Positions 1 to 53,639 of a stretch of DNA of 53,639 nucleotides are shown here, in pieces; position 1 is the first letter of the stretch, and the number at the start of each line of letters is the position of its first letter. Origin of the DNA: Flavobacteriaceae bacterium (GTDB lineage Bacteria; Bacteroidota; Bacteroidia; Flavobacteriales; Flavobacteriaceae); contig JAURMQ010000047.1 of NCBI GenBank assembly GCA_030830625.1, forward strand, positions 1 to 53,639, in the 5' to 3' direction. A model generated the notes under the pieces. That model was not told the origin of the DNA. It saw only the letters and a list, made by a program, of their open reading frames with translations, and did no database searches. Made by a program: the position numbers and the translations under genes.

Positions 1-840
1 AGAAACAGTGAGGACATTTTGGACTTGAGAAGATTGATTGAAAAACACTCCGATCATAAAATCCCAATTATTGCTAAAATTGAAAAACCTGAGGGTATTG
101 AAAACATCGACAAAATCATTTCCTATTGTGACGGTTTGATGGTCGCCCGAGGAGATTTGGGTGTAGAAATTCCCCCTGCAGAAGTTCCATTGGTTCAAAA
201 ACAATTGGTAATGCGGGCCAAAAAAGCTAGGATTCCTGTCATTATTGCAACCCAGATGATGGAAAGTATGATCGACAGCCTTACCGCAACAAGGGCAGAG
301 GTAAACGATGTCGCCAATTCGGTGATGGATGGAGCAGATGCAGTGATGCTGTCTGGAGAAACCTCTGTGGGTGAATATCCTGTTCAGGTGGTTCAAACGA
401 TGAGTTCGATCATTCACAGTGTCGAAAATTCGGATCTGATTTCTGTTTCTCAGAAACCCCCGAACATCAAAACTGCGAGATTCATCACAAAATCTGTCTG
501 TTATCACGCTGTGCAAATTGCTAATGATGTTCAGGCTAAGGCCATTTGCACTTTGACCAATAGTGGATATACCGCTTTCCAAGTATCGGCATGGCGACCC
601 AACTCCCATATTTTGGTTTTTACTTCCAATAAAAGGATTCTCACCCAACTCAATTTGGTGTGGGGAGTCAAAGCCTTCTTCTATGACAGCTTTGAAAGTA
701 CAGACAAAACCGTTGAAGAAATTAACGAGATCGCCAAAGAAAAGGGCTATGTTTACAAAGGTGATCTTCTGATCAATCTCACTGCAATGCCTATTTTCAA
801 GAAGGGGATGGTAAATACGCTTCGGGTTACTACCATTTAA
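1..840 (+). CDS. pyk: Pyruvate kinase, C-terminal part (5' end outside window)
   Basis: This is the last step of glycolysis in the cytoplasm: phosphoenolpyruvate plus ADP gives pyruvate plus ATP. The reading frame is open from base 1, so the N-terminal part of the barrel and the B domain lie upstream of the window. The visible part starts in the TIM barrel and has the family motifs AKIEKPEG, the metal and substrate loop ARGDLGVEIP, and IATQMMESMI followed by TRAEVNDVANSVMDGADAVMLSGETSVGEYP. The remaining 130 or so residues form the C-terminal domain, with the typical ending GMVNTLRVTTI. About 280 residues are present of roughly 475 expected. The identification is secure. Confidence 0.97.
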   Translation, partial: RNSEDILDLRRLIEKHSDHKIPIIAKIEKPEGIENIDKIISYCDGLMVARGDLGVEIPPAEVPLVQKQLVMRAKKARIPVIIATQMMESMIDSLTATRAEVNDVANSVMDGADAVMLSGETSVGEYPVQVVQTMSSIIHSVENSDLISVSQKPPNIKTARFITKSVCYHAVQIANDVQAKAICTLTNSGYTAFQVSAWRPNSHILVFTSNKRILTQLNLVWGVKAFFYDSFESTDKTVEEINEIAKEKGYVYKGDLLINLTAMPIFKKGMVNTLRVTTI

Positions 841-866
841 TGTTGGAATGTTTCATGTACGAATTT

Positions 867-904
867 GATAGGGGAATATGCAAGCTTGTCGCATTGACCC
901 TATC
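867..904 (+). other. Two-step hairpin downstream of pyk
   Basis: The outer arms GATAGGG (867-873) and CCCTATC (898-904) pair perfectly. The inner arms ATGC (878-881) and GCAT (891-894) pair inside them around a 9-base loop. The hairpin starts 26 bases after the pyk stop codon and is not followed by a T run, so it is not a classic intrinsic terminator. It may protect or process the 3' end of the mRNA. Confidence 0.35.
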
Positions 905-952
905 CTCAGCTACGTTGGTTTCAATTTCTGAGAAAGGCTCTAATTTCTAAAA

Positions 953-1399
953 ATGAAGACAGAAATCGAGAGAAAATTTTTGGTCAATAGCTTGGCTTTC
1001 AAAGACCAAGCCGTAACCCATCATCATATTCTCCAGGGCTATCTCAGCAAAGACCCTGAACGCACAGTAAGGGTTAGGATCAAAGACAAAGAGGGTTGGC
1101 TGACCATCAAGGGTAAAACCAATAAAGCGGGAACGACCAGATTGGAATGGGAAAAGATGATTCCTTTGGGAGAAGCCAAAGCATTATTAGAACTTGCTTT
1201 AGATTCCCCGATTGAAAAAATAAGGCATATTGTGCCTTGCGAACAATTCACTTTCGAAGTTGATGAATTTTTATCTTCCAAAAACCATTTAATTCTAGCT
1301 GAAATTGAACTGCCCACTGAAAATACTTCTTTTCATAAGCCCGAGTGGTTGGGGCAAGAAGTAACTGGAGATCCCTCCTACTACAATGCCATGATGTGA
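953..1399 (+). CDS. CYTH-domain protein (triphosphate tunnel metalloenzyme)
   Basis: A 148-residue single-domain protein of the CYTH superfamily, which hydrolyses or cyclises triphosphate substrates inside an eight-stranded tunnel. The signature ExExK is at the N-terminus (E4-I-E6-R-K8). It is followed by the charged, alternating strands expected of the tunnel, including VRVRIKDKEGWLTIKG and, near the end, EVDEF and LAEIELP. The length matches short bacterial members that are often annotated as class IV adenylate cyclase-like or tripolyphosphatase. The substrate cannot be told from the sequence. The start is fixed by the motif lying only three residues into the protein. Confidence 0.88.
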   Translation: MKTEIERKFLVNSLAFKDQAVTHHHILQGYLSKDPERTVRVRIKDKEGWLTIKGKTNKAGTTRLEWEKMIPLGEAKALLELALDSPIEKIRHIVPCEQFTFEVDEFLSSKNHLILAEIELPTENTSFHKPEWLGQEVTGDPSYYNAMM

Positions 1400-1462
1400 T
1401 TTTATTGATTTGATCCCCTTCACTGATCCAAAGAATATCGTATCTTTCAAAAAAAATAAAGT

Positions 1463-1903
1463 ATGTATTCACTTCTCAAAAACGTACACTCCTATTGGGC
1501 TTACTTGATTTTAGGGGTTTTAATCCTCAGCATCCTCAATGCCGTTGTTGGAAAAATCAAAGGAAAGGATTTTGAATCGAAAGATCTCAGATTATCTCTC
1601 TTTGGACTGATCTTTTCGCATATACAATTACTGATCGGACTGGTTTTATATTTTGTTTCTCCTTGGTTCGACCAGTGGGGGAATTTGGGAATGAAAGGCG
1701 TTATGAATGACGTTCAAACAAGACTTTATTTGGTTGAACACCCCTTTACCAATATTTTGGCCATAGTCCTGATCACTATGGGTTGGTCTTTACACAAACG
1801 CCAAAGTGACCCTGAGAAAAAATTTCTGCGAATAGCTTTGTTTTACTCTTTGGGGCTTCTATTGCTTCTGATTAGAATTCCATGGAATGCATGGTTAGGA
1901 TAG
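1463..1903 (+). CDS. Small four-helix membrane protein
   Basis: A 146-residue hydrophobic protein with four predicted transmembrane helices, at roughly residues 10-28, 47-66, 88-106 and 122-143. A short soluble segment (KIKGKDFESKDL) lies between the first two. The arrangement, with a histidine near the first helix (NVHSYW), resembles small Bacteroidota membrane proteins that databases often label cytochrome b-like. I see no clear haem-binding histidine pair that would prove that label. It lies between the CYTH gene and gpsA on the same strand. Function unknown. Confidence 0.72.
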   Translation: MYSLLKNVHSYWAYLILGVLILSILNAVVGKIKGKDFESKDLRLSLFGLIFSHIQLLIGLVLYFVSPWFDQWGNLGMKGVMNDVQTRLYLVEHPFTNILAIVLITMGWSLHKRQSDPEKKFLRIALFYSLGLLLLLIRIPWNAWLG

Positions 1904-1919
1904 GATAAAATAGGTTCCT

Positions 1920-2957
1920 ATGAAACGCCCCTCGAGAAAAACCGCAATCTCCCATTTAATTTTAAAAAACAGACTGAAAGTCGCTGTTTTGGGGGGAGGA
2001 AGTTGGGCTACTGCATTGGTCAAAATTCTCACTGAAAACAAAAGAAAAGTGGGTTGGTATGTGAGAAATCCTATCAATGCCGATTTTATAAAAATTCATC
2101 ACCACAATCCCAACTATCTCAGTGCAGCTACTCTTAAAACCAAACGCATTGAGATCAGTTCGGATCTTAATCAAGTAGTACGAAAAGCCGACTTGCTGAT
2201 TATTGCCATCCCTTCGGCATTTCTTTCGCAAGAGTTAGATAAATTGGAGGAATCCCTTGAGGGTAAAATCATTTTTTCAGCAGTTAAGGGAGTGGTTCCC
2301 GAAAGTATGCTGATTGTAGGCGAACATTTCCATAAAAATTACAGTGTACCCTTGGAAAAAATAGGGGTCATTTTGGGGCCTTCCCATGCTGAAGAAGTGG
2401 CCATGGAACGCCTGTCTTATCTCACTGTTGCTTGTATGGATAGCAAGATGGCCAAAGCTGTTGCCGCTCTGCTTAAAACTTCATACATTCGAACTACGAT
2501 TTCAAATGATATTGTGGGTACAGAATACGCCAGTATGCTGAAGAACATTTATGCCATTGCCTCTGGTATAGCTCACGCCTTAGGATATGGAGACAACTTC
2601 CAAAGTGTTTTGATGAGTAATGCCATCAGAGAAATGAAACGTTTTATTCAAGACGTGTATAAGATGAAGCGCAACATTAACAACTCTGCTTATTTGGGGG
2701 ACCTCTTAGTAACGGGATATTCTGTTTTCAGTCGCAACCGAACCTTTGGCAGTATGATCGGAAAAGGCTATACTGTGAAAGCTGCACAAATGGAAATGAG
2801 AATGGTCGCAGAAGGTTATTACGCAACCCAATCTGCAAAAATAATCAACCAAAAATACAACAGCAGCACCCCTATTATTGATGCAGTGTTCAGCATACTT
2901 TACGAAGGAAAAAACCCCGAGAGAGTCTTTAAAAAATTGATCAAAAAGTTAGATTAA
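1920..2957 (+). CDS. gpsA: NAD(P)H-dependent glycerol-3-phosphate dehydrogenase
   Basis: Reduces dihydroxyacetone phosphate to sn-glycerol 3-phosphate, the backbone for phospholipid synthesis. The Rossmann motif [11 protein letters not shown] is at about residues 23-33. Later motifs are [18 protein letters not shown], and the helical C-terminal domain with [28 protein letters not shown], which contains the catalytic lysine. The ATG at 1920 gives about 20 extra residues before the Rossmann fold. No other standard start lies between it and the motif, so it is kept. The 3' end overlaps the convergent pheS by four bases, the two stop codons sharing TTAA. Confidence 0.95.
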
Positions 2958-3970
2958 TATCCCGATTGGAATTGGGATAGAAACCGAACATCGTTTTCAA
3001 AAAACAGGCGAATGTCTCCAATTTGATACAACAACATCGCAATTCTTTCAATACCCATTCCAAAGGCATAGCCCGAATATTCATCAGGATCAATATGGCA
3101 GTTTTTAAGAACATTAGGATCTACCATACCACATCCCATAATCTCCAACCAGCCCGTTCCTTTGGTAATGCGATAATCTGTTTCTGTTTCCAATCCCCAA
3201 TAAATATCAACTTCTGCACTGGGTTCAGTGAACGGAAAATAAGAAGGACGCAATCGGATTTTTGACTTACCGAAAAGGGCTTTGGTAAAATAAAGTAAGG
3301 TTTGTTTTAGGTCGGCAAAAGAAACATTCTTGTCTATATACAATCCTTCCACTTGATGAAAAATACAATGAGATCTTGCAGAAATGGCCTCATTCCTGAA
3401 TACTCTTCCTGGCGAAATAGTACGAATGGGTGGTGGGTGACTTTCCATATACCTCACCTGAACAGAGGAGGTGTGAGTGCGCAGTAAAATATCTGGGGCA
3501 GTTTGAATAAAAAAAGTATCCTGCATATCTCTTGCGGGATGATACTCTGGTAAATTCAAAGCCGTAAAATTGTGCCAATCGTCTTCAATTTCTGGTCCCT
3601 CGGAAATGTTAAACCCTATCTGTGAAAAAATATCAACGATCCTATTTTTGACCAAGGAAAGCGGATGTCGAGAACCCAACTCCAACGGAAAACCCGGACG
3701 GGACAAATCTCCATGATTGCTTTGTGAGGGGTTGAGATCGGTTTTTGCCTGCATGCTTTTAACCTTTTCGGCAACAGCATTTTTGAGGATATTGAGCGCC
3801 TGCCCGTAATCTTTTTTCTCTTGAGGAGGGACTTCCTTAAAGGCAGCAAAAAAGTCATTTAAAATTCCTTTCTTACCTAAATATTTTATTCTAAATGCCT
3901 CTACCTCTTCTTTTGATTGAGCATCAAAAGCATCCACTAAGGTCAGGTTTTCATTAATCTTATCAATCAT
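2954..3970 (-). CDS. pheS: Phenylalanyl-tRNA synthetase alpha subunit
   Basis: The alpha chain of the cytoplasmic alpha2-beta2 enzyme that charges tRNA-Phe. It carries the N-terminal coiled-coil region (residues 1-85), followed by the class II catalytic core. Visible elements are [32 protein letters not shown], the motif 2 segment [23 protein letters not shown], the phenylalanine pocket [12 protein letters not shown] and motif 3 [13 protein letters not shown] near the C-terminus. At 338 residues it is full length. The partner pheT is not in the window, which is common when the subunits are encoded separately. Confidence 0.97.
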
Positions 3971-3987
3971 TTTTCAAAAGTAAACAT

Positions 3988-4356
3988 TTATTGAATGAGC
4001 TGGCGCTTTAAAAAATATTCTACCAACGCTTCTTTCATTAAAACACTTTGCTCTCCAGGCTTTAGAGGAGGCAATTCTTCCAAAAGTTCGAAATGGGGCC
4101 AACCTTCTTCATCAAAAAAATCAAATCGATAATACCCAAAGGACTCCAAAACGGTACAAATACCGACATGAATTAAATTGACATTGTCGTCCTTTTTCAT
4201 TTTCCGGTGAATTTGACCCAATTCTTGCAACCCCACCAAGTATAAAATACCTTCAACATCCAAAGCTTCTCCGTCCGCAAACCGTTCACTAAGAACAGTG
4301 ACCAGAAGGTCCCAACGGTCTTTTAATTTTTGATCTCTGGTTGAATTTTTTTGCAC
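3988..4356 (-). CDS. Conserved Flavobacteria protein of unknown function
   Basis: A soluble, acidic protein of about 122 residues with no named domain that I recognise. It looks like a conserved flavobacterial family: RWDLLVTVLSERFADGEALDVEGILYLVGLQELG is followed by a segment rich in aromatic and acidic residues (GYYRFDFFDEEGWPHFE) and then PGEQSVLMKEALVEYFL. I place the start at the GTG at 4356, just before the conserved region. A longer frame from a GTG at 4422 would reach to within three bases of the GTG start chosen for the divergent cvpA. It lies directly downstream of the pheS start, but reads into pheS only as the preceding gene of the same strand. Confidence 0.75.
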   Translation of the reverse strand: MQKNSTRDQKLKDRWDLLVTVLSERFADGEALDVEGILYLVGLQELGQIHRKMKKDDNVNLIHVGICTVLESFGYYRFDFFDEEGWPHFELLEELPPLKPGEQSVLMKEALVEYFLKRQLIQ

Positions 4357-4424
4357 CCCCAAAGATAGTGGCTTTCGAATGAATCTTGGAAAGAGATTCC
4401 CAAAAAAAAAGTACTTTAGCACGA

Positions 4425-4934
4425 GTGAATGTTATTGATATCATATTATCCATTGCCTTAGCCTTGGGTTTCATTAGGGGATTTTCAAAGGGTTTTGTTG
4501 TGGAAGTAGCCAGCTTGGGTGCTTTATTTTTGGGACTGTTGGGGGCCATTAGGTTTTCCGGTTTGGTTGTGGTGTGGGTTGAACGTTATTTTGATTGGAA
4601 TCCATTGGCCGTTCAATTGGGGTCCTATTTTGTGGTATTCCTGGTTATCGTTTATGCCATATCCATTTTAGCCAAAGCTTTGACTAAAATTATAAGTAAA
4701 GCCTCTTTGGGTTTATTCAACAAGTTTTTAGGTGCTTTTTTTGGGGTTTTGAAATGGTCTGTATTGATGAGCGTAGCATTATTTTTCTTGGGAAAATTGA
4801 ATACATGGATCACCATTATCGATAGCGAAATGATCGAAGGATCAATCCTTTACGAACCCATTACTCAGTTGAGGGATTATCTTTTTAGTTGGGGGAGCCA
4901 ATGGTCTGAGGAGCTTTCTGATGATCTTATTTGA
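4425..4934 (+). CDS. cvpA: CvpA family membrane protein
   Basis: A 169-residue inner-membrane protein of the CvpA (colicin V production) family, whose exact role is unsettled. The first segment VIDIILSIALALGFIRGFSKGF is the family's usual opening, followed by three more hydrophobic helices (about residues 25-45, 60-85 and 98-122) and a short hydrophilic tail. I chose the GTG at 4425, which sits two residues before the conserved opening. A TTG at 4386 would add 13 charged residues. The stop overlaps the convergent batE gene by eight bases. Confidence 0.88.
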   Translation: MNVIDIILSIALALGFIRGFSKGFVVEVASLGALFLGLLGAIRFSGLVVVWVERYFDWNPLAVQLGSYFVVFLVIVYAISILAKALTKIISKASLGLFNKFLGAFFGVLKWSVLMSVALFFLGKLNTWITIIDSEMIEGSILYEPITQLRDYLFSWGSQWSEELSDDLI

Positions 4935-5691
4935 ACCCTTTCAAGCTTCTTACTTTACCGTTTTTAATCCATCCCTCTGAACCGTTGGCAATTCTTATTT
5001 TTTGCCATTCTTGAAGTTGGTCGAGCATTTGAACTTTGGTCCCCTCATGCAGTAAAAATAAAACCTCAGCTCTAGAATTGGGCTCAGCCCAAACTTCAAT
5101 TTTTTGATTGAAGAGAATGCCATAAGTCGTCTCTTCAGCATTGGAAGATTTTATGAATGCAATTGAGAGTGAACCCATCAACAACAAAGCAGATACGATT
5201 GTTAAAAGGAAAAAAGTCCTTTTGACTATAGGAACTTTATTCCACAAATAAATCCCCCAAAACAAAACCAATAACCAAATCAAAAAAACAGCGAAATAAG
5301 CCCAGCCCTCCTGAGATAAAAGACCGATTGTTTTTTCTTTCCATTGGGTAATTTGAGATTTGGGCAATACCTCTACGGCATCAATTGCCATGTTTTGAGC
5401 GAAAGCACTATTCACCAAGATATCCTGATCATTGGGATTGAGTTGTTTGGCCTTTTCAAAATAAAAAATACTTTCACCAACTTGATTCAAGCGGTAATAA
5501 GTGTTGGCTAAATTAAAGTAGAGTTCAGCACTGTGTTGACCATTGTCTAAAATCTTTTTATAAAGTATTACTGCATTTTCAAACTGACCCGCATTGTAGG
5601 CAGCGTTGGCATTTTCAAAAGTGGAATCTTTACCTTGACCCCAAGCTGTAATAAAACAGAAGACAGAAATAAAAATCAAAAGCTTTCTCAT
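4927..5691 (-). CDS. batE: BatE-like TPR and SH3 protein of the aerotolerance operon
   Basis: The last gene of the bat operon. It has a signal peptide (cleavage near WGQG, residue 20) and TPR-type repeats at about 25-110 with NANAAYNAGQFENAVILYKK and AELYFNLANTYYRLNQ. Two transmembrane helices follow at about 130-150 and 160-182. A C-terminal bacterial SH3-like domain (about 190-254) has the typical ending WQKIRIANGSEGWIK. The TPR part is thought to face the periplasm and hold Bat partners together. Its start codon overlaps the batD stop by four bases, so the two are translationally coupled. Confidence 0.9.
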   Translation of the reverse strand: MRKLLIFISVFCFITAWGQGKDSTFENANAAYNAGQFENAVILYKKILDNGQHSAELYFNLANTYYRLNQVGESIFYFEKAKQLNPNDQDILVNSAFAQNMAIDAVEVLPKSQITQWKEKTIGLLSQEGWAYFAVFLIWLLVLFWGIYLWNKVPIVKRTFFLLTIVSALLLMGSLSIAFIKSSNAEETTYGILFNQKIEVWAEPNSRAEVLFLLHEGTKVQMLDQLQEWQKIRIANGSEGWIKNGKVRSLKGFK

Positions 5692-7448
5692 AATTTTTTG
5701 TCAATGTTAGAAATTACAGAAAGGGCTTGATCAAAATCTTGTTGCATCTTGACATCGGTAGTAGGCGAATAGCGAGCTAATTCACAGTTTTCTAAAAGAG
5801 CGATAAAAAATTGAATCTCTTGCGGCTCCAATTTCCTTTGACCCAAAAACTCTGCAATCTTGTCCTTGTTAAAATCATCGGTCTTGATTTTTAATCTTGC
5901 TTTTAGATAGTTGTATAAAGCCCTTTCGAGTGCATCATAGAATAGTGCTTTGTTTTTTAAGTTCTTTTTGGCTTCTCCCAAATATTTTTTGGACAAACGA
6001 TTGGCAAGCCTTAGCCTTGACCCTTCAACATCATTCGATATCCCCCTATTGCGCTGCACAATCAGAACAAAAGCTAACAATAAAAATAGGGGAGTAATCA
6101 ATAAAATATAAAAAAGCTTGCTGTTCCAAAACTCTTTTTTGACAATGGGTTCGAGATTGAAATTTAACTTTATGAAACGGAAAGACTCATCAGCATTTGT
6201 AATGAATTGCTTTGAAACTATAGGCGAATTTTCGTTTGAATTATTGGCAATTGGCCCACCATAAACATCTATGATTTGTTCGCTTGACCGCAACGTAAAA
6301 TACTTTTCCTTTTTTGGGTCAAAATAGGAAAAAGAGACCGGAGCAATAGGATATTTCCCTTGAAATCGAGGCACAATCGTATAATTGTCCTCTATACTCC
6401 CTTGCATTCCCGATAAAGTAGTTTTTACATCTTCTGAATGCTCAGGTTCAAAAACCTCCAATGTATTGGGCAAAACCAATTCCGGTAAATTAAAAAGCTT
6501 GAGGTTCCCATTGCCCGTAACTTTTAGTTTTATTTCAAACGACTCGGTGGCTTTTAGGGCCTTTTTATTAATAAGGGCGTCAAAATCAAATTGTCCAACG
6601 GCTCCAAAAAAATTGACTGGTTTTCCCTCTTCGGGCAGAGGTTTAACATTGATGGTACTTCTTCCTGCTGTAATAGATCTTGTGGATTGCTGTAAAATTC
6701 TGTTCCCAAAAAAATCTCTTCGATTTGAGGGCAGATCGATGACCAGGCTTAAAGTCAAAGGTTCTAAGGTCAATTTTCCTGTTTTTTGTGGATACAACAC
6801 ACTTTTTTTCCAAACCACAACATTATAGGGTTCTCCCTTATACGTTCCATCTTCTACTTGCAATCTAGGAATGCTGATGTTATGACTCCAAAAGTCGGCA
6901 AACTGAGGGTTTTCGACTGCCCTTCCATCAGAAATTCTCAAGGGATTCCTAAAATACAATTTATAGACAACCGTGATGGCTTCGTTGAGATAGGGACGAG
7001 AGTTGGATATTTCGGCTACCAAGTGAAGGTTATCATCAATAAGGTATTCTGGACTGTCGGGGTCTCTGGGGACCTCCACTGCCTCCGTAACCGTTATTTT
7101 CATGGGTGAAGTTTTATACACTTCTCCACGAATATCAATCGTTGCCTGTGAAATGGTCAGGGCTCCTTTTTGGGTGGGGATCAAAAAATAAGTGTAGGTT
7201 TTTGAAAAACTTCTCTTTCCATTGACATAGGAATTGCTAATCGACTGATTGGGTCCCCCTACAACTCTAAAGCCTTTAAAACTCGGGGGGTTAAAATTAT
7301 CCCCGTTCTCATTCATGATAAAATCTACCCTCAGACGCTCATTCAAACCTAAGGTTCTCTTGCTTACTTTTGCTTCAAAGCTTACCTCTTGGGCCATGGT
7401 TTGCCCAATGGCCATCATCATTAAAACAGTAACAAAAGTTTTTTTCAT
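5688..7448 (-). CDS. batD: BatD (oxygen-tolerance) protein
   Basis: A 586-residue envelope protein of the BatD family. It has a cleavable signal peptide (ending near TMAQ, residue 20), then several immunoglobulin-like beta domains. Examples are SVFEAKV-type strands at the N-terminus, ATIDIRGEVYKTSPMKITV and the conserved segment SFEIKLKVTGNGNLKLFNLPELVLP at about 300-330. A single transmembrane helix (about 445-465) and a cytoplasmic helical tail of about 110 residues follow. The ATG at 7448 is preferred over a TTG directly before it. It follows batC by nine bases and overlaps batE by four. Confidence 0.92.
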   Translation of the reverse strand: MKKTFVTVLMMMAIGQTMAQEVSFEAKVSKRTLGLNERLRVDFIMNENGDNFNPPSFKGFRVVGGPNQSISNSYVNGKRSFSKTYTYFLIPTQKGALTISQATIDIRGEVYKTSPMKITVTEAVEVPRDPDSPEYLIDDNLHLVAEISNSRPYLNEAITVVYKLYFRNPLRISDGRAVENPQFADFWSHNISIPRLQVEDGTYKGEPYNVVVWKKSVLYPQKTGKLTLEPLTLSLVIDLPSNRRDFFGNRILQQSTRSITAGRSTINVKPLPEEGKPVNFFGAVGQFDFDALINKKALKATESFEIKLKVTGNGNLKLFNLPELVLPNTLEVFEPEHSEDVKTTLSGMQGSIEDNYTIVPRFQGKYPIAPVSFSYFDPKKEKYFTLRSSEQIIDVYGGPIANNSNENSPIVSKQFITNADESFRFIKLNFNLEPIVKKEFWNSKLFYILLITPLFLLLAFVLIVQRNRGISNDVEGSRLRLANRLSKKYLGEAKKNLKNKALFYDALERALYNYLKARLKIKTDDFNKDKIAEFLGQRKLEPQEIQFFIALLENCELARYSPTTDVKMQQDFDQALSVISNIDKKL

Positions 7449-7457
7449 CAATAAAAT

Positions 7458-8276
7458 TTACCAATCTTTTTGACCTCTTAACGGAGTTCCCTGTACCTTT
7501 TCGGCATTGACTTTGTCTTGAACTTTTTTCTCTTGGTTGCTCATGGCCTCCAACAAACTTTTGACCTGTTCGGGAGAAAGTTCTGTTCGTTGGGGTTGAG
7601 CGGGTTGCTCTTTTTGAGAATCTCCTTCCTTGGGCTGATTTTCTTTTTCTTGATCTCCATCGTCTTTTTTATCCTCTTCATCTTCGCCTTCGTCTCCTTG
7701 TTTATCCTCGTTGTCTTTGCCAGAGTCCTTTTCTTTATCGCCTTCTTTATTTTGATCTTTATTGTCCTGATCTTGGTTATTGTCTTGATCTTGTGGGTCT
7801 TGCGGATCATTTTGATCTTGATTTTGCTGTTGTTCTTGCTCTTTTTCTAACAGCTCTTTGGCCAAAGCATAATTGTATCTTGTTTCTTCATCTTGGGGAT
7901 TCATCCTTAGCGCATTTTTGTAGGTTTCTACTGCCTTAGCATAATCTTTTTGTTTCATCAAAACATTTCCCAAATTATGGAAGGCATGGTGTTTGCTGGA
8001 TTTATTTTCTGCAAACTTTTGAGTTTGGAAATAGCGTTGTTTGGCCTCTTCAAAATCTTCTTCTTGAAAATGAGTATTTCCAAGATTATAATGGGCTTCT
8101 GGTTTTTCGGGGGCTTTGGAAAGCGCCCTACGGTAGTCCATCTCTGCTTCATCAAAAGCTTTACTCTCAGCCCATTGATTTCCATTAAAAATATGATTGG
8201 TGACTTCTCCCTCTTGAGCCATCATAGACATCCCAACAAAAAGTGACATGACCCAAAAATAAATTTGTTTTTGCAT
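7458..8276 (-). CDS. batC: BatC TPR protein with acidic low-complexity linker
   Basis: A 272-residue envelope protein with a signal peptide (cleavage near MMAQ, residue 21). Three TPR repeats follow at about 30-145, including APEKPEAHYNLGNTHFQ, AFHNLGNVLMKQKDYAKAVE and NPQDEETRYNYALAKELL. A run of about 80 residues made almost only of D, E, Q, N, K and G is next (about 148-228), then a short conserved tail with SLLEAMSNQEKKVQ. The ATG at 8276 shares one base with the batB stop (TAATG arrangement), which decides the start. A 36-base upstream extension lies inside batB and lacks a signal peptide at its front. Confidence 0.92.
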   Translation of the reverse strand: MQKQIYFWVMSLFVGMSMMAQEGEVTNHIFNGNQWAESKAFDEAEMDYRRALSKAPEKPEAHYNLGNTHFQEEDFEEAKQRYFQTQKFAENKSSKHHAFHNLGNVLMKQKDYAKAVETYKNALRMNPQDEETRYNYALAKELLEKEQEQQQNQDQNDPQDPQDQDNNQDQDNKDQNKEGDKEKDSGKDNEDKQGDEGEDEEDKKDDGDQEKENQPKEGDSQKEQPAQPQRTELSPEQVKSLLEAMSNQEKKVQDKVNAEKVQGTPLRGQKDW

Positions 8277-9310
8277 TATTTTTCGTTGAATAAATTTAGG
8301 CGTTGTACCCATTTGGTTTTGGTTTCAAAAAGAAATATTTCTAACAAAATTAGGAGGAATCCCGCAAAAAGAAAAGCTTGAAATTGATCTTTATAACTGA
8401 CGAATTTCTTGGCCTCAAATTCTTTTTTATCCATACTCTTTAGGGTTTGGGCCACAAACTCTACCACCGCTTGGGTATCATTACCATCCGTGTATTCTCC
8501 GTCAGCTGCTTCGGCAATTTCCTGAAGTATTTCCGGATTTCTTTTGGTAATCACGGTCTCCCCATTCATGTCTTTTTTGTAGGATTCTACGAGCCCTTTC
8601 CGCTTGATAGGGATCGGACCTCCTTCATCAGAGCCAACTCCAAAAGTGAAAATCCTTATTCCCACATCCGCAGCTCTTTGGGCCGCAGATTTCCCCTCCT
8701 CCGAATGATCCTCTCCATCAGAAATCAAAAAAACCACCCTGTTGGTTTGGTCTTCGTCGTCAAAAAAAGTTGCGGATAAGTCTAAGGCTGCATCCAGTGC
8801 TGTACCCTGAGAAGAAAGCATATCGGTGTTGAGGGCTTGGAGAAACATCTTGGCCGCTCCATAGTCGGTAGTAATGGGCAACTGAGGAATGGCTTGAGCA
8901 GCATAGGCTATGATGCCTATGCGGTCGCTGGTCAACTGATTGATGATGGCAGATACCAAGCGTTTTGACTTTTCCAATCGGTTGGGGGCGATATCTTCTG
9001 CCAGCATACTTTTGGACACATCGATCGCAAAAACAATATCCACGCCTTCTCTTTTTACAGTCTCCAATTGTGTGCCAATTTTCGGATTGACTAATCCCAA
9101 AATTAAAAGAGCAATCCCCAAACTGAGCATCAATAATTTGAAAGCAGGTTTAAATTTTGACCGATCAGGACTGAGCTTTTCCAGAAGAGTAGATTGCGCA
9201 AATCGATTTTGTGCACGTCGCTTCCAACTCAATACTAAAAAATAGGAAATCCAAAGCAAGGGGATTATCCCCAGTGCATAAAAGTAAAAAGCTGCGTCTA
9301 ATTGATACAT
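8276..9310 (-). CDS. batB: BatB, von Willebrand factor A membrane protein
   Basis: A 344-residue inner-membrane protein with a VWA domain. Two N-terminal helices (about 8-30 and 57-75) and one C-terminal helix (about 308-328) bracket the domain. The metal-ion-dependent adhesion site is intact: DVSKS at D97-S99-S101, with further elements SQGTALD and LISDGEDHSEEG. It presumably pairs with BatA in the periplasm. It follows batA with one base between them and is coupled to batC by a one-base overlap. Confidence 0.94.
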   Translation of the reverse strand: MYQLDAAFYFYALGIIPLLWISYFLVLSWKRRAQNRFAQSTLLEKLSPDRSKFKPAFKLLMLSLGIALLILGLVNPKIGTQLETVKREGVDIVFAIDVSKSMLAEDIAPNRLEKSKRLVSAIINQLTSDRIGIIAYAAQAIPQLPITTDYGAAKMFLQALNTDMLSSQGTALDAALDLSATFFDDEDQTNRVVFLISDGEDHSEEGKSAAQRAADVGIRIFTFGVGSDEGGPIPIKRKGLVESYKKDMNGETVITKRNPEILQEIAEAADGEYTDGNDTQAVVEFVAQTLKSMDKKEFEAKKFVSYKDQFQAFLFAGFLLILLEIFLFETKTKWVQRLNLFNEK

Positions 9311-9311
9311 T

Positions 9312-10316
9312 TCAAATAAAACTTTTAAATAGGGTATTTCTCATCAACCATTCAATAAACAATAATACTAATGCCAACAATACCAGTGGTCTAAATTTTT
9401 CCTCGTAATTGTAATATTTGAATTCCTCTATTTCGGTTTTTTCAAGCTTGTTGATCTCCTCATAGATTTCCTCGAGTTTTTTATTATCTGTCGCTCGGAA
9501 ATACAATCCTCCCGTCTTGGAAGCTATGGTTTTTAGTAATTCTTCATCAATTTCCACTTTAGTCATACCGTATTGAAATTTTCCATTGGGCAACAAACCT
9601 ACAGGAGCTTTGGCAGTTCCATTACTTCCCAATCCGATGGTATATGTTTTTATTTGGTATTCTACCGCCAGTTCACTGGCAATTTTGGGATCGATGAACC
9701 CAGAATTATTGACCCCATCGGTCAATAAAATGATGACCTTACTTTTGGCGCGACTGTCTTTTAGTCGGTTGACGGCGGTAGCCAATCCCATCCCTATAGC
9801 TGTTCCATCTTCGATGAGTCCTTCGAACTGAATTTCTCGCAAAGCATTTTTTACAATGGAACGGTCGCTGGTGATGGGGGTTTTTGTATAACTTTCTCCT
9901 GCATAAATGACCAACCCAATGCGATCGCTCACACGATCGTCCACAAAAGAGGCTGCTACTCTTTTTAAAGCAGTCAATCGGTTCGGTTTTAAATCTTGAG
10001 CCAACATACTGGAAGACACATCGATGGCCATAACAATGTCGATTCCTTTATTGGTTTTGGTTCGAGTTGAAACGTCCATGGTTTGAGGACGAGCCAAGGC
10101 AGTGATGACGGCACTCAAAGCCAATAATCTCATCACAAATAATATAGGTTGAAGTCGTGCCAAAAAATTAGACTTAACTCGAAATCCACTGAGAGAGGAA
10201 ATCTTTAACACTGGCTGTATTTTTTTTCGGGTAAAGACATACCATCCCACAAGTAGGGGAAGTGAAAGGAACAACCATAGATAGTCGGGATTCGCAAAGT
10301 AGATGCCTTCAAACAT
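9312..10316 (-). CDS. batA: BatA, von Willebrand factor A membrane protein
   Basis: A 334-residue relative of BatB with the same architecture: N-terminal helices at about 10-28 and 55-75, a VWA domain, and a C-terminal helix at about 308-325. The MIDAS motif DVSSS is at D99-S101-S103, with IEDGTAIGMGLA and LLTDGVNNSG completing the site. In Bat systems the two VWA proteins form a complex that MoxR-type ATPases are thought to act on. It is the fourth gene of this operon. Confidence 0.94.
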   Translation of the reverse strand: MFEGIYFANPDYLWLFLSLPLLVGWYVFTRKKIQPVLKISSLSGFRVKSNFLARLQPILFVMRLLALSAVITALARPQTMDVSTRTKTNKGIDIVMAIDVSSSMLAQDLKPNRLTALKRVAASFVDDRVSDRIGLVIYAGESYTKTPITSDRSIVKNALREIQFEGLIEDGTAIGMGLATAVNRLKDSRAKSKVIILLTDGVNNSGFIDPKIASELAVEYQIKTYTIGLGSNGTAKAPVGLLPNGKFQYGMTKVEIDEELLKTIASKTGGLYFRATDNKKLEEIYEEINKLEKTEIEEFKYYNYEEKFRPLVLLALVLLFIEWLMRNTLFKSFI

Positions 10317-10319
10317 GTT

Positions 10320-11951
10320 CTATAATTCTTTTATCAATTCAAAACTGTCAACAATCCTCTTTTCGATTTCTTCACCGTAGCGATCCTCTTTTTCATAAAG
10401 CAAAGTGAGGTTGATGCCTCCTTGTTCAAAATCAAATAAATGAGTGGTATAATTACAACGTACTCTTTTTTCTACCCCTTTTTTAGGGTAATCTAAGGTG
10501 CCGTAAATTTTTAAAGCAGGCAATCCCGAAAGCGTAGTGATTTTTTCTTCTTTAATCAAAATATTGACGGCCCCTCTGGATTGAAAATCACTGATAATTT
10601 CATTGATCAATTCTTGAATTTTTTCTTTTTGCTGAGTTTCTTGATCCTCCTTGGAAGGGGTTTCTTTTTCTTGGGGCTTGGGTTGTTTTTTAGTAAATAC
10701 CAAATCCACATAAAATGGTGCGTCATAGTCTCCCGAGGAAAAACGCAATGCTCCCCCCCTTTCTGACTTTACTCGCTTCAGCACCTCAGGTGTACTGATT
10801 TTAACGGGGGGTGTTCCGTATTGACTGGTGATCCATTCTTTGTTTTTAAGCTTAATTGTTGGATAACCCAACAAGGTGTCTTTTACCGGATAGTAACCAT
10901 AAGTGTAGATGGATATCCCCAAACTCAAAAGAAGCAAAATCCCAAGAGTGGCCAAACTCCATTGCAGTTGTTTTTTTCTCCTCCTTTTGGCAAGTAAATT
11001 TTGGTATTCCTCTCTTTCCCTTATCTCTTCTGGTGTGGGTTCTGGCAATGCTTCTTTCGTCTCAATCACTACCCCTTCAACCAATTCCCTGTCTTTCGAA
11101 GTTGTGCCAAACTCGGGGGTAGAACGCGCAAACTTGACCAAATCGGCTTTCTGTAAAACCGATTTGAGGTTTTTAATTGTCTCTCTCCCCAACTCCAATT
11201 GTCCCGATTGTTTTAAGGCCTCGAGTTTGAGCAAAAGTTCATCGGTGGTACTCTCCAAGGCGGAAATTTTGGCTTCCTCCTCCAGGTATCGTCTCACTAC
11301 ATCGGTCAAGCGAGAATAGTACTGTTTGTACTCCTCTTGTAGAGAAGGGGTTACGGTTTCTAAAGCTTTCAATTCCTTAATGGCTCTTTCGAAAGGAGGC
11401 AGTTTTTTTTTGCGCTCCTCCCTTCGTTTTTTGGCAAAGAAAAAAATGTAAATCAATCCCACCAATAACAAGACTGCTAAAAGACCATAAAGAATACTTT
11501 GGGTTAGAACGTCAAAATTTTGTTCAACCTCAACAATGGGTTTGATGTCAAAGAGTTTTTGTTTGAGCGTATCTACAGGAACAGTAGCCACCTGTATCAG
11601 AAGGGAATCTGATATTTTGTAGAAACTATTGACCAATACTTTTTGAGGAGGCAACCAATACGCTCCGGAATCAAACTGTATCAGCGCATATTTTTTGGTA
11701 AACAGATAATGACTTTGTGCCTTGATGGTGTCAATGGCGCTTTCTTCCAGAATCTCAAAAGGGGCAAAAATAGGTTGGTCAGAAAAGCTAACCTGAGCGG
11801 TAGAATCGGCTTTGAGTTGAAGGGTATATTGAATCTGCTCCCCAATACGCATTTTGGTAGTATCAACCGCCACCTGCAAATCGTAATCCATTTGGGCGAA
11901 AAGCATTGGAACGGAAAAGAAGGCGCACAAGAGCAAAATCTTTTTTTTCAT
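10320..11951 (-). CDS. BatD-like envelope protein between DUF58 and BatA
   Basis: A 543-residue protein with a signal peptide (ending near LFAQ, residue 19) and an N-terminal beta-rich domain that looks like a short BatD immunoglobulin-like domain (residues 20-140). A first transmembrane helix lies at about 152-173. A highly charged helical region at about 180-335 includes YYSRLTDVVRRYLEEEA, the kind of segment seen in DUF4381-like partners. A second helix is at about 340-362, followed by a soluble C-terminal domain of about 180 residues. Its ATG directly abuts the DUF58 stop codon (TAAATG). The position in the operon is typical for flavobacteria, but its own function is unknown. Confidence 0.82.
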   Translation of the reverse strand: MKKKILLLCAFFSVPMLFAQMDYDLQVAVDTTKMRIGEQIQYTLQLKADSTAQVSFSDQPIFAPFEILEESAIDTIKAQSHYLFTKKYALIQFDSGAYWLPPQKVLVNSFYKISDSLLIQVATVPVDTLKQKLFDIKPIVEVEQNFDVLTQSILYGLLAVLLLVGLIYIFFFAKKRREERKKKLPPFERAIKELKALETVTPSLQEEYKQYYSRLTDVVRRYLEEEAKISALESTTDELLLKLEALKQSGQLELGRETIKNLKSVLQKADLVKFARSTPEFGTTSKDRELVEGVVIETKEALPEPTPEEIREREEYQNLLAKRRRKKQLQWSLATLGILLLLSLGISIYTYGYYPVKDTLLGYPTIKLKNKEWITSQYGTPPVKISTPEVLKRVKSERGGALRFSSGDYDAPFYVDLVFTKKQPKPQEKETPSKEDQETQQKEKIQELINEIISDFQSRGAVNILIKEEKITTLSGLPALKIYGTLDYPKKGVEKRVRCNYTTHLFDFEQGGINLTLLYEKEDRYGEEIEKRIVDSFELIKEL

Positions 11952-12818
11952 TTAGCCTCTGGATTTAAAATAGTTCAATAATTTTTTGACGTAACTCTCA
12001 TCTAGACGACTGTGCAGAGTACCCGCGCCATTTTTATGAAAAAGGTTTTCAAAATTTTCCACCATGGTTTTGTACTGTAAAGCGTAGGCTTTTCTTATAC
12101 TCGCCGATTGAGTATTGATCCAAGCCGTCTGTCCCGTTTCATTGTCCATCATAGGAACCAATCCAATTTTGGGCATATTTTCTTCGTGCCGATCGTAGAT
12201 TCTTATCCCCGTCAAATCGTGTTTTTTAGCCACAATTCTCAACGTTTTTTCATAAGCACTGTCCATAAAATCTGACATCATAAATACGATCGCCTTTTTT
12301 TTCATCACTCCTGATAAAAATTCAAATGCATTACTGATACTGGTTTTTTTACTTTGAGGGTGGTATTCCAAAAGTTCACGAATGATCCGCAAAACATGCG
12401 ACCTCCCTTTTTTGGGGGGAATAAATAACTCTACTTGATCTGAAAAAAGAATCAATCCAACCTTATCATTGTTTTGCATGGCTGAAAATGAAAGCGTTGC
12501 AGCTATTTCCGTCAATTCCTCTCTCTTGAATTGGCCTTGGGTACCAAACAATTCTGAGCCACTGATATCGATCATTAACATGAGGGTCAACTCTCTTTCT
12601 TCCTCAAAAACTTTGACATAAGGTTCATTGTATCGAGCCGTTACATTCCAATCAATACTTCTTACGTCGTCGCCATATTGATACTGACGGACCTCACTAA
12701 AAGTCATACCCCTCCCCTTGAAAGTACTGTGGTATTCCCCTCCAAAAATATTATCGCTCAAGCGACGGGTCTTAATTTCAATCTTACGAACTTTCTTTAG
12801 GAGTTCCTTAGTGTCCAT
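11952..12818 (-). CDS. DUF58 protein with VWA-like fold
   Basis: A 288-residue cytoplasmic protein of the DUF58 family, nearly always encoded next to MoxR ATPases. The family signature is clear: FKGRGMTFSEVRQYQYGDDVRSIDWNVTAR (about residues 33-62), followed by a VWA-type strand and metal site DISGS (D84, S86, S88). The rest (residues 90-288) fits the VWA-like half. It lies 36 bases downstream of moxR and runs without a gap into the BatD-like gene. A role as adaptor or substrate of the MoxR ATPase is inferred from context. Confidence 0.94.
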   Translation of the reverse strand: MDTKELLKKVRKIEIKTRRLSDNIFGGEYHSTFKGRGMTFSEVRQYQYGDDVRSIDWNVTARYNEPYVKVFEEERELTLMLMIDISGSELFGTQGQFKREELTEIAATLSFSAMQNNDKVGLILFSDQVELFIPPKKGRSHVLRIIRELLEYHPQSKKTSISNAFEFLSGVMKKKAIVFMMSDFMDSAYEKTLRIVAKKHDLTGIRIYDRHEENMPKIGLVPMMDNETGQTAWINTQSASIRKAYALQYKTMVENFENLFHKNGAGTLHSRLDESYVKKLLNYFKSRG

Positions 12819-12854
12819 AGGTCAATAAATTTAACGTAAAAAAAGAAGTAAGTA

Positions 12855-13862
12855 CTATGGGACTTCAACTTCATTGATGATTTGACTGATCAAATCTTCT
12901 GTAGTAACATTTTCTGCTTCAGCTTCATAAGTCAATCCAATACGATGACGTAACACATCGTAAATGATGGCACGAACATCCTCGGGAATCACATAGCCAC
13001 GGTGCTTTAAAAAGGCATGACATTTTGCGGCGGTAGCCAAGTTGATACTCCCCCGGGGAGAGGCGCCAAAGCTGATCAATGGCTTCAGGGAAGACAAATT
13101 ATAACGCTCGGGATAGCGCGTAGCAAAAACAAGATCGAGGATGTATTTTTCAATTTTCTCATCCATGTAGATTTCCCTTACCGTTTCTTGAGCAGTCACA
13201 ATTTGCTTGGTACTCACCACAGATTTTATGCGCTCTTGTGTATTGTTCATATTGGAACGAACAATCATTTGTTCTTCTTCCAATTTGGGATAGTCAATAA
13301 TAGTTTTGAGCATAAATCGATCCACTTGGGCTTCGGGCAAGGGATAAGTTCCCTCTTGTTCTACTGGGTTTTGAGTGGCCATAACCAAAAAAGGGACCGG
13401 TAGTTTAAAGGTTGTATCTCCAATGGTGACCTGTTTTTCTTGCATTGCTTCAAGCAAAGCGGATTGTACTTTGGCGGGTGCTCTATTGATCTCATCTGCC
13501 AAAACAAAATTGGCAAATACTGGACCTTTTTTGATGGTAAAGTCGTTTTCTTTGATATTGTAGATCATTGTTCCAACCACATCGGCAGGTAACAAATCGG
13601 GGGTAAACTGAACCCTGCTGAATTGTCCTTTAACAGCCTGACTGAGGGTGTTGATCGCCAAAGTCTTGGCCAATCCAGGTACTCCTTCCAACAATATGTG
13701 TCCACGACCCAACAAACCGATGAGTAATCGCTCTACCATTTCTTTCTGCCCGATGATCACCTTGTTGATCTCGAAGGTCAATAAATCTACAAAAGCACTT
13801 TCTTTTTCAATCTTTTCATTGATTGCTTTAATGTCAACGGCCTTGTTCATTGTTTCTTCCAT
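12855..13862 (-). CDS. moxR: MoxR-type AAA+ ATPase
   Basis: A 335-residue AAA+ chaperone-like ATPase of the MoxR group and the first gene of the bat operon. The Walker A motif is GVPGLAKT (residues 60-67). Walker B and the following helix read LADEINRAPAKVQSALLEAMQE. Sensor 1 is MATQNPVEQEGTYPLPEAQVDRF. A C-terminal lid follows with GASPRGSINLATAAK. MoxR proteins are thought to help VWA-domain partners mature, which fits the three downstream proteins with metal sites (DUF58, BatA, BatB). Upstream on the minus strand a TATTTTTG sequence could be the -7 element, but no convincing -33 element was seen. Confidence 0.96.
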   Translation of the reverse strand: MEETMNKAVDIKAINEKIEKESAFVDLLTFEINKVIIGQKEMVERLLIGLLGRGHILLEGVPGLAKTLAINTLSQAVKGQFSRVQFTPDLLPADVVGTMIYNIKENDFTIKKGPVFANFVLADEINRAPAKVQSALLEAMQEKQVTIGDTTFKLPVPFLVMATQNPVEQEGTYPLPEAQVDRFMLKTIIDYPKLEEEQMIVRSNMNNTQERIKSVVSTKQIVTAQETVREIYMDEKIEKYILDLVFATRYPERYNLSSLKPLISFGASPRGSINLATAAKCHAFLKHRGYVIPEDVRAIIYDVLRHRIGLTYEAEAENVTTEDLISQIINEVEVP

Positions 13863-14021
13863 AGTATAGTATCAATTAAAACGTTATTCATGGGTTGCAA
13901 AATTCAAAAATATTTTTGTTTTGCCTTGTTAATAATTGGTTAAAAATAGAGGCGTTTTCAAGGTTTTCCGACCCCCAATAGTTTCTATTTTAGAAGATCG
14001 AATTTAAGAGAATTTGAAGAG

Positions 14022-14269
14022 ATGACAAAAGGGGAAAGGTTAATATCTTAAACCATGAAATGGGGCTTTGGGGAAAACAATGAGATACATCAATAATGGC
14101 AAGCTTAATTAATGACTGCATTGACTTGGGGATTTCCTGTTTTGACCCCGCCAATCTCAATGGTGATTATACTCCCAAAAAAGATTTTGATCAAGCCTTT
14201 GGTGAAACAATTCTATCGAGAGAATCCTTAAAAAATCAATTCGGGCTTTATAAAAACTATATGAAATAG
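14022..14269 (+). pseudogene. Decayed N-terminal remnant of an aldo/keto reductase
   Basis: The frame beginning at the ATG at 14022 gives ERLIS, an in-frame stop, then TMKWG, matching the family's usual N-terminal pattern SRLIAGTMKWGIWG. After 14055 that frame is lost. A second frame from 14096 reads MASLINDCIDLGISCFDPANLNGDYT and on to RESLKNQFGLY before a stop at 14267-14269. That second part matches the AKR segment around LINDCxxLGIxxFDHADIYGxYT. The motif is damaged: HADIYG has become PANLNG, so the catalytic aspartate and tyrosine are lost. The C-terminal 220 or so residues are missing. A stop, a frameshift, active-site loss and truncation together mark a pseudogene. Confidence 0.78.
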
Positions 14270-14307
14270 ACTGGTTTTCTCTTTAGATAGCCTGTCAAGG
14301 ATATAAA

Positions 14308-15069
14308 ATGTTATATATGAAAGGTAAAATTGTAATGATAACCGGAGCCAGTAGTGGAATTGGCTGGGCCGTTGCCGAACAGATGGCAGCAGAGGGTGCT
14401 CACTTAATTTTATGCGGTCGAAGAGAAGAACGGTTGAAAAAACTACAATCTCAATTGAATACACCTTCCCATCTGTTGATTTTCGATGTAGGAGACCAAA
14501 AAAGTGTTTTTGAAAAGTTAGAGTCCCTTCCAAAGGCCTTTGCCTCTATCGATATTTTGATCAACAATGCGGGAAATGCTCATGGATTGAATCCTGTTCA
14601 CAAGGCCAATATAGAAGATTGGGACGCCATGATCGATAGCAATGTCAAAGGATTGATGTATGTAACCAAAGCTGTTCTTCCCTCTATGCTCTCCAAAAAA
14701 AGGGGACACATCATCAATGTTGGCTCCATAGCCGGCAAGGAAGTTTACCCAAACGGGAGCGTGTATTGTAGTAGTAAATTTGCCGTAGATGCCTTTACCA
14801 AAGGATTGCGTCTGGATCTGAATGCATTGGGAATCAAAGTCGGTGCGATTCATCCAGGTATGGTCAATACTGAATTTTCTGAGGTGCGCTTCAAGGGAGA
14901 TAAAGAGAAAGCAGCTCAAGTATATAAAGGGCTAAAACCCCTCGAAGCAAACGATGTTGCCAACGTCATTTTATACATGGCAAAGGCCCCCGAACACGTT
15001 AATATCGCTGATTTACTATTGCTCCCCAATGCTCAAGGCAGTGCTTATGTCGCACATAGAATGGAATAA
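14308..15069 (+). CDS. Short-chain dehydrogenase/reductase, YdfG-like
   Basis: A 253-residue classical SDR with the cofactor motif TGASSGIG about 10 residues from the start, the NNAGNA motif near residue 90, and the catalytic set SIAGK (serine), YCSSK (tyrosine and lysine). The C-terminal part with HPGMVNTEFSEVRFKGD resembles the YdfG group of NADP-dependent 3-hydroxy acid dehydrogenases, which act on serine and related small hydroxy acids. The substrate is an inference. An ATG at 14317 is an equally good start, because the first three residues of the longer form are not conserved. It lies alone downstream of the AKR remnant. Confidence 0.92.
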   Translation: MLYMKGKIVMITGASSGIGWAVAEQMAAEGAHLILCGRREERLKKLQSQLNTPSHLLIFDVGDQKSVFEKLESLPKAFASIDILINNAGNAHGLNPVHKANIEDWDAMIDSNVKGLMYVTKAVLPSMLSKKRGHIINVGSIAGKEVYPNGSVYCSSKFAVDAFTKGLRLDLNALGIKVGAIHPGMVNTEFSEVRFKGDKEKAAQVYKGLKPLEANDVANVILYMAKAPEHVNIADLLLLPNAQGSAYVAHRME

Positions 15070-15202
15070 TGATCTCCTGTGCATACTCCCTTACTTCCCC
15101 AAGATTTTAGGTAAAATCAGATTTACACCCCAACTTTAACACTAATTATTCAGCGTCATGACTGGTTTTTAATAATTTTAGTGTACCAAAACTAAAACCA
15201 AA

Positions 15203-15745
15203 ATGAAACCTACTTTAACCCTATTGGGCTTTGCTCTGCTGTCTTTTGTCTCAATCCATTGCGATAGAAGCGATCCCGTTGCTTCTCCTACCAATCACTT
15301 TAAAATCGAAGAAAAAATCACAATCATATCCTCTGCCGCCTTCGTCAATCTATCAGAGAATCGTTTTTTAAACAAAATGAAAGCCCTAATATTCGCCTCA
15401 GATGGAATTACTTTTGGATTGGATGATGATAAAAAATTTAAACTAATGGGCAAAGGACCCTTATTGGGATTGATCATTTACAGTAATAATGAGACCACTT
15501 TAACCCCTGGAGATTATTTCGTCAATCTCAGACCCCCTTTTGGAGAAGGCGACATTGCTATTGGCTTTTATACATTGAATTGGAACGAAAGGGAAGAGGT
15601 TGTTTTCTATGAGAAAACGTATGGAACGGCTCTTGTGGCTGGAAAAGTAACCGTAACAGAAAAAGAAGGAATGACCTCTGTTTCATTCCTTTTGACCGAT
15701 GAAAATGGGAGTTCTCTTTCAGGGCTTTACAACGGTTTGGAATAG
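15203..15745 (+). CDS. Unknown lipoprotein
   Basis: A 180-residue protein with an N-terminal hydrophobic signal and a cysteine at position 20 (VSIHC), followed by charged residues, so probably an envelope lipoprotein. The lipobox is weak because histidine precedes the cysteine. The rest has alternating hydrophobic and polar strands (LGLIIYSNNETTLTPGDYF, IGFYTLNW) that suggest a beta-rich domain. I do not recognise a family. Its TAG stop is followed in the same frame by 56 codons of a GIN-type adhesin tail. Either this gene was joined to that remnant by a deletion, or the stop truncated a chimeric gene. Confidence 0.68.
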   Translation: MKPTLTLLGFALLSFVSIHCDRSDPVASPTNHFKIEEKITIISSAAFVNLSENRFLNKMKALIFASDGITFGLDDDKKFKLMGKGPLLGLIIYSNNETTLTPGDYFVNLRPPFGEGDIAIGFYTLNWNEREEVVFYEKTYGTALVAGKVTVTEKEGMTSVSFLLTDENGSSLSGLYNGLE

Positions 15746-15916
15746 GAAACCCAAAATACTTCAATAGAAATTTCAGGGTCTGGACAGGCAAAAGTAAATG
15801 CCTCTATATCCTTGAATGCACGAATTAAGGGATCAGGTTCAATTCGATACAAAGGCAACCCCCAAAAAGTCAACACCCATATCTCTGGAAGTGGAAAAGT
15901 GGGAACCCTTGAATAA
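15746..15916 (+). pseudogene. C-terminal remnant of a GIN-domain (DUF2807) protein
   Basis: Fifty-six open codons follow directly after the stop of the preceding lipoprotein gene, in the same frame, and end in TAA at 15914. The translation has the hallmarks of the end of a DUF2807 head-GIN adhesin: three SGSG or KGSG turns (ISGSGQAKVNAS, KGSGSIRYKGNPQ, ISGSGKVGTLE) with the usual spacing and the SIRYKGNP and VNTHISGSGKV elements. No start codon or signal peptide of its own is present, and the upstream lipoprotein does not look like a GIN domain. It is best read as a fossil tail of a lost gene. Confidence 0.65.
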
Positions 15917-15938
15917 GTTTTTCCAAGGGTAAAAAAAA

Positions 15939-17144
15939 TCAGTCCAATCCCTCAGGATATAAAAAGTGATTGTATGGAAAACGAGTGATGTGAATCTTTC
16001 GGGTTTCGGCATATACTCTTTCGCGAAATGCATTAAGATTCTCTTTATTCAAAGCAGAAATAAACAGCGCTCTATCATTGACACGATGCATCCAAGTTTT
16101 TTGCCATTCTTCAATCGTAAAGTGTTTTGAAGAACGTTCTGCAATCAAATCTGTCTCGTCCCAAGGTTCGGCCTCATAAATGTCAATTTTGTTGAAAACC
16201 ATCAGGGTGGGTTTGTCCAAACTTTTGATCTCACTAAGAATCACGTTTACAGATTCGATGTGTTGTTCAAAATTGGGATGGGAAATGTCCACCACATGCA
16301 ACAACAAATCCGCTTCTTGCACTTCGTCCAAAGTGCTTTTGAATGACTCTACCAACTGAGTGGGAAGTTTGCGAATAAATCCTACTGTGTCGCTGAGTAA
16401 GAAAGGCAAGTTACCAATAACCACTTTTCGTACCGTAGTGTCTAGGGTTGCGAAGAGTTTGTTTTCGGCAAACACCTCACTTTTGGCAATGACATTCATC
16501 AGCGTAGATTTTCCCACATTGGTGTATCCCACAAGTGCTACCCTCACCAAGGCGCCACGGTTGCCCCTTTGGGTCGCCATTTGTTTGTCAATCGTAATTA
16601 ACTTTTTCTTCAGAAGAGAAATTTTGTCCCTGACGATTCTTCGGTCGGTTTCGATTTCGGTTTCCCCAGGTCCACGCATCCCAATTCCGCCCCGTTGACG
16701 TTCTAAGTGCGTCCAAAGTCCCTTAAGGCGGGGTAACAAATATTCGTATTGAGCCAACTCCACTTGCGTTCGGGCATAACTGGTTTGAGCACGTTGGGCA
16801 AATATATCAAGGATCAAACCCGTTCGATCCAATATTTTGCAACGCAATATTTTTTCGATATTTCCCTGCTGGGCAGGGGTCAACTCATCGTCAAATACAA
16901 CAGTAGAGACTTCATTTTCGGTGACAAAATTTTCGACCTCGGCTATCTTTCCCGATCCGATAAACGTTTTGGGATTGGGAGTTTGCATTTTTTGGTCAAA
17001 GCGTTTGAGTACCTCCCCGCCAGCCGTGTGGGCCAAAAAAGCCAATTCGTCTAAATATTCTTTGGACTGGGTCGCGTCTTGTTGGCTATTGATGATCCCT
17101 ATAATTACTGTCTTTTCAAAGGAAAGCGATTTGGCTTCAATCAT
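15939..17144 (-). CDS. hflX: GTPase HflX
   Basis: A 401-residue ribosome-associated GTPase that splits stalled or heat-damaged 70S ribosomes. The HflX N-terminal domain includes FIGSGKIAEVENF and FDDELTPAQQGNIEK. The linker helix region ends in the glycine-rich signature RQRGGIGMRGPGETEIETDRR (about 149-169). The GTPase domain follows: G1 GYTNVGKS (206-213), G3 DTVGFI, G4 NKID. The C-terminal part is normal for the family. The start overlaps the end of the upstream lpxH-like gene by eight bases on the same strand, so the two are probably cotranscribed. Confidence 0.97.
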   Translation of the reverse strand: MIEAKSLSFEKTVIIGIINSQQDATQSKEYLDELAFLAHTAGGEVLKRFDQKMQTPNPKTFIGSGKIAEVENFVTENEVSTVVFDDELTPAQQGNIEKILRCKILDRTGLILDIFAQRAQTSYARTQVELAQYEYLLPRLKGLWTHLERQRGGIGMRGPGETEIETDRRIVRDKISLLKKKLITIDKQMATQRGNRGALVRVALVGYTNVGKSTLMNVIAKSEVFAENKLFATLDTTVRKVVIGNLPFLLSDTVGFIRKLPTQLVESFKSTLDEVQEADLLLHVVDISHPNFEQHIESVNVILSEIKSLDKPTLMVFNKIDIYEAEPWDETDLIAERSSKHFTIEEWQKTWMHRVNDRALFISALNKENLNAFRERVYAETRKIHITRFPYNHFLYPEGLD

Positions 17145-17907
17145 TGTGCTTCTTTTTCCAAGTTTTTAAGGCCAACTGATTTCCGTCAAATTCCCCATAG
17201 GTAAAGTGGGTAATCCAATCGCCTAAATTGATGTATTTAGATTTTTCATTCAATTGGATTTCCAAGGGCAGGTGTCGATGACCGAAAATAAAAAAATCAA
17301 CGTTTTGCTTTTCAAGTTTTTTTTTGGAATAGGCTACCAACCATTCTTTGTCTTCACCTTTAAATTGGATGTCCTCCTGACCGGAAATCAATTTATTTTT
17401 TTGGGAAAGATATTGCCCCAATCGCACGCCCAAATCGGGATGAATCCATCGAAAAATCCATTTCGAAAAAGGGTTAGTAAAAACCTTTTTCATTCTTTTA
17501 TACCCCTTATCCCCTGGACCCAAACCATCCCCGTGTCCAATGAAGAATTGTTTTGCTCCCACAGTCAATGCAATGGGTTGATGATGGACGGTAATGCCCA
17601 ACTCCTTTTGAAAATAATCCCGAACCCATAGGTCGTGATTGCCTACAAAAAACACAACAGGAATGCCCGCATCCGTAATTTCAGCCAATTTACCCATCAC
17701 CCTCACAAAACCTTTGGGTACCACGGTTTTGTATTCAAACCAAAAATCAAAAAGATCGCCCAACAGATATATGGCCGCAGCATCTTTTCGAACCTCCTCC
17801 AGCCAGTCGACAAAATATTTTTCTCGTACCCGACTCTCTTCCCCATTGGGCAATCCCAAGTGGTTGTCGGAAGCAAAATATATTTTCTTGTTAATGGAAA
17901 GATTCAT
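17137..17907 (-). CDS. lpxH: LpxH-like UDP-2,3-diacylglucosamine diphosphatase
   Basis: A 256-residue calcineurin-type metallophosphoesterase. In lipid A synthesis LpxH cleaves UDP-2,3-diacylglucosamine to lipid X at the inner face of the membrane. All metal motifs are present: DNHLG (D14, H16), GDLFDFW, GNHD, GHGDG and the C-terminal GHRHLP. The spacing and the DLFDFWFEY segment are those of the Bacteroidota LpxH-like family. The gene is coupled to hflX. Substrate assignment rests on family membership, since I cannot exclude a related phosphodiesterase. Confidence 0.88.
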   Translation of the reverse strand: MNLSINKKIYFASDNHLGLPNGEESRVREKYFVDWLEEVRKDAAAIYLLGDLFDFWFEYKTVVPKGFVRVMGKLAEITDAGIPVVFFVGNHDLWVRDYFQKELGITVHHQPIALTVGAKQFFIGHGDGLGPGDKGYKRMKKVFTNPFSKWIFRWIHPDLGVRLGQYLSQKNKLISGQEDIQFKGEDKEWLVAYSKKKLEKQNVDFFIFGHRHLPLEIQLNEKSKYINLGDWITHFTYGEFDGNQLALKTWKKKHND

Positions 17908-17923
17908 ACCGTATAAAGTTAGA

Positions 17924-19075
17924 CTAACCTATAGCCTGATCCAAATCCTCAATAAGATCTTGCACGTCTTCTATCCCAACACTCAGTCGGATCAATCCGT
18001 CAACTATCCCGCTTTTTTCTCTTACCGCTTTGGGGATGGAGGCGTGAGTCATGGAAGCCGGATGTCCAGCCAAACTTTCTACCCCCCCGAGAGATTCCGC
18101 CAGAGTAAACAATTTTAATTTTTCTACTATATTTATGGAAGTTGCCAAATCGCCTCCTTTGGGAACAAAAGACAGCATACCGCCGAAATCCTTCATTTGA
18201 CTTTTGGCCACTTCATGGTTGGGGTGGTTCACAAAACCCGGCCAATAGACCTTTTCGATTTTGGGGTGTTGCATAAGAAAAAGGGCAACGGCAGCCCCAT
18301 TTTCAGAATGTCTCTGTATCCTAATGTGTAGGGTTTTGATTCCTCTCAAGGTAAGAAAACAGTCCATGGGTCCAGGAACACCACCGCTAGAATTTTGAAT
18401 GAACGCAAGTTTTTCTTGCAGTGCGTCGTCGTTGACTACCAAAAGACCCAACACCGTATCACTGTGTCCTGCTAAATATTTGGTAGCAGAATGCAAAACG
18501 ATGTCTGCCCCCAGATCGAGGGGTTGTTGAAGATATGGTGAGGCAAAAGTATTGTCAACGGCTACAAGAGCTTTATGTCCTTTTCCTAGAGCAGCTATGG
18601 CCGCAATATCAACCACCTTCATCATAGGGTTGGTGGGGGTTTCAATCCAGATGAGTCGGGTTTTCTCATTAAGGTGTTGGGCGACAGAATCGGGGTTTTC
18701 CATATTGACAAAGTGGATTTTCAATCCGTACTTTTCAAAGATTTGGGTCATCAGCCGATAAGATCCGCCATATAAGTCATCGGTAGAAATAATTTCGTCT
18801 CCAGGGTTAAAAAGTTTGAGTACTGTATCCATCGCAGCCATCCCAGAGGCAAAGGCCAGGCCATGTTTAGCATTTTCGAGGCTGGCAATGGAGCGCTCCA
18901 ATGCCGTTCGCGTAGGGTTGTGAGTACGGCTGTATTCATAGCCTTGATGTCCCCCCGGAGTGGTTTGAGCATAGGTAGAAGTTTGATAAATGGGCGGCAT
19001 CACCGATCCATATGCTTTATCAGGCTCTTGACCCCCATGGATGGTCGCACTGTTAAAACGTAGTTTTTTGTCCAT
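17924..19075 (-). CDS. metB: Cystathionine gamma-synthase/lyase family PLP enzyme
   Basis: A 383-residue enzyme of the Cys/Met metabolism PLP family. The motifs are YSRTHNPTRTALE (about 48-60), ASGMAA, the phosphate loop DDLYGGSYRL, the PLP-stacking segment ETPTNP and the Schiff-base lysine in SATKYLAGHSD (K199). The C-terminus has SVGIEDVQDLIEDL. It may form cystathionine from an acylated homoserine and cysteine (MetB), or cleave cystathionine (gamma-lyase, MccB). The sequence alone does not separate these. It lies 16 bases upstream of the lpxH-like gene on the same strand. Confidence 0.9.
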   Translation of the reverse strand: MDKKLRFNSATIHGGQEPDKAYGSVMPPIYQTSTYAQTTPGGHQGYEYSRTHNPTRTALERSIASLENAKHGLAFASGMAAMDTVLKLFNPGDEIISTDDLYGGSYRLMTQIFEKYGLKIHFVNMENPDSVAQHLNEKTRLIWIETPTNPMMKVVDIAAIAALGKGHKALVAVDNTFASPYLQQPLDLGADIVLHSATKYLAGHSDTVLGLLVVNDDALQEKLAFIQNSSGGVPGPMDCFLTLRGIKTLHIRIQRHSENGAAVALFLMQHPKIEKVYWPGFVNHPNHEVAKSQMKDFGGMLSFVPKGGDLATSINIVEKLKLFTLAESLGGVESLAGHPASMTHASIPKAVREKSGIVDGLIRLSVGIEDVQDLIEDLDQAIG

Positions 19076-19111
19076 TGCAGTATTCTATTAACCCTGCAAA
19101 GGTATTGGATT

Positions 19112-19267
19112 TTAAAGAAAGTTTATCCCCAATTCACAATTGGTTGAAGTAGAGGATTCCTGCCGAAACAGATTTGCGATGTATCCTCCTAATTCTTCCG
19201 TTTTGAGAGGTACTCCATGCCCCTCTCTTCCCTTTTTGAAAGTAAAACAAAAATTAAAGGTGTTTCA
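19112..19267 (-). other. Open frame without start codon, possible gene remnant
   Basis: On the minus strand, about 51 codons are open between a stop at 19268-19270 and a TAA at 19112-19114. The translation contains protein-like segments such as GREGHGVPLKTEELGGYI, but no ATG, GTG or TTG opens it, and I do not recognise a family. It lies in the divergent region between metB and the ArsC-family gene. It may be a decayed fragment or chance. Confidence 0.2.
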
Positions 19268-19310
19268 TTATCGGTTTAAATACCATTTCTTTGTACCGTA
19301 AAAGGTGACT

Positions 19311-19667
19311 ATGGACTACTTTCTTTATTTGAGCAGCTGTAATACTTGCAAAAGAATTATGGGAGAACTGTCGCTTCCCAAAGAAGTAATATTGATTGAC
19401 ATCAAAAAAGAGCCGCTCACAGAGGATCAATTGGCTTATTTATATCATTCCACAGGCAGCCATCTGGATTTGATCAATAAACGTGCACAATTGTTCAAAA
19501 GTCGAAAAATTGATCCCCAAAAATTAACAGAAGAAGCTGCAAAAGATTTGCTTTTGGAACATTACACTTTTCTCAAACGTCCAGTATTGGTGTACCGAGA
19601 CCAAGTTTATGTAGGCCATAGCAAGGCTGTAGTAGCCGATGCAAAAAAAGGGTTAGATGAACACTAG
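19311..19667 (+). CDS. ArsC/Spx-family thioredoxin-fold protein
   Basis: A 118-residue protein of the ArsC/Spx family. The redox motif CNTC is near the N-terminus in YLSSCNTCKRIM, and the family pattern continues with VILIDIKKEPLT, then LINKRAQLFK and KRPVLVYRDQVYVGHS. Members include arsenate reductases and RNA-polymerase-binding Spx regulators. The chromosomal Bacteroidota type is of unproven function, and no other arsenic gene is nearby. The ATG at 19311 is preferred over a GTG six bases upstream. The stop overlaps the next gene by 11 bases. Confidence 0.85.
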   Translation: MDYFLYLSSCNTCKRIMGELSLPKEVILIDIKKEPLTEDQLAYLYHSTGSHLDLINKRAQLFKSRKIDPQKLTEEAAKDLLLEHYTFLKRPVLVYRDQVYVGHSKAVVADAKKGLDEH

Positions 19668-20547
19668 ATCGTGGGCGCTTTTGGCAGCTGCAGGAGCTAC
19701 CACCATTTATGGGCTCAACCACACAGTGGCCAAAGTAGTCATGCCAGATTATGTGGGGGCATTTGGTTTTATATTTATACGAACGGCTGGGGCCACTTTT
19801 CTTTTTTGGTTGCTCAGTTTTTTAATCCCCAAAGAAAAAATTGAGCGTCAAGATTACCTCCGATTGTTTTTAGCCGCTTTGATGGGAATGTGTATCAATA
19901 TGCTTTCTTTTTTCAAAGGATTGGAACTTTCTACCCCCGTAAACAGTGGTATTTTTGCAACTACCAATCCCATCATCATACTCTTACTCTCCTACCTGTT
20001 TTTGGGTGAAAAAATTGGGATGAGAAAATTTTTGGGCATCACTATGGGATTTACCGGTGCTATTATGTTGGTGCTTTATGGCCATCAAAACACGACCAAC
20101 GCTCCCAATGTCATGTTGGGAAATATTTTATTTATGATCAACTCCATCTTCTTTTCTGGATTTATCATAGTGATCAAGCCTTTGTCGGAAAAATACAACA
20201 CGGTCACCATCATGAAATGGTTGTTTTTAATCGGATTTATCCTCACCCTTCCTATAACCGTGGAAGAATATTCCCAAGTGAAATGGATGTCCATGCCCGA
20301 TGATGTACTTTGGAGAATTGCCTTTGTGGTTTTGGGAACTACCTTTACTACCTATTTGCTCAATCTTTACGCCTTGAGAAATTTGCAAGCTTCGACGGTA
20401 GGGGCTTTTGCATACGCCCAACCCATCATTGCCATAGGGTATGCCGTTTATACGGGGAATGATGCATTGAATGGAGTCAAGGCCATGGCTTGTTTGATCA
20501 TTATGCTGGGGGTGTATTTGGTTTCCAAAAAACCGACCAAAGGTTAA
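19657..20547 (+). CDS. EamA/DMT-family transporter
   Basis: A 296-residue inner-membrane protein with ten predicted helices arranged as two EamA repeats. The first opens with AAAGATTIYGLNHTVAKVV and includes GLELSTPVNSGIFATTNPIIILLLSYLFLGEKIG. The second ends with YALRNLQASTVGAFAYAQPIIAIGYAVYTGNDALN. The family exports or imports small metabolites such as amino acids, and the substrate is unknown. Its start lies within the end of the ArsC-family gene, so translation is likely coupled. Confidence 0.93.
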   Translation: MNTRSWALLAAAGATTIYGLNHTVAKVVMPDYVGAFGFIFIRTAGATFLFWLLSFLIPKEKIERQDYLRLFLAALMGMCINMLSFFKGLELSTPVNSGIFATTNPIIILLLSYLFLGEKIGMRKFLGITMGFTGAIMLVLYGHQNTTNAPNVMLGNILFMINSIFFSGFIIVIKPLSEKYNTVTIMKWLFLIGFILTLPITVEEYSQVKWMSMPDDVLWRIAFVVLGTTFTTYLLNLYALRNLQASTVGAFAYAQPIIAIGYAVYTGNDALNGVKAMACLIIMLGVYLVSKKPTKG

Positions 20548-20642
20548 AGCAAAGACTGAATCCCTTTTAAAAATATTTTATACCATACAGGCTAATCCTT
20601 CCTTCTTTATTATTTTTGAAAATAATTTTAATAAACCTTTCG

Positions 20643-21122
20643 ATGAAGAAATCCTTAGTATGGTTATTTGTTTTGTCTTTGGCAACAGCATGTGGTCCAA
20701 AAGAAGAAAAAAAGAAATCCTTTGAGTACAAACGAACTACTGAGGAAAAAAAGGGGGAAAAAAAGAAAACAGAAAAGACCGCTGTTGATTATGAAAATAT
20801 GGGGATTGGACCGATCCAATCAATGGTTTTTGAAGCCGATATCAATACTTCTTTGGCGGAAGAGGGAGCCGGAATTTTCAAACAAAAATGTACTGCTTGC
20901 CATATGACGGACCGCAAATTAATTGGCCCTGCCATGAAAGGAATTTATGAGCGCAGAAGTCCCGCTTGGGTAATGAATATGATACTCAATCCTACTGAAA
21001 TGCTACAAAAAGACAAAACGGCAATGGCCTTGTTGAAAGAATACAACAATGTGATGATGCTCAATCAAAACCTCAGCGAAAAGGAAGCCCGTGCCTTGGC
21101 AGAGTATTTTAGAACGCTATAA
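20643..21122 (+). CDS. Lipoprotein c-type cytochrome
   Basis: A 159-residue single-haem cytochrome c. The signal ends in a lipobox (ATAC, C17). A lysine- and glutamate-rich linker of about 40 residues follows. The haem domain has CTACH at 83-87 and candidate axial methionines near MMLNQNL (about 138-140). The ATG at 20643 begins the signal peptide, and a TTG 27 bases upstream is less likely. The last six bases overlap the convergent gluconate dehydrogenase subunit 3-like gene. Given that neighbour and the GMC enzyme, this is the likely electron acceptor of a periplasmic sugar dehydrogenase, by analogy with three-subunit gluconate and glucoside dehydrogenases. Confidence 0.9.
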   Translation: MKKSLVWLFVLSLATACGPKEEKKKSFEYKRTTEEKKGEKKKTEKTAVDYENMGIGPIQSMVFEADINTSLAEEGAGIFKQKCTACHMTDRKLIGPAMKGIYERRSPAWVMNMILNPTEMLQKDKTAMALLKEYNNVMMLNQNLSEKEARALAEYFRTL

Positions 21123-21761
21123 CGACCAAGCTTTTCCTCCTGTAGCTTCCATCAAATCCACACAACCTTTTTGTTCTCCAGGAATCGAAACATAAGCCAA
21201 GACGTTTTCTCCAATGTATTCATTCGTTTTAAAAGCATTGATGGTCATGCTGCGAAGCTGATCTGCAAATTCATAGGAGGCTGCTGATGTGGGTTGAGCA
21301 AGAGTACTGTCTTCTTTTACAGCTTTTTGATACGCACTGTTTTCATCTTGCCACGCTTTTTGTTGGTCTTGATCCGCTTTTAGGTATTTGGCCAATTGGG
21401 CGTCCAAGTCTGCTCTGTCTAATCGACCCGCACTGCTTTTGCCACTCGCCTCAAGTGATCCTTTTATAAAATGATCCAATCCAGCGACAATCTTTTCCTG
21501 CGCTGGTTTATTGAGGATGATGTTGATATAACCGTCCAAAAATTCGGGTAGTTTTAATTCGATAGCACCGGGAATATCTGTTTTCGGAATGATCAAGTCC
21601 ATTAACTGGGAAACCACCGAAAATTGTTCCTTAGAAAAATGGATCGGGTTGAATGATGAGGTTTGGGTTTGGCAACTTTGAAGCATTCCCAACACGGCAG
21701 GGGTAACCGTAATGGCTGTTGTTCCAAATCCAATGGTTCTTAAGGCTTTTCTTCTGTCCAT
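21117..21761 (-). CDS. Gluconate 2-dehydrogenase subunit 3 family protein (Tat signal)
   Basis: A 214-residue small subunit of the gluconate 2-dehydrogenase subunit 3 family. A twin-arginine signal opens the protein (MDRRKALRTIGFG, R3-R4) followed by a hydrophobic segment. The mature part has the family elements QLMDLIIPKTDIPGAIELKLPEFLDGYI and GCVDLMEATGG near the C-terminus. In characterised complexes this subunit carries the catalytic GMC subunit through the Tat pathway, and the GMC protein here indeed has no signal of its own. It lies 11 bases downstream of the GMC gene on the same strand. Confidence 0.93.
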   Translation of the reverse strand: MDRRKALRTIGFGTTAITVTPAVLGMLQSCQTQTSSFNPIHFSKEQFSVVSQLMDLIIPKTDIPGAIELKLPEFLDGYINIILNKPAQEKIVAGLDHFIKGSLEASGKSSAGRLDRADLDAQLAKYLKADQDQQKAWQDENSAYQKAVKEDSTLAQPTSAASYEFADQLRSMTINAFKTNEYIGENVLAYVSIPGEQKGCVDLMEATGGKAWSL

Positions 21762-21772
21762 AGTTGTATCAA

Positions 21773-23464
21773 TTATAGATTCATTTTTTTAAGTTCTTTA
21801 ACGGCATGGTCCACGGCTCTTGCGGTCAATGCCATGTAGGTCAATGAAGGGTTTTGATTTCCCGCTGAGGTCATTCCAGATCCATCAGTAACATATACAT
21901 TGGAAACCGAATGGAGTTGATTGTACTTATTGAGTACAGAAGTTTTGGGATCGCGTCCCATTCTGGCTGTACCCATTTCGTGAATACCCAATCCCATAGA
22001 ATATCCTTTGTCGAAAGGAGTAACGTCTTTAAAGCCGGCTGCATCGAGCATTTCGGCTGCTTGAACGGTCATATCCTTTCGCATGATTTTTTCATTTTCC
22101 TTGATTTCAGCATCAAAAGTAACGGTGGGTAATCCCCATTGGTCTTTTTTATCGTGATCGAGGTACATTTTATTGTCGTGATAGGGCAATGTTTCTCCAA
22201 ATGCAGTCATCCCAATTTTCCAACCGCCGGGAGTCAATACGGCATCTTTCAGCCCTTCACCGTATCCCATCTCTTTAATCATTTCGGTCCAATTGCCTCG
22301 ACTGGCCCCTCCTTGGTATCCGTACCCTCTGATAAAGTCTTTTTGATTGGTGGCTCCACCGATATTTCTGAACCTCGGGATGTATATACCATTGGGTCTT
22401 CTACCGGTGTAATACTTATCTTCGTGCCCCTCAACAGTAGCCGTAGCACCCAGTCTAAAATGGTGATCCATGAGATTGTGCCCCAACTCTCCAGAGTCAT
22501 TGCCCATACCATTGGGGAAACGATCGGAAGTAGATTGCATTAATATTGAGGTAGAGGCTACTGTCGAGGCGCAAAGGAAAACAACTTTGGCTTTGTACTC
22601 AATAACCTCTTGAGTTTCAGCATCAATCATGCGCACCCCAGTAGCTTTTTTAGTGTCGGCATCATACATAACTTCACTTACAACAGAGTTGGGTCTAAGA
22701 GTCATATTTCCCGTAGCTTCTGCGGCGGGTAACGTAGAGGAGTTGCTGCTAAAATAGGCGCCGAATGGACATCCTCTTCGGCAACGATTTCTGTATTGAC
22801 ATGTATTTCTTCCCAAACCGGGCTTTGTCCCTTCGGTAATATGAGCAACCCTGCCGATGGTAATGACTCGGTCGGTATATTTTTTGGCTACTGCACTTTT
22901 TAATTCGTCTTCCACACAATTCAATTCCATGGGTTTAAGAAACTCACTGTCGGGTAGGTGTGGTAATCCCAATTTTTCACCGCTGATTCCAATATATTTT
23001 TCTACATAGGTGTACCATGGAACAAGATCTTTATAACGTATAGGCCAATCTACGGCTATACCGTCTTTGGCATTGGCTTCAAAATCAAAGTCACTCATAC
23101 GATAACTTTGTCTTCCCCAAAGCAGTGAACGCCCTCCTACATGATACCCTCTGATCCAATCAAAACGCTTGTCTTCGTTGTAAGGGTGTTTATTATCGTC
23201 CACAAAAAAATGCGAAGTAGATTCGGTATTTACATAATTGGTTCGGCTCTGTTTAGGCTGACGTTTTCTGATCTCTTGGGTGATCTTGTCTCCCCCTTCG
23301 AAATCCCAATTGTCCATATGGGCTGTGGTATAGTCCACTGGATGTTGAATCATGGGGCCTCTTTCCAAAACCAGGGTTTTTAATCCCTTTTCACACAACT
23401 CTTTAGCAGCCCAACCGCCACTGATTCCAGTTCCTACTACAATAGCATCGAAAGTATTGTTCAT
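21773..23464 (-). CDS. GMC-family FAD oxidoreductase, candidate sugar 3-dehydrogenase
   Basis: A 563-residue flavoenzyme of the GMC family. The FAD-binding motif VVGTGISGGWAAKEL is at about 9-23. GGRSLLWGRQSYR follows near 111. The C-terminal active site has HEMGTARMG (His near 495) and NQNPSLTYMALTAR (Asn near 538). Cysteines C222, C228 and C232 lie in a cluster, recalling the [3Fe-4S] cysteines in FAD-dependent glucose dehydrogenase. There is no signal peptide, so export with the Tat-bearing partner downstream is expected. Relatives oxidise gluconate at C2 or glycosides at C3. The genomic partners favour C3 oxidation of a glycoside, which is an inference. Confidence 0.92.
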   Translation of the reverse strand: MNNTFDAIVVGTGISGGWAAKELCEKGLKTLVLERGPMIQHPVDYTTAHMDNWDFEGGDKITQEIRKRQPKQSRTNYVNTESTSHFFVDDNKHPYNEDKRFDWIRGYHVGGRSLLWGRQSYRMSDFDFEANAKDGIAVDWPIRYKDLVPWYTYVEKYIGISGEKLGLPHLPDSEFLKPMELNCVEDELKSAVAKKYTDRVITIGRVAHITEGTKPGLGRNTCQYRNRCRRGCPFGAYFSSNSSTLPAAEATGNMTLRPNSVVSEVMYDADTKKATGVRMIDAETQEVIEYKAKVVFLCASTVASTSILMQSTSDRFPNGMGNDSGELGHNLMDHHFRLGATATVEGHEDKYYTGRRPNGIYIPRFRNIGGATNQKDFIRGYGYQGGASRGNWTEMIKEMGYGEGLKDAVLTPGGWKIGMTAFGETLPYHDNKMYLDHDKKDQWGLPTVTFDAEIKENEKIMRKDMTVQAAEMLDAAGFKDVTPFDKGYSMGLGIHEMGTARMGRDPKTSVLNKYNQLHSVSNVYVTDGSGMTSAGNQNPSLTYMALTARAVDHAVKELKKMNL

Positions 23465-23690
23465 AGTATTTTAATTGAGGTTATATTTCTATTCCATGTA
23501 AAAATATCTTTTTGAATGACAAACGACAAAAAAAATTCCTTTTTTTTATGGAATTCAACTCAGGAAATTAAAAAAACTGAATCGGCTCCCCCAAAAAGTT
23601 TTAAAACCACTTCTATGCATTCCACTTTAAATCCATTTTAGTTTTGAAAAATTAATCCTATTTTTACTTCTGTCATAAAAAATACTAAAA
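23465..23690. promoter_or_regulatory. Divergent promoter region between the GMC and Gfo/Idh genes
   Basis: This 226-base AT-rich gap separates the two halves of the sugar-oxidation module. For the minus-strand GMC gene there is a candidate promoter: CAAAA at 23527-23531 (TTTTG on the minus strand) and TAAAAATA at 23499-23506 (TATTTTTA, one mismatch to TAnnTTTG), 20 bases apart. For the plus strand a TATTTTTA-like element lies before the Gfo/Idh start, without a well-spaced -33 box. No operator palindrome stands out, and no regulator gene lies nearby. Confidence 0.35.
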
Positions 23691-24833
23691 ATGAATAGAA
23701 TTCGATTAGGCGTAATAGGAGGGGGTGGTGATTCACTCATTGGGGTTCTGCACCGAGTAGCCTCCTATATGTACGACCGCTATGATATTGTGGGAGGAGT
23801 TTTTAATCCCGATTATGAAGAAAACATCAAATTTGCCCGCCAAATAGGGGTGAATACTGAAAGGGTGTACAAGGATTTTGATGAATTTATAAGTGAGGAA
23901 TCCGCTAAACCCGAAAATGAAAGAATAGAAGTCGTTTCTGTTTTGACCCCCAATTTTTTGCATTACCCCATGGCCAAAAAGCTATTAGAAAATGGTTTTA
24001 ACGTCATCTGCGAAAAACCCTTAACTACATCTTTAAAGGAAGCTTTGGAGCTTCAAGCTTTACAAAAAAAACACAATGCCATTTTTGCAGTAACCTATAC
24101 TTATACGGGTTACCCCATGGTACGAGAAATGAAAGATATGATCGCCAATGGGGTCATCGGTGAAATCACTAAAGTAGATTTACAATACTATCAAGGTTGG
24201 ATAAACTCTGTGATCCACGACAAGGAAAAGAGAAGTAAAGTATGGCGATTGGATCCCAAAAAAGCAGGAATTAGTTCTTGTATTGGCGATATCGGTACCC
24301 ATATTTTTAATATGGTAGAATATGTAACGGGCTTGGAGGTATCCGAATTGCTTTCTGACCTCAACACTCTTTACGACGACAATCCATTGGATATTGATGG
24401 ATCGATTTTGATCCGAATGAACAATAAAGTAAAAGGGTTGTTGAGAGCGAGCCAAATTGCTACTGGTGACGAAAACAATATTACTGTGGCCATTTACGGT
24501 CGAGAAGGAGCGTTGAAATGGGAGCAAGAAAACCCCAATTATTTGTACCATCTGAAAGACGATGAGCCCAGAAGATTGATTAAACCCGGAAATGCTTCCT
24601 ATAATACGGCTGTTTCTTTGGACGGCTCAAAAATTCCTGCTGGCCATCCCGAAGGAATATTTGATGCTATGGGAAACATCTATAAAGGAGTCGCCAAAGC
24701 ACTCAGGGGAGAAAAATCCTTCAACGGTGAATTCCCAACCCTCTACGAGGGAGTCCGGGGGATGATGTTCATCGAAAAAACTGTTGAATCTAATCAAAAA
24801 GGAAACGTATGGGTAAGCATGGAAAATCAATGA
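23691..24833 (+). CDS. Gfo/Idh/MocA-family dehydrogenase
   Basis: A 380-residue NAD(P)-dependent sugar oxidoreductase. The Rossmann motif is LGVIGGGGDSLIG (about 6-18). The family's catalytic lysine motif EKP is at 108-110 in VICEKPLTTSL. The C-terminal half contains SCIGDIGTHIFNMVEYVTG, where a family-type GxxxxH histidine is placed. It has no signal, so it works in the cytoplasm. It overlaps the next gene by four bases (ATGA). In 3-keto-glycoside pathways such enzymes reduce or oxidise C3 of the sugar, and I propose that role here from context. Confidence 0.93.
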   Translation: MNRIRLGVIGGGGDSLIGVLHRVASYMYDRYDIVGGVFNPDYEENIKFARQIGVNTERVYKDFDEFISEESAKPENERIEVVSVLTPNFLHYPMAKKLLENGFNVICEKPLTTSLKEALELQALQKKHNAIFAVTYTYTGYPMVREMKDMIANGVIGEITKVDLQYYQGWINSVIHDKEKRSKVWRLDPKKAGISSCIGDIGTHIFNMVEYVTGLEVSELLSDLNTLYDDNPLDIDGSILIRMNNKVKGLLRASQIATGDENNITVAIYGREGALKWEQENPNYLYHLKDDEPRRLIKPGNASYNTAVSLDGSKIPAGHPEGIFDAMGNIYKGVAKALRGEKSFNGEFPTLYEGVRGMMFIEKTVESNQKGNVWVSMENQ

Positions 24834-25882
24834 AAACCCTAAAAGGTCCCGCTGTTTTTTTGGCTCAGTTTGTGGATAAAGCCGCCCCTTTTAATTCTTT
24901 GGACGGCATGTGTAAATGGGCCGCTGATCTGGGGTACAAAGGAATTCAGATCCCCACTTGGGAAAATTTTTTGATCGATTTGGACCAAGCGGCCGAAAGC
25001 CAAACCTATTGCGATGAGTTGAAAGGAAAAATCAATTCTTATGGTTTGGAAATCACAGAGCTCTCTACCCACCTCCAAGGACAATTGGTAGCGGTTCATC
25101 CGGCCTATGACTTGATGTTTGATAATTTTGCTCCCGATGCTTATAAAAACAATCCCAAAGCGAGAACCGAATGGGCCATTGAAACCCTTAAAAAAGCAGC
25201 AAAAGCGAGTCAAAGACTTGGACTGAATGCCCATGCAACTTTTTCCGGTGCTCTGCTCTGGCATACTTGGCATCCTTGGCCGCAACGTCCCGATGGTTTG
25301 GTGGAATTGGGATTCAAAGAATTGGCCATAAGGTGGCTGCCCATTCTCAATACTTTTGATGAGAACGGTGTCGATGTATGTTACGAAATTCACCCCGGTG
25401 AAGACCTCCACGACGGAGTAACTTTTGAGCGTTTTTTGGAAGCCACTGGAAATCACAAAAGAGTCAACATACTTTATGACCCCAGTCATTTTGTTCTCCA
25501 ACAATTGGACTACATAGCCTACATAGACCACTACCACGAGTTCATCAAAGCTTTCCATGTCAAGGATTCAGAATTCAATCCTACTGGGAAAAAGGGAGCC
25601 TTTGGGGGTTATGGAGACTGGATTGATCGTGCTGGACGCTATCGTTCTCCTGGCGATGGACAAATAGATTTCAAAACCATCTTCACCAAGCTAACCGAGT
25701 ACGGTTGTGATGTTTGGGCGGTAATGGAATGGGAATGTTGTATAAAGAGTCCCGAACAAGGTGCTCGCGAAGGAGCCCCTTTTATCCAGTCGCATATCAT
25801 CGAAGCTACCCAAAAAACTTTTGATGACTTTGCTGGCTCTGAAATTGACGAAAATCACTTAAAAAAAATATTAAATCTTTAA
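24830..25882 (+). CDS. TIM-barrel sugar isomerase/epimerase (xylose isomerase-like)
   Basis: A 350-residue cytoplasmic protein of the AP endonuclease 2/xylose isomerase-like TIM-barrel family. The expected metal ligands are visible: E186 in CYEIHPGED, D217 and H220 in LYDPSH, H243 in AFHVKDSE and E300 in VMEWECC. The ATG at 24830 overlaps the Gfo/Idh stop (ATGA), which decides the start over an in-frame ATG 21 bases upstream. Relatives include 3-keto-sugar epimerases and the glycoside-cleaving members of C3-oxidation pathways, where the enzyme carries out elimination or hydration at a 3-keto glycoside. The exact reaction is inferred. Confidence 0.92.
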   Translation: MKTLKGPAVFLAQFVDKAAPFNSLDGMCKWAADLGYKGIQIPTWENFLIDLDQAAESQTYCDELKGKINSYGLEITELSTHLQGQLVAVHPAYDLMFDNFAPDAYKNNPKARTEWAIETLKKAAKASQRLGLNAHATFSGALLWHTWHPWPQRPDGLVELGFKELAIRWLPILNTFDENGVDVCYEIHPGEDLHDGVTFERFLEATGNHKRVNILYDPSHFVLQQLDYIAYIDHYHEFIKAFHVKDSEFNPTGKKGAFGGYGDWIDRAGRYRSPGDGQIDFKTIFTKLTEYGCDVWAVMEWECCIKSPEQGAREGAPFIQSHIIEATQKTFDDFAGSEIDENHLKKILNL

Positions 25883-25892
25883 AAAAAATCAA

Positions 25893-26636
25893 ATGAGAAA
25901 AATTTTATTTATCGCGTTGTTGTCGCTCACTACTGCCTGTAACCAAAATCCTAAGAAAAAAGCTCCAGCTGCCGATGCAGCAAAGGCTGAAGCGGCTCCT
26001 GTGGAAAAACATTGGGAAAATTTATTCGATGGCGTTTCTTTCAAAGGCTGGCATCAGTTCAACAAGTCCGAAATGAGTTCGGCATGGATCATTCAAGATG
26101 GAGCAATGGTATTTGATCCTGCTAAAAAAGAAAAAGGAAGCAATCACGATATCGTTACCGACAGAGAGTTTACCAATTTTGAACTCTCCTTGGAATGGAA
26201 TATTGCGGAAGTAGGCAACAGTGGTATTTTTTGGGGCGTCAAAGAAGGTGAAAACTTTAATAAGCCTTATGAAACTGGCCCCGAAATCCAAGTGTTGGAC
26301 AATGAGCGCCACCCTGACTCTTTTAAAAATCCAAACTATCACCAAGCTGGAGCTCTCTACGACATCGTGCAACCTTCACAGAATGTTTGTAAGCCTGCAG
26401 GGGAGTGGAATCATACCGTTGTATCCATTGATTACAATGCCAATCTTGGAAGTGTAAAACTCAACGGTGTAGAAATTGTAACTTTTCCACTGAGTGGTCC
26501 TGAATGGGATACTTTGGTTGCCAATTCTAAATTTGCCGATTGGGAAAATTTTGCCAAATACAAGACGGGGAAAATTGGATTGCAAGATCATGGTGATGGG
26601 GTAAGCTATCGCAATATCAAAATTCGGGAGCTTTAG
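25893..26636 (+). CDS. DUF1080 lipoprotein (3-keto-disaccharide hydrolase family)
   Basis: A 247-residue protein with a lipoprotein signal (LTTAC, C16) and an alanine-rich linker. It has one DUF1080 jelly-roll domain (about 45-247), recognised by NLFDGVSFKGWHQF, NFELSLEWNIAEVGNSGIFWGV, ETGPEIQVLDNERHPD, HQAGALYD and the closing YRNIKIREL. The family was renamed after members that cleave 3-keto-glycosides. As a lipoprotein it acts outside the inner membrane, where it could cut the C3-oxidised glycoside made by the GMC complex. It lies 10 bases after the TIM-barrel gene and 5 bases before yicC. Confidence 0.92.
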   Translation: MRKILFIALLSLTTACNQNPKKKAPAADAAKAEAAPVEKHWENLFDGVSFKGWHQFNKSEMSSAWIIQDGAMVFDPAKKEKGSNHDIVTDREFTNFELSLEWNIAEVGNSGIFWGVKEGENFNKPYETGPEIQVLDNERHPDSFKNPNYHQAGALYDIVQPSQNVCKPAGEWNHTVVSIDYNANLGSVKLNGVEIVTFPLSGPEWDTLVANSKFADWENFAKYKTGKIGLQDHGDGVSYRNIKIREL

Positions 26637-26641
26637 AGTCT

Positions 26642-27499
26642 ATGATTCAATCGATGACCGGCTTTGGTAAAGCGGAGGTACAATTCGAAAGTAAAAACTA
26701 TGTTATTGAGTTAAGGTCGCTCAATAGTAAAGGTCTAGAAATCAATGCCCGATTGCCTGTTTATGTCAGAGAAATTGAAATTCAACTTAAGAAAATAATT
26801 GGTGAGGCCCTCAAAAGGGGCAAGGTAGATTTGAATCTCAATATTGAGAACATGAGCGATTCCATCGCCAAAACCATTAATGTAGCCACTGTCAACCAAT
26901 ATATAGAGCAGCTTAAAAGTATTGAGGATGGGGATCGATTCGAACTGCTCAAAATGGCGCTCAAACTCCCCGATACCTTCAAGGTGGAAAAGGAAGACTT
27001 TCATGAGGATGAAATCCAAATGATTGAGTCTTTACTCAAAAAAGCCATTGATGCACTTAATGATTACCGATCTGATGAAGGAAAAATTCTTGAAATTGAA
27101 TTCATCAAAAGGGTCGTCAATTTGGAGGAACTTTCAAAAGAAGTAGAAAAAATCGATCCCGAAAGAAGTGCCAAAATTCAGGAGAAACTTAAAACTTCTT
27201 TGGAGGGACTTCAGGTTGAAATCGATCAAAATCGATTTGAGCAAGAGTTGATTTATTATTTGGAAAAATACGACATCACAGAGGAAAAAGTTCGGCTCAA
27301 AAACCATGTGGACTACTTTAAAAAAACATTGGACCATCCTACCTCCAATGGAAAAAAATTGGGTTTTATCATACAAGAGATGGGCAGAGAAATCAACACC
27401 ATAGGTTCAAAGGCGAACCATGCGGGTCTTCAAAAATTGGTCATTCAAATGAAAGATGAACTCGAAAAAATAAAAGAACAATTACTCAACGTCTTATAA
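26642..27499 (+). CDS. yicC: YicC family endoribonuclease
   Basis: A 285-residue YicC-type protein. It opens with MIQSMTGFGKAEV, the conserved N-terminus of the family, followed by LRSLNSKGLEINARLP. The C-terminal DUF1732 part reads RLKNHVDYFKKTLDHPTSNGKKLGFIIQEMGREINTIGSKANHAGLQKLVIQMKDELEKIKEQLLNV, strongly conserved. YicC proteins are endoribonucleases acting on small RNAs and are commonly encoded just before guanylate kinase, as here. The gmk start follows its stop without any gap. Confidence 0.96.
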   Translation: MIQSMTGFGKAEVQFESKNYVIELRSLNSKGLEINARLPVYVREIEIQLKKIIGEALKRGKVDLNLNIENMSDSIAKTINVATVNQYIEQLKSIEDGDRFELLKMALKLPDTFKVEKEDFHEDEIQMIESLLKKAIDALNDYRSDEGKILEIEFIKRVVNLEELSKEVEKIDPERSAKIQEKLKTSLEGLQVEIDQNRFEQELIYYLEKYDITEEKVRLKNHVDYFKKTLDHPTSNGKKLGFIIQEMGREINTIGSKANHAGLQKLVIQMKDELEKIKEQLLNVL

Positions 27500-28072
27500 T
27501 TGGGAAGGGGAAAACTTATTGTGGTTTCGGCCCCCTCGGGAAGCGGTAAATCTACCCTGGTTCAAGCTTTATTGGATCAAAATCTACCCTTGGTGTTTTC
27601 CATTTCGGCCACCTCTCGTCTCCCGCGGGGAAAAGAACAAGAAGGAGTGGATTATTATTTTCTATCGTCTGAAGCCTTCAAAAAAAAAATTGAAGAAGAT
27701 GCCTTTATGGAATATGAAGAAGTTTACCCTGGCAAATTTTATGGTACCCTTCGTTCAGAAATTGAAGGCCAATGGTCGAAAGGGCAAAACATTATCTTTG
27801 ATGTTGATGTGGTAGGCGGTCTAAAAATCAAATCCCAATACCCCAATCAAACTTTAGCCATTTTTGTCCAAGCCCCCAGTTTGAAAATCTTGGAACAACG
27901 GTTGCGCGCCAGAGGAACAGAAAATGAGGATTTGCTCAAAGAACGTCTTGCAAAAGCAAAAACAGAAATGGAATCGGCTGAGGCATTTGATGTCGTGGTA
28001 GTCAATGACGATTTGGAGCGTGCAAAAAAAGAGATGATTCAGCGGGTAATCGCTTTTACAGATCAAGCATAA
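27500..28072 (+). CDS. gmk: Guanylate kinase
   Basis: Phosphorylates GMP to GDP in nucleotide salvage. The P-loop APSGSGKS is at residues 11-18, followed by SISATSRLPRGKEQEGVDYYFLS (the GMP-binding region) and the lid segment RLRARGTENEDLLKERLAKA. At 190 residues it is full length. The start is a TTG at 27500 that directly follows the yicC stop TAA at 27497-27499. The next ATG in the frame lies far downstream within the domain, so the TTG is needed to include the P-loop. Translation is probably coupled to yicC. Confidence 0.95.
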   Translation: MGRGKLIVVSAPSGSGKSTLVQALLDQNLPLVFSISATSRLPRGKEQEGVDYYFLSSEAFKKKIEEDAFMEYEEVYPGKFYGTLRSEIEGQWSKGQNIIFDVDVVGGLKIKSQYPNQTLAIFVQAPSLKILEQRLRARGTENEDLLKERLAKAKTEMESAEAFDVVVVNDDLERAKKEMIQRVIAFTDQA

Positions 28073-28075
28073 TCC

Positions 28076-28645
28076 ATGAAAAATATTGGTCTTTTTTTTG
28101 GTTCCTTCAACCCTATCCACTTCGGGCATTTAGCTGTAGCCCAGTATTTTACTGAAAACACAGATTTGGAACAAGTGTGGTTGGTCATCAGTCCCCAAAG
28201 TCCCTTTAAGAAAAAAAAAGAACTGATAGAAAACCACCACCGATTGGCTATGGTGGAATGTGCCATCAAGGGACAATCCAAGCTTAAAGCCTGTGACGAA
28301 GAGTTTTACTTACCCACCCCCAATTATACGATCGATACACTTTTACATTTGAAAAAAAAATTTCCGAAAAATCAATTTACCCTCCTTTTGGGTGCGGACA
28401 ACATCGCTGATTTTGATCAGTGGAAAGACTATACACAAATTTTAGACCAGTTTTCAATTCATGTTTACCCTCGTTCTCAGTCAGGAATTGTAAAATCCGA
28501 GTTTTTAAACCATCCTAAGATTACATTTTTTAAAGCCTCTTTGTTAGAAATTTCGTCCACCGAGATTCGAAAAGCCCTTCTAAAAGGAAAGTCGGTTTCG
28601 CAATGGGTGCCCCCCAGCGTAAGCTTATATCTTAAGTCCCTATGA
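28076..28645 (+). CDS. nadD: Nicotinate-nucleotide adenylyltransferase
   Basis: Adenylates nicotinate mononucleotide in NAD synthesis. The nucleotidyltransferase motif GSFNPIHFGHL is at about residues 9-19. The family continues with VWLVISPQSPFKKKKEL and LLLGADNIADFDQWKDY. The C-terminal ATP motif SSTEIRKAL is near residue 160. It is 189 residues long, which is normal, and lies four bases after gmk. It is the last gene of the yicC-gmk-nadD operon, with about 100 bases to the alginate operon. Confidence 0.96.
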   Translation: MKNIGLFFGSFNPIHFGHLAVAQYFTENTDLEQVWLVISPQSPFKKKKELIENHHRLAMVECAIKGQSKLKACDEEFYLPTPNYTIDTLLHLKKKFPKNQFTLLLGADNIADFDQWKDYTQILDQFSIHVYPRSQSGIVKSEFLNHPKITFFKASLLEISSTEIRKALLKGKSVSQWVPPSVSLYLKSL

Positions 28646-28691
28646 AAGAATTATTATTTCCCTTTTATACCATAAGAAAATCAGCTGTTTT

Positions 28692-28742
28692 TTTGGATTC
28701 ACAAAAAATTGATTACTTTGGTAAACCAATTTGGTAAACCAA
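28692..28742 (+). promoter_or_regulatory. Promoter and tandem operators of the alginate lyase operon
   Basis: Two copies of the near-palindrome TTGGTAAACCAA lie at 28718-28729 and 28731-28742, a 13-base repeat. The second ends five bases before the PL6 start codon. A promoter-like pair lies over and just upstream of the first copy: TTTG at 28692-28695 and TACTTTG at 28714-28720 (a close relative of the Bacteroidota -7 element, one base short). Its end merges with the operator. FCD-type GntR regulators such as UxuR bind TTGGTNNACCAA-like sites, so the GntR protein encoded at 33960 is the natural candidate. Confidence 0.72.
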
Positions 28743-28747
28743 TTTAT

Positions 28748-31045
28748 ATGGAAAAGAAAATTCTATTTTTTCTAAGTTTAGTGACCTTTGTAATGCCTTA
28801 TGGACTCATCGCTCAAGAAAGCACGCTGGTCAGGAACGTTGAAGAATTCGACAAGGCCGTACAATTAGCCCAAGCCGGAACTACTATCGTATTGGCCAAT
28901 GGAATTTGGAAAGATGCCGAACTGCTTTTGGAAGGTAAAGGCACAGCAGAAAAACCGATTAAACTGACGGTGGAAGATAAGGGAAAAGTAACCTTAGAAG
29001 GACAGTCAAATCTAAGATTAGCAGGTTCCTATCTTCACGTAGAAGGACTGGTCTTTAAAAACGGGTTCACGCCAACCAGTGAAGTCATTTCATTTCGAAA
29101 AAACAACAACACTTTGGCCTATCATTCCAGGGTTACCGAATGCGTTATAGACCACTACTCCAATCCAGAACGTCATGAGCAAGACAGTTGGTTGGTTCTC
29201 TATGGTAAAAATAATAGAGTGGACCACAACCATTTGGAAGGCAAAGGGAATATAGGAGTCACCTTGACTGTACGACTAAATTCCAAAAACAGCGTGGAAA
29301 ACAACCACATCATAGAGCACAACTATTTTGGTCCTCGGCCTACCTTGGGCTCCAATGGAGGAGAAACATTGAGAATAGGCACCAGTCACTACTCTATGGA
29401 AAATTCAAAAACCATCGTACGCAATAATTATTTCGATCGTTGTAGTGGAGAGTTGGAAATTATTTCCAACAAATCCTGCCAAAATACTTTTGAAAACAAT
29501 GTTTTTTACGAAAGCGAAGGTACCTTGACCCTACGGCATGGCAATGAAACCACAGTGAAGGGAAATGTATTTTTAGGAAACCGAAAACCCAATACTGGTG
29601 GCATACGAGTGATCAACGGTCAACAAACCGTTAGCGATAATTACGGTTATGGGCTGACGGGTTTTCGATTTAGAGGGGCGTTGGTGGTTATGAATGGAGT
29701 CCCCAATTCCCCTTTGAATCGGTATTTCCAAGTGGCCGATGCCGTTATTGAAAATAATGTATTTGTAGATTCCGACCAAATTCAACTGTGTGCGGGGAGT
29801 GATGCAGAACGATCCGCTACCCCTATCCATTCCGTTTTTAAAAACAATACTTTTTACCGAAAAGGTCCAGAAAAAATATTCACCATCTACGATGACATTA
29901 GTGGAATAAAGTTTGATAAAAACACCTCCAACTACCCTGTTCTCGATGCAGTCAAAAAAGGATTCAAAATCAAAAAAATGAATCTTATCGAAGACGAGCA
30001 AGGACTCATGATGCCCGTGATTAACGGAAAAATGATTCGTCCTGATTTGGCTCCAACCCTCCCCACCAAAAGGAATGTAGGAACAGATTGGTATTCCAAA
30101 GAAGACAAACGTGTAGCGTTTGGAAGTGGAAAAGTTATTCCCGTGAAAGCAGGAATCAACACCCTATACGATGCCATTAATATCGCCCGTGCTGGAGATC
30201 AACTGTTGTTGACAGAAGACGGAACTTATGAAATGAGTAAAATTCCCTTGATTTCTCGCAGCCTGACTATTAAAGCGACCGAAAATATCAGACCTGTTGT
30301 TTTGTGGGAGAAAAAAGCGGCCTTTGAAATCGTCAATGGAGGGGCGCTGTCATTAGAGGGAATTGTATTCGATGGCGAAAACGCTCCGGATTATTCCGGC
30401 AATGCAGTGATCAGAACCAGTCGTTATTCCATGAATCAAAATTACAGTTTGAAGATTGTCAATTGTGACTTTAAAAATCTGGATGTCAATCATTCCTTTG
30501 ATGTGATAAAAGTGTTTAAAAATACATTTGCAGATGCAATTTATATCGCTGATTCACAATTTGAAAACATCTCTGGCAACGTCATGGCTTTAGATAAAGA
30601 AACCGATGATATTGGAATTTACAATGCACAAAATGTGAGTTTACTCCATTGTAATTTTAAGAACATCGGCGGGGCGGTAATAAGTATTTATCGAGGAGGT
30701 AAGGATGAAAGCACCTTTGGGCCCCTATTAAATATTGATCAATGCAGCTTTCAAAACATTGGCTTTGGCAGTAGAAATAAATTACAATCGGCCATAAAAT
30801 TATACGGCGCACAACAGATTATGATAAAAAATTCTATTTTTGACCATAGCCAAAACATTAAAATACACTTGGTTGTAGGAGAACCTATTGTAGAGATAGA
30901 CCATTTGAATCTGAGTCCCCATACCAAAATTGAGATGAGTGGAGATCAACCCTACCTATTGGGGACCCTCTACCAAAAAACCAAACCTGAAGAGATTCGT
31001 CTTTTGAAAGGAGATAAAAATCAACCCTTGGGCTACCAAAATTAA
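28748..31045 (+). CDS. PL6-family alginate lyase
   Basis: A 765-residue secreted lyase with a signal peptide (cleavage near LIAQ, residue 23). The N-terminal half is a right-handed beta-helix of the PL6 type. Active-site residues match those of the PL6 enzyme AlyGC by spacing: K242 and R263 as base and acid (21 apart), E235 and E237 and N203 as calcium ligands, in the segments GELEIISNKS, TLTLRHG and GSNGGE. The C-terminal half (about 450-765) is a second parallel beta-helix. It cleaves alginate by beta-elimination outside the inner membrane. The ATG at 28748 starts the signal peptide. A TTG at 28709 would run through the operators. Confidence 0.94.
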   Translation: MEKKILFFLSLVTFVMPYGLIAQESTLVRNVEEFDKAVQLAQAGTTIVLANGIWKDAELLLEGKGTAEKPIKLTVEDKGKVTLEGQSNLRLAGSYLHVEGLVFKNGFTPTSEVISFRKNNNTLAYHSRVTECVIDHYSNPERHEQDSWLVLYGKNNRVDHNHLEGKGNIGVTLTVRLNSKNSVENNHIIEHNYFGPRPTLGSNGGETLRIGTSHYSMENSKTIVRNNYFDRCSGELEIISNKSCQNTFENNVFYESEGTLTLRHGNETTVKGNVFLGNRKPNTGGIRVINGQQTVSDNYGYGLTGFRFRGALVVMNGVPNSPLNRYFQVADAVIENNVFVDSDQIQLCAGSDAERSATPIHSVFKNNTFYRKGPEKIFTIYDDISGIKFDKNTSNYPVLDAVKKGFKIKKMNLIEDEQGLMMPVINGKMIRPDLAPTLPTKRNVGTDWYSKEDKRVAFGSGKVIPVKAGINTLYDAINIARAGDQLLLTEDGTYEMSKIPLISRSLTIKATENIRPVVLWEKKAAFEIVNGGALSLEGIVFDGENAPDYSGNAVIRTSRYSMNQNYSLKIVNCDFKNLDVNHSFDVIKVFKNTFADAIYIADSQFENISGNVMALDKETDDIGIYNAQNVSLLHCNFKNIGGAVISIYRGGKDESTFGPLLNIDQCSFQNIGFGSRNKLQSAIKLYGAQQIMIKNSIFDHSQNIKIHLVVGEPIVEIDHLNLSPHTKIEMSGDQPYLLGTLYQKTKPEEIRLLKGDKNQPLGYQN

Positions 31046-31048
31046 CAG

Positions 31049-33301
31049 ATGAGAAAACCGAAAGGCCTCCTATTTATTGTTGGGCTTCATTGCGCATTGG
31101 TATTCTATGGGCAAGAACACCCCAAACTGATTCTTACACCGAAAGGGGTGAAAGAAATTAGAGCCCATTTGGGTAAAGTTCCTTTTTTCGATCAATACCT
31201 TTCTGAAGTCAAAGCCGAAGTCGATGCTGCAATGGCTGAAGGAGTCGTGGTTCCTGTTCCAAAGGATGTTTCTGGAGGCTACACCCACGAACAACATAAA
31301 AAGAATTTTTTTATACTTCAAAAGGCAGGAGCACTTTATCAAATTTTGGAGCAAGATCAATATGCCCATTATGTCAAAGCAGTATTGATGGCCTATGCCA
31401 AAATATACAACCGTCTGCCCCTCCACCCCGAAACACGATCCTATGCCAGGGGTAAAATATTTTGGCAATGCCTCAACGACTCCAATTGGCTGGTCTATGT
31501 GAGTCAAGCTTATGATTGCATTTACCATTACCTCTCCCAAAAAGAACGCCAATATCTTGAAACAGAATTGTTTCGCCCTTTTGCCGATTTTCTCTCAGTA
31601 GGAAATCCAAAGTTCTTTAACCGTGTGAACAATCACAGCACTTGGGGCAATGCCGCAGTGGGGATGATCGGCTTGGTAATGAACGATGAGGAACTCATCC
31701 AGCGAGCCCTTTACGGAATGAAAGAGGTCAAAATTGAAGCAAACGAAAGAGATAACGATGGAGGCTTGATCAAAGAAGCAGGGGAAGCAGAAGGGTTTTT
31801 TGCCAACATCAACGCTCCCTTTTCTCCAGATGGATATTACACCGAGGCCCCCTACTACCAACGCTACGCCATGTATCCCTTTTTACTTTTTGCAATGGGT
31901 CTGGAAAATGTAAAACCCGAAAAAAAAATCTTTGAATACAAAAACGGAGTTTTGCTCAATGCCGTTAATTCCTTGGTAAATCTAACCGATATTGACGGAG
32001 CATTTTTTCCAATCAACGATTCCCAAAAAGGAATGTCTTACTACTCGAGAGAATTGGTCGCTGCAGTTGACATTGCCTATTATTATGGAAATAAAAACCC
32101 AGAGCTACTGTCCATTGCTCAAAAACAAAGGCAAGTAACCCTTGACGACGCCGGTTTTTCGGTGGCAAAGGCCATTAAAGACGGAAAAGCAAAACCTTTT
32201 GTCCGGAAATCTATTGAATTTACGGATGGCGGGAATGGAGACGAAGGAGGGATTACTGTATTGCATCATCAAAAAGACCATAACGGACTGTGTTTGGTTT
32301 CCAAATACACCGCCCAAGGAAACAGTCATGGGCATTACGACAAACTGAGTTTTTCAGTTCATTTTAAGGGAGAAGAAGTTTTACAGGATTACGGTTCTGC
32401 GCGCTTTGTAAATATTGACCAAAAAAGTGGAGGAACAAAATCGGGAGTCTATTTGGATGAAAATTTCAGCTTTGCCAAATTAACGATTGCCCACAATACA
32501 TTGAATGTTGACGAGGAAATCCATTACGGTGGTGTATATGAAACGGGAAGTAAACACCATCCCCAAAAGTACTTTAGTGTACTCTCCGCCGATGGATCTC
32601 AACTCATCAGTGCCAAAGAAAAATTTGCTTATCCAGGAGTGGTCATGCACAGAACACTCGTCATGCTGCCAGACCCACGCTTGATGCAACCTTTGATTAT
32701 CGATCTGTTTAGGACAGAATCCAAAGAAAATCACCAATACGATTTACCGTATCACTATTTCGGTCAATTCATGTCTTCCAATATAGATTGTCCCAAAGAA
32801 AATATATTAAAACCCCTCGGTGAAAAAAGTGGGTACGAACATCTTTGGAAACTGGCCGAAGGAAAAAGTAAAGGAGGCACTGACCAATTTACGTGGCTTT
32901 ACAATGAGAACTTCATCACACTTACTATGGCCAATGAAGAAGGAGATAAAATAATTTTTACCCGTATCGGTGCAAATGATCCCCAATTTAATTTGAGAAA
33001 TGATCCTTCTTTAATCATCAGAAGGAAAGACAAAGGCTCGACCTTATTTGCCAATGTACTTGAAATCCATGGAACCTACAGTACGGTAACCGAAGCCCCT
33101 ATCAGATCTACTTCTCTCTTGAAAGGTGTAAGGGTATTGGCAGATACGAAATCCTATTCGGCCGTCCGTATTGACTTTACCGAAGGAGAACCCATTCATC
33201 TGCTCATTGCCAACCAAGACAATAATAAAAACACAAAACATACATTGGAAACTGACGGACGTATTTTTCAATGGAAAGGACCTTATTTAATTAACCAATA
33301 A
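31049..33301 (+). CDS. PL17-family oligoalginate lyase
   Basis: A 750-residue exolyase that releases unsaturated monouronate from alginate oligomers. A signal peptide ends near FYGQ (residue 22). An alpha-helical toroid domain follows (about 25-370) with NNHSTWGNAAVGM, in which N195 and H196 match the catalytic Asn-His of PL17 enzymes, and a tyrosine-rich stretch YYTEAPYYQRYAMYPF (263-278). The heparinase II/III-like beta domain begins near 390 and contains NSHGHYDKLSF with H427 and H429. It starts three bases after the PL6 stop. Together the two enzymes take polymer to monomer. Confidence 0.95.
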   Translation: MRKPKGLLFIVGLHCALVFYGQEHPKLILTPKGVKEIRAHLGKVPFFDQYLSEVKAEVDAAMAEGVVVPVPKDVSGGYTHEQHKKNFFILQKAGALYQILEQDQYAHYVKAVLMAYAKIYNRLPLHPETRSYARGKIFWQCLNDSNWLVYVSQAYDCIYHYLSQKERQYLETELFRPFADFLSVGNPKFFNRVNNHSTWGNAAVGMIGLVMNDEELIQRALYGMKEVKIEANERDNDGGLIKEAGEAEGFFANINAPFSPDGYYTEAPYYQRYAMYPFLLFAMGLENVKPEKKIFEYKNGVLLNAVNSLVNLTDIDGAFFPINDSQKGMSYYSRELVAAVDIAYYYGNKNPELLSIAQKQRQVTLDDAGFSVAKAIKDGKAKPFVRKSIEFTDGGNGDEGGITVLHHQKDHNGLCLVSKYTAQGNSHGHYDKLSFSVHFKGEEVLQDYGSARFVNIDQKSGGTKSGVYLDENFSFAKLTIAHNTLNVDEEIHYGGVYETGSKHHPQKYFSVLSADGSQLISAKEKFAYPGVVMHRTLVMLPDPRLMQPLIIDLFRTESKENHQYDLPYHYFGQFMSSNIDCPKENILKPLGEKSGYEHLWKLAEGKSKGGTDQFTWLYNENFITLTMANEEGDKIIFTRIGANDPQFNLRNDPSLIIRRKDKGSTLFANVLEIHGTYSTVTEAPIRSTSLLKGVRVLADTKSYSAVRIDFTEGEPIHLLIANQDNNKNTKHTLETDGRIFQWKGPYLINQ

Positions 33302-33314
33302 ACTACTGTATAAA

Positions 33315-33662
33315 ATGAAAACATTTGGATCAAGCGAAAAGTTCATTCAAGGAAAAAGTTTGGAATGGGAAAACGTTGCTGAAGGTGTGAAAAGAAAAAT
33401 TATGGGCTATGATGACAAAATCATGTTGGTCCATGTTTATTTTGAAAAGGGAGGGATTGGTTCGTTGCACGAGCATTTCCATTCACAGGTTACTTATGTG
33501 GCCTCTGGAGTATTTGAGGTGACCATTGCGGGCGAAACAAAAAAATTGGAAAAGGGAGATGTTTTTTACATTCCACCACATGCTCTCCACGGAGCGGTTT
33601 GCTTGGAAGCTGGAGAACTGATCGACGTATTTAGTCCTATTCGAGAAGATTTCATGGAATAG
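33315..33662 (+). CDS. kdgF: KdgF-like cupin, unsaturated uronate ring-opening
   Basis: A 115-residue single cupin. KdgF converts the 4,5-unsaturated monouronate from alginate or pectin into the linear ketone form used by the downstream pathway. Candidate metal ligands are H52, H54 and Q58 in LHEHFHSQVTYV and H92 in PPHALHG, the usual two cupin motifs. The C-terminal DVFSPIREDF is typical of the KdgF group. It has no signal, so it acts in the cytoplasm. It lies 13 bases after the PL17 gene and ends the first alginate transcription unit. Confidence 0.93.
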   Translation: MKTFGSSEKFIQGKSLEWENVAEGVKRKIMGYDDKIMLVHVYFEKGGIGSLHEHFHSQVTYVASGVFEVTIAGETKKLEKGDVFYIPPHALHGAVCLEAGELIDVFSPIREDFME

Positions 33663-33707
33663 AAAGATAAAAATGTAAAATAAAACTGCTGGAGTAAATT
33701 TTTTTTA

Positions 33708-33737
33708 TATATTTGGTTAACCAATTTGGTTAACCAA
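33708..33737 (+). promoter_or_regulatory. Promoter and tandem palindromic operators before the GntR gene
   Basis: The exact palindrome TTGGTTAACCAA occurs at 33713-33724 and 33726-33737, the same 13-base spacing as before the PL6 gene. A perfect -7 element TATATTTG (33708-33715) overlaps the first copy, so a repressor bound here would cover the promoter. No TTTG box lies at the usual upstream distance. The arrangement implies autoregulation of the GntR-MFS-SDR unit by the same regulator. Confidence 0.75.
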
Positions 33738-33753
33738 TTTTTAACGTTTAAAA

Positions 33754-33847
33754 AAAGGATAGTATGACCTATCCTTTAGTTACTTCATTTCGAGGCGAAG
33801 CTCCTTTACCTCCTATCAATTATACAATATTATTATTGATATGGTAA
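33754..33847 (+). other. Leader with hairpin and possible 27-codon ORF
   Basis: The 222 bases between the operators and the GntR gene are mostly AT-rich. A nine-base-pair stem with a six-base loop is formed by AAAGGATAG (33754-33762) and CTATCCTTT (33769-33777). Read on the minus strand the hairpin is followed by a T run, so it could terminate leftward transcription. An ATG at 33764, in the loop, opens a 27-codon frame ending in TAA at 33845-33847, with GGA four bases upstream. The peptide reads MTYPLVTSFRGEAPLPPINY and on. Whether it is translated is unknown. Confidence 0.35.
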
Positions 33848-33959
33848 ATAAATTATTGGTTAGTGAAATTGTCTTAAAAATCCAATATTTGTCAAATAGC
33901 ATTTAAATATGATTTTATGTAAATTTATTAAGATGCTGTATTATCTATAAATTTTTAAA

Positions 33960-34649
33960 ATGATAATTGATAACGAAGTCGAAAAAAGCCAAAAGGAAAT
34001 CATCCAACGGCTCAAGGATCTGATCAATCTAAAAAACTTAGAACCTGGAGATAAACTTCCATCAGAGCGATCACTTTCCGAAAAATTCAATGTGAGTAGA
34101 AACAACCTTAGGGTTGCGCTTCAAACACTAGAATATTATGGTTTGGTGAAATCGATTCCTCAAAGTGGAACTTTTATCGCTGAAATTGGAATCACTGCTC
34201 TCAATGGAATGATAGAAGATATTTTAAGACTGAATACACCCGGTTTTAAAGCCTTAGTAGAGGCTCGAATCCATTTAGAATTGGAAAGTGTAAAATGGGC
34301 TGCATTGAGAAGATCTGAAACGGATCTGGAAAATATGGGGGAGGCCTTGGCCAATTATACTGATAAAGTCATTAGAGGTGAAGAAGCCGTTCAGGAAGAT
34401 TTACTTTTTCATTTGGCCATAGCTAAGGCCAGTGGAAACACTATGTTAAATTCCTTTATGCTTAAAATTACACCGGAAATCATCAATAATTTTGAAAAGC
34501 ATCATGTATGTGATAAAGACTCTGCTTTCAAAGGAATACAAGAGCACAAAAGTATACTCGATGCGATTAAGGATCAAAATCCTGAACGTGCCCAGAAGGC
34601 CATGAAGGAACATTTTATTGCCTTATACCAATACTGTTATAACCGTTAA
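33960..34649 (+). CDS. GntR-family regulator with FCD domain
   Basis: A 229-residue regulator of the FadR/UxuR type. The winged-helix part (about 8-75) has LEPGDKLPSERSLSEKFNVSRNNLRVALQTLEYYGLV, and the FCD ligand domain follows (about 90-225) with EARIHLELESVKWAAL, the metal-type segment EDLLFHLAIAKASGN, EHKSILDAI and MKEHFIALY. FCD regulators bind small carboxylates or sugar acids. Here the ligand is likely an alginate breakdown product. Likely targets are the TTGGTWAACCAA tandems at 28718 and 33713. It is the first gene of its transcription unit. Confidence 0.93.
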   Translation: MIIDNEVEKSQKEIIQRLKDLINLKNLEPGDKLPSERSLSEKFNVSRNNLRVALQTLEYYGLVKSIPQSGTFIAEIGITALNGMIEDILRLNTPGFKALVEARIHLELESVKWAALRRSETDLENMGEALANYTDKVIRGEEAVQEDLLFHLAIAKASGNTMLNSFMLKITPEIINNFEKHHVCDKDSAFKGIQEHKSILDAIKDQNPERAQKAMKEHFIALYQYCYNR

Positions 34650-34686
34650 AGATGCACTATAAACGCGTTCTCTTTACTCTAAAAAA

Positions 34687-35955
34687 ATGAAAAAAATGAA
34701 ATTGAAGGGTTTGCGTTGGTGGATAATTGGACTGGTATGTCTGGCCACCATTATTAATTATATCGACAGAGCGGCCTTAGGGATCATGTGGCCTGCCATG
34801 AAAACGGATCTCGGATTGACTGAGGCGGATTACGCATGGATCATTAATATTTTTACCATCACTTATGCCGTTGGTAAATTCATTTCCGGAAAGGTGTATG
34901 ACAAGGTGGGGACAAAAATAGGATTTGTCCTTTCTATTTTCTTTTGGTCTTTGGCTTCACTGTTGCACTTTTTTGCCAGAGGCGCTGCATCATTAGGAAT
35001 CTTCAGAGGCCTTTTGGGAGTGGCTGAAGCCGGAAACTGGCCTGGAGCTGTAAAAAATAATGCAGAATGGTTTCCTGTTAAGGAACGTGCATTGGCTCAG
35101 GGAATATTTAATGCAGGAGCAGGAATTGGATCGATTGTCGCTGCACCCACCATTGCGGAACTTTTCGGACTGTATGGATGGCGGATAACTTTTGTGATCA
35201 TAGGTATCATTGGTTTTTTATGGATCATTCCCTGGTGGGTAATCAACAAAAACCCTCCCAAAAAACATCCTTGGATTACCGAATCCGAAAAAGAGCATAT
35301 CATTTCAGGAATGAATGTAGGTCTTCAATCTGACGAAGCATCGGAAGGATTGAGCGTTATGGATATTTTATCTAAAAAAGAGTCTTGGGGAGTTATAGCA
35401 GCTCGCTTTTTTATCGAACCCATTTGGTGGTTATTTGTCTTTTGGATGCCTATCTATCTTTATAAAGAGTACCATTTCAATGTAAAAGAAATTGGGTATT
35501 ATGCATGGTTCCCCTACGTTGGAGCCATGATAGGTAGTATTTGTGGCGGATGGTATGTCAAAAAATTACTCCAGCAACACAGTTTAGATTACAGTCGTAA
35601 AAAAACCATAACCATTGCTGCGGGCATTATTGTATTGGCCATCGTTGGCGCCATACTTTTGGCCGATACTCCTGCTAAATTTGTGGGTTTTGTATTTGTG
35701 GTGCTCTTTGGCTTTCAATTTGCCATCAGCAATATCCAAACCATCCCCAGTGATTTATTGAGCGGAAAATCTGTAGGCACATTGGCAGGACTTGGAGGCA
35801 GTATAGGAGCCGTTTCGGTAATCATCATGAATTGGTTGATCCCTATCATTACGGTAGAATCCTATACCCCTGCATTCATCATTTTAGGAGTTTTAGCCCC
35901 ACTATCTATACTCTCAGTACACGTATTAATTAAAGAAATAAAACCTATTGAATAA
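34687..35955 (+). CDS. MFS transporter of the hexuronate (ACS) type
   Basis: A 422-residue inner-membrane symporter with 12 predicted helices. The N-terminus WWIIGLVCLATIINYIDRAALGIMWPAM is typical of the anion:cation symporter group, which includes the hexuronate transporter ExuT. Loop 2-3 carries GKVYDKVGTKIG and helix 4 has FRGLLGVAEAGNWPGAVK. It lies between the GntR regulator and the SDR gene. The likely substrate is unsaturated uronate or its linear form, made in the periplasm by the PL17 enzyme. This is inferred from the locus. Confidence 0.92.
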   Translation: MKKMKLKGLRWWIIGLVCLATIINYIDRAALGIMWPAMKTDLGLTEADYAWIINIFTITYAVGKFISGKVYDKVGTKIGFVLSIFFWSLASLLHFFARGAASLGIFRGLLGVAEAGNWPGAVKNNAEWFPVKERALAQGIFNAGAGIGSIVAAPTIAELFGLYGWRITFVIIGIIGFLWIIPWWVINKNPPKKHPWITESEKEHIISGMNVGLQSDEASEGLSVMDILSKKESWGVIAARFFIEPIWWLFVFWMPIYLYKEYHFNVKEIGYYAWFPYVGAMIGSICGGWYVKKLLQQHSLDYSRKKTITIAAGIIVLAIVGAILLADTPAKFVGFVFVVLFGFQFAISNIQTIPSDLLSGKSVGTLAGLGGSIGAVSVIIMNWLIPIITVESYTPAFIILGVLAPLSILSVHVLIKEIKPIE

Positions 35956-35971
35956 ATTTAAAAAATAATAA

Positions 35972-36727
35972 ATGGAACATTTAAATGGAAAAGTGGCTAT
36001 AGTCACTGGTGGGTCTCGAGATATTGGTAGAGCGGTATCTGTAAGTCTTGCAAAAGCGGGAGCAAAAGTGGTCGTAAATTACTTTGAAAATGAATCACAA
36101 GGCAAAGAGACGGTGGCAGAAATAGAAAAAAATGGAGGTACTGCCATTGCTGTATATGCAGATGTCACAAAACAAGATGATATCGATGCCATGGTAAAAG
36201 CTACAACAGATCACTATGGATCAAAAATAGATATTTTGGTCAATGTCGCTGGGGGACTTTTTGCTCGAAAAACCATAGAAGAGATGGATGAAGCTTTTTA
36301 CGACCTTTTGATGGACGTCAATCTAAAATCTGTTTTCTTGGTTACCAAAGCCATCAAACCCTATATGGGTAAAGGGGGATCAATTGTGAATTTTGCTTCC
36401 CAAGCGGGGCGCGATGGAGGGGGTCCAGGTGCGGCCATTTATGCTACCTCAAAAGGGGCTGTAATGACTTACACCCGAGCCTTGGCTAAAGAGTTTGGTC
36501 CTCAAGGCATTCGGGTGAATGCTCTGTGTCCCGGCATGATCTCCACTAAATTTCATGACGATTTTACCCAGAACGTTGTAAGAGAAAAAGTCGCTGGGGC
36601 AACCCCACTGAGAAGAGAGGGAGAAGCCCATGAGGTCGCTGATTTAGTGCTTTACTTGGCGTCCGATCGGTCTTCTTTTCTCACAGGAACCAACATCGAC
36701 ATCAATGGAGGTTTGGCTTTTAGCTAA
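35972..36727 (+). CDS. SDR oxidoreductase, probable DEH reductase
   Basis: A 251-residue classical SDR with TGGSRDIG at 12-19, NVAGG near 91, and the catalytic set S143, Y157 and K161 (YATSK). In alginate-degrading flavobacteria, SDR enzymes encoded in this position reduce 4-deoxy-L-erythro-5-hexoseulose uronate (DEH) to 2-keto-3-deoxygluconate. The position directly after the MFS gene in an alginate regulon supports that role. I cannot tell the cofactor preference. It ends one base before the end of the convergent glycosyltransferase gene. Confidence 0.92.
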   Translation: MEHLNGKVAIVTGGSRDIGRAVSVSLAKAGAKVVVNYFENESQGKETVAEIEKNGGTAIAVYADVTKQDDIDAMVKATTDHYGSKIDILVNVAGGLFARKTIEEMDEAFYDLLMDVNLKSVFLVTKAIKPYMGKGGSIVNFASQAGRDGGGPGAAIYATSKGAVMTYTRALAKEFGPQGIRVNALCPGMISTKFHDDFTQNVVREKVAGATPLRREGEAHEVADLVLYLASDRSSFLTGTNIDINGGLAFS

Positions 36728-36728
36728 A

Positions 36729-38012
36729 TCATAGATTGTTTTCCGATAAAAGAGCTGCCAAATGCTCACTGAGGGTTTGGCGGCTCCATTTATCGATCTC
36801 AGGCAGCGCGTTTGTAGCGCTTCCTTTATTTTGGATGGCCTTTACCATAAAGCTTTTAAGGCTGTCCCTTTCATCGACCCTTATCATTTTGGCAAAACTG
36901 GCTGAGGCCAAAAGCCGTCCTGCCTCCGATTCTTGCGCTCCAATAGACAGAACAGGTACACCCGAAGCGAGATATTCTAAGAGCTTTCCAGAAATCATAT
37001 CTTGATCGGCTCCTTTAAAAATAAAATTGAGCAAAAGGTCGCCACTTTTCATCAGTGCAATGGCGTCTTTATGGGACAAGTAGCCGTTATAATTCACCTC
37101 GATTTTGGGTCCCTTTTTTTGGATTTGATCGACCAAATGGGGAGCAATGTTCCCCGCCAAAGAAAGCCTAATGGAGTATTCATTGGCTATATCATTCAAC
37201 AATTCAATGACAGGAAGAAAATCCTGATTTTCTGTTAATAAGCCGGTATATACCACATGAAAGGGTTTGACGGAAGTTTTGGGAACGGAGGACATCAGAG
37301 CTGCATCATACCCATTCGGCAATACATGGAAGCTTTGATCGGGCGCTTTTTTTTGAAGTTTTTGAATCAAACTCCCCCCCACGGTTGTCAAAATACCATC
37401 TGCGCTTTGTAAAACTTTTTGCTCCCAATAGGCATCTTTTTTTTCAGCCCATGAGGTACGGTACAAATCTTTGTTGTAAAAAATGTCCGTCCAAGGATCC
37501 CTGAAATCGGCCCACCATTGGATACCCCATTTTGTTTTTAATTGTAACCCCACCAAATGGGTAGAATGAGGAGGGCCGGTAGTGATTACTTTTTGGATGC
37601 CCTCATTTTGTAGGAGCTTTTCCGCTTCCTTTTGGGCATAACTGTTCCATCCTTTTCGCGCATCGGGAATAAAAAAATTGCCGCGCATAAACGCTGCTGC
37701 TCGGGCAACCCACCCCTTTTTGGAAACCTGTCCTTGGGGAATCCCTCTGTTGGGAGACCCTGTGAACCATTTTGAATAGACCTTTAAAGGTTCTTGAGTA
37801 GAGGTTTTGACGACTATCAGATCTTTGACCTCCTCTAAAAGTTCAAAATCTAAAACCGGATAAGAAGCCTTTTTTTCATCGACTGTAACTACAAAAGGTT
37901 CCCATCCCAATGTTTTGAGATATTTGGCAAAATACATCCAACGCTGGACCCCTGATCCTCCAGACGGGGGCCAGTAATAGGTGAGTATCAAAACTTTTTT
38001 GTTGTCTTTCAA
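36729..38012 (-). CDS. Glycosyltransferase, GT4-like
   Basis: A 427-residue GT-B-fold glycosyltransferase. The N-terminal domain begins LILTYYWPPSGGSGVQRWMYFAKYLK, typical of Bacteroidota GT4-like enzymes. VLPNGYD (about 240) precedes the C-terminal nucleotide-sugar domain. The motif LLEYLASGVPVLSIGAQESEAGRLL (about 345-370) is in the position of the family's E-x7-E element. It is probably involved in surface polysaccharide synthesis. It stands upstream of the SUF-associated genes' ends, 25 bases after the end of the DUF2480 gene, and no other polysaccharide gene is nearby. Confidence 0.88.
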   Translation of the reverse strand: MKDNKKVLILTYYWPPSGGSGVQRWMYFAKYLKTLGWEPFVVTVDEKKASYPVLDFELLEEVKDLIVVKTSTQEPLKVYSKWFTGSPNRGIPQGQVSKKGWVARAAAFMRGNFFIPDARKGWNSYAQKEAEKLLQNEGIQKVITTGPPHSTHLVGLQLKTKWGIQWWADFRDPWTDIFYNKDLYRTSWAEKKDAYWEQKVLQSADGILTTVGGSLIQKLQKKAPDQSFHVLPNGYDAALMSSVPKTSVKPFHVVYTGLLTENQDFLPVIELLNDIANEYSIRLSLAGNIAPHLVDQIQKKGPKIEVNYNGYLSHKDAIALMKSGDLLLNFIFKGADQDMISGKLLEYLASGVPVLSIGAQESEAGRLLASASFAKMIRVDERDSLKSFMVKAIQNKGSATNALPEIDKWSRQTLSEHLAALLSENNL

Positions 38013-38037
38013 AAGAAACTGCTTACTTCAAAAGTAA

Positions 38038-38547
38038 CTATTTCTTTCGTTTGTAAAGGGGTACGGAAGAACAAGCTTCCCCGTAAAAAAGACTTCTGAC
38101 TACCGGTTGTAATTTAGCAATCAATTGAACATAGGCCTCTGGAGGAACGGTTTTGTCACTACACCCTTTGAGGATCACGGGTTGGTCTTTGAAAGGGGTT
38201 ACATCCAAGCGTTGAATTTCTTCTGTAAACAATTGTACTTCCAAATCGTGTAAAGAACCCCTGACCACTTTTCGGGCATAGGGTTGCAAATGGGTAGAGA
38301 CCAAAAGAGAAGCCCAAGCAGGTAAAATGGCCTCTGTAGAGCAGTATAGAGCAATGAATTGTTCTTGGTACATACTCCAATCGTGCGCATTGAGCTGGGC
38401 TCTGAAATGTTTTTCTTTAAGAAGCAGTCCTTGATCCAGCCACTGAGACATATCCAAAGATTGACGGGTACCGATTTGATAAAAATTTTCCAAATCGAAA
38501 GTAATTAATGGACTTTTCGCAACGCGATTGACAAGGGTATCGGCCAT
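38038..38547 (-). CDS. DUF2480 family protein
   Basis: A 169-residue soluble protein matching the Bacteroidota family DUF2480. Recognisable segments are LVNRVAKSPLITFDLENFY at the start, the middle part LNAHDWSMYQEQFIALYCSTEAILPAWASLL, and near the end VILKGCSDKTVPPEAYVQL and SLFYGEACSSVPLYKRKK. Two of its cysteines (in KGCSDK and EACSS) are near the C-terminus. It is one base from the DUF59 gene at the end of the SUF operon, so it may be an accessory of iron-sulfur assembly, which is an inference from position only. Confidence 0.88.
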   Translation of the reverse strand: MADTLVNRVAKSPLITFDLENFYQIGTRQSLDMSQWLDQGLLLKEKHFRAQLNAHDWSMYQEQFIALYCSTEAILPAWASLLVSTHLQPYARKVVRGSLHDLEVQLFTEEIQRLDVTPFKDQPVILKGCSDKTVPPEAYVQLIAKLQPVVRSLFYGEACSSVPLYKRKK

Positions 38548-38548
38548 A

Positions 38549-38875
38549 TTACAACAGTCCTAATTCTAATTTGGCTTCCTCACTCATCAAATCTTGTGAC
38601 CATGGAGGATCGAAAGTAATTTCCACCTCAGCGTCTTTAACCTGATCGAGAGACTTGACTTTTTCTTCCACCTCTCTCGGTAGTGTTTCTGCTACTGGGC
38701 AATTGGGCGTAGTGAGCGTCATCAGTATTTTGACCTCGTCATCTTCGTTAACAAAAACGTCATAAATCAGTCCCAATTCGTATATGTCTACTGGGATTTC
38801 GGGATCAAAAATTGTCTTGAGCACTCCTACAATTTTGTCGCCCAGTTCGGCCGTTTCAATACTTTCTTCAGACAT
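38549..38875 (-). CDS. DUF59/MIP18 family iron-sulfur assembly protein (SufT-like)
   Basis: A 108-residue DUF59 protein. The family pattern is complete: VLKTIFDPEIPVDIYELGLIYDV, then MTLTTPNCPVAETLPREVEEKV and the closing VEITFDPPWSQDLMSEEAKLELGLL. The cysteine of TPNCPV is the conserved one. SufT-like proteins help deliver iron-sulfur clusters to client proteins. It lies two bases after sufE. Confidence 0.93.
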   Translation of the reverse strand: MSEESIETAELGDKIVGVLKTIFDPEIPVDIYELGLIYDVFVNEDDEVKILMTLTTPNCPVAETLPREVEEKVKSLDQVKDAEVEITFDPPWSQDLMSEEAKLELGLL

Positions 38876-38877
38876 GA

Positions 38878-39303
38878 TTAATTCAATTGAGTTTTAAAGG
38901 CAATCGCATACATTTTCAGTTGTTTGATCATGGAGACCAATCCGTTGGCGCGGGTAGGAGATAAATGTTCCTTCAAGCCTATTTTATCGATAAAAGCCGT
39001 ATCTGCCTCCAGTATGGCATCGGGGTGTTGGTGAGAATAAACACGTATTAAAATGGCAATAATACCTTTGGTTATGATCGCATCGCTATCGGCTGTAAAA
39101 ATCAGTTTATTATCTTCCAAATCTGCATGTACCCATACTTTACTTTGGCATCCTTTGATGATGTTATCCTCTGTCTTGTATTGCGGATCAATCAAAGGTA
39201 GGGATTTCCCCAGCTCGATCATGTATTCATAACGTTGCATCCAGTCGTCAAACATGGAAAATTCCTCTACAATTTCTTGCTGTACTGCATTAATGGTTTC
39301 CAT
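38878..39303 (-). CDS. sufE: SufE, sulfur acceptor of the SUF system
   Basis: A 141-residue SufE protein that takes persulfide from the SufS desulfurase and passes it to SufB. The active cysteine lies in IIKGCQSKVWV (near residue 52), and LSPTRANGLVSMIKQLK is the typical C-terminal helix. The ATG at 39303 is preferred over a TTG six bases upstream. It follows sufS by 16 bases. Confidence 0.95.
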   Translation of the reverse strand: METINAVQQEIVEEFSMFDDWMQRYEYMIELGKSLPLIDPQYKTEDNIIKGCQSKVWVHADLEDNKLIFTADSDAIITKGIIAILIRVYSHQHPDAILEADTAFIDKIGLKEHLSPTRANGLVSMIKQLKMYAIAFKTQLN

Positions 39304-39319
39304 ATTCAAAATTAGTGAT

Positions 39320-40531
39320 TTATTGTAACATCTGAATGGCCTTTTTTAGGGCTTCTACCATGCTGTCTATCTCCTGAAAGGTGTTGTAAAAAGAGAAGGA
39401 AGCCCTCACTGTTCCTGGGATTTGGTAAAAATCCATAATGGGCTGGGCACAGTGATGCCCTGTTCTTACAGCTATCCCTAACTGATCTAAAATACTGCCA
39501 ATGTCATAGGGGTGAATGCCTGTCACATTAAAAGAAATGACGGCTGTTTTTTGGGGGGCGACACCGTAGATTTTTACACCGGGTATATTGTTTAAAGCAG
39601 TGGTCGCGTATTTGAGGAGTTGCTCTTCATAAGCAGCAATTTCCTCCATTCCGATGGTGTTGAGGTAGTCCAAAGCTGCGCCAAAACCTATCCCTCCCGC
39701 AATATTTGGGGTACCTGCTTCAAATTTATGGGGAAGGTCGGCATAGGTGGTTTTTTCAAAAGTTACTTCAGCAATCATTTCCCCGCCCCCTTGATAGGGA
39801 GGCAATCGGTTGAGGGCCGATTGTTTTCCGTAGAGCATGCCGACTCCCGTAGGGCCACACAATTTGTGAGCAGAGGTAACATAATAATCCACATCCAAGG
39901 ATTGAACATCAGCTTTGATGTGGGGAGAGGCCTGTGCCCCATCGATTAATACTTCGGCACCCACGGCATGGGCTTTGGTTATGATTTCCTCAATCGGATT
40001 GACCGTTCCTAAGGCATTGGAAACATGATTGACAAATACCAACTTGGTTGTATTGGAGAGTAACTGATCGTATTCTTCCATGATCAAAACCCCATCCTCA
40101 TTCATAGGGATGACTTTGAGCACTGCTCCTGTTTTTTCGCACATCATTTGCCAAGGTACTATATTGGAATGATGTTCTAAGGCCGATACAATGACTTCAT
40201 CTCCTTTGCTTAGTATTTGGGCATATCCATTACTGACTATATTTATACTGTGAGTCGTTCCTGAAGTAAAAATAATCTCATGTGCTTGGGCCGCATTGAA
40301 ATGTTTTTGAATTTTTTGTCGGGCCAGTTCGTATAACTCTGTAGCCTCTTGACTTAGGGTATGTACTCCACGATGAATGTTGGCATTGTAATTATTATAA
40401 TATTCAACAATTGTATCGATGACTTGAATAGGGGTTTGAGAAGTCGCGGCATTGTCAAAATAAACCAAGGGTTTGCCATTTACTTTTCGCTGTAAAATGG
40501 GGAAATCATTGCGAATTTTTTGGACATCCAT
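39320..40531 (-). CDS. sufS: SufS cysteine desulfurase
   Basis: A 403-residue PLP enzyme that removes sulfur from cysteine. Key points are FDNAATSQTP near the N-terminus, EHHSNIVPWQ (119-128), the PLP lysine K223 in YVTSAHKLCGPTG and the persulfide-carrying C361 in VRTGHHCAQP. The ATG at 40531 lies four bases after the sufD stop and gives the standard start MDVQKIRNDFPIL. A longer form of five extra residues would overlap sufD. Confidence 0.97.
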   Translation of the reverse strand: MDVQKIRNDFPILQRKVNGKPLVYFDNAATSQTPIQVIDTIVEYYNNYNANIHRGVHTLSQEATELYELARQKIQKHFNAAQAHEIIFTSGTTHSINIVSNGYAQILSKGDEVIVSALEHHSNIVPWQMMCEKTGAVLKVIPMNEDGVLIMEEYDQLLSNTTKLVFVNHVSNALGTVNPIEEIITKAHAVGAEVLIDGAQASPHIKADVQSLDVDYYVTSAHKLCGPTGVGMLYGKQSALNRLPPYQGGGEMIAEVTFEKTTYADLPHKFEAGTPNIAGGIGFGAALDYLNTIGMEEIAAYEEQLLKYATTALNNIPGVKIYGVAPQKTAVISFNVTGIHPYDIGSILDQLGIAVRTGHHCAQPIMDFYQIPGTVRASFSFYNTFQEIDSMVEALKKAIQMLQ

Positions 40532-40535
40532 ATGA

Positions 40536-41852
40536 CTAAAGATCAAATCCGAGGTTGACCCCTAGTTTTTCCGCAATCAATTTGTTGATGCGTTTTTTTA
40601 AAACGGGCAATTCCACGCTTTCCAGCACATTGTTGGCGAAGGCATACGTCATGAGTGCTTTGGCTTCTTTTTTGGGGATTCCTCTGGAACGCAGATAAAA
40701 GAGCGCATCTTCGTCCAACTGCCCAACGGTACAGCCGTGAGAACATTTTACATCATCGGCAAAGATTTCCAATTGAGGTTTTGTATTGACGGTCGCTTTA
40801 TCGTCGAGAAGTATATTGTTGCTTTGTTGGAACGCATTGGTTTTTTGGGCCAATCGATCCACATGAATTTTTCCATTGAAAACGCCTTTGGACCCTTCAG
40901 AAAAAACACCTTTATAATCTTGATGACTTTCACAATGGGGAGAGGCATGATCCACCAAAGTATAATGATCAACGTGCTGCCGATCTTCCAATAGGGTAAC
41001 TCCTTTAAGGGTAGAATGGCACCGCTCTCCTTTGAGGTAGAAGTTCAAATTGTTTCGGGTTAGTTTACCCCCCAACGAAAAGGTGTGAACACTAACGTTG
41101 CTGTTTTTTTCTTGGGATATATAGGTGTTATCGATAAGTGATGCGGTACTGAGATCGTTCTGAATTTTGTAGTAGTCCACTAAGGCATCTTGGTGGGCGT
41201 ATATTTCGGTGACAGAATTGGTCACCACACTGTGTTTTTTGAGACTCTGATGGCGTTCCACGATTTGCACTTGTGCATTATTATCGACGACAATCAAATT
41301 GCGCGGTTGCAACCATAAGGCCTTTTCTTTACCTGTAGAAAAATGAATGATCTCAATGGGCTTTTCGGCAACGACACTTTTGGGGATATAGACATAAGCT
41401 CCTTCTAAGGTATAGGAGGTATTAAGGGCGGTTAGACTGTCTTCTTTGTTGGTGATTTTGTTGAAATAGGTATTGATTAAATTCCTGTATTTTGCTTTGG
41501 ACAAGGCCGCAGAAATCAAACATACATCCAAACCATCATGGGTGGTATCGGACAAGAAAGGACTGTAAACGCCATCCATGAAGACCACTTTGTAGGTGTC
41601 GATTTCATAAAGAAAATATTTTTTTACTTTTTTGAGTTCAATGCTTGTCTCGGCTTTGGGAAAAAGAGCATAATCCTGTCTCACCATGGCGTTTAGGGAG
41701 GTGTATTTCCAAGCTTCGTCTTTGGGCGAGGGAAATCCTTTTTGTTCAAACGTTTTGAGGGATTCCAAACGGGTTTGGTGAACCGCATCGTTGAGATCGA
41801 CTTTTTCTTCTAAAGCCAAGTGGGAAGCCAATAATTTTTCTTTGAATTCCAT
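40536..41852 (-). CDS. sufD: SufD, scaffold subunit of SufBC2D
   Basis: A 438-residue SufD protein with the beta-helix core of the SufB/SufD family. The C-terminal segment is characteristic: KPQLEIFADDVKCSHGCTVGQLDEDALFYLRSRGIPKKEAKALM. The N-terminal helical part contains GFPSPKDEAWKYTSL, a family hallmark. The ATG at 41852 (MEFKEKLLAS) lies inside the last bases of sufC, so the genes are coupled. A start nine residues earlier is less likely. Confidence 0.96.
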   Translation of the reverse strand: MEFKEKLLASHLALEEKVDLNDAVHQTRLESLKTFEQKGFPSPKDEAWKYTSLNAMVRQDYALFPKAETSIELKKVKKYFLYEIDTYKVVFMDGVYSPFLSDTTHDGLDVCLISAALSKAKYRNLINTYFNKITNKEDSLTALNTSYTLEGAYVYIPKSVVAEKPIEIIHFSTGKEKALWLQPRNLIVVDNNAQVQIVERHQSLKKHSVVTNSVTEIYAHQDALVDYYKIQNDLSTASLIDNTYISQEKNSNVSVHTFSLGGKLTRNNLNFYLKGERCHSTLKGVTLLEDRQHVDHYTLVDHASPHCESHQDYKGVFSEGSKGVFNGKIHVDRLAQKTNAFQQSNNILLDDKATVNTKPQLEIFADDVKCSHGCTVGQLDEDALFYLRSRGIPKKEAKALMTYAFANNVLESVELPVLKKRINKLIAEKLGVNLGFDL

Positions 41853-41857
41853 AAAAA

Positions 41858-42604
41858 TCAGGCCATTTCTTTGATCCAATCGTATCCTTTTTCTTCCAAC
41901 TCAATGGCCAAATCTTTGGTGCCAGATTTTACAATTTTCCCCTCCCACAACACGTGAACAAAGTCGGGTACTATATATTCCAAAAGTCTTTGATAGTGTG
42001 TAATGACGATTACGGCATTGTCTTTGGATCTCAATTTGTTGACCCCGTTGGCGACCACCTTAAGGGCATCGATATCCAAACCCGAATCGGTTTCATCCAA
42101 AATGGAAAGTTTGGGTTCCAGCATGGCCATTTGGAAAATTTCATTTCGTTTCTTTTCGCCTCCTGAGAAACCTTCGTTCAACGAACGGGAGAGAAAACGT
42201 GAGTCAATCTCCAAAAGGGCAGATTTTTCTCTGATTTTTTTCAGCATAATGTTCGCGGGCATATCCTCTAAACCTTTAGCTTTTCGGGAGGCATTGATGG
42301 CTGTTTTGATGAAGTTGGTAACGCTCACTCCTGGAATTTCAATAGGATATTGAAACGAGAGAAAGATCCCTTTGTGGGCACGTTCCTCTGGAGATAAATC
42401 AGACAATTCCTGTCCCTCCATGAGCATTGTCCCTTGAATGACTTCATAATCTTGGTGTCCTGCGATCACGGATGATAGGGTACTTTTTCCGGATCCGTTG
42501 GGTCCCATTATGGCGTGTACTTCTCCCGCTTTGACATCTAAGTCGATACCGTTGAGGATTTGTTTGCCTTCTACTTTAGCGTGAAGATTTTCTATGGTTA
42601 GCAT
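41858..42604 (-). CDS. sufC: SufC, ATPase of the SUF complex
   Basis: A 248-residue ABC-type ATPase. Walker A is GPNGSGKST (34-42). The signature is LNEGFSGGEKKRNEIFQMAML, and Walker B is LSILDETDSGLDIDALK with the usual D-loop, followed by VITHYQRLLEYI as the switch histidine region. It is not a membrane transporter subunit. It drives conformational change of SufBCD. It lies 10 bases after sufB. Confidence 0.97.
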   Translation of the reverse strand: MLTIENLHAKVEGKQILNGIDLDVKAGEVHAIMGPNGSGKSTLSSVIAGHQDYEVIQGTMLMEGQELSDLSPEERAHKGIFLSFQYPIEIPGVSVTNFIKTAINASRKAKGLEDMPANIMLKKIREKSALLEIDSRFLSRSLNEGFSGGEKKRNEIFQMAMLEPKLSILDETDSGLDIDALKVVANGVNKLRSKDNAVIVITHYQRLLEYIVPDFVHVLWEGKIVKSGTKDLAIELEEKGYDWIKEMA

Positions 42605-42614
42605 AAGTGTGTTT

Positions 42615-44060
42615 TTATCCTACTGATCCTTCTAAGGAGATTTCTAATAATTTTTGAGCTTCCACGGCAAATTCCATGGGTAATTTGTTCAGCACTTCCT
42701 TACTGAAGCCGTTTACCACAAGGGCAATGGCTTTTTCTGAATCTATGCCTCTTTGATTGCAATAAAATATTTGATCTTCACCAATTTTGCTGGTGGTGGC
42801 TTCGTGTTCGATTTGTGCAGTTTTGTTCTTGACTTCAATATAGGGGAAAGTATGGGCTCCACAATGATTGCCCATCAATAGGGAATCGCATTGAGAAAAG
42901 TTTCTTGCATTGGTTGCCTTTGGATGTACTTGTACCAAACCACGGTAGCTGTTTTGCGATTGTCCGGCAGATATCCCTTTGGAGATGATGGTGCTTTTGG
43001 TGTTTTCCCCTATATGGATCATCTTGGTTCCCGTGTCGGCCTGCTGATGATTGTTGGTAAGGGCAATGGAATAAAATTCTCCTATGGAATGATTTCCTTT
43101 GAGGATGCAAGAAGGATATTTCCAAGTCACCGCCGAGCCCGTTTCGACTTGAGTCCAAGATATTTTAGAATTATTGTGGCAGATGCCCCTTTTGGTTACA
43201 AAATTGTAAACCCCCCCTTTTCCGTTTTTGTCTCCAGGAAACCAGTTTTGAACGGTTGAATATTTGATTTCGGCATTGTCCAAGGCAATGAGTTCAACCA
43301 CTGCAGCATGCAATTGATTTTCGTCTCTTGAAGGGGCTGTACAGCCTTCAAGATAACTCACATAACTGGATTCGTCAGCAATGACGAGTGTTCTTTCGAA
43401 CTGGCCTGTTCCCGCTTGATTGATTCTGAAATAAGTAGACAATTCCATAGGGCATCGAACTCCCTTGGGAATGTAACAGAAAGAACCGTCTGAAAAAACA
43501 GCCGAATTCAATGCGGCAAAATAGTTGTCTTTGATGGGAATGATTGTTCCTAAGTGTTTTCTTACCAATTCGGAGTGTTCCTGAATGGCTTCCGATATCG
43601 AACAAAAAATAATCCCTTTTTCGGCCAATGTTTTTTTGAAGGTAGTGGCCACCGAAACAGAATCCATAACGATGTCTACCGCCACTCCTGTCAAGCTTTT
43701 TTGCTCGTCTAAGGAAATGCCAAGTTTCTCAAAAGTTTTGAGCAGTTCTGGATCTACCTCGTCTAAGCTTTTGTATTGATCTTTTTTCTTAGGAGCAGAG
43801 TAATACGATATGGCCTGATAATCTGGCTTTTTATATTGAACGTTGGCCCAATCGGGTTCTTCCATATTTTTCCATGCCTCAAATGCCTTCAAACGCCACT
43901 GGGTCATCCAGTCGGGTTCGTTCTTTTTTTGAGAAATTCGACGGACTACTTCTTCATTCAGACCTACCGGAAAGGTATCAGAATCAATATCGGTATAAAA
44001 GCCGTATTCATATTCTTTGTTTTCCAGTTCTTTTTTTAATTCTTCTTCAGTATATGCCAT
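42615..44060 (-). CDS. sufB: SufB, cluster assembly scaffold
   Basis: A 481-residue scaffold protein on which iron-sulfur clusters form. The core carries [48 protein letters not shown] and [29 protein letters not shown], all typical of SufB. The C-terminus has [40 protein letters not shown]. It follows sufA by 12 bases. Confidence 0.97.
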
Positions 44061-44072
44061 AGATCCAATTTG

Positions 44073-44402
44073 TTACAAGGAAAAACTTTCTCCACATCCG
44101 CAAGTACGTTCTGCATTGGGATTGTTAAAAATAAATCCTTTGCCATTCAAGCCTCCGGAATATTCGAGAGTAGTTCCCAGCAGATAAAGTAAACTTTTTT
44201 TATCTACCACAATTTTTACTTGATTGTCTTCAAACAAGCGGTCCTCGTCTGATTTTGCCTTGTCAAAACTCAGATCATAGGAAAGGCCCGAACAGCCCCC
44301 ACTTTTTACTCCAACACGTACAAAATCCTGAAGGGGATTGAATCCCTCTTCTTGCATCAACTGCGTCACTTTTTTTTGCGCATTTGGTGATACTTTGATC
44401 AT
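44073..44402 (-). CDS. sufA: SufA/IscA-type A-type carrier
   Basis: A 109-residue A-type carrier that transfers assembled clusters. The three conserved cysteines are present: one in VKSGGCSGLSY and two in the C-terminal TCGCGESF. It is the first gene of the SUF operon, as is usual for Bacteroidota. Its upstream region holds a perfect -7 element. Confidence 0.95.
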   Translation of the reverse strand: MIKVSPNAQKKVTQLMQEEGFNPLQDFVRVGVKSGGCSGLSYDLSFDKAKSDEDRLFEDNQVKIVVDKKSLLYLLGTTLEYSGGLNGKGFIFNNPNAERTCGCGESFSL

Positions 44403-44430
44403 GTGAAAAAATTATTAATTAAAAACCATA

Positions 44431-44438
44431 CAAATATA
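44431..44438 (-). promoter_or_regulatory. Candidate -7 element of the suf operon
   Basis: On the minus strand the bases read TATATTTG, a perfect match to the Bacteroidota -7 consensus TAnnTTTG, about 29 bases upstream of the sufA start. No clear -33 box was found at the expected distance, so only the -7 element is claimed. Confidence 0.4.
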
Positions 44439-44501
44439 GCGTATTTCCTTTAAAGAGTGGGCTTTTACTATCAATTCTGATTATGGTCCAATCGATAATT
44501 A

Positions 44502-45842
44502 CTAATGCCATCGGGCCAATAAAATATCTCCTTTACCCCTATTGTTTTGGAAGGGAGAGTTTTTACTAAAAGATTGTCCCACCAGGATGACTCCCCCCTC
44601 TCCTTCGACTAAGACATCAAAGGCAAAGTCTTGTCCTTCTCCGCCTAAGGTTAGGGTTTTATGCGGACTACCCTCTTCGGGTATAACAGTCAAAAAAATA
44701 TCGTTTTCTCCTTCATTTTGGATAAAATCCCCGTCGAGACTTCGGGAATAGCCCGTAATGAATAGAACGCCCCATAACCCCTTAGCAATCCCAGTTCCTG
44801 TGTCAAATTCACTTCCACCAAAGTTTTGACTGTATATCAATTTCCCTGTTTTATCAATCGTAATTTTCCAAGCATCTGATTGTCCCAGGGGATTGTTTAT
44901 GTTTCCATCACTACTATGGCTATTGCCAATGATTCTGAAGTATCCAAAAGAGTCTTCTATTACTTTGGAAGCTTCATCTACCAAACTTCCTCCATAGGAT
45001 TTTTCCCAAAGCATCTCTCCTTGGGGGGATAGCATTACCGCCCACAAGTCATAACTGCCTAATGGATTTTTTACATCAACATCATCGCTCTCTGAGGTCC
45101 CTACTACTAAAAAATTCCCATCTCTGGTTTGAATGGCGTCATAGGATCGGTCGTTATTCGTTCCTCCGAAATACCTTTGCCACTGAATGTTTCCATTGGC
45201 ATCCAATTTGTGGCACCAAAATTCTCCTACTCCATGCCTGTTTGCTTTCGATGACTTTCCGGAATTCCCCAATCCATTGGAAGCCGTTACATCCAAGAAA
45301 CCGTTGAAAAAACACCCTCCATCGGAGGTTGCAATCACATTGTAGGCGTGGTCGTGCCCCGAATACCCCATTGATTTTTTCCAGATTAATTCTCCAGAGT
45401 CATCGACTTTGATGATCCAATTGTCATGGTATCCTTTGGTAGGAGGAACATCTCCATCTTGGCTGTTGCTGTATCCCGTTAATACAAAATCCCCTTCGGG
45501 AGTTTCTACCAATGAAAAACCAAAATCATCTCCACTACCACCGTATGTTTTTGTCCAAATCACTTCCCCCGTATTGTCGAGTTTTATCAAAAACATATCC
45601 CAATCCTTTGAAATACGTCCGCTAAAATCTCCATCGGTACTTTGGGTGCTCCCCACCATTGCAAATCCTCCTTGACGGAGTTGAATCAATTCTCTTGCCA
45701 GCTCTTCCTCACTTCCACCAAAAAGTCTTAAATCTGTCAAAACCCCATAAAAATGGGGCATCGGAGCCGTGTTGGGGTCAGAGTCTGGAAAACATCCCCA
45801 AAAAAAGACCATTGAAATGATTAGACTAATTTTTTGGGTCAA
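44502..45842 (-). CDS. Lipoprotein with delta-60-like propeller repeats
   Basis: A 446-residue protein with a lipoprotein signal (FFWGC, C17). The rest is built of about seven repeats of 50-60 residues, each of the form DxxxIIKLDxxGELIWxKxYGGSGxDxxxxVxxTxDGxFxLxGxSxSxDGDV. Examples are WTKTYGGSGDDFGFSLVET, WEKSYGGSLVDEASKVIED and YSQNFGGSEFDTGTGIAKG. This suggests a beta-propeller facing the outside. The function is unknown. It starts two bases after the end of the upstream choice-of-anchor B gene, so the two form an operon. Confidence 0.85.
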   Translation of the reverse strand: MTQKISLIISMVFFWGCFPDSDPNTAPMPHFYGVLTDLRLFGGSEEELARELIQLRQGGFAMVGSTQSTDGDFSGRISKDWDMFLIKLDNTGEVIWTKTYGGSGDDFGFSLVETPEGDFVLTGYSNSQDGDVPPTKGYHDNWIIKVDDSGELIWKKSMGYSGHDHAYNVIATSDGGCFFNGFLDVTASNGLGNSGKSSKANRHGVGEFWCHKLDANGNIQWQRYFGGTNNDRSYDAIQTRDGNFLVVGTSESDDVDVKNPLGSYDLWAVMLSPQGEMLWEKSYGGSLVDEASKVIEDSFGYFRIIGNSHSSDGNINNPLGQSDAWKITIDKTGKLIYSQNFGGSEFDTGTGIAKGLWGVLFITGYSRSLDGDFIQNEGENDIFLTVIPEEGSPHKTLTLGGEGQDFAFDVLVEGEGGVILVGQSFSKNSPFQNNRGKGDILLARWH

Positions 45843-45844
45843 TT

Positions 45845-47095
45845 TTATTCAGATTTTTTGATTAAGAAAAGACCCCCATTGATATCGCTGATGGCAATTA
45901 CTCCGCTTTTGAAAAAGGGATAGACATTCCAAGCGCCCGCAAAACCTGTAGCGTTGTTTTCAGGATAAGAATCGAAAAATCCAATTTCATTCATGTTTTT
46001 GTTTTCCAAATCATCAATAGCGATCACTCTTAACCCTGCAGTATAATTGGCCAAATAAAATAAATCCCCATTCACATATCCATTGTGATCGATAGCATTG
46101 GTCGTGCCATAGTAGGTATGATGCAAAACAGGATTGTCCAGATCTTTAAAATCAAAAACCAGTGTTCTGGTTTTTCCGCCTAAGCGGTATTCGTCCAGTT
46201 CATCTCCTGTAATAAAAAATCTTTGGGTTTTGTCGAACCATCCTTGGTGGGTGTATCGTAAATTTTCATAATGGGTTTCCGCAATGATTTTCGGATTTTG
46301 TTTATCGCTTACATCGACAATGGACAATTTACTTTCGTTGGACCCTACAAAAATTTCTTTGCCTGTATGGTCCTTGTCGGGTCCATTATAAGTTACCACC
46401 TGAGCATCATGGCTGTAGCCTGCGTCAGCAAACCCTCCAACAAAACGGATGCTGAGTGGGTCGTTGACATCGAGGAAATGAACACCTCCCTTGTATTTAT
46501 CGTTGCGATCTGTTCCTACCACATATCCATACCCACTTTCCTGATTCATTACCATGTTGTGTGCTGTTGAAACAGATGTAAGCACCTTGTCGGCTGTAAA
46601 GTTTTGAGGGGCTTGCGCCGTTCTCAAACGGGTAAGGTCAAAAATCTGAATTCCGTGATTGGAGGCTTCGCTTACAATGAAGGCATAATTATTGTGAACT
46701 TTGATGTCCCTCCAACTACTGCTTTCAGTTTCGGTAGGTAGTTTTCCCAACAAAACGGGATTTTTAGGATCGCTGATATCGACAAAAGCAGTTCCATTGT
46801 CCAGTCCCATCAACACGTATTCCTTGTCAGTTGAAGGGTCGGTCCACCCCCAAGAGTCATTTCCATCTTTGGCATCGAAGGACGAGAGTTTGACATGAGC
46901 CAATAGATCAAAACCTTTACAGGGATATTTTACACCATAACTGTCTTCGCAAAGCACCGAAGAACCTGACCCGTCTGCTGTTGAATTCGAACCCTCGGAG
47001 GTGTCATTGGTGTTGTCATCGTCAATGAATTCCTTTTTACAAGAAATAAGAAGGAGTGTGAACAGAAATACTTTAAAAATCAACTTTGTGTGCAT
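45845..47095 (-). CDS. Choice-of-anchor B family lipoprotein (LVIVD repeats)
   Basis: A 416-residue protein with a lipoprotein signal (LLISC, C19), a short S/T/N-rich linker and a domain of LVIVD-type repeats. The family marks are AFVDISDPKNPVLLGKLP, WRDIKVHNNYAFIVSEASNHGIQIFDLTRLR, SIVDVSDKQNPKIIAETHYENLRYTHQGWF and FDFKDLDNPVLHHTYYGTTNAIDHNGYVNGDLFYLANYTAGLRV. It is expected to be a propeller on the cell surface. The role is unknown. It stands first in a two-gene operon. Confidence 0.92.
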   Translation of the reverse strand: MHTKLIFKVFLFTLLLISCKKEFIDDDNTNDTSEGSNSTADGSGSSVLCEDSYGVKYPCKGFDLLAHVKLSSFDAKDGNDSWGWTDPSTDKEYVLMGLDNGTAFVDISDPKNPVLLGKLPTETESSSWRDIKVHNNYAFIVSEASNHGIQIFDLTRLRTAQAPQNFTADKVLTSVSTAHNMVMNQESGYGYVVGTDRNDKYKGGVHFLDVNDPLSIRFVGGFADAGYSHDAQVVTYNGPDKDHTGKEIFVGSNESKLSIVDVSDKQNPKIIAETHYENLRYTHQGWFDKTQRFFITGDELDEYRLGGKTRTLVFDFKDLDNPVLHHTYYGTTNAIDHNGYVNGDLFYLANYTAGLRVIAIDDLENKNMNEIGFFDSYPENNATGFAGAWNVYPFFKSGVIAISDINGGLFLIKKSE

Positions 47096-47182
47096 AATAA
47101 AATTTTGGGTTTATGGATTTGGGATTCCTCTAAATTAATCAAACCCTAAATAATTTTGATTAAATCTTAGTAATTTTAACAA

Positions 47183-48235
47183 ATGTTTGAAAACAAAAAC
47201 AACACCCCTCTTTCCGAATTGGGGGAATTTGGTCTGATCGACCATTTGACAAAAAATTTTTCCTTGATACATCCATCGTCCCACAAGGGAATCGGAGACG
47301 ATGCCGCCGTAATGAATTTTACAGCGGGCCAAACCGTAGTGACCACCGATCTTTTGATTGAAGGAATTCATTTTGATTTGTCCTATGTCCCGCTAAAACA
47401 TTTGGGTTACAAGTCTGTAATAGTGAATTTATCCGATGTCTATGCGATGAACGCTCACCCATCACAGATCACGGTATCTATTGCCGTTTCCAATCGCTTT
47501 CCTTTGGAAGCGCTTGAGGAGTTGTACACTGGAATCGCTTTGGCCTGTAAGAAATACGAGGTTGATTTGGTGGGAGGAGATACCACAAGCAGTACTACAG
47601 GGCTGATCATTTCGATTACAGCCCTAGGACAAGCTCAAGAAAATAAAATCACTTACCGCAAGGGTGCAAAACCGAATGATCTTTTGGTGGTAAGTGGTGA
47701 TTTGGGCGGAGCCTATATGGGTCTTCAAGTACTGGAGCGCGAAAAGGAGGTTTTCAAAGTCAACCCCAACAATCAGCCCGATTTGGCGCTTTACTCGTAT
47801 TGCGTAGAAAGGCAGTTGAAACCCGAATCGAGAAAAGATATCATCGGTCTTTTGGAAGAACTGGCTATAGTCCCCAACGCAATGATTGACATTAGCGATG
47901 GACTTTCTTCTGAAATTTTTCACCTTTGTAAGGCCTCGGCTGTAGGATGCAATGTTTATGAAGAGCAATTACCCGCTGATCCTCAAACCCTGAGTACGGC
48001 CGAGGAGTTCAAAATCAATAGCAGTACAGCGATACTGAATGGAGGTGAAGATTACGAATTGTTGATGGCCATCAAAACAGAAGATTACGAAAAAATTAAA
48101 GGACATCCCATGTTGACCCCCATAGGCCATTTTACCGATCAAATAGAGGTTTGCAATCTGATCACAGGATTAGGACAATCCATTCCACTGGAGGCTCAAG
48201 GCTGGAAAAATTTCAATAAACACGGATCAGCCTAA
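47183..48235 (+). CDS. thiL: Thiamine-monophosphate kinase
   Basis: Makes thiamine diphosphate from thiamine monophosphate. The 350-residue protein has the family motifs GIGDDAAV (near residue 35), TTDLLIEGIHFDLSY, the catalytic loop VNLSDVYAMNAHP, VGGDTTSSTTGLIISITALG and GGEDYELLMAI. The N-terminus LSELGEFGLIDHLTK is standard for the Bacteroidota type. The last nine bases overlap the convergent ZIP gene. Confidence 0.97.
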   Translation: MFENKNNTPLSELGEFGLIDHLTKNFSLIHPSSHKGIGDDAAVMNFTAGQTVVTTDLLIEGIHFDLSYVPLKHLGYKSVIVNLSDVYAMNAHPSQITVSIAVSNRFPLEALEELYTGIALACKKYEVDLVGGDTTSSTTGLIISITALGQAQENKITYRKGAKPNDLLVVSGDLGGAYMGLQVLEREKEVFKVNPNNQPDLALYSYCVERQLKPESRKDIIGLLEELAIVPNAMIDISDGLSSEIFHLCKASAVGCNVYEEQLPADPQTLSTAEEFKINSSTAILNGGEDYELLMAIKTEDYEKIKGHPMLTPIGHFTDQIEVCNLITGLGQSIPLEAQGWKNFNKHGSA

Positions 48236-49048
48236 GGCTACATCCAAGGTCATCATCACGATAAAACCTCCTATAAATCCAAGGGTGGAAACGTCGGTGT
48301 ACTTATCTAATTGGGTTTCGGGAATGACCTCCTCTACTACCACAAATATCATGGCCCCTGCGGCAAAAGCTAAGGCATAAGGTAAAATCGGAGTAAAGAA
48401 AGTCACCGCAACAGCCCCCAATACAGCGGCTACAGGCTCCACAATGGCAGACAATTGACCGTACCAAAAACTTTTGAATTTGCTGACCCCGTGTCTTCTT
48501 AAAGGCATAGAAACTGCGATTCCTTCGGGGAAGTTTTGAATGCCAATTCCAATGGCCAGAGCAACGGCTCCTCCAATGGAGGCCTCAGGAATTCCAGCGG
48601 CTACTCCCCCAAAAAGTACCCCCACAGCCAAACCCTCAGGTATATTGTGCAAGGTTATGGCCAATACCAGTAAGGTTGTTTTATGCCAAGGGGTTTTGAT
48701 TCCCTCTGAGTTCTTAAAGTTGATATGAGTGTGGGGTAATATTTTGTCCAAACTAAAAATAAAAAGAGCCCCCAATCCAAACCCAACGGCAGCAGGGATT
48801 ACTTTCACAAAACCCTCGCCGGGGGACATTTCGATCCCTGGGGCCAAAAGGCTCCAAAAACTGGCTGCCACCATGACTCCTCCGGTAAAACCAAGCATAC
48901 CGTCTAAAAATCCACGATGCATGGTTTTGACTATGAAAACAAAAGACGCACCAAGAGCCGTAAGTAACCAAGTAAAAACGGTGGCATAAAATGCTCCTTT
49001 TACAGGACTAATACTCGAAAAAAACTCTACTATAGATCCCACACCCAA
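48227..49048 (-). CDS. ZIP-family metal transporter
   Basis: A 273-residue membrane protein with eight predicted helices. The ZIP signature lies in helices four and five: HNIPEGLAVGVLFGG and GIQNFPEGIAVSMPLRRHG. It imports divalent metals, probably zinc. The start must be a non-ATG codon: TTG at 49048 or GTG two codons later. The conserved N-terminal part VKGAFYATVFTWLLTALGASFVF begins about 15 residues in, and no ATG lies before it. It is convergent with thiL. Confidence 0.92.
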   Translation of the reverse strand: MGVGSIVEFFSSISPVKGAFYATVFTWLLTALGASFVFIVKTMHRGFLDGMLGFTGGVMVAASFWSLLAPGIEMSPGEGFVKVIPAAVGFGLGALFIFSLDKILPHTHINFKNSEGIKTPWHKTTLLVLAITLHNIPEGLAVGVLFGGVAAGIPEASIGGAVALAIGIGIQNFPEGIAVSMPLRRHGVSKFKSFWYGQLSAIVEPVAAVLGAVAVTFFTPILPYALAFAAGAMIFVVVEEVIPETQLDKYTDVSTLGFIGGFIVMMTLDVALG

Positions 49049-49128
49049 AGAATTAAATTGTCTCTAAAGGTATATAAAAGCGGTGAAATTAATGGCCTAT
49101 TCGAGGGATTGACTAATTTTGGAGTACA

Positions 49129-50262
49129 ATGAGTAAAAATCATTTCGACTATATCATTTGTGGAGGAGGTGCTTCGGGTTTGCTTTTGGCTTACAGAATG
49201 TGTAATGACCCCTATTTTAATGATCAATCCATTTTGTTAATCGAAAAAGATGCGAAAAACACCAATGACAGGACCTGGTGTTTTTGGGAGTTGGGTGATG
49301 GAGATTTGGAAATGATGGTTCACAAAACCTGGAATCAAGCCTATTTCAATGCCGACGGTTTTGAAATGGACTTTTCTTTAGCCCCTTTTCAATACAAGAT
49401 GATTCGAAGTCTTGATTTTTACCAATTCATGCAAAAGACATTGGCTGAGTTCAGCCAACTTACTCAGATCCAAGAAAGGGTAAGTAGTATAGGTGAAAAT
49501 GATGTGACGACTGAAGTACAAACCTATCACGGGGGGTTAATTTTTTCTAGTATTTATGACCCTAAGTCTTTATATCAACAAAAAAAATACCCTGTTTTAT
49601 TACAACATTTTGTAGGACAAATCATTGAAACGCAAAAGCCTTGTTTTGATCCAGGAAAAATTGAATTCATGAATTTCAATGTTCCTCAAAAAGGAAATAC
49701 CCGATTCATGTATGTATTGCCCTTGACCGAAAATAAAGCTTTGTTGGAATACACTCTTTTTTCCGAAAATCTTTTGGAAAGAAAGGAGTATGTGGATTCC
49801 ATAAAAGCTTTTTTGGAAAAATTACCTACAGGAGGATACAAGATTCTGGAAGAAGAAGAAGGTAAAATTCCTATGACCTGTTACCGTTTTGACCTAAAAA
49901 ACAGCCCACGTTTATTGCATATTGGTACAGCAGGAGGTTGGACAAAACCCAGTACGGGCTATACTTTCCAGCGCATCAATGAAAAAACCAAAGCATTGGT
50001 TGATTTCATTAAAAAAGGGGAACCCTTGTCGCGTTTTGGAAAAAGGGATCGGTTTTGGTTTTACGATATGCTCTTTATAGATGTACTGGCAAAAGACAAT
50101 GCCCAAGGATCCGATCTCTTCAAAAGGATGTTTCAAAAAAATTCTCCCGACTTAATTTTCAAATTTTTGGACGAAAGAAGTTCTTTGATCCAAGAACTTC
50201 AAATCATGCAATCCTTTAATGTAAGGCAATTTGTAAGTGCTCTTTGGAAGCGGATTTTTTAA
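49129..50262 (+). CDS. crtY: Lycopene cyclase
   Basis: A 377-residue FAD-binding lycopene beta-cyclase of the CrtY type, which closes the two rings of lycopene to give beta-carotene. The dinucleotide motif YIICGGGASGLLLAYRM is at residues 8-24. The segment DRTWCFWE and the C-terminal ENKALLEYTLFSE and GTAGGWTKPSTGYTFQRI are typical. A perfect TAATTTTG element (49114-49121) is only eight bases before the ATG, which would give an almost leaderless mRNA if used. No -33 box was seen. The 3' end shares four bases with the convergent prenyltransferase gene. Confidence 0.93.
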   Translation: MSKNHFDYIICGGGASGLLLAYRMCNDPYFNDQSILLIEKDAKNTNDRTWCFWELGDGDLEMMVHKTWNQAYFNADGFEMDFSLAPFQYKMIRSLDFYQFMQKTLAEFSQLTQIQERVSSIGENDVTTEVQTYHGGLIFSSIYDPKSLYQQKKYPVLLQHFVGQIIETQKPCFDPGKIEFMNFNVPQKGNTRFMYVLPLTENKALLEYTLFSENLLERKEYVDSIKAFLEKLPTGGYKILEEEEGKIPMTCYRFDLKNSPRLLHIGTAGGWTKPSTGYTFQRINEKTKALVDFIKKGEPLSRFGKRDRFWFYDMLFIDVLAKDNAQGSDLFKRMFQKNSPDLIFKFLDERSSLIQELQIMQSFNVRQFVSALWKRIF

Positions 50263-51236
50263 AAGGTACGGTGCATTAATTCCATTTTAAGCGCCCGAAA
50301 ATGTTTTTTTTGATCCTCAGCTATGCTCAATTTCTCCAATTCAATAGCTGCCAATTGGGAATGATGCAGAATCAAATCTCGAGTAGCCGACTTCGCCGCT
50401 GAAGACTCAAATAAAAGCTTTACCCTTTTGATTTTTTCATCCTCCTTTATTGAACTATTTCCCCCCAAAAGGGATTGCAGTGTGTCTTTTTCCTCTTGAC
50501 TTCCGTTTTGTAATGCCAAATGATAAAGTATGGTTTTTTTGTTCTCGAGTATGTCTCCCCCAATTTTTTTTCCAAAGGTGTCTTGATTCCCAAAACTGTC
50601 CAGATAATCATCTTGTAATTGAAATGCTAAGCCCAATTGAATTCCAAAATCATAAATGGCCTGCTGATCCTCCGCACTTGCCTTTCCAAGGATTGCTCCC
50701 ATTTGTAAAGCACAGCCTACCAAAACCGCTGTTTTGAGTCGGATCATTTCAATGTATTGCTCTTGAGTCACATGGGGATTGGATTCAAAATCCATGTCGT
50801 ATTGTTGACCTTCGCAGACCTCAATGGCGGTCTTGCTCAACAAACGGGTCAATTTTTGAAAACTATCGGCGGGATAGCTTTCAAGCGATTGATAGGCTCT
50901 GATCAACATGGCATCACCCGATAATATTGCGGTGTTGACATCCCATTTTAGATGAACTGTAGTCTTTTTCCTTCGCATGACCGCTTTGTCCATAATGTCG
51001 TCGTGCATGAGGGTAAAGTTGTGAAATACCTCAACCGACATGGCTGCTCCCATAGCTTCTTTCACCGAAACACCATAGCTTTGTGCTGCCATTAACGTCA
51101 AAAATGGTCGAATTCTTTTCCCCCCCAAATCCAAAAGATATTGCATGGGGAGGTATAGGTTTTGGGGGGATTGGTCTTGGTTAAAATCTTCAAGAGCAGA
51201 CTGAAATGCTTTTTGATAAGTCTCGAAGAGCGTCAT
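50259..51236 (-). CDS. Polyprenyl diphosphate synthase (FPP/GGPP type)
   Basis: A 325-residue trans-prenyltransferase that joins isopentenyl units into farnesyl or geranylgeranyl diphosphate. The first aspartate-rich motif is LMHDDIMDKAVMRR (near residue 78). The second is QLQDDYLDSFG. The segment GGKRIRPFLTLMAAQSYG is also typical. The chain length cannot be set from the sequence alone. Its nearness to crtY fits a supply of geranylgeranyl diphosphate for carotenoids, but the two genes are on opposite strands. Confidence 0.94.
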   Translation of the reverse strand: MTLFETYQKAFQSALEDFNQDQSPQNLYLPMQYLLDLGGKRIRPFLTLMAAQSYGVSVKEAMGAAMSVEVFHNFTLMHDDIMDKAVMRRKKTTVHLKWDVNTAILSGDAMLIRAYQSLESYPADSFQKLTRLLSKTAIEVCEGQQYDMDFESNPHVTQEQYIEMIRLKTAVLVGCALQMGAILGKASAEDQQAIYDFGIQLGLAFQLQDDYLDSFGNQDTFGKKIGGDILENKKTILYHLALQNGSQEEKDTLQSLLGGNSSIKEDEKIKRVKLLFESSAAKSATRDLILHHSQLAAIELEKLSIAEDQKKHFRALKMELMHRTF

Positions 51237-51294
51237 AAAAATAAGTTTTTATAAAATTACATTCCCCAAAGTTAAAGTATAATATAAAAAGCAT

Positions 51295-51342
51295 AAACTT
51301 TGGAAACTTTTTTTGTATTTAAAGTTTTCTGTGGTAAATTTG
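51295..51342 (+). promoter_or_regulatory. Promoter and repeat cluster before the TetR-efflux operon
   Basis: A well-formed Bacteroidota promoter lies here: TTTG at 51312-51315 and TAAATTTG at 51335-51342, with 19 bases between. Around it are two direct AAACTTT copies (51295-51301 and 51304-51310) and an inverted AAAGTTT (51321-51327). The pair at 51304 and 51321 forms an inverted repeat over the promoter, the expected place for a TetR operator. The TetR gene starts at 51356. Confidence 0.6.
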
Positions 51343-51355
51343 CCAAAAAATTAAT

Positions 51356-51964
51356 ATGGACAAAGAAATCGTTGCGGCGGCTTCTTCATTATTCCTTCAA
51401 TACGGCTATAAGGCCGTAACTATGGATGATATCGCGGAGCACATGCGGATCTCCAAAAAAACAATTTACCTCTATTTTGATGACAAAATCTCACTGGTCC
51501 GGTCGGTAGTATTTGAAGTATTTGAAGAGGTTAAGGACAAAATTATAGACATTCAATCCTCAATGGACAATCCCATTGAATCCCTCTACGAAATCAAAAA
51601 AATAGCCGTTCAGGTATTGGGTAAGAAAGACAAATCCCCTCAATACCAATTGCAAAAGTATTATCCTTCCATTTACTCTGAAATCCGAAAAAAAGAACTT
51701 TCGGCTCTGGGGGAGTCTTTTGAATTAAGTCTTAAAAAAGGGATGGATTTAGGGTTGTTCAGAAGCGACCTCAATACAGAATTCATCACCCGAATTTATT
51801 TTAATGGATTCAGAGGGTTGCGAGACATTGAATTATTTCCGCCCGAAAGTTATGATATTGATCTCATCATAGGAGAATACATCGACTATCATCTTAGGGC
51901 TATTGTTACCCCCAAAGGATTAAAATTTTTAGAAGAATACCACAAAACCATTTTGACCCCATGA
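51356..51964 (+). CDS. TetR-family regulator
   Basis: A 202-residue regulator with an N-terminal helix-turn-helix (about 20-45), MDDIAEHMRISKKTIYLYFDDK, and a helical ligand domain. It is the first gene of an operon with an outer-membrane efflux channel and a membrane-fusion lipoprotein. It probably controls the operon through the repeats just upstream. The tolC-like start codon overlaps its stop (ATGA). Confidence 0.94.
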   Translation: MDKEIVAAASSLFLQYGYKAVTMDDIAEHMRISKKTIYLYFDDKISLVRSVVFEVFEEVKDKIIDIQSSMDNPIESLYEIKKIAVQVLGKKDKSPQYQLQKYYPSIYSEIRKKELSALGESFELSLKKGMDLGLFRSDLNTEFITRIYFNGFRGLRDIELFPPESYDIDLIIGEYIDYHLRAIVTPKGLKFLEEYHKTILTP

Positions 51965-53304
51965 AATTTATTTCACTTTTATCGTCCATCCTTTTCGCCT
52001 TGATGGCTCAGGCACAAGAATTACCAGAGTCACTGAGTTTGGAGGAAGCCATAGATTATGGTTTGACCAACAACCGTTCGATCATCAATGCTGATCGGGA
52101 CATTCAGAAGGCAAAAAAAGATCGGTGGAAAACCATCGCGGCTGGACTCCCTCAGATCAGTTCGGATGTGAATTACCAAAACTTTTTGGAAATGCCAGTT
52201 TCTTTGGTTCCTGCAGAATTTTTTGGAGGAAATCCTGGGGAATTTTCGGAGCTTACTTTTGGAACAGAACAAAACATGATCGGTTCGATCAAAGTAGAAC
52301 AGCTCCTTTTTGACGGTTCTTATTTGGTGGGGTTAGAAGCCTCTCGCGTTTATCTTTCTATTTCAGAAAATCTGTTTGAAAAAACCCATTTAGAGACCAA
52401 AAAAATCATAACGACCCTCTACTCCAATGCGCTTTTGGCGAAATACAATATCCTGTTTTTGGAAAAAAACAAAGCCTCTTTAGAGGACAATTTGGAAGAA
52501 ATCCATCAACTTTTTCGAAACGGTTTTGAAGAAGAGGAGAGTGTCGAACAAATCCAATTGTCCTTGGCTCAGATAGGCAGTCAGTTGAAATACGCCAAAA
52601 ACCTGATGAAAATCGAGGAGAATATGTTGAAATTTGTCATTGGTTATCCCGTTGAATCGCCTTTGAAACTGACCGATGAGTTGGACGATATTTTCAATGA
52701 AACCCTTTATTTCCAATCCCTTCCCAATACGGATGATATCGAGAATAATATTGACATCCGAATCGCCGACAACAACGTTAAAGCAGAGGCATTGCTGCTG
52801 AAGTTAGAGAAATCCAAAGCCTTGCCTAAAGTCAACGCTTTTATGAATCGAACTTATACTGGAAACAGTAATGATTTCACTTTTACAAATGGCGATCAAA
52901 AATGGTATGGTTCTTCCCTTTTAGGCTTGAATGTGAAGATTCCTATTTTCAGTTCTCTGGGCAGAAATGCCAGTTCGCAAAAAGCAAAAATCAGTTTGGA
53001 TCAGGCCAAAACCCAATTGGAAGAAACTCAAGTCAAAATCAGAATTGAAGTAAACGCTGCACTGAACGAATACCAACTGGCCATAGACAACTATTATACG
53101 GAAAAAGAAAACCTCAGGTTGGCCGAAAGCATAGAGCAAAAAAATCAAACCAAATTTTACGAGGGTATGGTAAAAAGTTTTGAACTCCGAATGGCCCAGT
53201 TGCAGCTCTATGGAGCTCAAAGTAGTTTTGTGGCCGCCATCCAAAAAGTCATAAAAAATAAAGTTGCACTGGAAACCCTACTCAATCAATCTAACACCAA
53301 TTAA
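51961..53304 (+). CDS. TolC-family outer-membrane efflux channel
   Basis: A 447-residue outer membrane factor of tripartite efflux pumps. A signal peptide ends near MAQAQ (about residue 19). Two OEP repeats follow, each with long alpha-helical barrel segments and short beta strands: LSLEEAIDYGLTNNRSIINADRDI at the start, IKVEQLLFDGSYLVGLEASRVYL, and in the second repeat LNVKIPIFSSLGRNASSQKAKISLDQAKTQLEETQ. It overlaps tetR by four bases. Confidence 0.95.
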   Translation: MKFISLLSSILFALMAQAQELPESLSLEEAIDYGLTNNRSIINADRDIQKAKKDRWKTIAAGLPQISSDVNYQNFLEMPVSLVPAEFFGGNPGEFSELTFGTEQNMIGSIKVEQLLFDGSYLVGLEASRVYLSISENLFEKTHLETKKIITTLYSNALLAKYNILFLEKNKASLEDNLEEIHQLFRNGFEEEESVEQIQLSLAQIGSQLKYAKNLMKIEENMLKFVIGYPVESPLKLTDELDDIFNETLYFQSLPNTDDIENNIDIRIADNNVKAEALLLKLEKSKALPKVNAFMNRTYTGNSNDFTFTNGDQKWYGSSLLGLNVKIPIFSSLGRNASSQKAKISLDQAKTQLEETQVKIRIEVNAALNEYQLAIDNYYTEKENLRLAESIEQKNQTKFYEGMVKSFELRMAQLQLYGAQSSFVAAIQKVIKNKVALETLLNQSNTN

Positions 53305-53307
53305 GTC

Positions 53308-53639
53308 ATGAAAATAAAAATCTACTCCTTTTTTTTAACTGCCATTATAGTGGCTTGCTCTGGAGATCAAACGGCATCGACCCAAGATCTTATTTCGGCA
53401 AAAGACTTAACAGGCCTGAGGATGCGTAAAGAAAAAAAGTTGAAAAGTCTCAATGCTTTAAAGTTGGAGTTGGACCAAATTGATACCGCTATTTCCGATT
53501 TGGATCCCTCCGAAAAACTGGTTTTAATTTCGATGATGGAGATAAAACCCGAAAATTTTGACCATTATATCGAAGTACAAGGCAATGTCAAAACCCGACA
53601 AAATGTTTTGCTCTATCCAGAATTCAATGGAATCCTAAA
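53308..53639 (+). CDS. Efflux adaptor (membrane-fusion) lipoprotein, 5' part
   Basis: The ATG at 53308 opens a frame that runs off the window end after about 110 codons. The protein has a lipoprotein signal (IIVAC, C17), a helical charged segment, and the beginning of the barrel-sandwich domain: HYIEVQGNVKTRQNVLLYPEFNGIL, typical of RND-type adaptors of the HlyD/AcrA family. It follows the TolC-like gene by three bases. The pump gene itself is expected just beyond the window. Confidence 0.9.
   Translation, partial: MKIKIYSFFLTAIIVACSGDQTASTQDLISAKDLTGLRMRKEKKLKSLNALKLELDQIDTAISDLDPSEKLVLISMMEIKPENFDHYIEVQGNVKTRQNVLLYPEFNGIL

Follow-up and report, generated by a model that had tools for sequence, protein, structure and literature searches.

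In one genus of Flavobacteriaceae, a putative 3-keto-glycoside locus carries either a cytochrome c gene or an azurin-like copper protein gene in the same spot, and never both intact: among 22 genomes of the genus, 10 have the intact cytochrome c gene, 11 the azurin-like gene and one neither. We consider it probable that the locus encodes an oxidative 3-keto-glycoside route, that the carrier gene is exchanged in a single cassette with those of the small subunit and the dehydrogenase, and that the dehydrogenase has adapted at residues of its putative iron-sulfur cluster region. The sugar pathway is of a known kind; the electron exit is the new part. The window, a 53,639-nucleotide stretch of a Flavobacteriaceae bacterium (contig JAURMQ010000047.1), holds the cytochrome version.

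Gene content and predicted route

Table 1. Features of the locus in the window (positions in the 53,639-nucleotide stretch)
Feature	Position	Strand	Evidence
Lipoprotein cytochrome c, putative electron acceptor	20643..21122	+	PF00034 40.6 bits; lipobox by sequence
Gluconate-2-dehydrogenase-subunit-3-like small subunit	21117..21761	-	PF13618 76.2 bits
GMC flavoprotein, putative glycoside 3-dehydrogenase	21773..23464	-	PF05199 75.5, PF00732 55.2 bits
GMC F234	22763..22765	-	Tyr in 15/16 azurin-partnered, Phe in 17/17 cytochrome-partnered GMCs of trees
GMC C222-x5-C228-x3-C232, putative iron-sulfur cluster ligands	22769..22801	-	Alignment to cysteines of 7w2j (fructose dehydrogenase)
GMC N220	22805..22807	-	Val in 15/16 azurin-partnered, 0/17 cytochrome-partnered GMCs of trees
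Divergent intergenic region, GMC/Gfo	23465..23690	.	Right end of exchanged cassette approximately here in G002 (DNA identity profile)
Gfo/Idh/MocA oxidoreductase, putative 3-keto-glucose reductase	23691..24833	+	PF01408 74.1, PF22725 74.7 bits
TIM-barrel 2-hydroxy-3-keto-glucal hydratase	24830..25882	+	Longest ORF 24809-25882, likely start 24830
DUF1080 (PF06439) lipoprotein, putative 3-keto-glycoside lyase/hydrolase	25893..26636	+	PF06439 160.3 bits, cut-off 26.8

The six genes named in a sequence-only reading of this DNA are all intact open reading frames where it had placed them, and each scores over the curated cut-off of a Pfam family. Cytochrome c does lie beside the dehydrogenase, as that reading had it, but not in a shared transcription unit: its 480-bp gene, encoding 159 residues with one CxxCH legible in the sequence, converges on the small-subunit gene, and the two share 6 bp at their ends. 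The small subunit begins with a twin-arginine sequence, MDRRKALRTIGF, followed by a Cys; the arginine pair is kept in 32 of 32 aligned rows, TatC is encoded in the window's genome, and the GMC protein has no signal peptide of its own. The three-cysteine motif of the GMC protein, absent from the earlier reading, aligns with cysteines at which fructose dehydrogenase (134 bits against the window GMC) presumably binds its iron-sulfur cluster. In the GMC tree, which was built without a characterised glucoside 3-dehydrogenase and without cholesterol oxidases, fructose dehydrogenase and three of four gluconate-/fructose-type rows (L165, L200, L201) group on a branch (99/99) apart from the window GMC, the fourth (L166) sitting on a long branch of unsure placement. 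The tree thus sets the window protein apart from gluconate-/fructose-dehydrogenase types, and cholesterol-type oxidases score far lower against it, both in keeping with the original proposal. It adjoins a PF13618 small subunit, as in LacABC-type glycoside 3-dehydrogenases, and a DUF1080 gene is nearby too. Elsewhere in the window's genome are a second GMC protein, with 50% identity, and another 8 DUF1080 matches.

On the divergent side, the best PDB match of the Gfo protein is 3v5n (312 bits). The TIM-barrel gene had been recognised as such, but hydratase fits its product better than the isomerase/epimerase name given to it: it matches PDB 8ro4, '2-hydroxy-3-keto-glucal hydratase', over the full length at 545.8 bits with 225 of 348 residues identical, an entry we take to be AtHYD of Agrobacterium. 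The DUF1080 lipoprotein scores 139 bits against 3h3l and 111 bits against 8tda, and PF06439 bears the description '3-keto-disaccharide hydrolase'.

From homology and gene context we infer the activities, substrate, electron path and transport as follows. The Tat-signal small subunit would carry the GMC flavoprotein along on export, and in the periplasm the latter would oxidise a glycoside at its C3 hydroxyl, with electrons passing from FAD through the iron-sulfur cluster to the membrane-bound lipoprotein carrier and on to an oxidase. The DUF1080 lipoprotein would cut the 3-keto-glycoside, the cytoplasmic hydratase would convert 2-hydroxy-3-keto-glucal to 3-keto-glucose, and the Gfo enzyme, by analogy with the Agrobacterium operon, would reduce this to glucose. 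The 3-keto-glycoside module of the sequence-only reading is well supported by the 8ro4-like hydratase, PF06439 and the GMC placement; homology and context also argue for its periplasmic GMC oxidation with transfer to a carrier, and for a DUF1080 lipoprotein on the same side as the GMC complex. Its view that the combined route was undescribed cannot be kept, because a periplasmic dehydrogenase with DUF1080 is already proposed, Bacteroidetes included, in the available text of PMC9007349. The earlier interpretation is supported in part; it had missed the azurin-like alternative carrier and the cytochrome homologs of genomes that lack the GMC.

We take LacB to be a cytochrome c and LacC the PF13618 subunit. 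As far as the available text of the source goes, Price et al. 2022 proposed that LacABC and DUF1080 cooperate in diverse bacteria such as Caulobacter, Pedobacter and Indibacter (PMC9007349), and our locus shares with the Caulobacter system and its relatives (Pedobacter, Indibacter, Algoriphagus, Halomonas) the three-part dehydrogenase and a nearby DUF1080 gene with putative signal peptide; sugar epimerases, a sugar reductase and a transporter are likewise present there, and periplasmic oxidation is proposed for LacABC. The same text reports that no DUF1080 phenotype was observed in Pedobacter, and its main part, so far as available, makes no mention of electrons or cytochromes; that an FAD glucoside 3-dehydrogenase donates electrons to a cytochrome c is cited in the accessible part of PMC9915066. 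The criterion of PMC9007349 for the dehydrogenase is at least 40% identity to Caulobacter LacA. Compared by gene content, the present locus differs in that the carrier alternates with azurin, the genus locus has no permease and there is one epimerase-like gene. In the window, the cytochrome gene sits beside the dehydrogenase genes but opposite in strand, and 11 genus genomes have an azurin-like gene instead. Sixty named loci could show a carrier, having the small subunit and a further 700 bp or more, and in 38 of them neither one is found there (many with approximately 1 kb of room); in three Aquimarina loci the cytochrome is on the opposite side.

The Agrobacterium tumefaciens pathway GlycDH-AtOGE-AtHYD-Gfo (PMC10628242) has a flavin GlycDH with a Tat-signal partner, a hydratase 65% identical to ours and a Gfo oxidoreductase proposed to reduce 3-keto-glucose, so that the remaining pathway steps are in print for that organism. 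Cleavage is assigned to the TIM-barrel OGE in Agrobacterium, and presumably to the DUF1080 lipoprotein here. The BT2156-BT2159 3-keto-glycoside system of Bacteroides, in which the first oxidation is NAD-dependent, shares Gfo family, DUF1080 and TIM-barrel genes, but the window Gfo falls far under the cut-offs of the NCBIfam BT_2158_fam and BT_2159_fam models. With fructose, FAD glucose and gluconate-type dehydrogenases the locus has in common the aligned Cys motif, the small subunit and a cytochrome c partner, but the window GMC is in a separate clade and the large cytochrome c subunit gene of gluconate-/fructose-type operons (834-1416 bp in like operons on plasmids of Pantoea, Agrobacterium and K. 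vulgare) is absent, the short one-CxxCH lipoprotein on the other strand taking its place.

Of 80 named loci from Flavobacteriaceae and their kin, 72 combine the GMC, Gfo, hydratase and DUF1080 genes; the 80 are not independent, because all were reached via the hydratase and all are Flavobacteriaceae or records named only Bacteroidetes, Bacteroidia or Flavobacteria. The arrangement is far above chance, and this joint occurrence upholds the expected association of the two divergent halves across genomes. Like gene sets occur on plasmids of Hymenobacter, Xanthomonas and Pseudoalteromonas. yicC adjoins the set in 67 of the 80 loci, and a nucleoside/H+ symporter-type permease gene is present in 64, in many between GMC and Gfo; this permease was found at the locus in none of the 8 named genus members, and in the window's genome a homolog of it is found away from the locus, on C149 next to a BNR-repeat gene, which leaves the module with no assigned transporter. 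EamA (19657-20547) was rejected as the module's sugar transporter, EamA and ArsC occurring also in a G032 stretch (L187) without GMC.

Carrier exchange and extent of the probable cassette

The carrier, then, would be exchangeable, being cytochrome c in the window and an azurin-like lipoprotein in half the genus (11 of the 21 genomes in which the carrier is known, the window included). The one azurin-like protein scanned (G019) scores 54.4 bits against Pfam Copper-bind (cut-off 21.2) and 96.5 bits against NCBIfam TIGR02695, below the cut-off of 105.1, hence 'azurin-like'; a His...Cys-x4-His-x3-Met series, which we take to be the azurin copper-ligand pattern, is readable in all 11 open reading frames. 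G012 has the azurin-like gene together with a cytochrome remnant that contains stops and reads CTTCQ in place of CxxCH. The contig of L047 (genome G004) stops within GMC and was labelled cytochrome by hand, because two intact cytochrome genes lie at other contig ends; in G008 the locus contig is absent. As isolate names read, azurin loci are mostly open-ocean and cytochrome loci coastal or polar.

The carrier seems to travel with the dehydrogenase on a cassette of approximately 3 kb, since the flanks reject a single azurin clade and the small subunit and GMC form one. By approximately unbiased (AU) tests on quick-method trees, azurin rows as one clade are rejected for the left flank (p 8.5e-5, 20 rows) and the right flank (p 8.4e-9, 21 rows), ArsC being no part of the flank tree, and in the small subunit plus GMC tree, also made by a quick method, they form one clade with SH-aLRT 98.9; in the small-subunit tree alone they do not. 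Carrier-label changes per gene tree, again by quick methods, number 1 for GMC, 3 for the small subunit and 4-7 for nine flanking genes. One exchange can be followed at the DNA level: azurin genome G002 is 85-92% identical to cytochrome genome G001 across EamA, 27-77% across azurin-GDH3-GMC and 84-95% from Gfo to DUF1080, with switch points inside the carrier gene on the left and between GMC and Gfo on the right. Carrier, small subunit and dehydrogenase would thus swap as one recombining cassette between flanking genes. Counting against this, across four listed pairs the azurins are 60-76% alike and their GMCs 90-95%, and therefore boundaries or rates differ.

Dehydrogenase residues and rival explanations

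Fixed differences between the two carrier classes number 13 in GMC, one of them an inserted residue, and none in nine other genes tested (ArsC left out; best piece used where a match was split; some residues of the G012 and G003 GMCs are unread). V220, Y234 and I425 follow the carrier outside the genus as well, with exceptions: L117 has F234, the genus member G012 has N220, and F234 is also found in Altibacter L140 and Leeuwenhoekiella L146, whose azurin genes lie 1.0 and 2.7 kb off. These last two loci and those of Aquimarina are outside the carrier trees, their residues being compared separately; the trees, of which the outgroup residue tree is a quick-method one, draw on 16 outgroup loci hand-picked from 80 and omit L088, L095, L097 and L136 because their carrier was not assignable. 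L097 has Y234 and no carrier was found beside it, so that an azurin guessed from this residue failed on inspection. Among 792 relabelings, three carrier-tracking columns are reached by 2, one of which is the true labelling, in a control that ignores relatedness and includes the near-copies L109 and L143; with no more than 3 pairs to draw on, an independent-pairs test of residues 234 and 425 was not significant. Each of the 12 outgroup GMCs compared is, on average, nearer to the cytochrome class than to its azurin counterpart, a pattern that faster change of GMC following the swap would produce. The dehydrogenase would accordingly be fitted to its carrier at residues around the cluster.

A rival explanation is an ordinary 3-keto-glycoside module of the published kind next to a general periplasmic carrier that serves the oxidase at large, the swap then being unrelated to GMC and the GMC classes a linkage by-product of one recombined segment. 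Some genomes that give no GMC match, G026, G029 and G036 among them, still encode a homolog of the cytochrome, so that the cytochrome may be a general carrier; where checked, one such homolog adjoins fasciclin and a nosZ-type gene (L181), and another lies 3 kb from ArsC/EamA in a 9-kb stretch of G032 from which GMC is absent. One carrier is found genome-wide in 21 of 22 genus genomes, and linkage by itself would pull GMC along. We nevertheless think this unlikely: GMC has 13 class differences against none in the linked small subunit, which lies between GMC and the carrier, carrier-tracking residues near the Cys motif recur beyond the genus, and the outgroup GMCs lean to the cytochrome class. 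As for a nosZ client in the genus, that candidate was dropped, no nos_propeller match being found in the window's genome and 21 other genus genomes (65-99% complete).

It is improbable that GMC instead oxidises another target (a free sugar, polyol or other alcohol) while a different dehydrogenase feeds the Gfo-hydratase-DUF1080 operon, given that GMC adjoins Gfo, hydratase and DUF1080 genes in both Bacteroidota and Gammaproteobacteria. Speaking for it are hydratase and Gfo pairs beside ABC transporters with no annotated GMC or DUF1080 nearby in Phyllobacterium and Azospirillum, an Alteromonas GMC and small subunit with the rest of the set not annotated within 6 kb, the additional GMC and DUF1080 proteins of the window's genome, and a GMC tree that has no characterised glucoside 3-dehydrogenase. 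Most of the genomes, being incomplete and in many contigs, have the look of metagenome assemblies, which would suit chimeric contigs or another assembly or binning artefact; this is very hard to credit when, of 21 genus loci, all but L047 have cassette and both flanks on a single contig (20 loci), and when azurin genome L080 (AG-914-G02) bears a name that reads as a single-cell genome.

Meaning of the carrier swap

In phytoplankton, plastocyanin and cytochrome c6 exchange, a copper carrier replacing a heme carrier in one position; here the donor is a dehydrogenase, the organisms are Bacteroidota, and the donor gene is swapped along with the carrier. Azurin is the natural acceptor of a bacterial PQQ type II alcohol dehydrogenase, likewise periplasmic but a PQQ enzyme and not a GMC flavoprotein, according to the available text of PMC8348568. 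No GMC glycoside dehydrogenase with azurin as its partner appears in the open-licence literature searched, so far as its text was available (including PMC8779525, PMC8348568 and PMC5937911); the accessible part of PMC8779525 finds no common pattern in azurin operons except for two Flavobacteriaceae with a regulator, and that of PMC10653915 concerns steroid C3 oxidation.

Somewhat short of an even chance, in our judgement, is the fuller reading that a single GMC glycoside 3-dehydrogenase has cytochrome c and azurin as dedicated acceptors that can stand in for each other, with acceptor gene and dehydrogenase recombining between species as a metal-swap cassette, the dehydrogenase retuned at 220 and 234 near the iron-sulfur exit, and a left cassette boundary that can sit in the carrier's signal-peptide region and so place a new redox domain on the resident anchor. 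Iron saving in the open ocean may drive the swap. The sugar pathway itself adds breadth only, its gene set recurring in most named flavobacterial loci. The carrier swap matters more, as a natural heme-to-copper exchange on the same enzyme within one bacterial genus. It offers a close pair (G001 and G002), an intermediate (G012) and candidate electron-exit residues, through which the matching and re-matching of redox partners becomes testable, as does the question of whether ocean metal supply selects the carrier.

Genes of the locus and their conservation

The six genes named in the sequence-only reading, encoding a cytochrome c, a small subunit (PF13618), a GMC flavoenzyme, a Gfo/Idh/MocA protein, a TIM-barrel protein (putative hydratase) and a DUF1080 (PF06439) lipoprotein, are intact, lie where it placed them and match their families above Pfam cut-offs. 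The TIM-barrel protein matches PDB 8ro4, a '2-hydroxy-3-keto-glucal hydratase', at 546 bits (225 of 348 aligned residues identical), and the last protein matches PF06439, '3keto-disac_hyd', at 160 bits. The small subunit begins with MDRRKALRTIGF; this twin-arginine pattern is present in every one of the 32 aligned rows. The small-subunit gene lies tail-to-tail with the cytochrome c gene, and the window genome (1.89 Mb, 153 contigs, 86% complete) contains TatC and one COX1. The PDB entries nearest to the GMC protein are fructose dehydrogenase (FDH) and FAD glucose dehydrogenase, and alignment with FDH reveals a common cysteine pattern, C222-x5-C228-x3-C232, which in FDH binds an iron-sulfur cluster. 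The window genome also contains nine PF06439 (DUF1080) matches at nine places, two within one 469-aa frame, many 3-keto-glycoside cleaving domains for a genome of only 1.9 Mb.

Further features of the window genome (G000) and their coordinates
Feature	Coordinates	Observation
Second GMC with its own PF13618 match (stretches L074, L002)	G000:C33:64-1746 and 1799-2155	50% identical; groups with a Haliscomenobacter plasmid GMC in the tree
Chondroitinase-B/PL6-type polysaccharide lyase (PF14592, 406 bits), downstream of nadD	window, 28709-31045	among stretches examined, matched only in L042/L078 (one genome), 65%

All 22 genomes compared within the window's genus contain a GMC match, and the gene is divergent from Gfo-hydratase-DUF1080 in the window and in all but one of the 21 others (20; the exception, G008, lacks a contig with the locus; loci L040 and L047 end after DUF1080 and in GMC, respectively). 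The sequence-only reading had proposed looking for this neighbourhood across Flavobacteriaceae, and it recurs: among the best 80 named loci found via the hydratase, some of them cut by contig ends, GMC occurs in 78, Gfo in 75, DUF1080 in 78, all four genes together in 72 and these plus the small subunit in 63. A nucleoside/H+ symporter-type permease (64) and yicC (67) are also frequent; the permease is absent from all 8 named genus loci, and a homolog lies elsewhere in the window genome, away from the locus. All 80 belong to Flavobacteriaceae or come from records labelled no further than Bacteroidetes, Bacteroidia or Flavobacteria, so they do not count as independent evidence. A second GMC, about 56-66% identical, sits on the opposite strand between Gfo and the hydratase in 27 of these 80 loci (L078-L157), among them L095, L100 and L102.

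Independent support comes from Hymenobacter volaticus and Xanthomonas sacchari, whose clusters share GMC, small subunit, permease, Gfo, hydratase, cytochrome c and DUF1080; from Catenovulum (GMC, small subunit, DUF1080); from Pseudoalteromonas, with pathway genes and no annotated cytochrome; and from Croceicoccus and Ketogulonicigenium, with no annotated DUF1080. There are counter-cases: an Alteromonas GMC and small subunit around which no further gene of the set is annotated within 6 kb, a Haliscomenobacter GMC with only Gfo adjoining, and Phyllobacterium and Azospirillum loci (L158, L159, L160) where hydratase and Gfo lie beside sugar ABC transporters with neither GMC nor DUF1080 annotated, an arrangement that may point to uptake of ready-made 3-keto sugars.

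Cytochrome c and azurin-like carriers

Comparing loci within the genus shows that EamA and the small subunit do not always flank a cytochrome c gene: in 11 genus genomes the gene at this spot, here called the carrier, encodes a 169-170-aa lipoprotein with a cupredoxin domain. The one scanned, from genome G019, scored 54.4 bits with Pfam Copper-bind and 96.5 bits with NCBIfam azurin, a little below the 105.1 cut-off, hence 'azurin-like'; the others match it at 61-99%. Genome-wide, the 22 genus genomes comprise 10 with an intact cytochrome of the window kind, 11 with azurin, none with both and one (G008) with neither. The intact cytochrome adjoins GMC in 9 of 10, the contig ending in GMC in G004. 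In genome G012 the azurin gene is intact, and behind it lies a cytochrome remnant that contains in-frame stops and reads CTTCQ instead of CxxCH: azurin arrived in this lineage while cytochrome c decayed. Outside the genus, the 12 labelled loci used have a carrier at the genus position or within 1.3 kb of the small subunit (7 cytochrome, 5 azurin). Of the 60 named loci in which the small subunit is followed by 700 bp or more of sequence, 38 have neither carrier there.

The window cytochrome also has homologs in genomes that lack a GMC match, so it is not confined to this system. In five stretches (L181, L183, L184, L188, L189) such homologs head a similar gene run, followed by genes of about 190 and about 655 aa; Pfam, run on L181 and L183, identifies the former as fasciclin in L181 and the latter as nosZ-type in both. 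No nosZ match occurs in any of the 22 genus genomes. As we read them, isolate names give only a lead toward an open-ocean versus coastal pattern (MED, TMED, RS, EAC and ERR run numbers, mostly for azurin, versus NorthSea, DEBay, FRAM and SI034).

Dehydrogenase history and residues by carrier

On the genus gene trees the carrier label requires a single change for GMC and three changes for the small subunit; each of nine flanking genes requires between 4 and 7. Small subunit plus GMC group the azurin rows as one clade (SH-aLRT 98.9), an arrangement that both flanks reject: metB, ArsC and EamA on the left with p 8.5e-5, and Gfo, hydratase, DUF1080, yicC, gmk and nadD on the right with p 8.4e-9. 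Between azurin genome G002 and cytochrome genome G001, metB, EamA, Gfo, hydratase and DUF1080 proteins are 90-97% identical and ArsC 81%, the small subunit 64% and GMC 73%; G006, an azurin genome further removed from G002, is 87% identical to it in the small subunit, 95% in GMC, 76% in metB and 68% in EamA. In 150-base steps, G002-G001 DNA identity is 85-92% from EamA to the carrier-gene start, drops to 27-77% across azurin, small subunit and GMC, and is back at 84-95% between Gfo and DUF1080, where the G001 contig ends. Against genomes G010, G014 and G006, G002 DNA is 59-81% identical in EamA, and across small subunit and GMC the identity is 75-95%. Across azurin, DNA identity is 71-86% to G010 and G014 and only 63-68% to G006. 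The G002 azurin keeps a signal peptide resembling those of the G001 and G017 cytochromes. Azurins are 60-76% and GMCs 90-95% identical in four listed azurin pairs; for two pairs that include G012 the figures are 69-70% and 77-78%. Boundaries or rates thus vary from one event to another.

Thirteen GMC columns, one an inserted residue, are uniform within and different between carrier classes; nine other locus genes, small subunit included, have none. Only columns 220, 234 and 425, two of which flank the cysteine motif, show a class frequency gap of at least 0.8 in the genus as well as in the outgroup, with its 5 azurin and 7 cytochrome rows. V220 and Y234 each occur in 15 of 16 azurin and 0 of 17 cytochrome rows, I425 in 16 of 16 azurin and 1 of 16 cytochrome rows having a residue there. 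G012, with its cytochrome remnant, has Y234 but still N220. Three columns were reached by 2 of 792 outgroup relabelings, counting the real labelling and ignoring relatedness; an independent-pairs test has only 3 pairs, too few for significance. Exceptions are L117 (F234), Altibacter L140 and Leeuwenhoekiella L146 (F234; azurin 1.0 and 2.7 kb away), L097 (Y234, no carrier found) and L152 (Y234 in a second GMC). Averaged over each class, every one of the 12 outgroup GMCs is closer to cytochrome-class than to azurin-class GMCs, as if GMC evolved faster after the swap.

The proposed sugar route and its electron carrier

In a 25-row GMC tree, which covers the gluconate-type side of the comparison suggested by the sequence-only reading, a 99/99 branch apart from the window GMC carries FDH and three gluconate-type GMCs; a fourth gluconate-type row (L166) has a long branch and unsure placement. 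The window GMC groups, though not cleanly, with those of the Catenovulum, Hymenobacter, Xanthomonas and Ketogulonicigenium clusters: Pseudoalteromonas GMCs, with pathway genes, branch outside, L167, L198 and L199 GMCs, without the full annotated set, branch inside, and the pathway label needs two changes.

The earlier interpretation of a respiration-linked route was right in outline, but its novelty does not stand, since three papers place its parts and main combination in print. Price et al. (2022, PMC9007349) propose joint action of LacABC and DUF1080 proteins in diverse bacteria, including Caulobacter and the Bacteroidetes Pedobacter and Indibacter; they describe epimerases, a reductase and a transporter nearby in Caulobacter and no lactose phenotype for any of ten Pedobacter DUF1080 genes, their main text not mentioning electrons or cytochromes. 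For Agrobacterium, PMC10628242 describes a flavin GlycDH, a beta-eliminase (OGE) and a putative hydratase, with glucose returned by a Gfo oxidoreductase; and PMC9915066 cites an FAD glucoside 3-dehydrogenase with cytochrome c as electron acceptor.

We consider it reasonably probable that the locus encodes an oxidative 3-keto-glycoside route with an exchangeable carrier, the dehydrogenase having been exchanged along with and adapted to it; the share of loci without a carrier beside the small subunit slightly lowers our confidence. We infer the enzyme activities, substrate, cleaving step, product transport and direction of the Gfo reaction. With the sugar route in the main already in print, what is new is the exchange of cytochrome and azurin coupled to the dehydrogenase.
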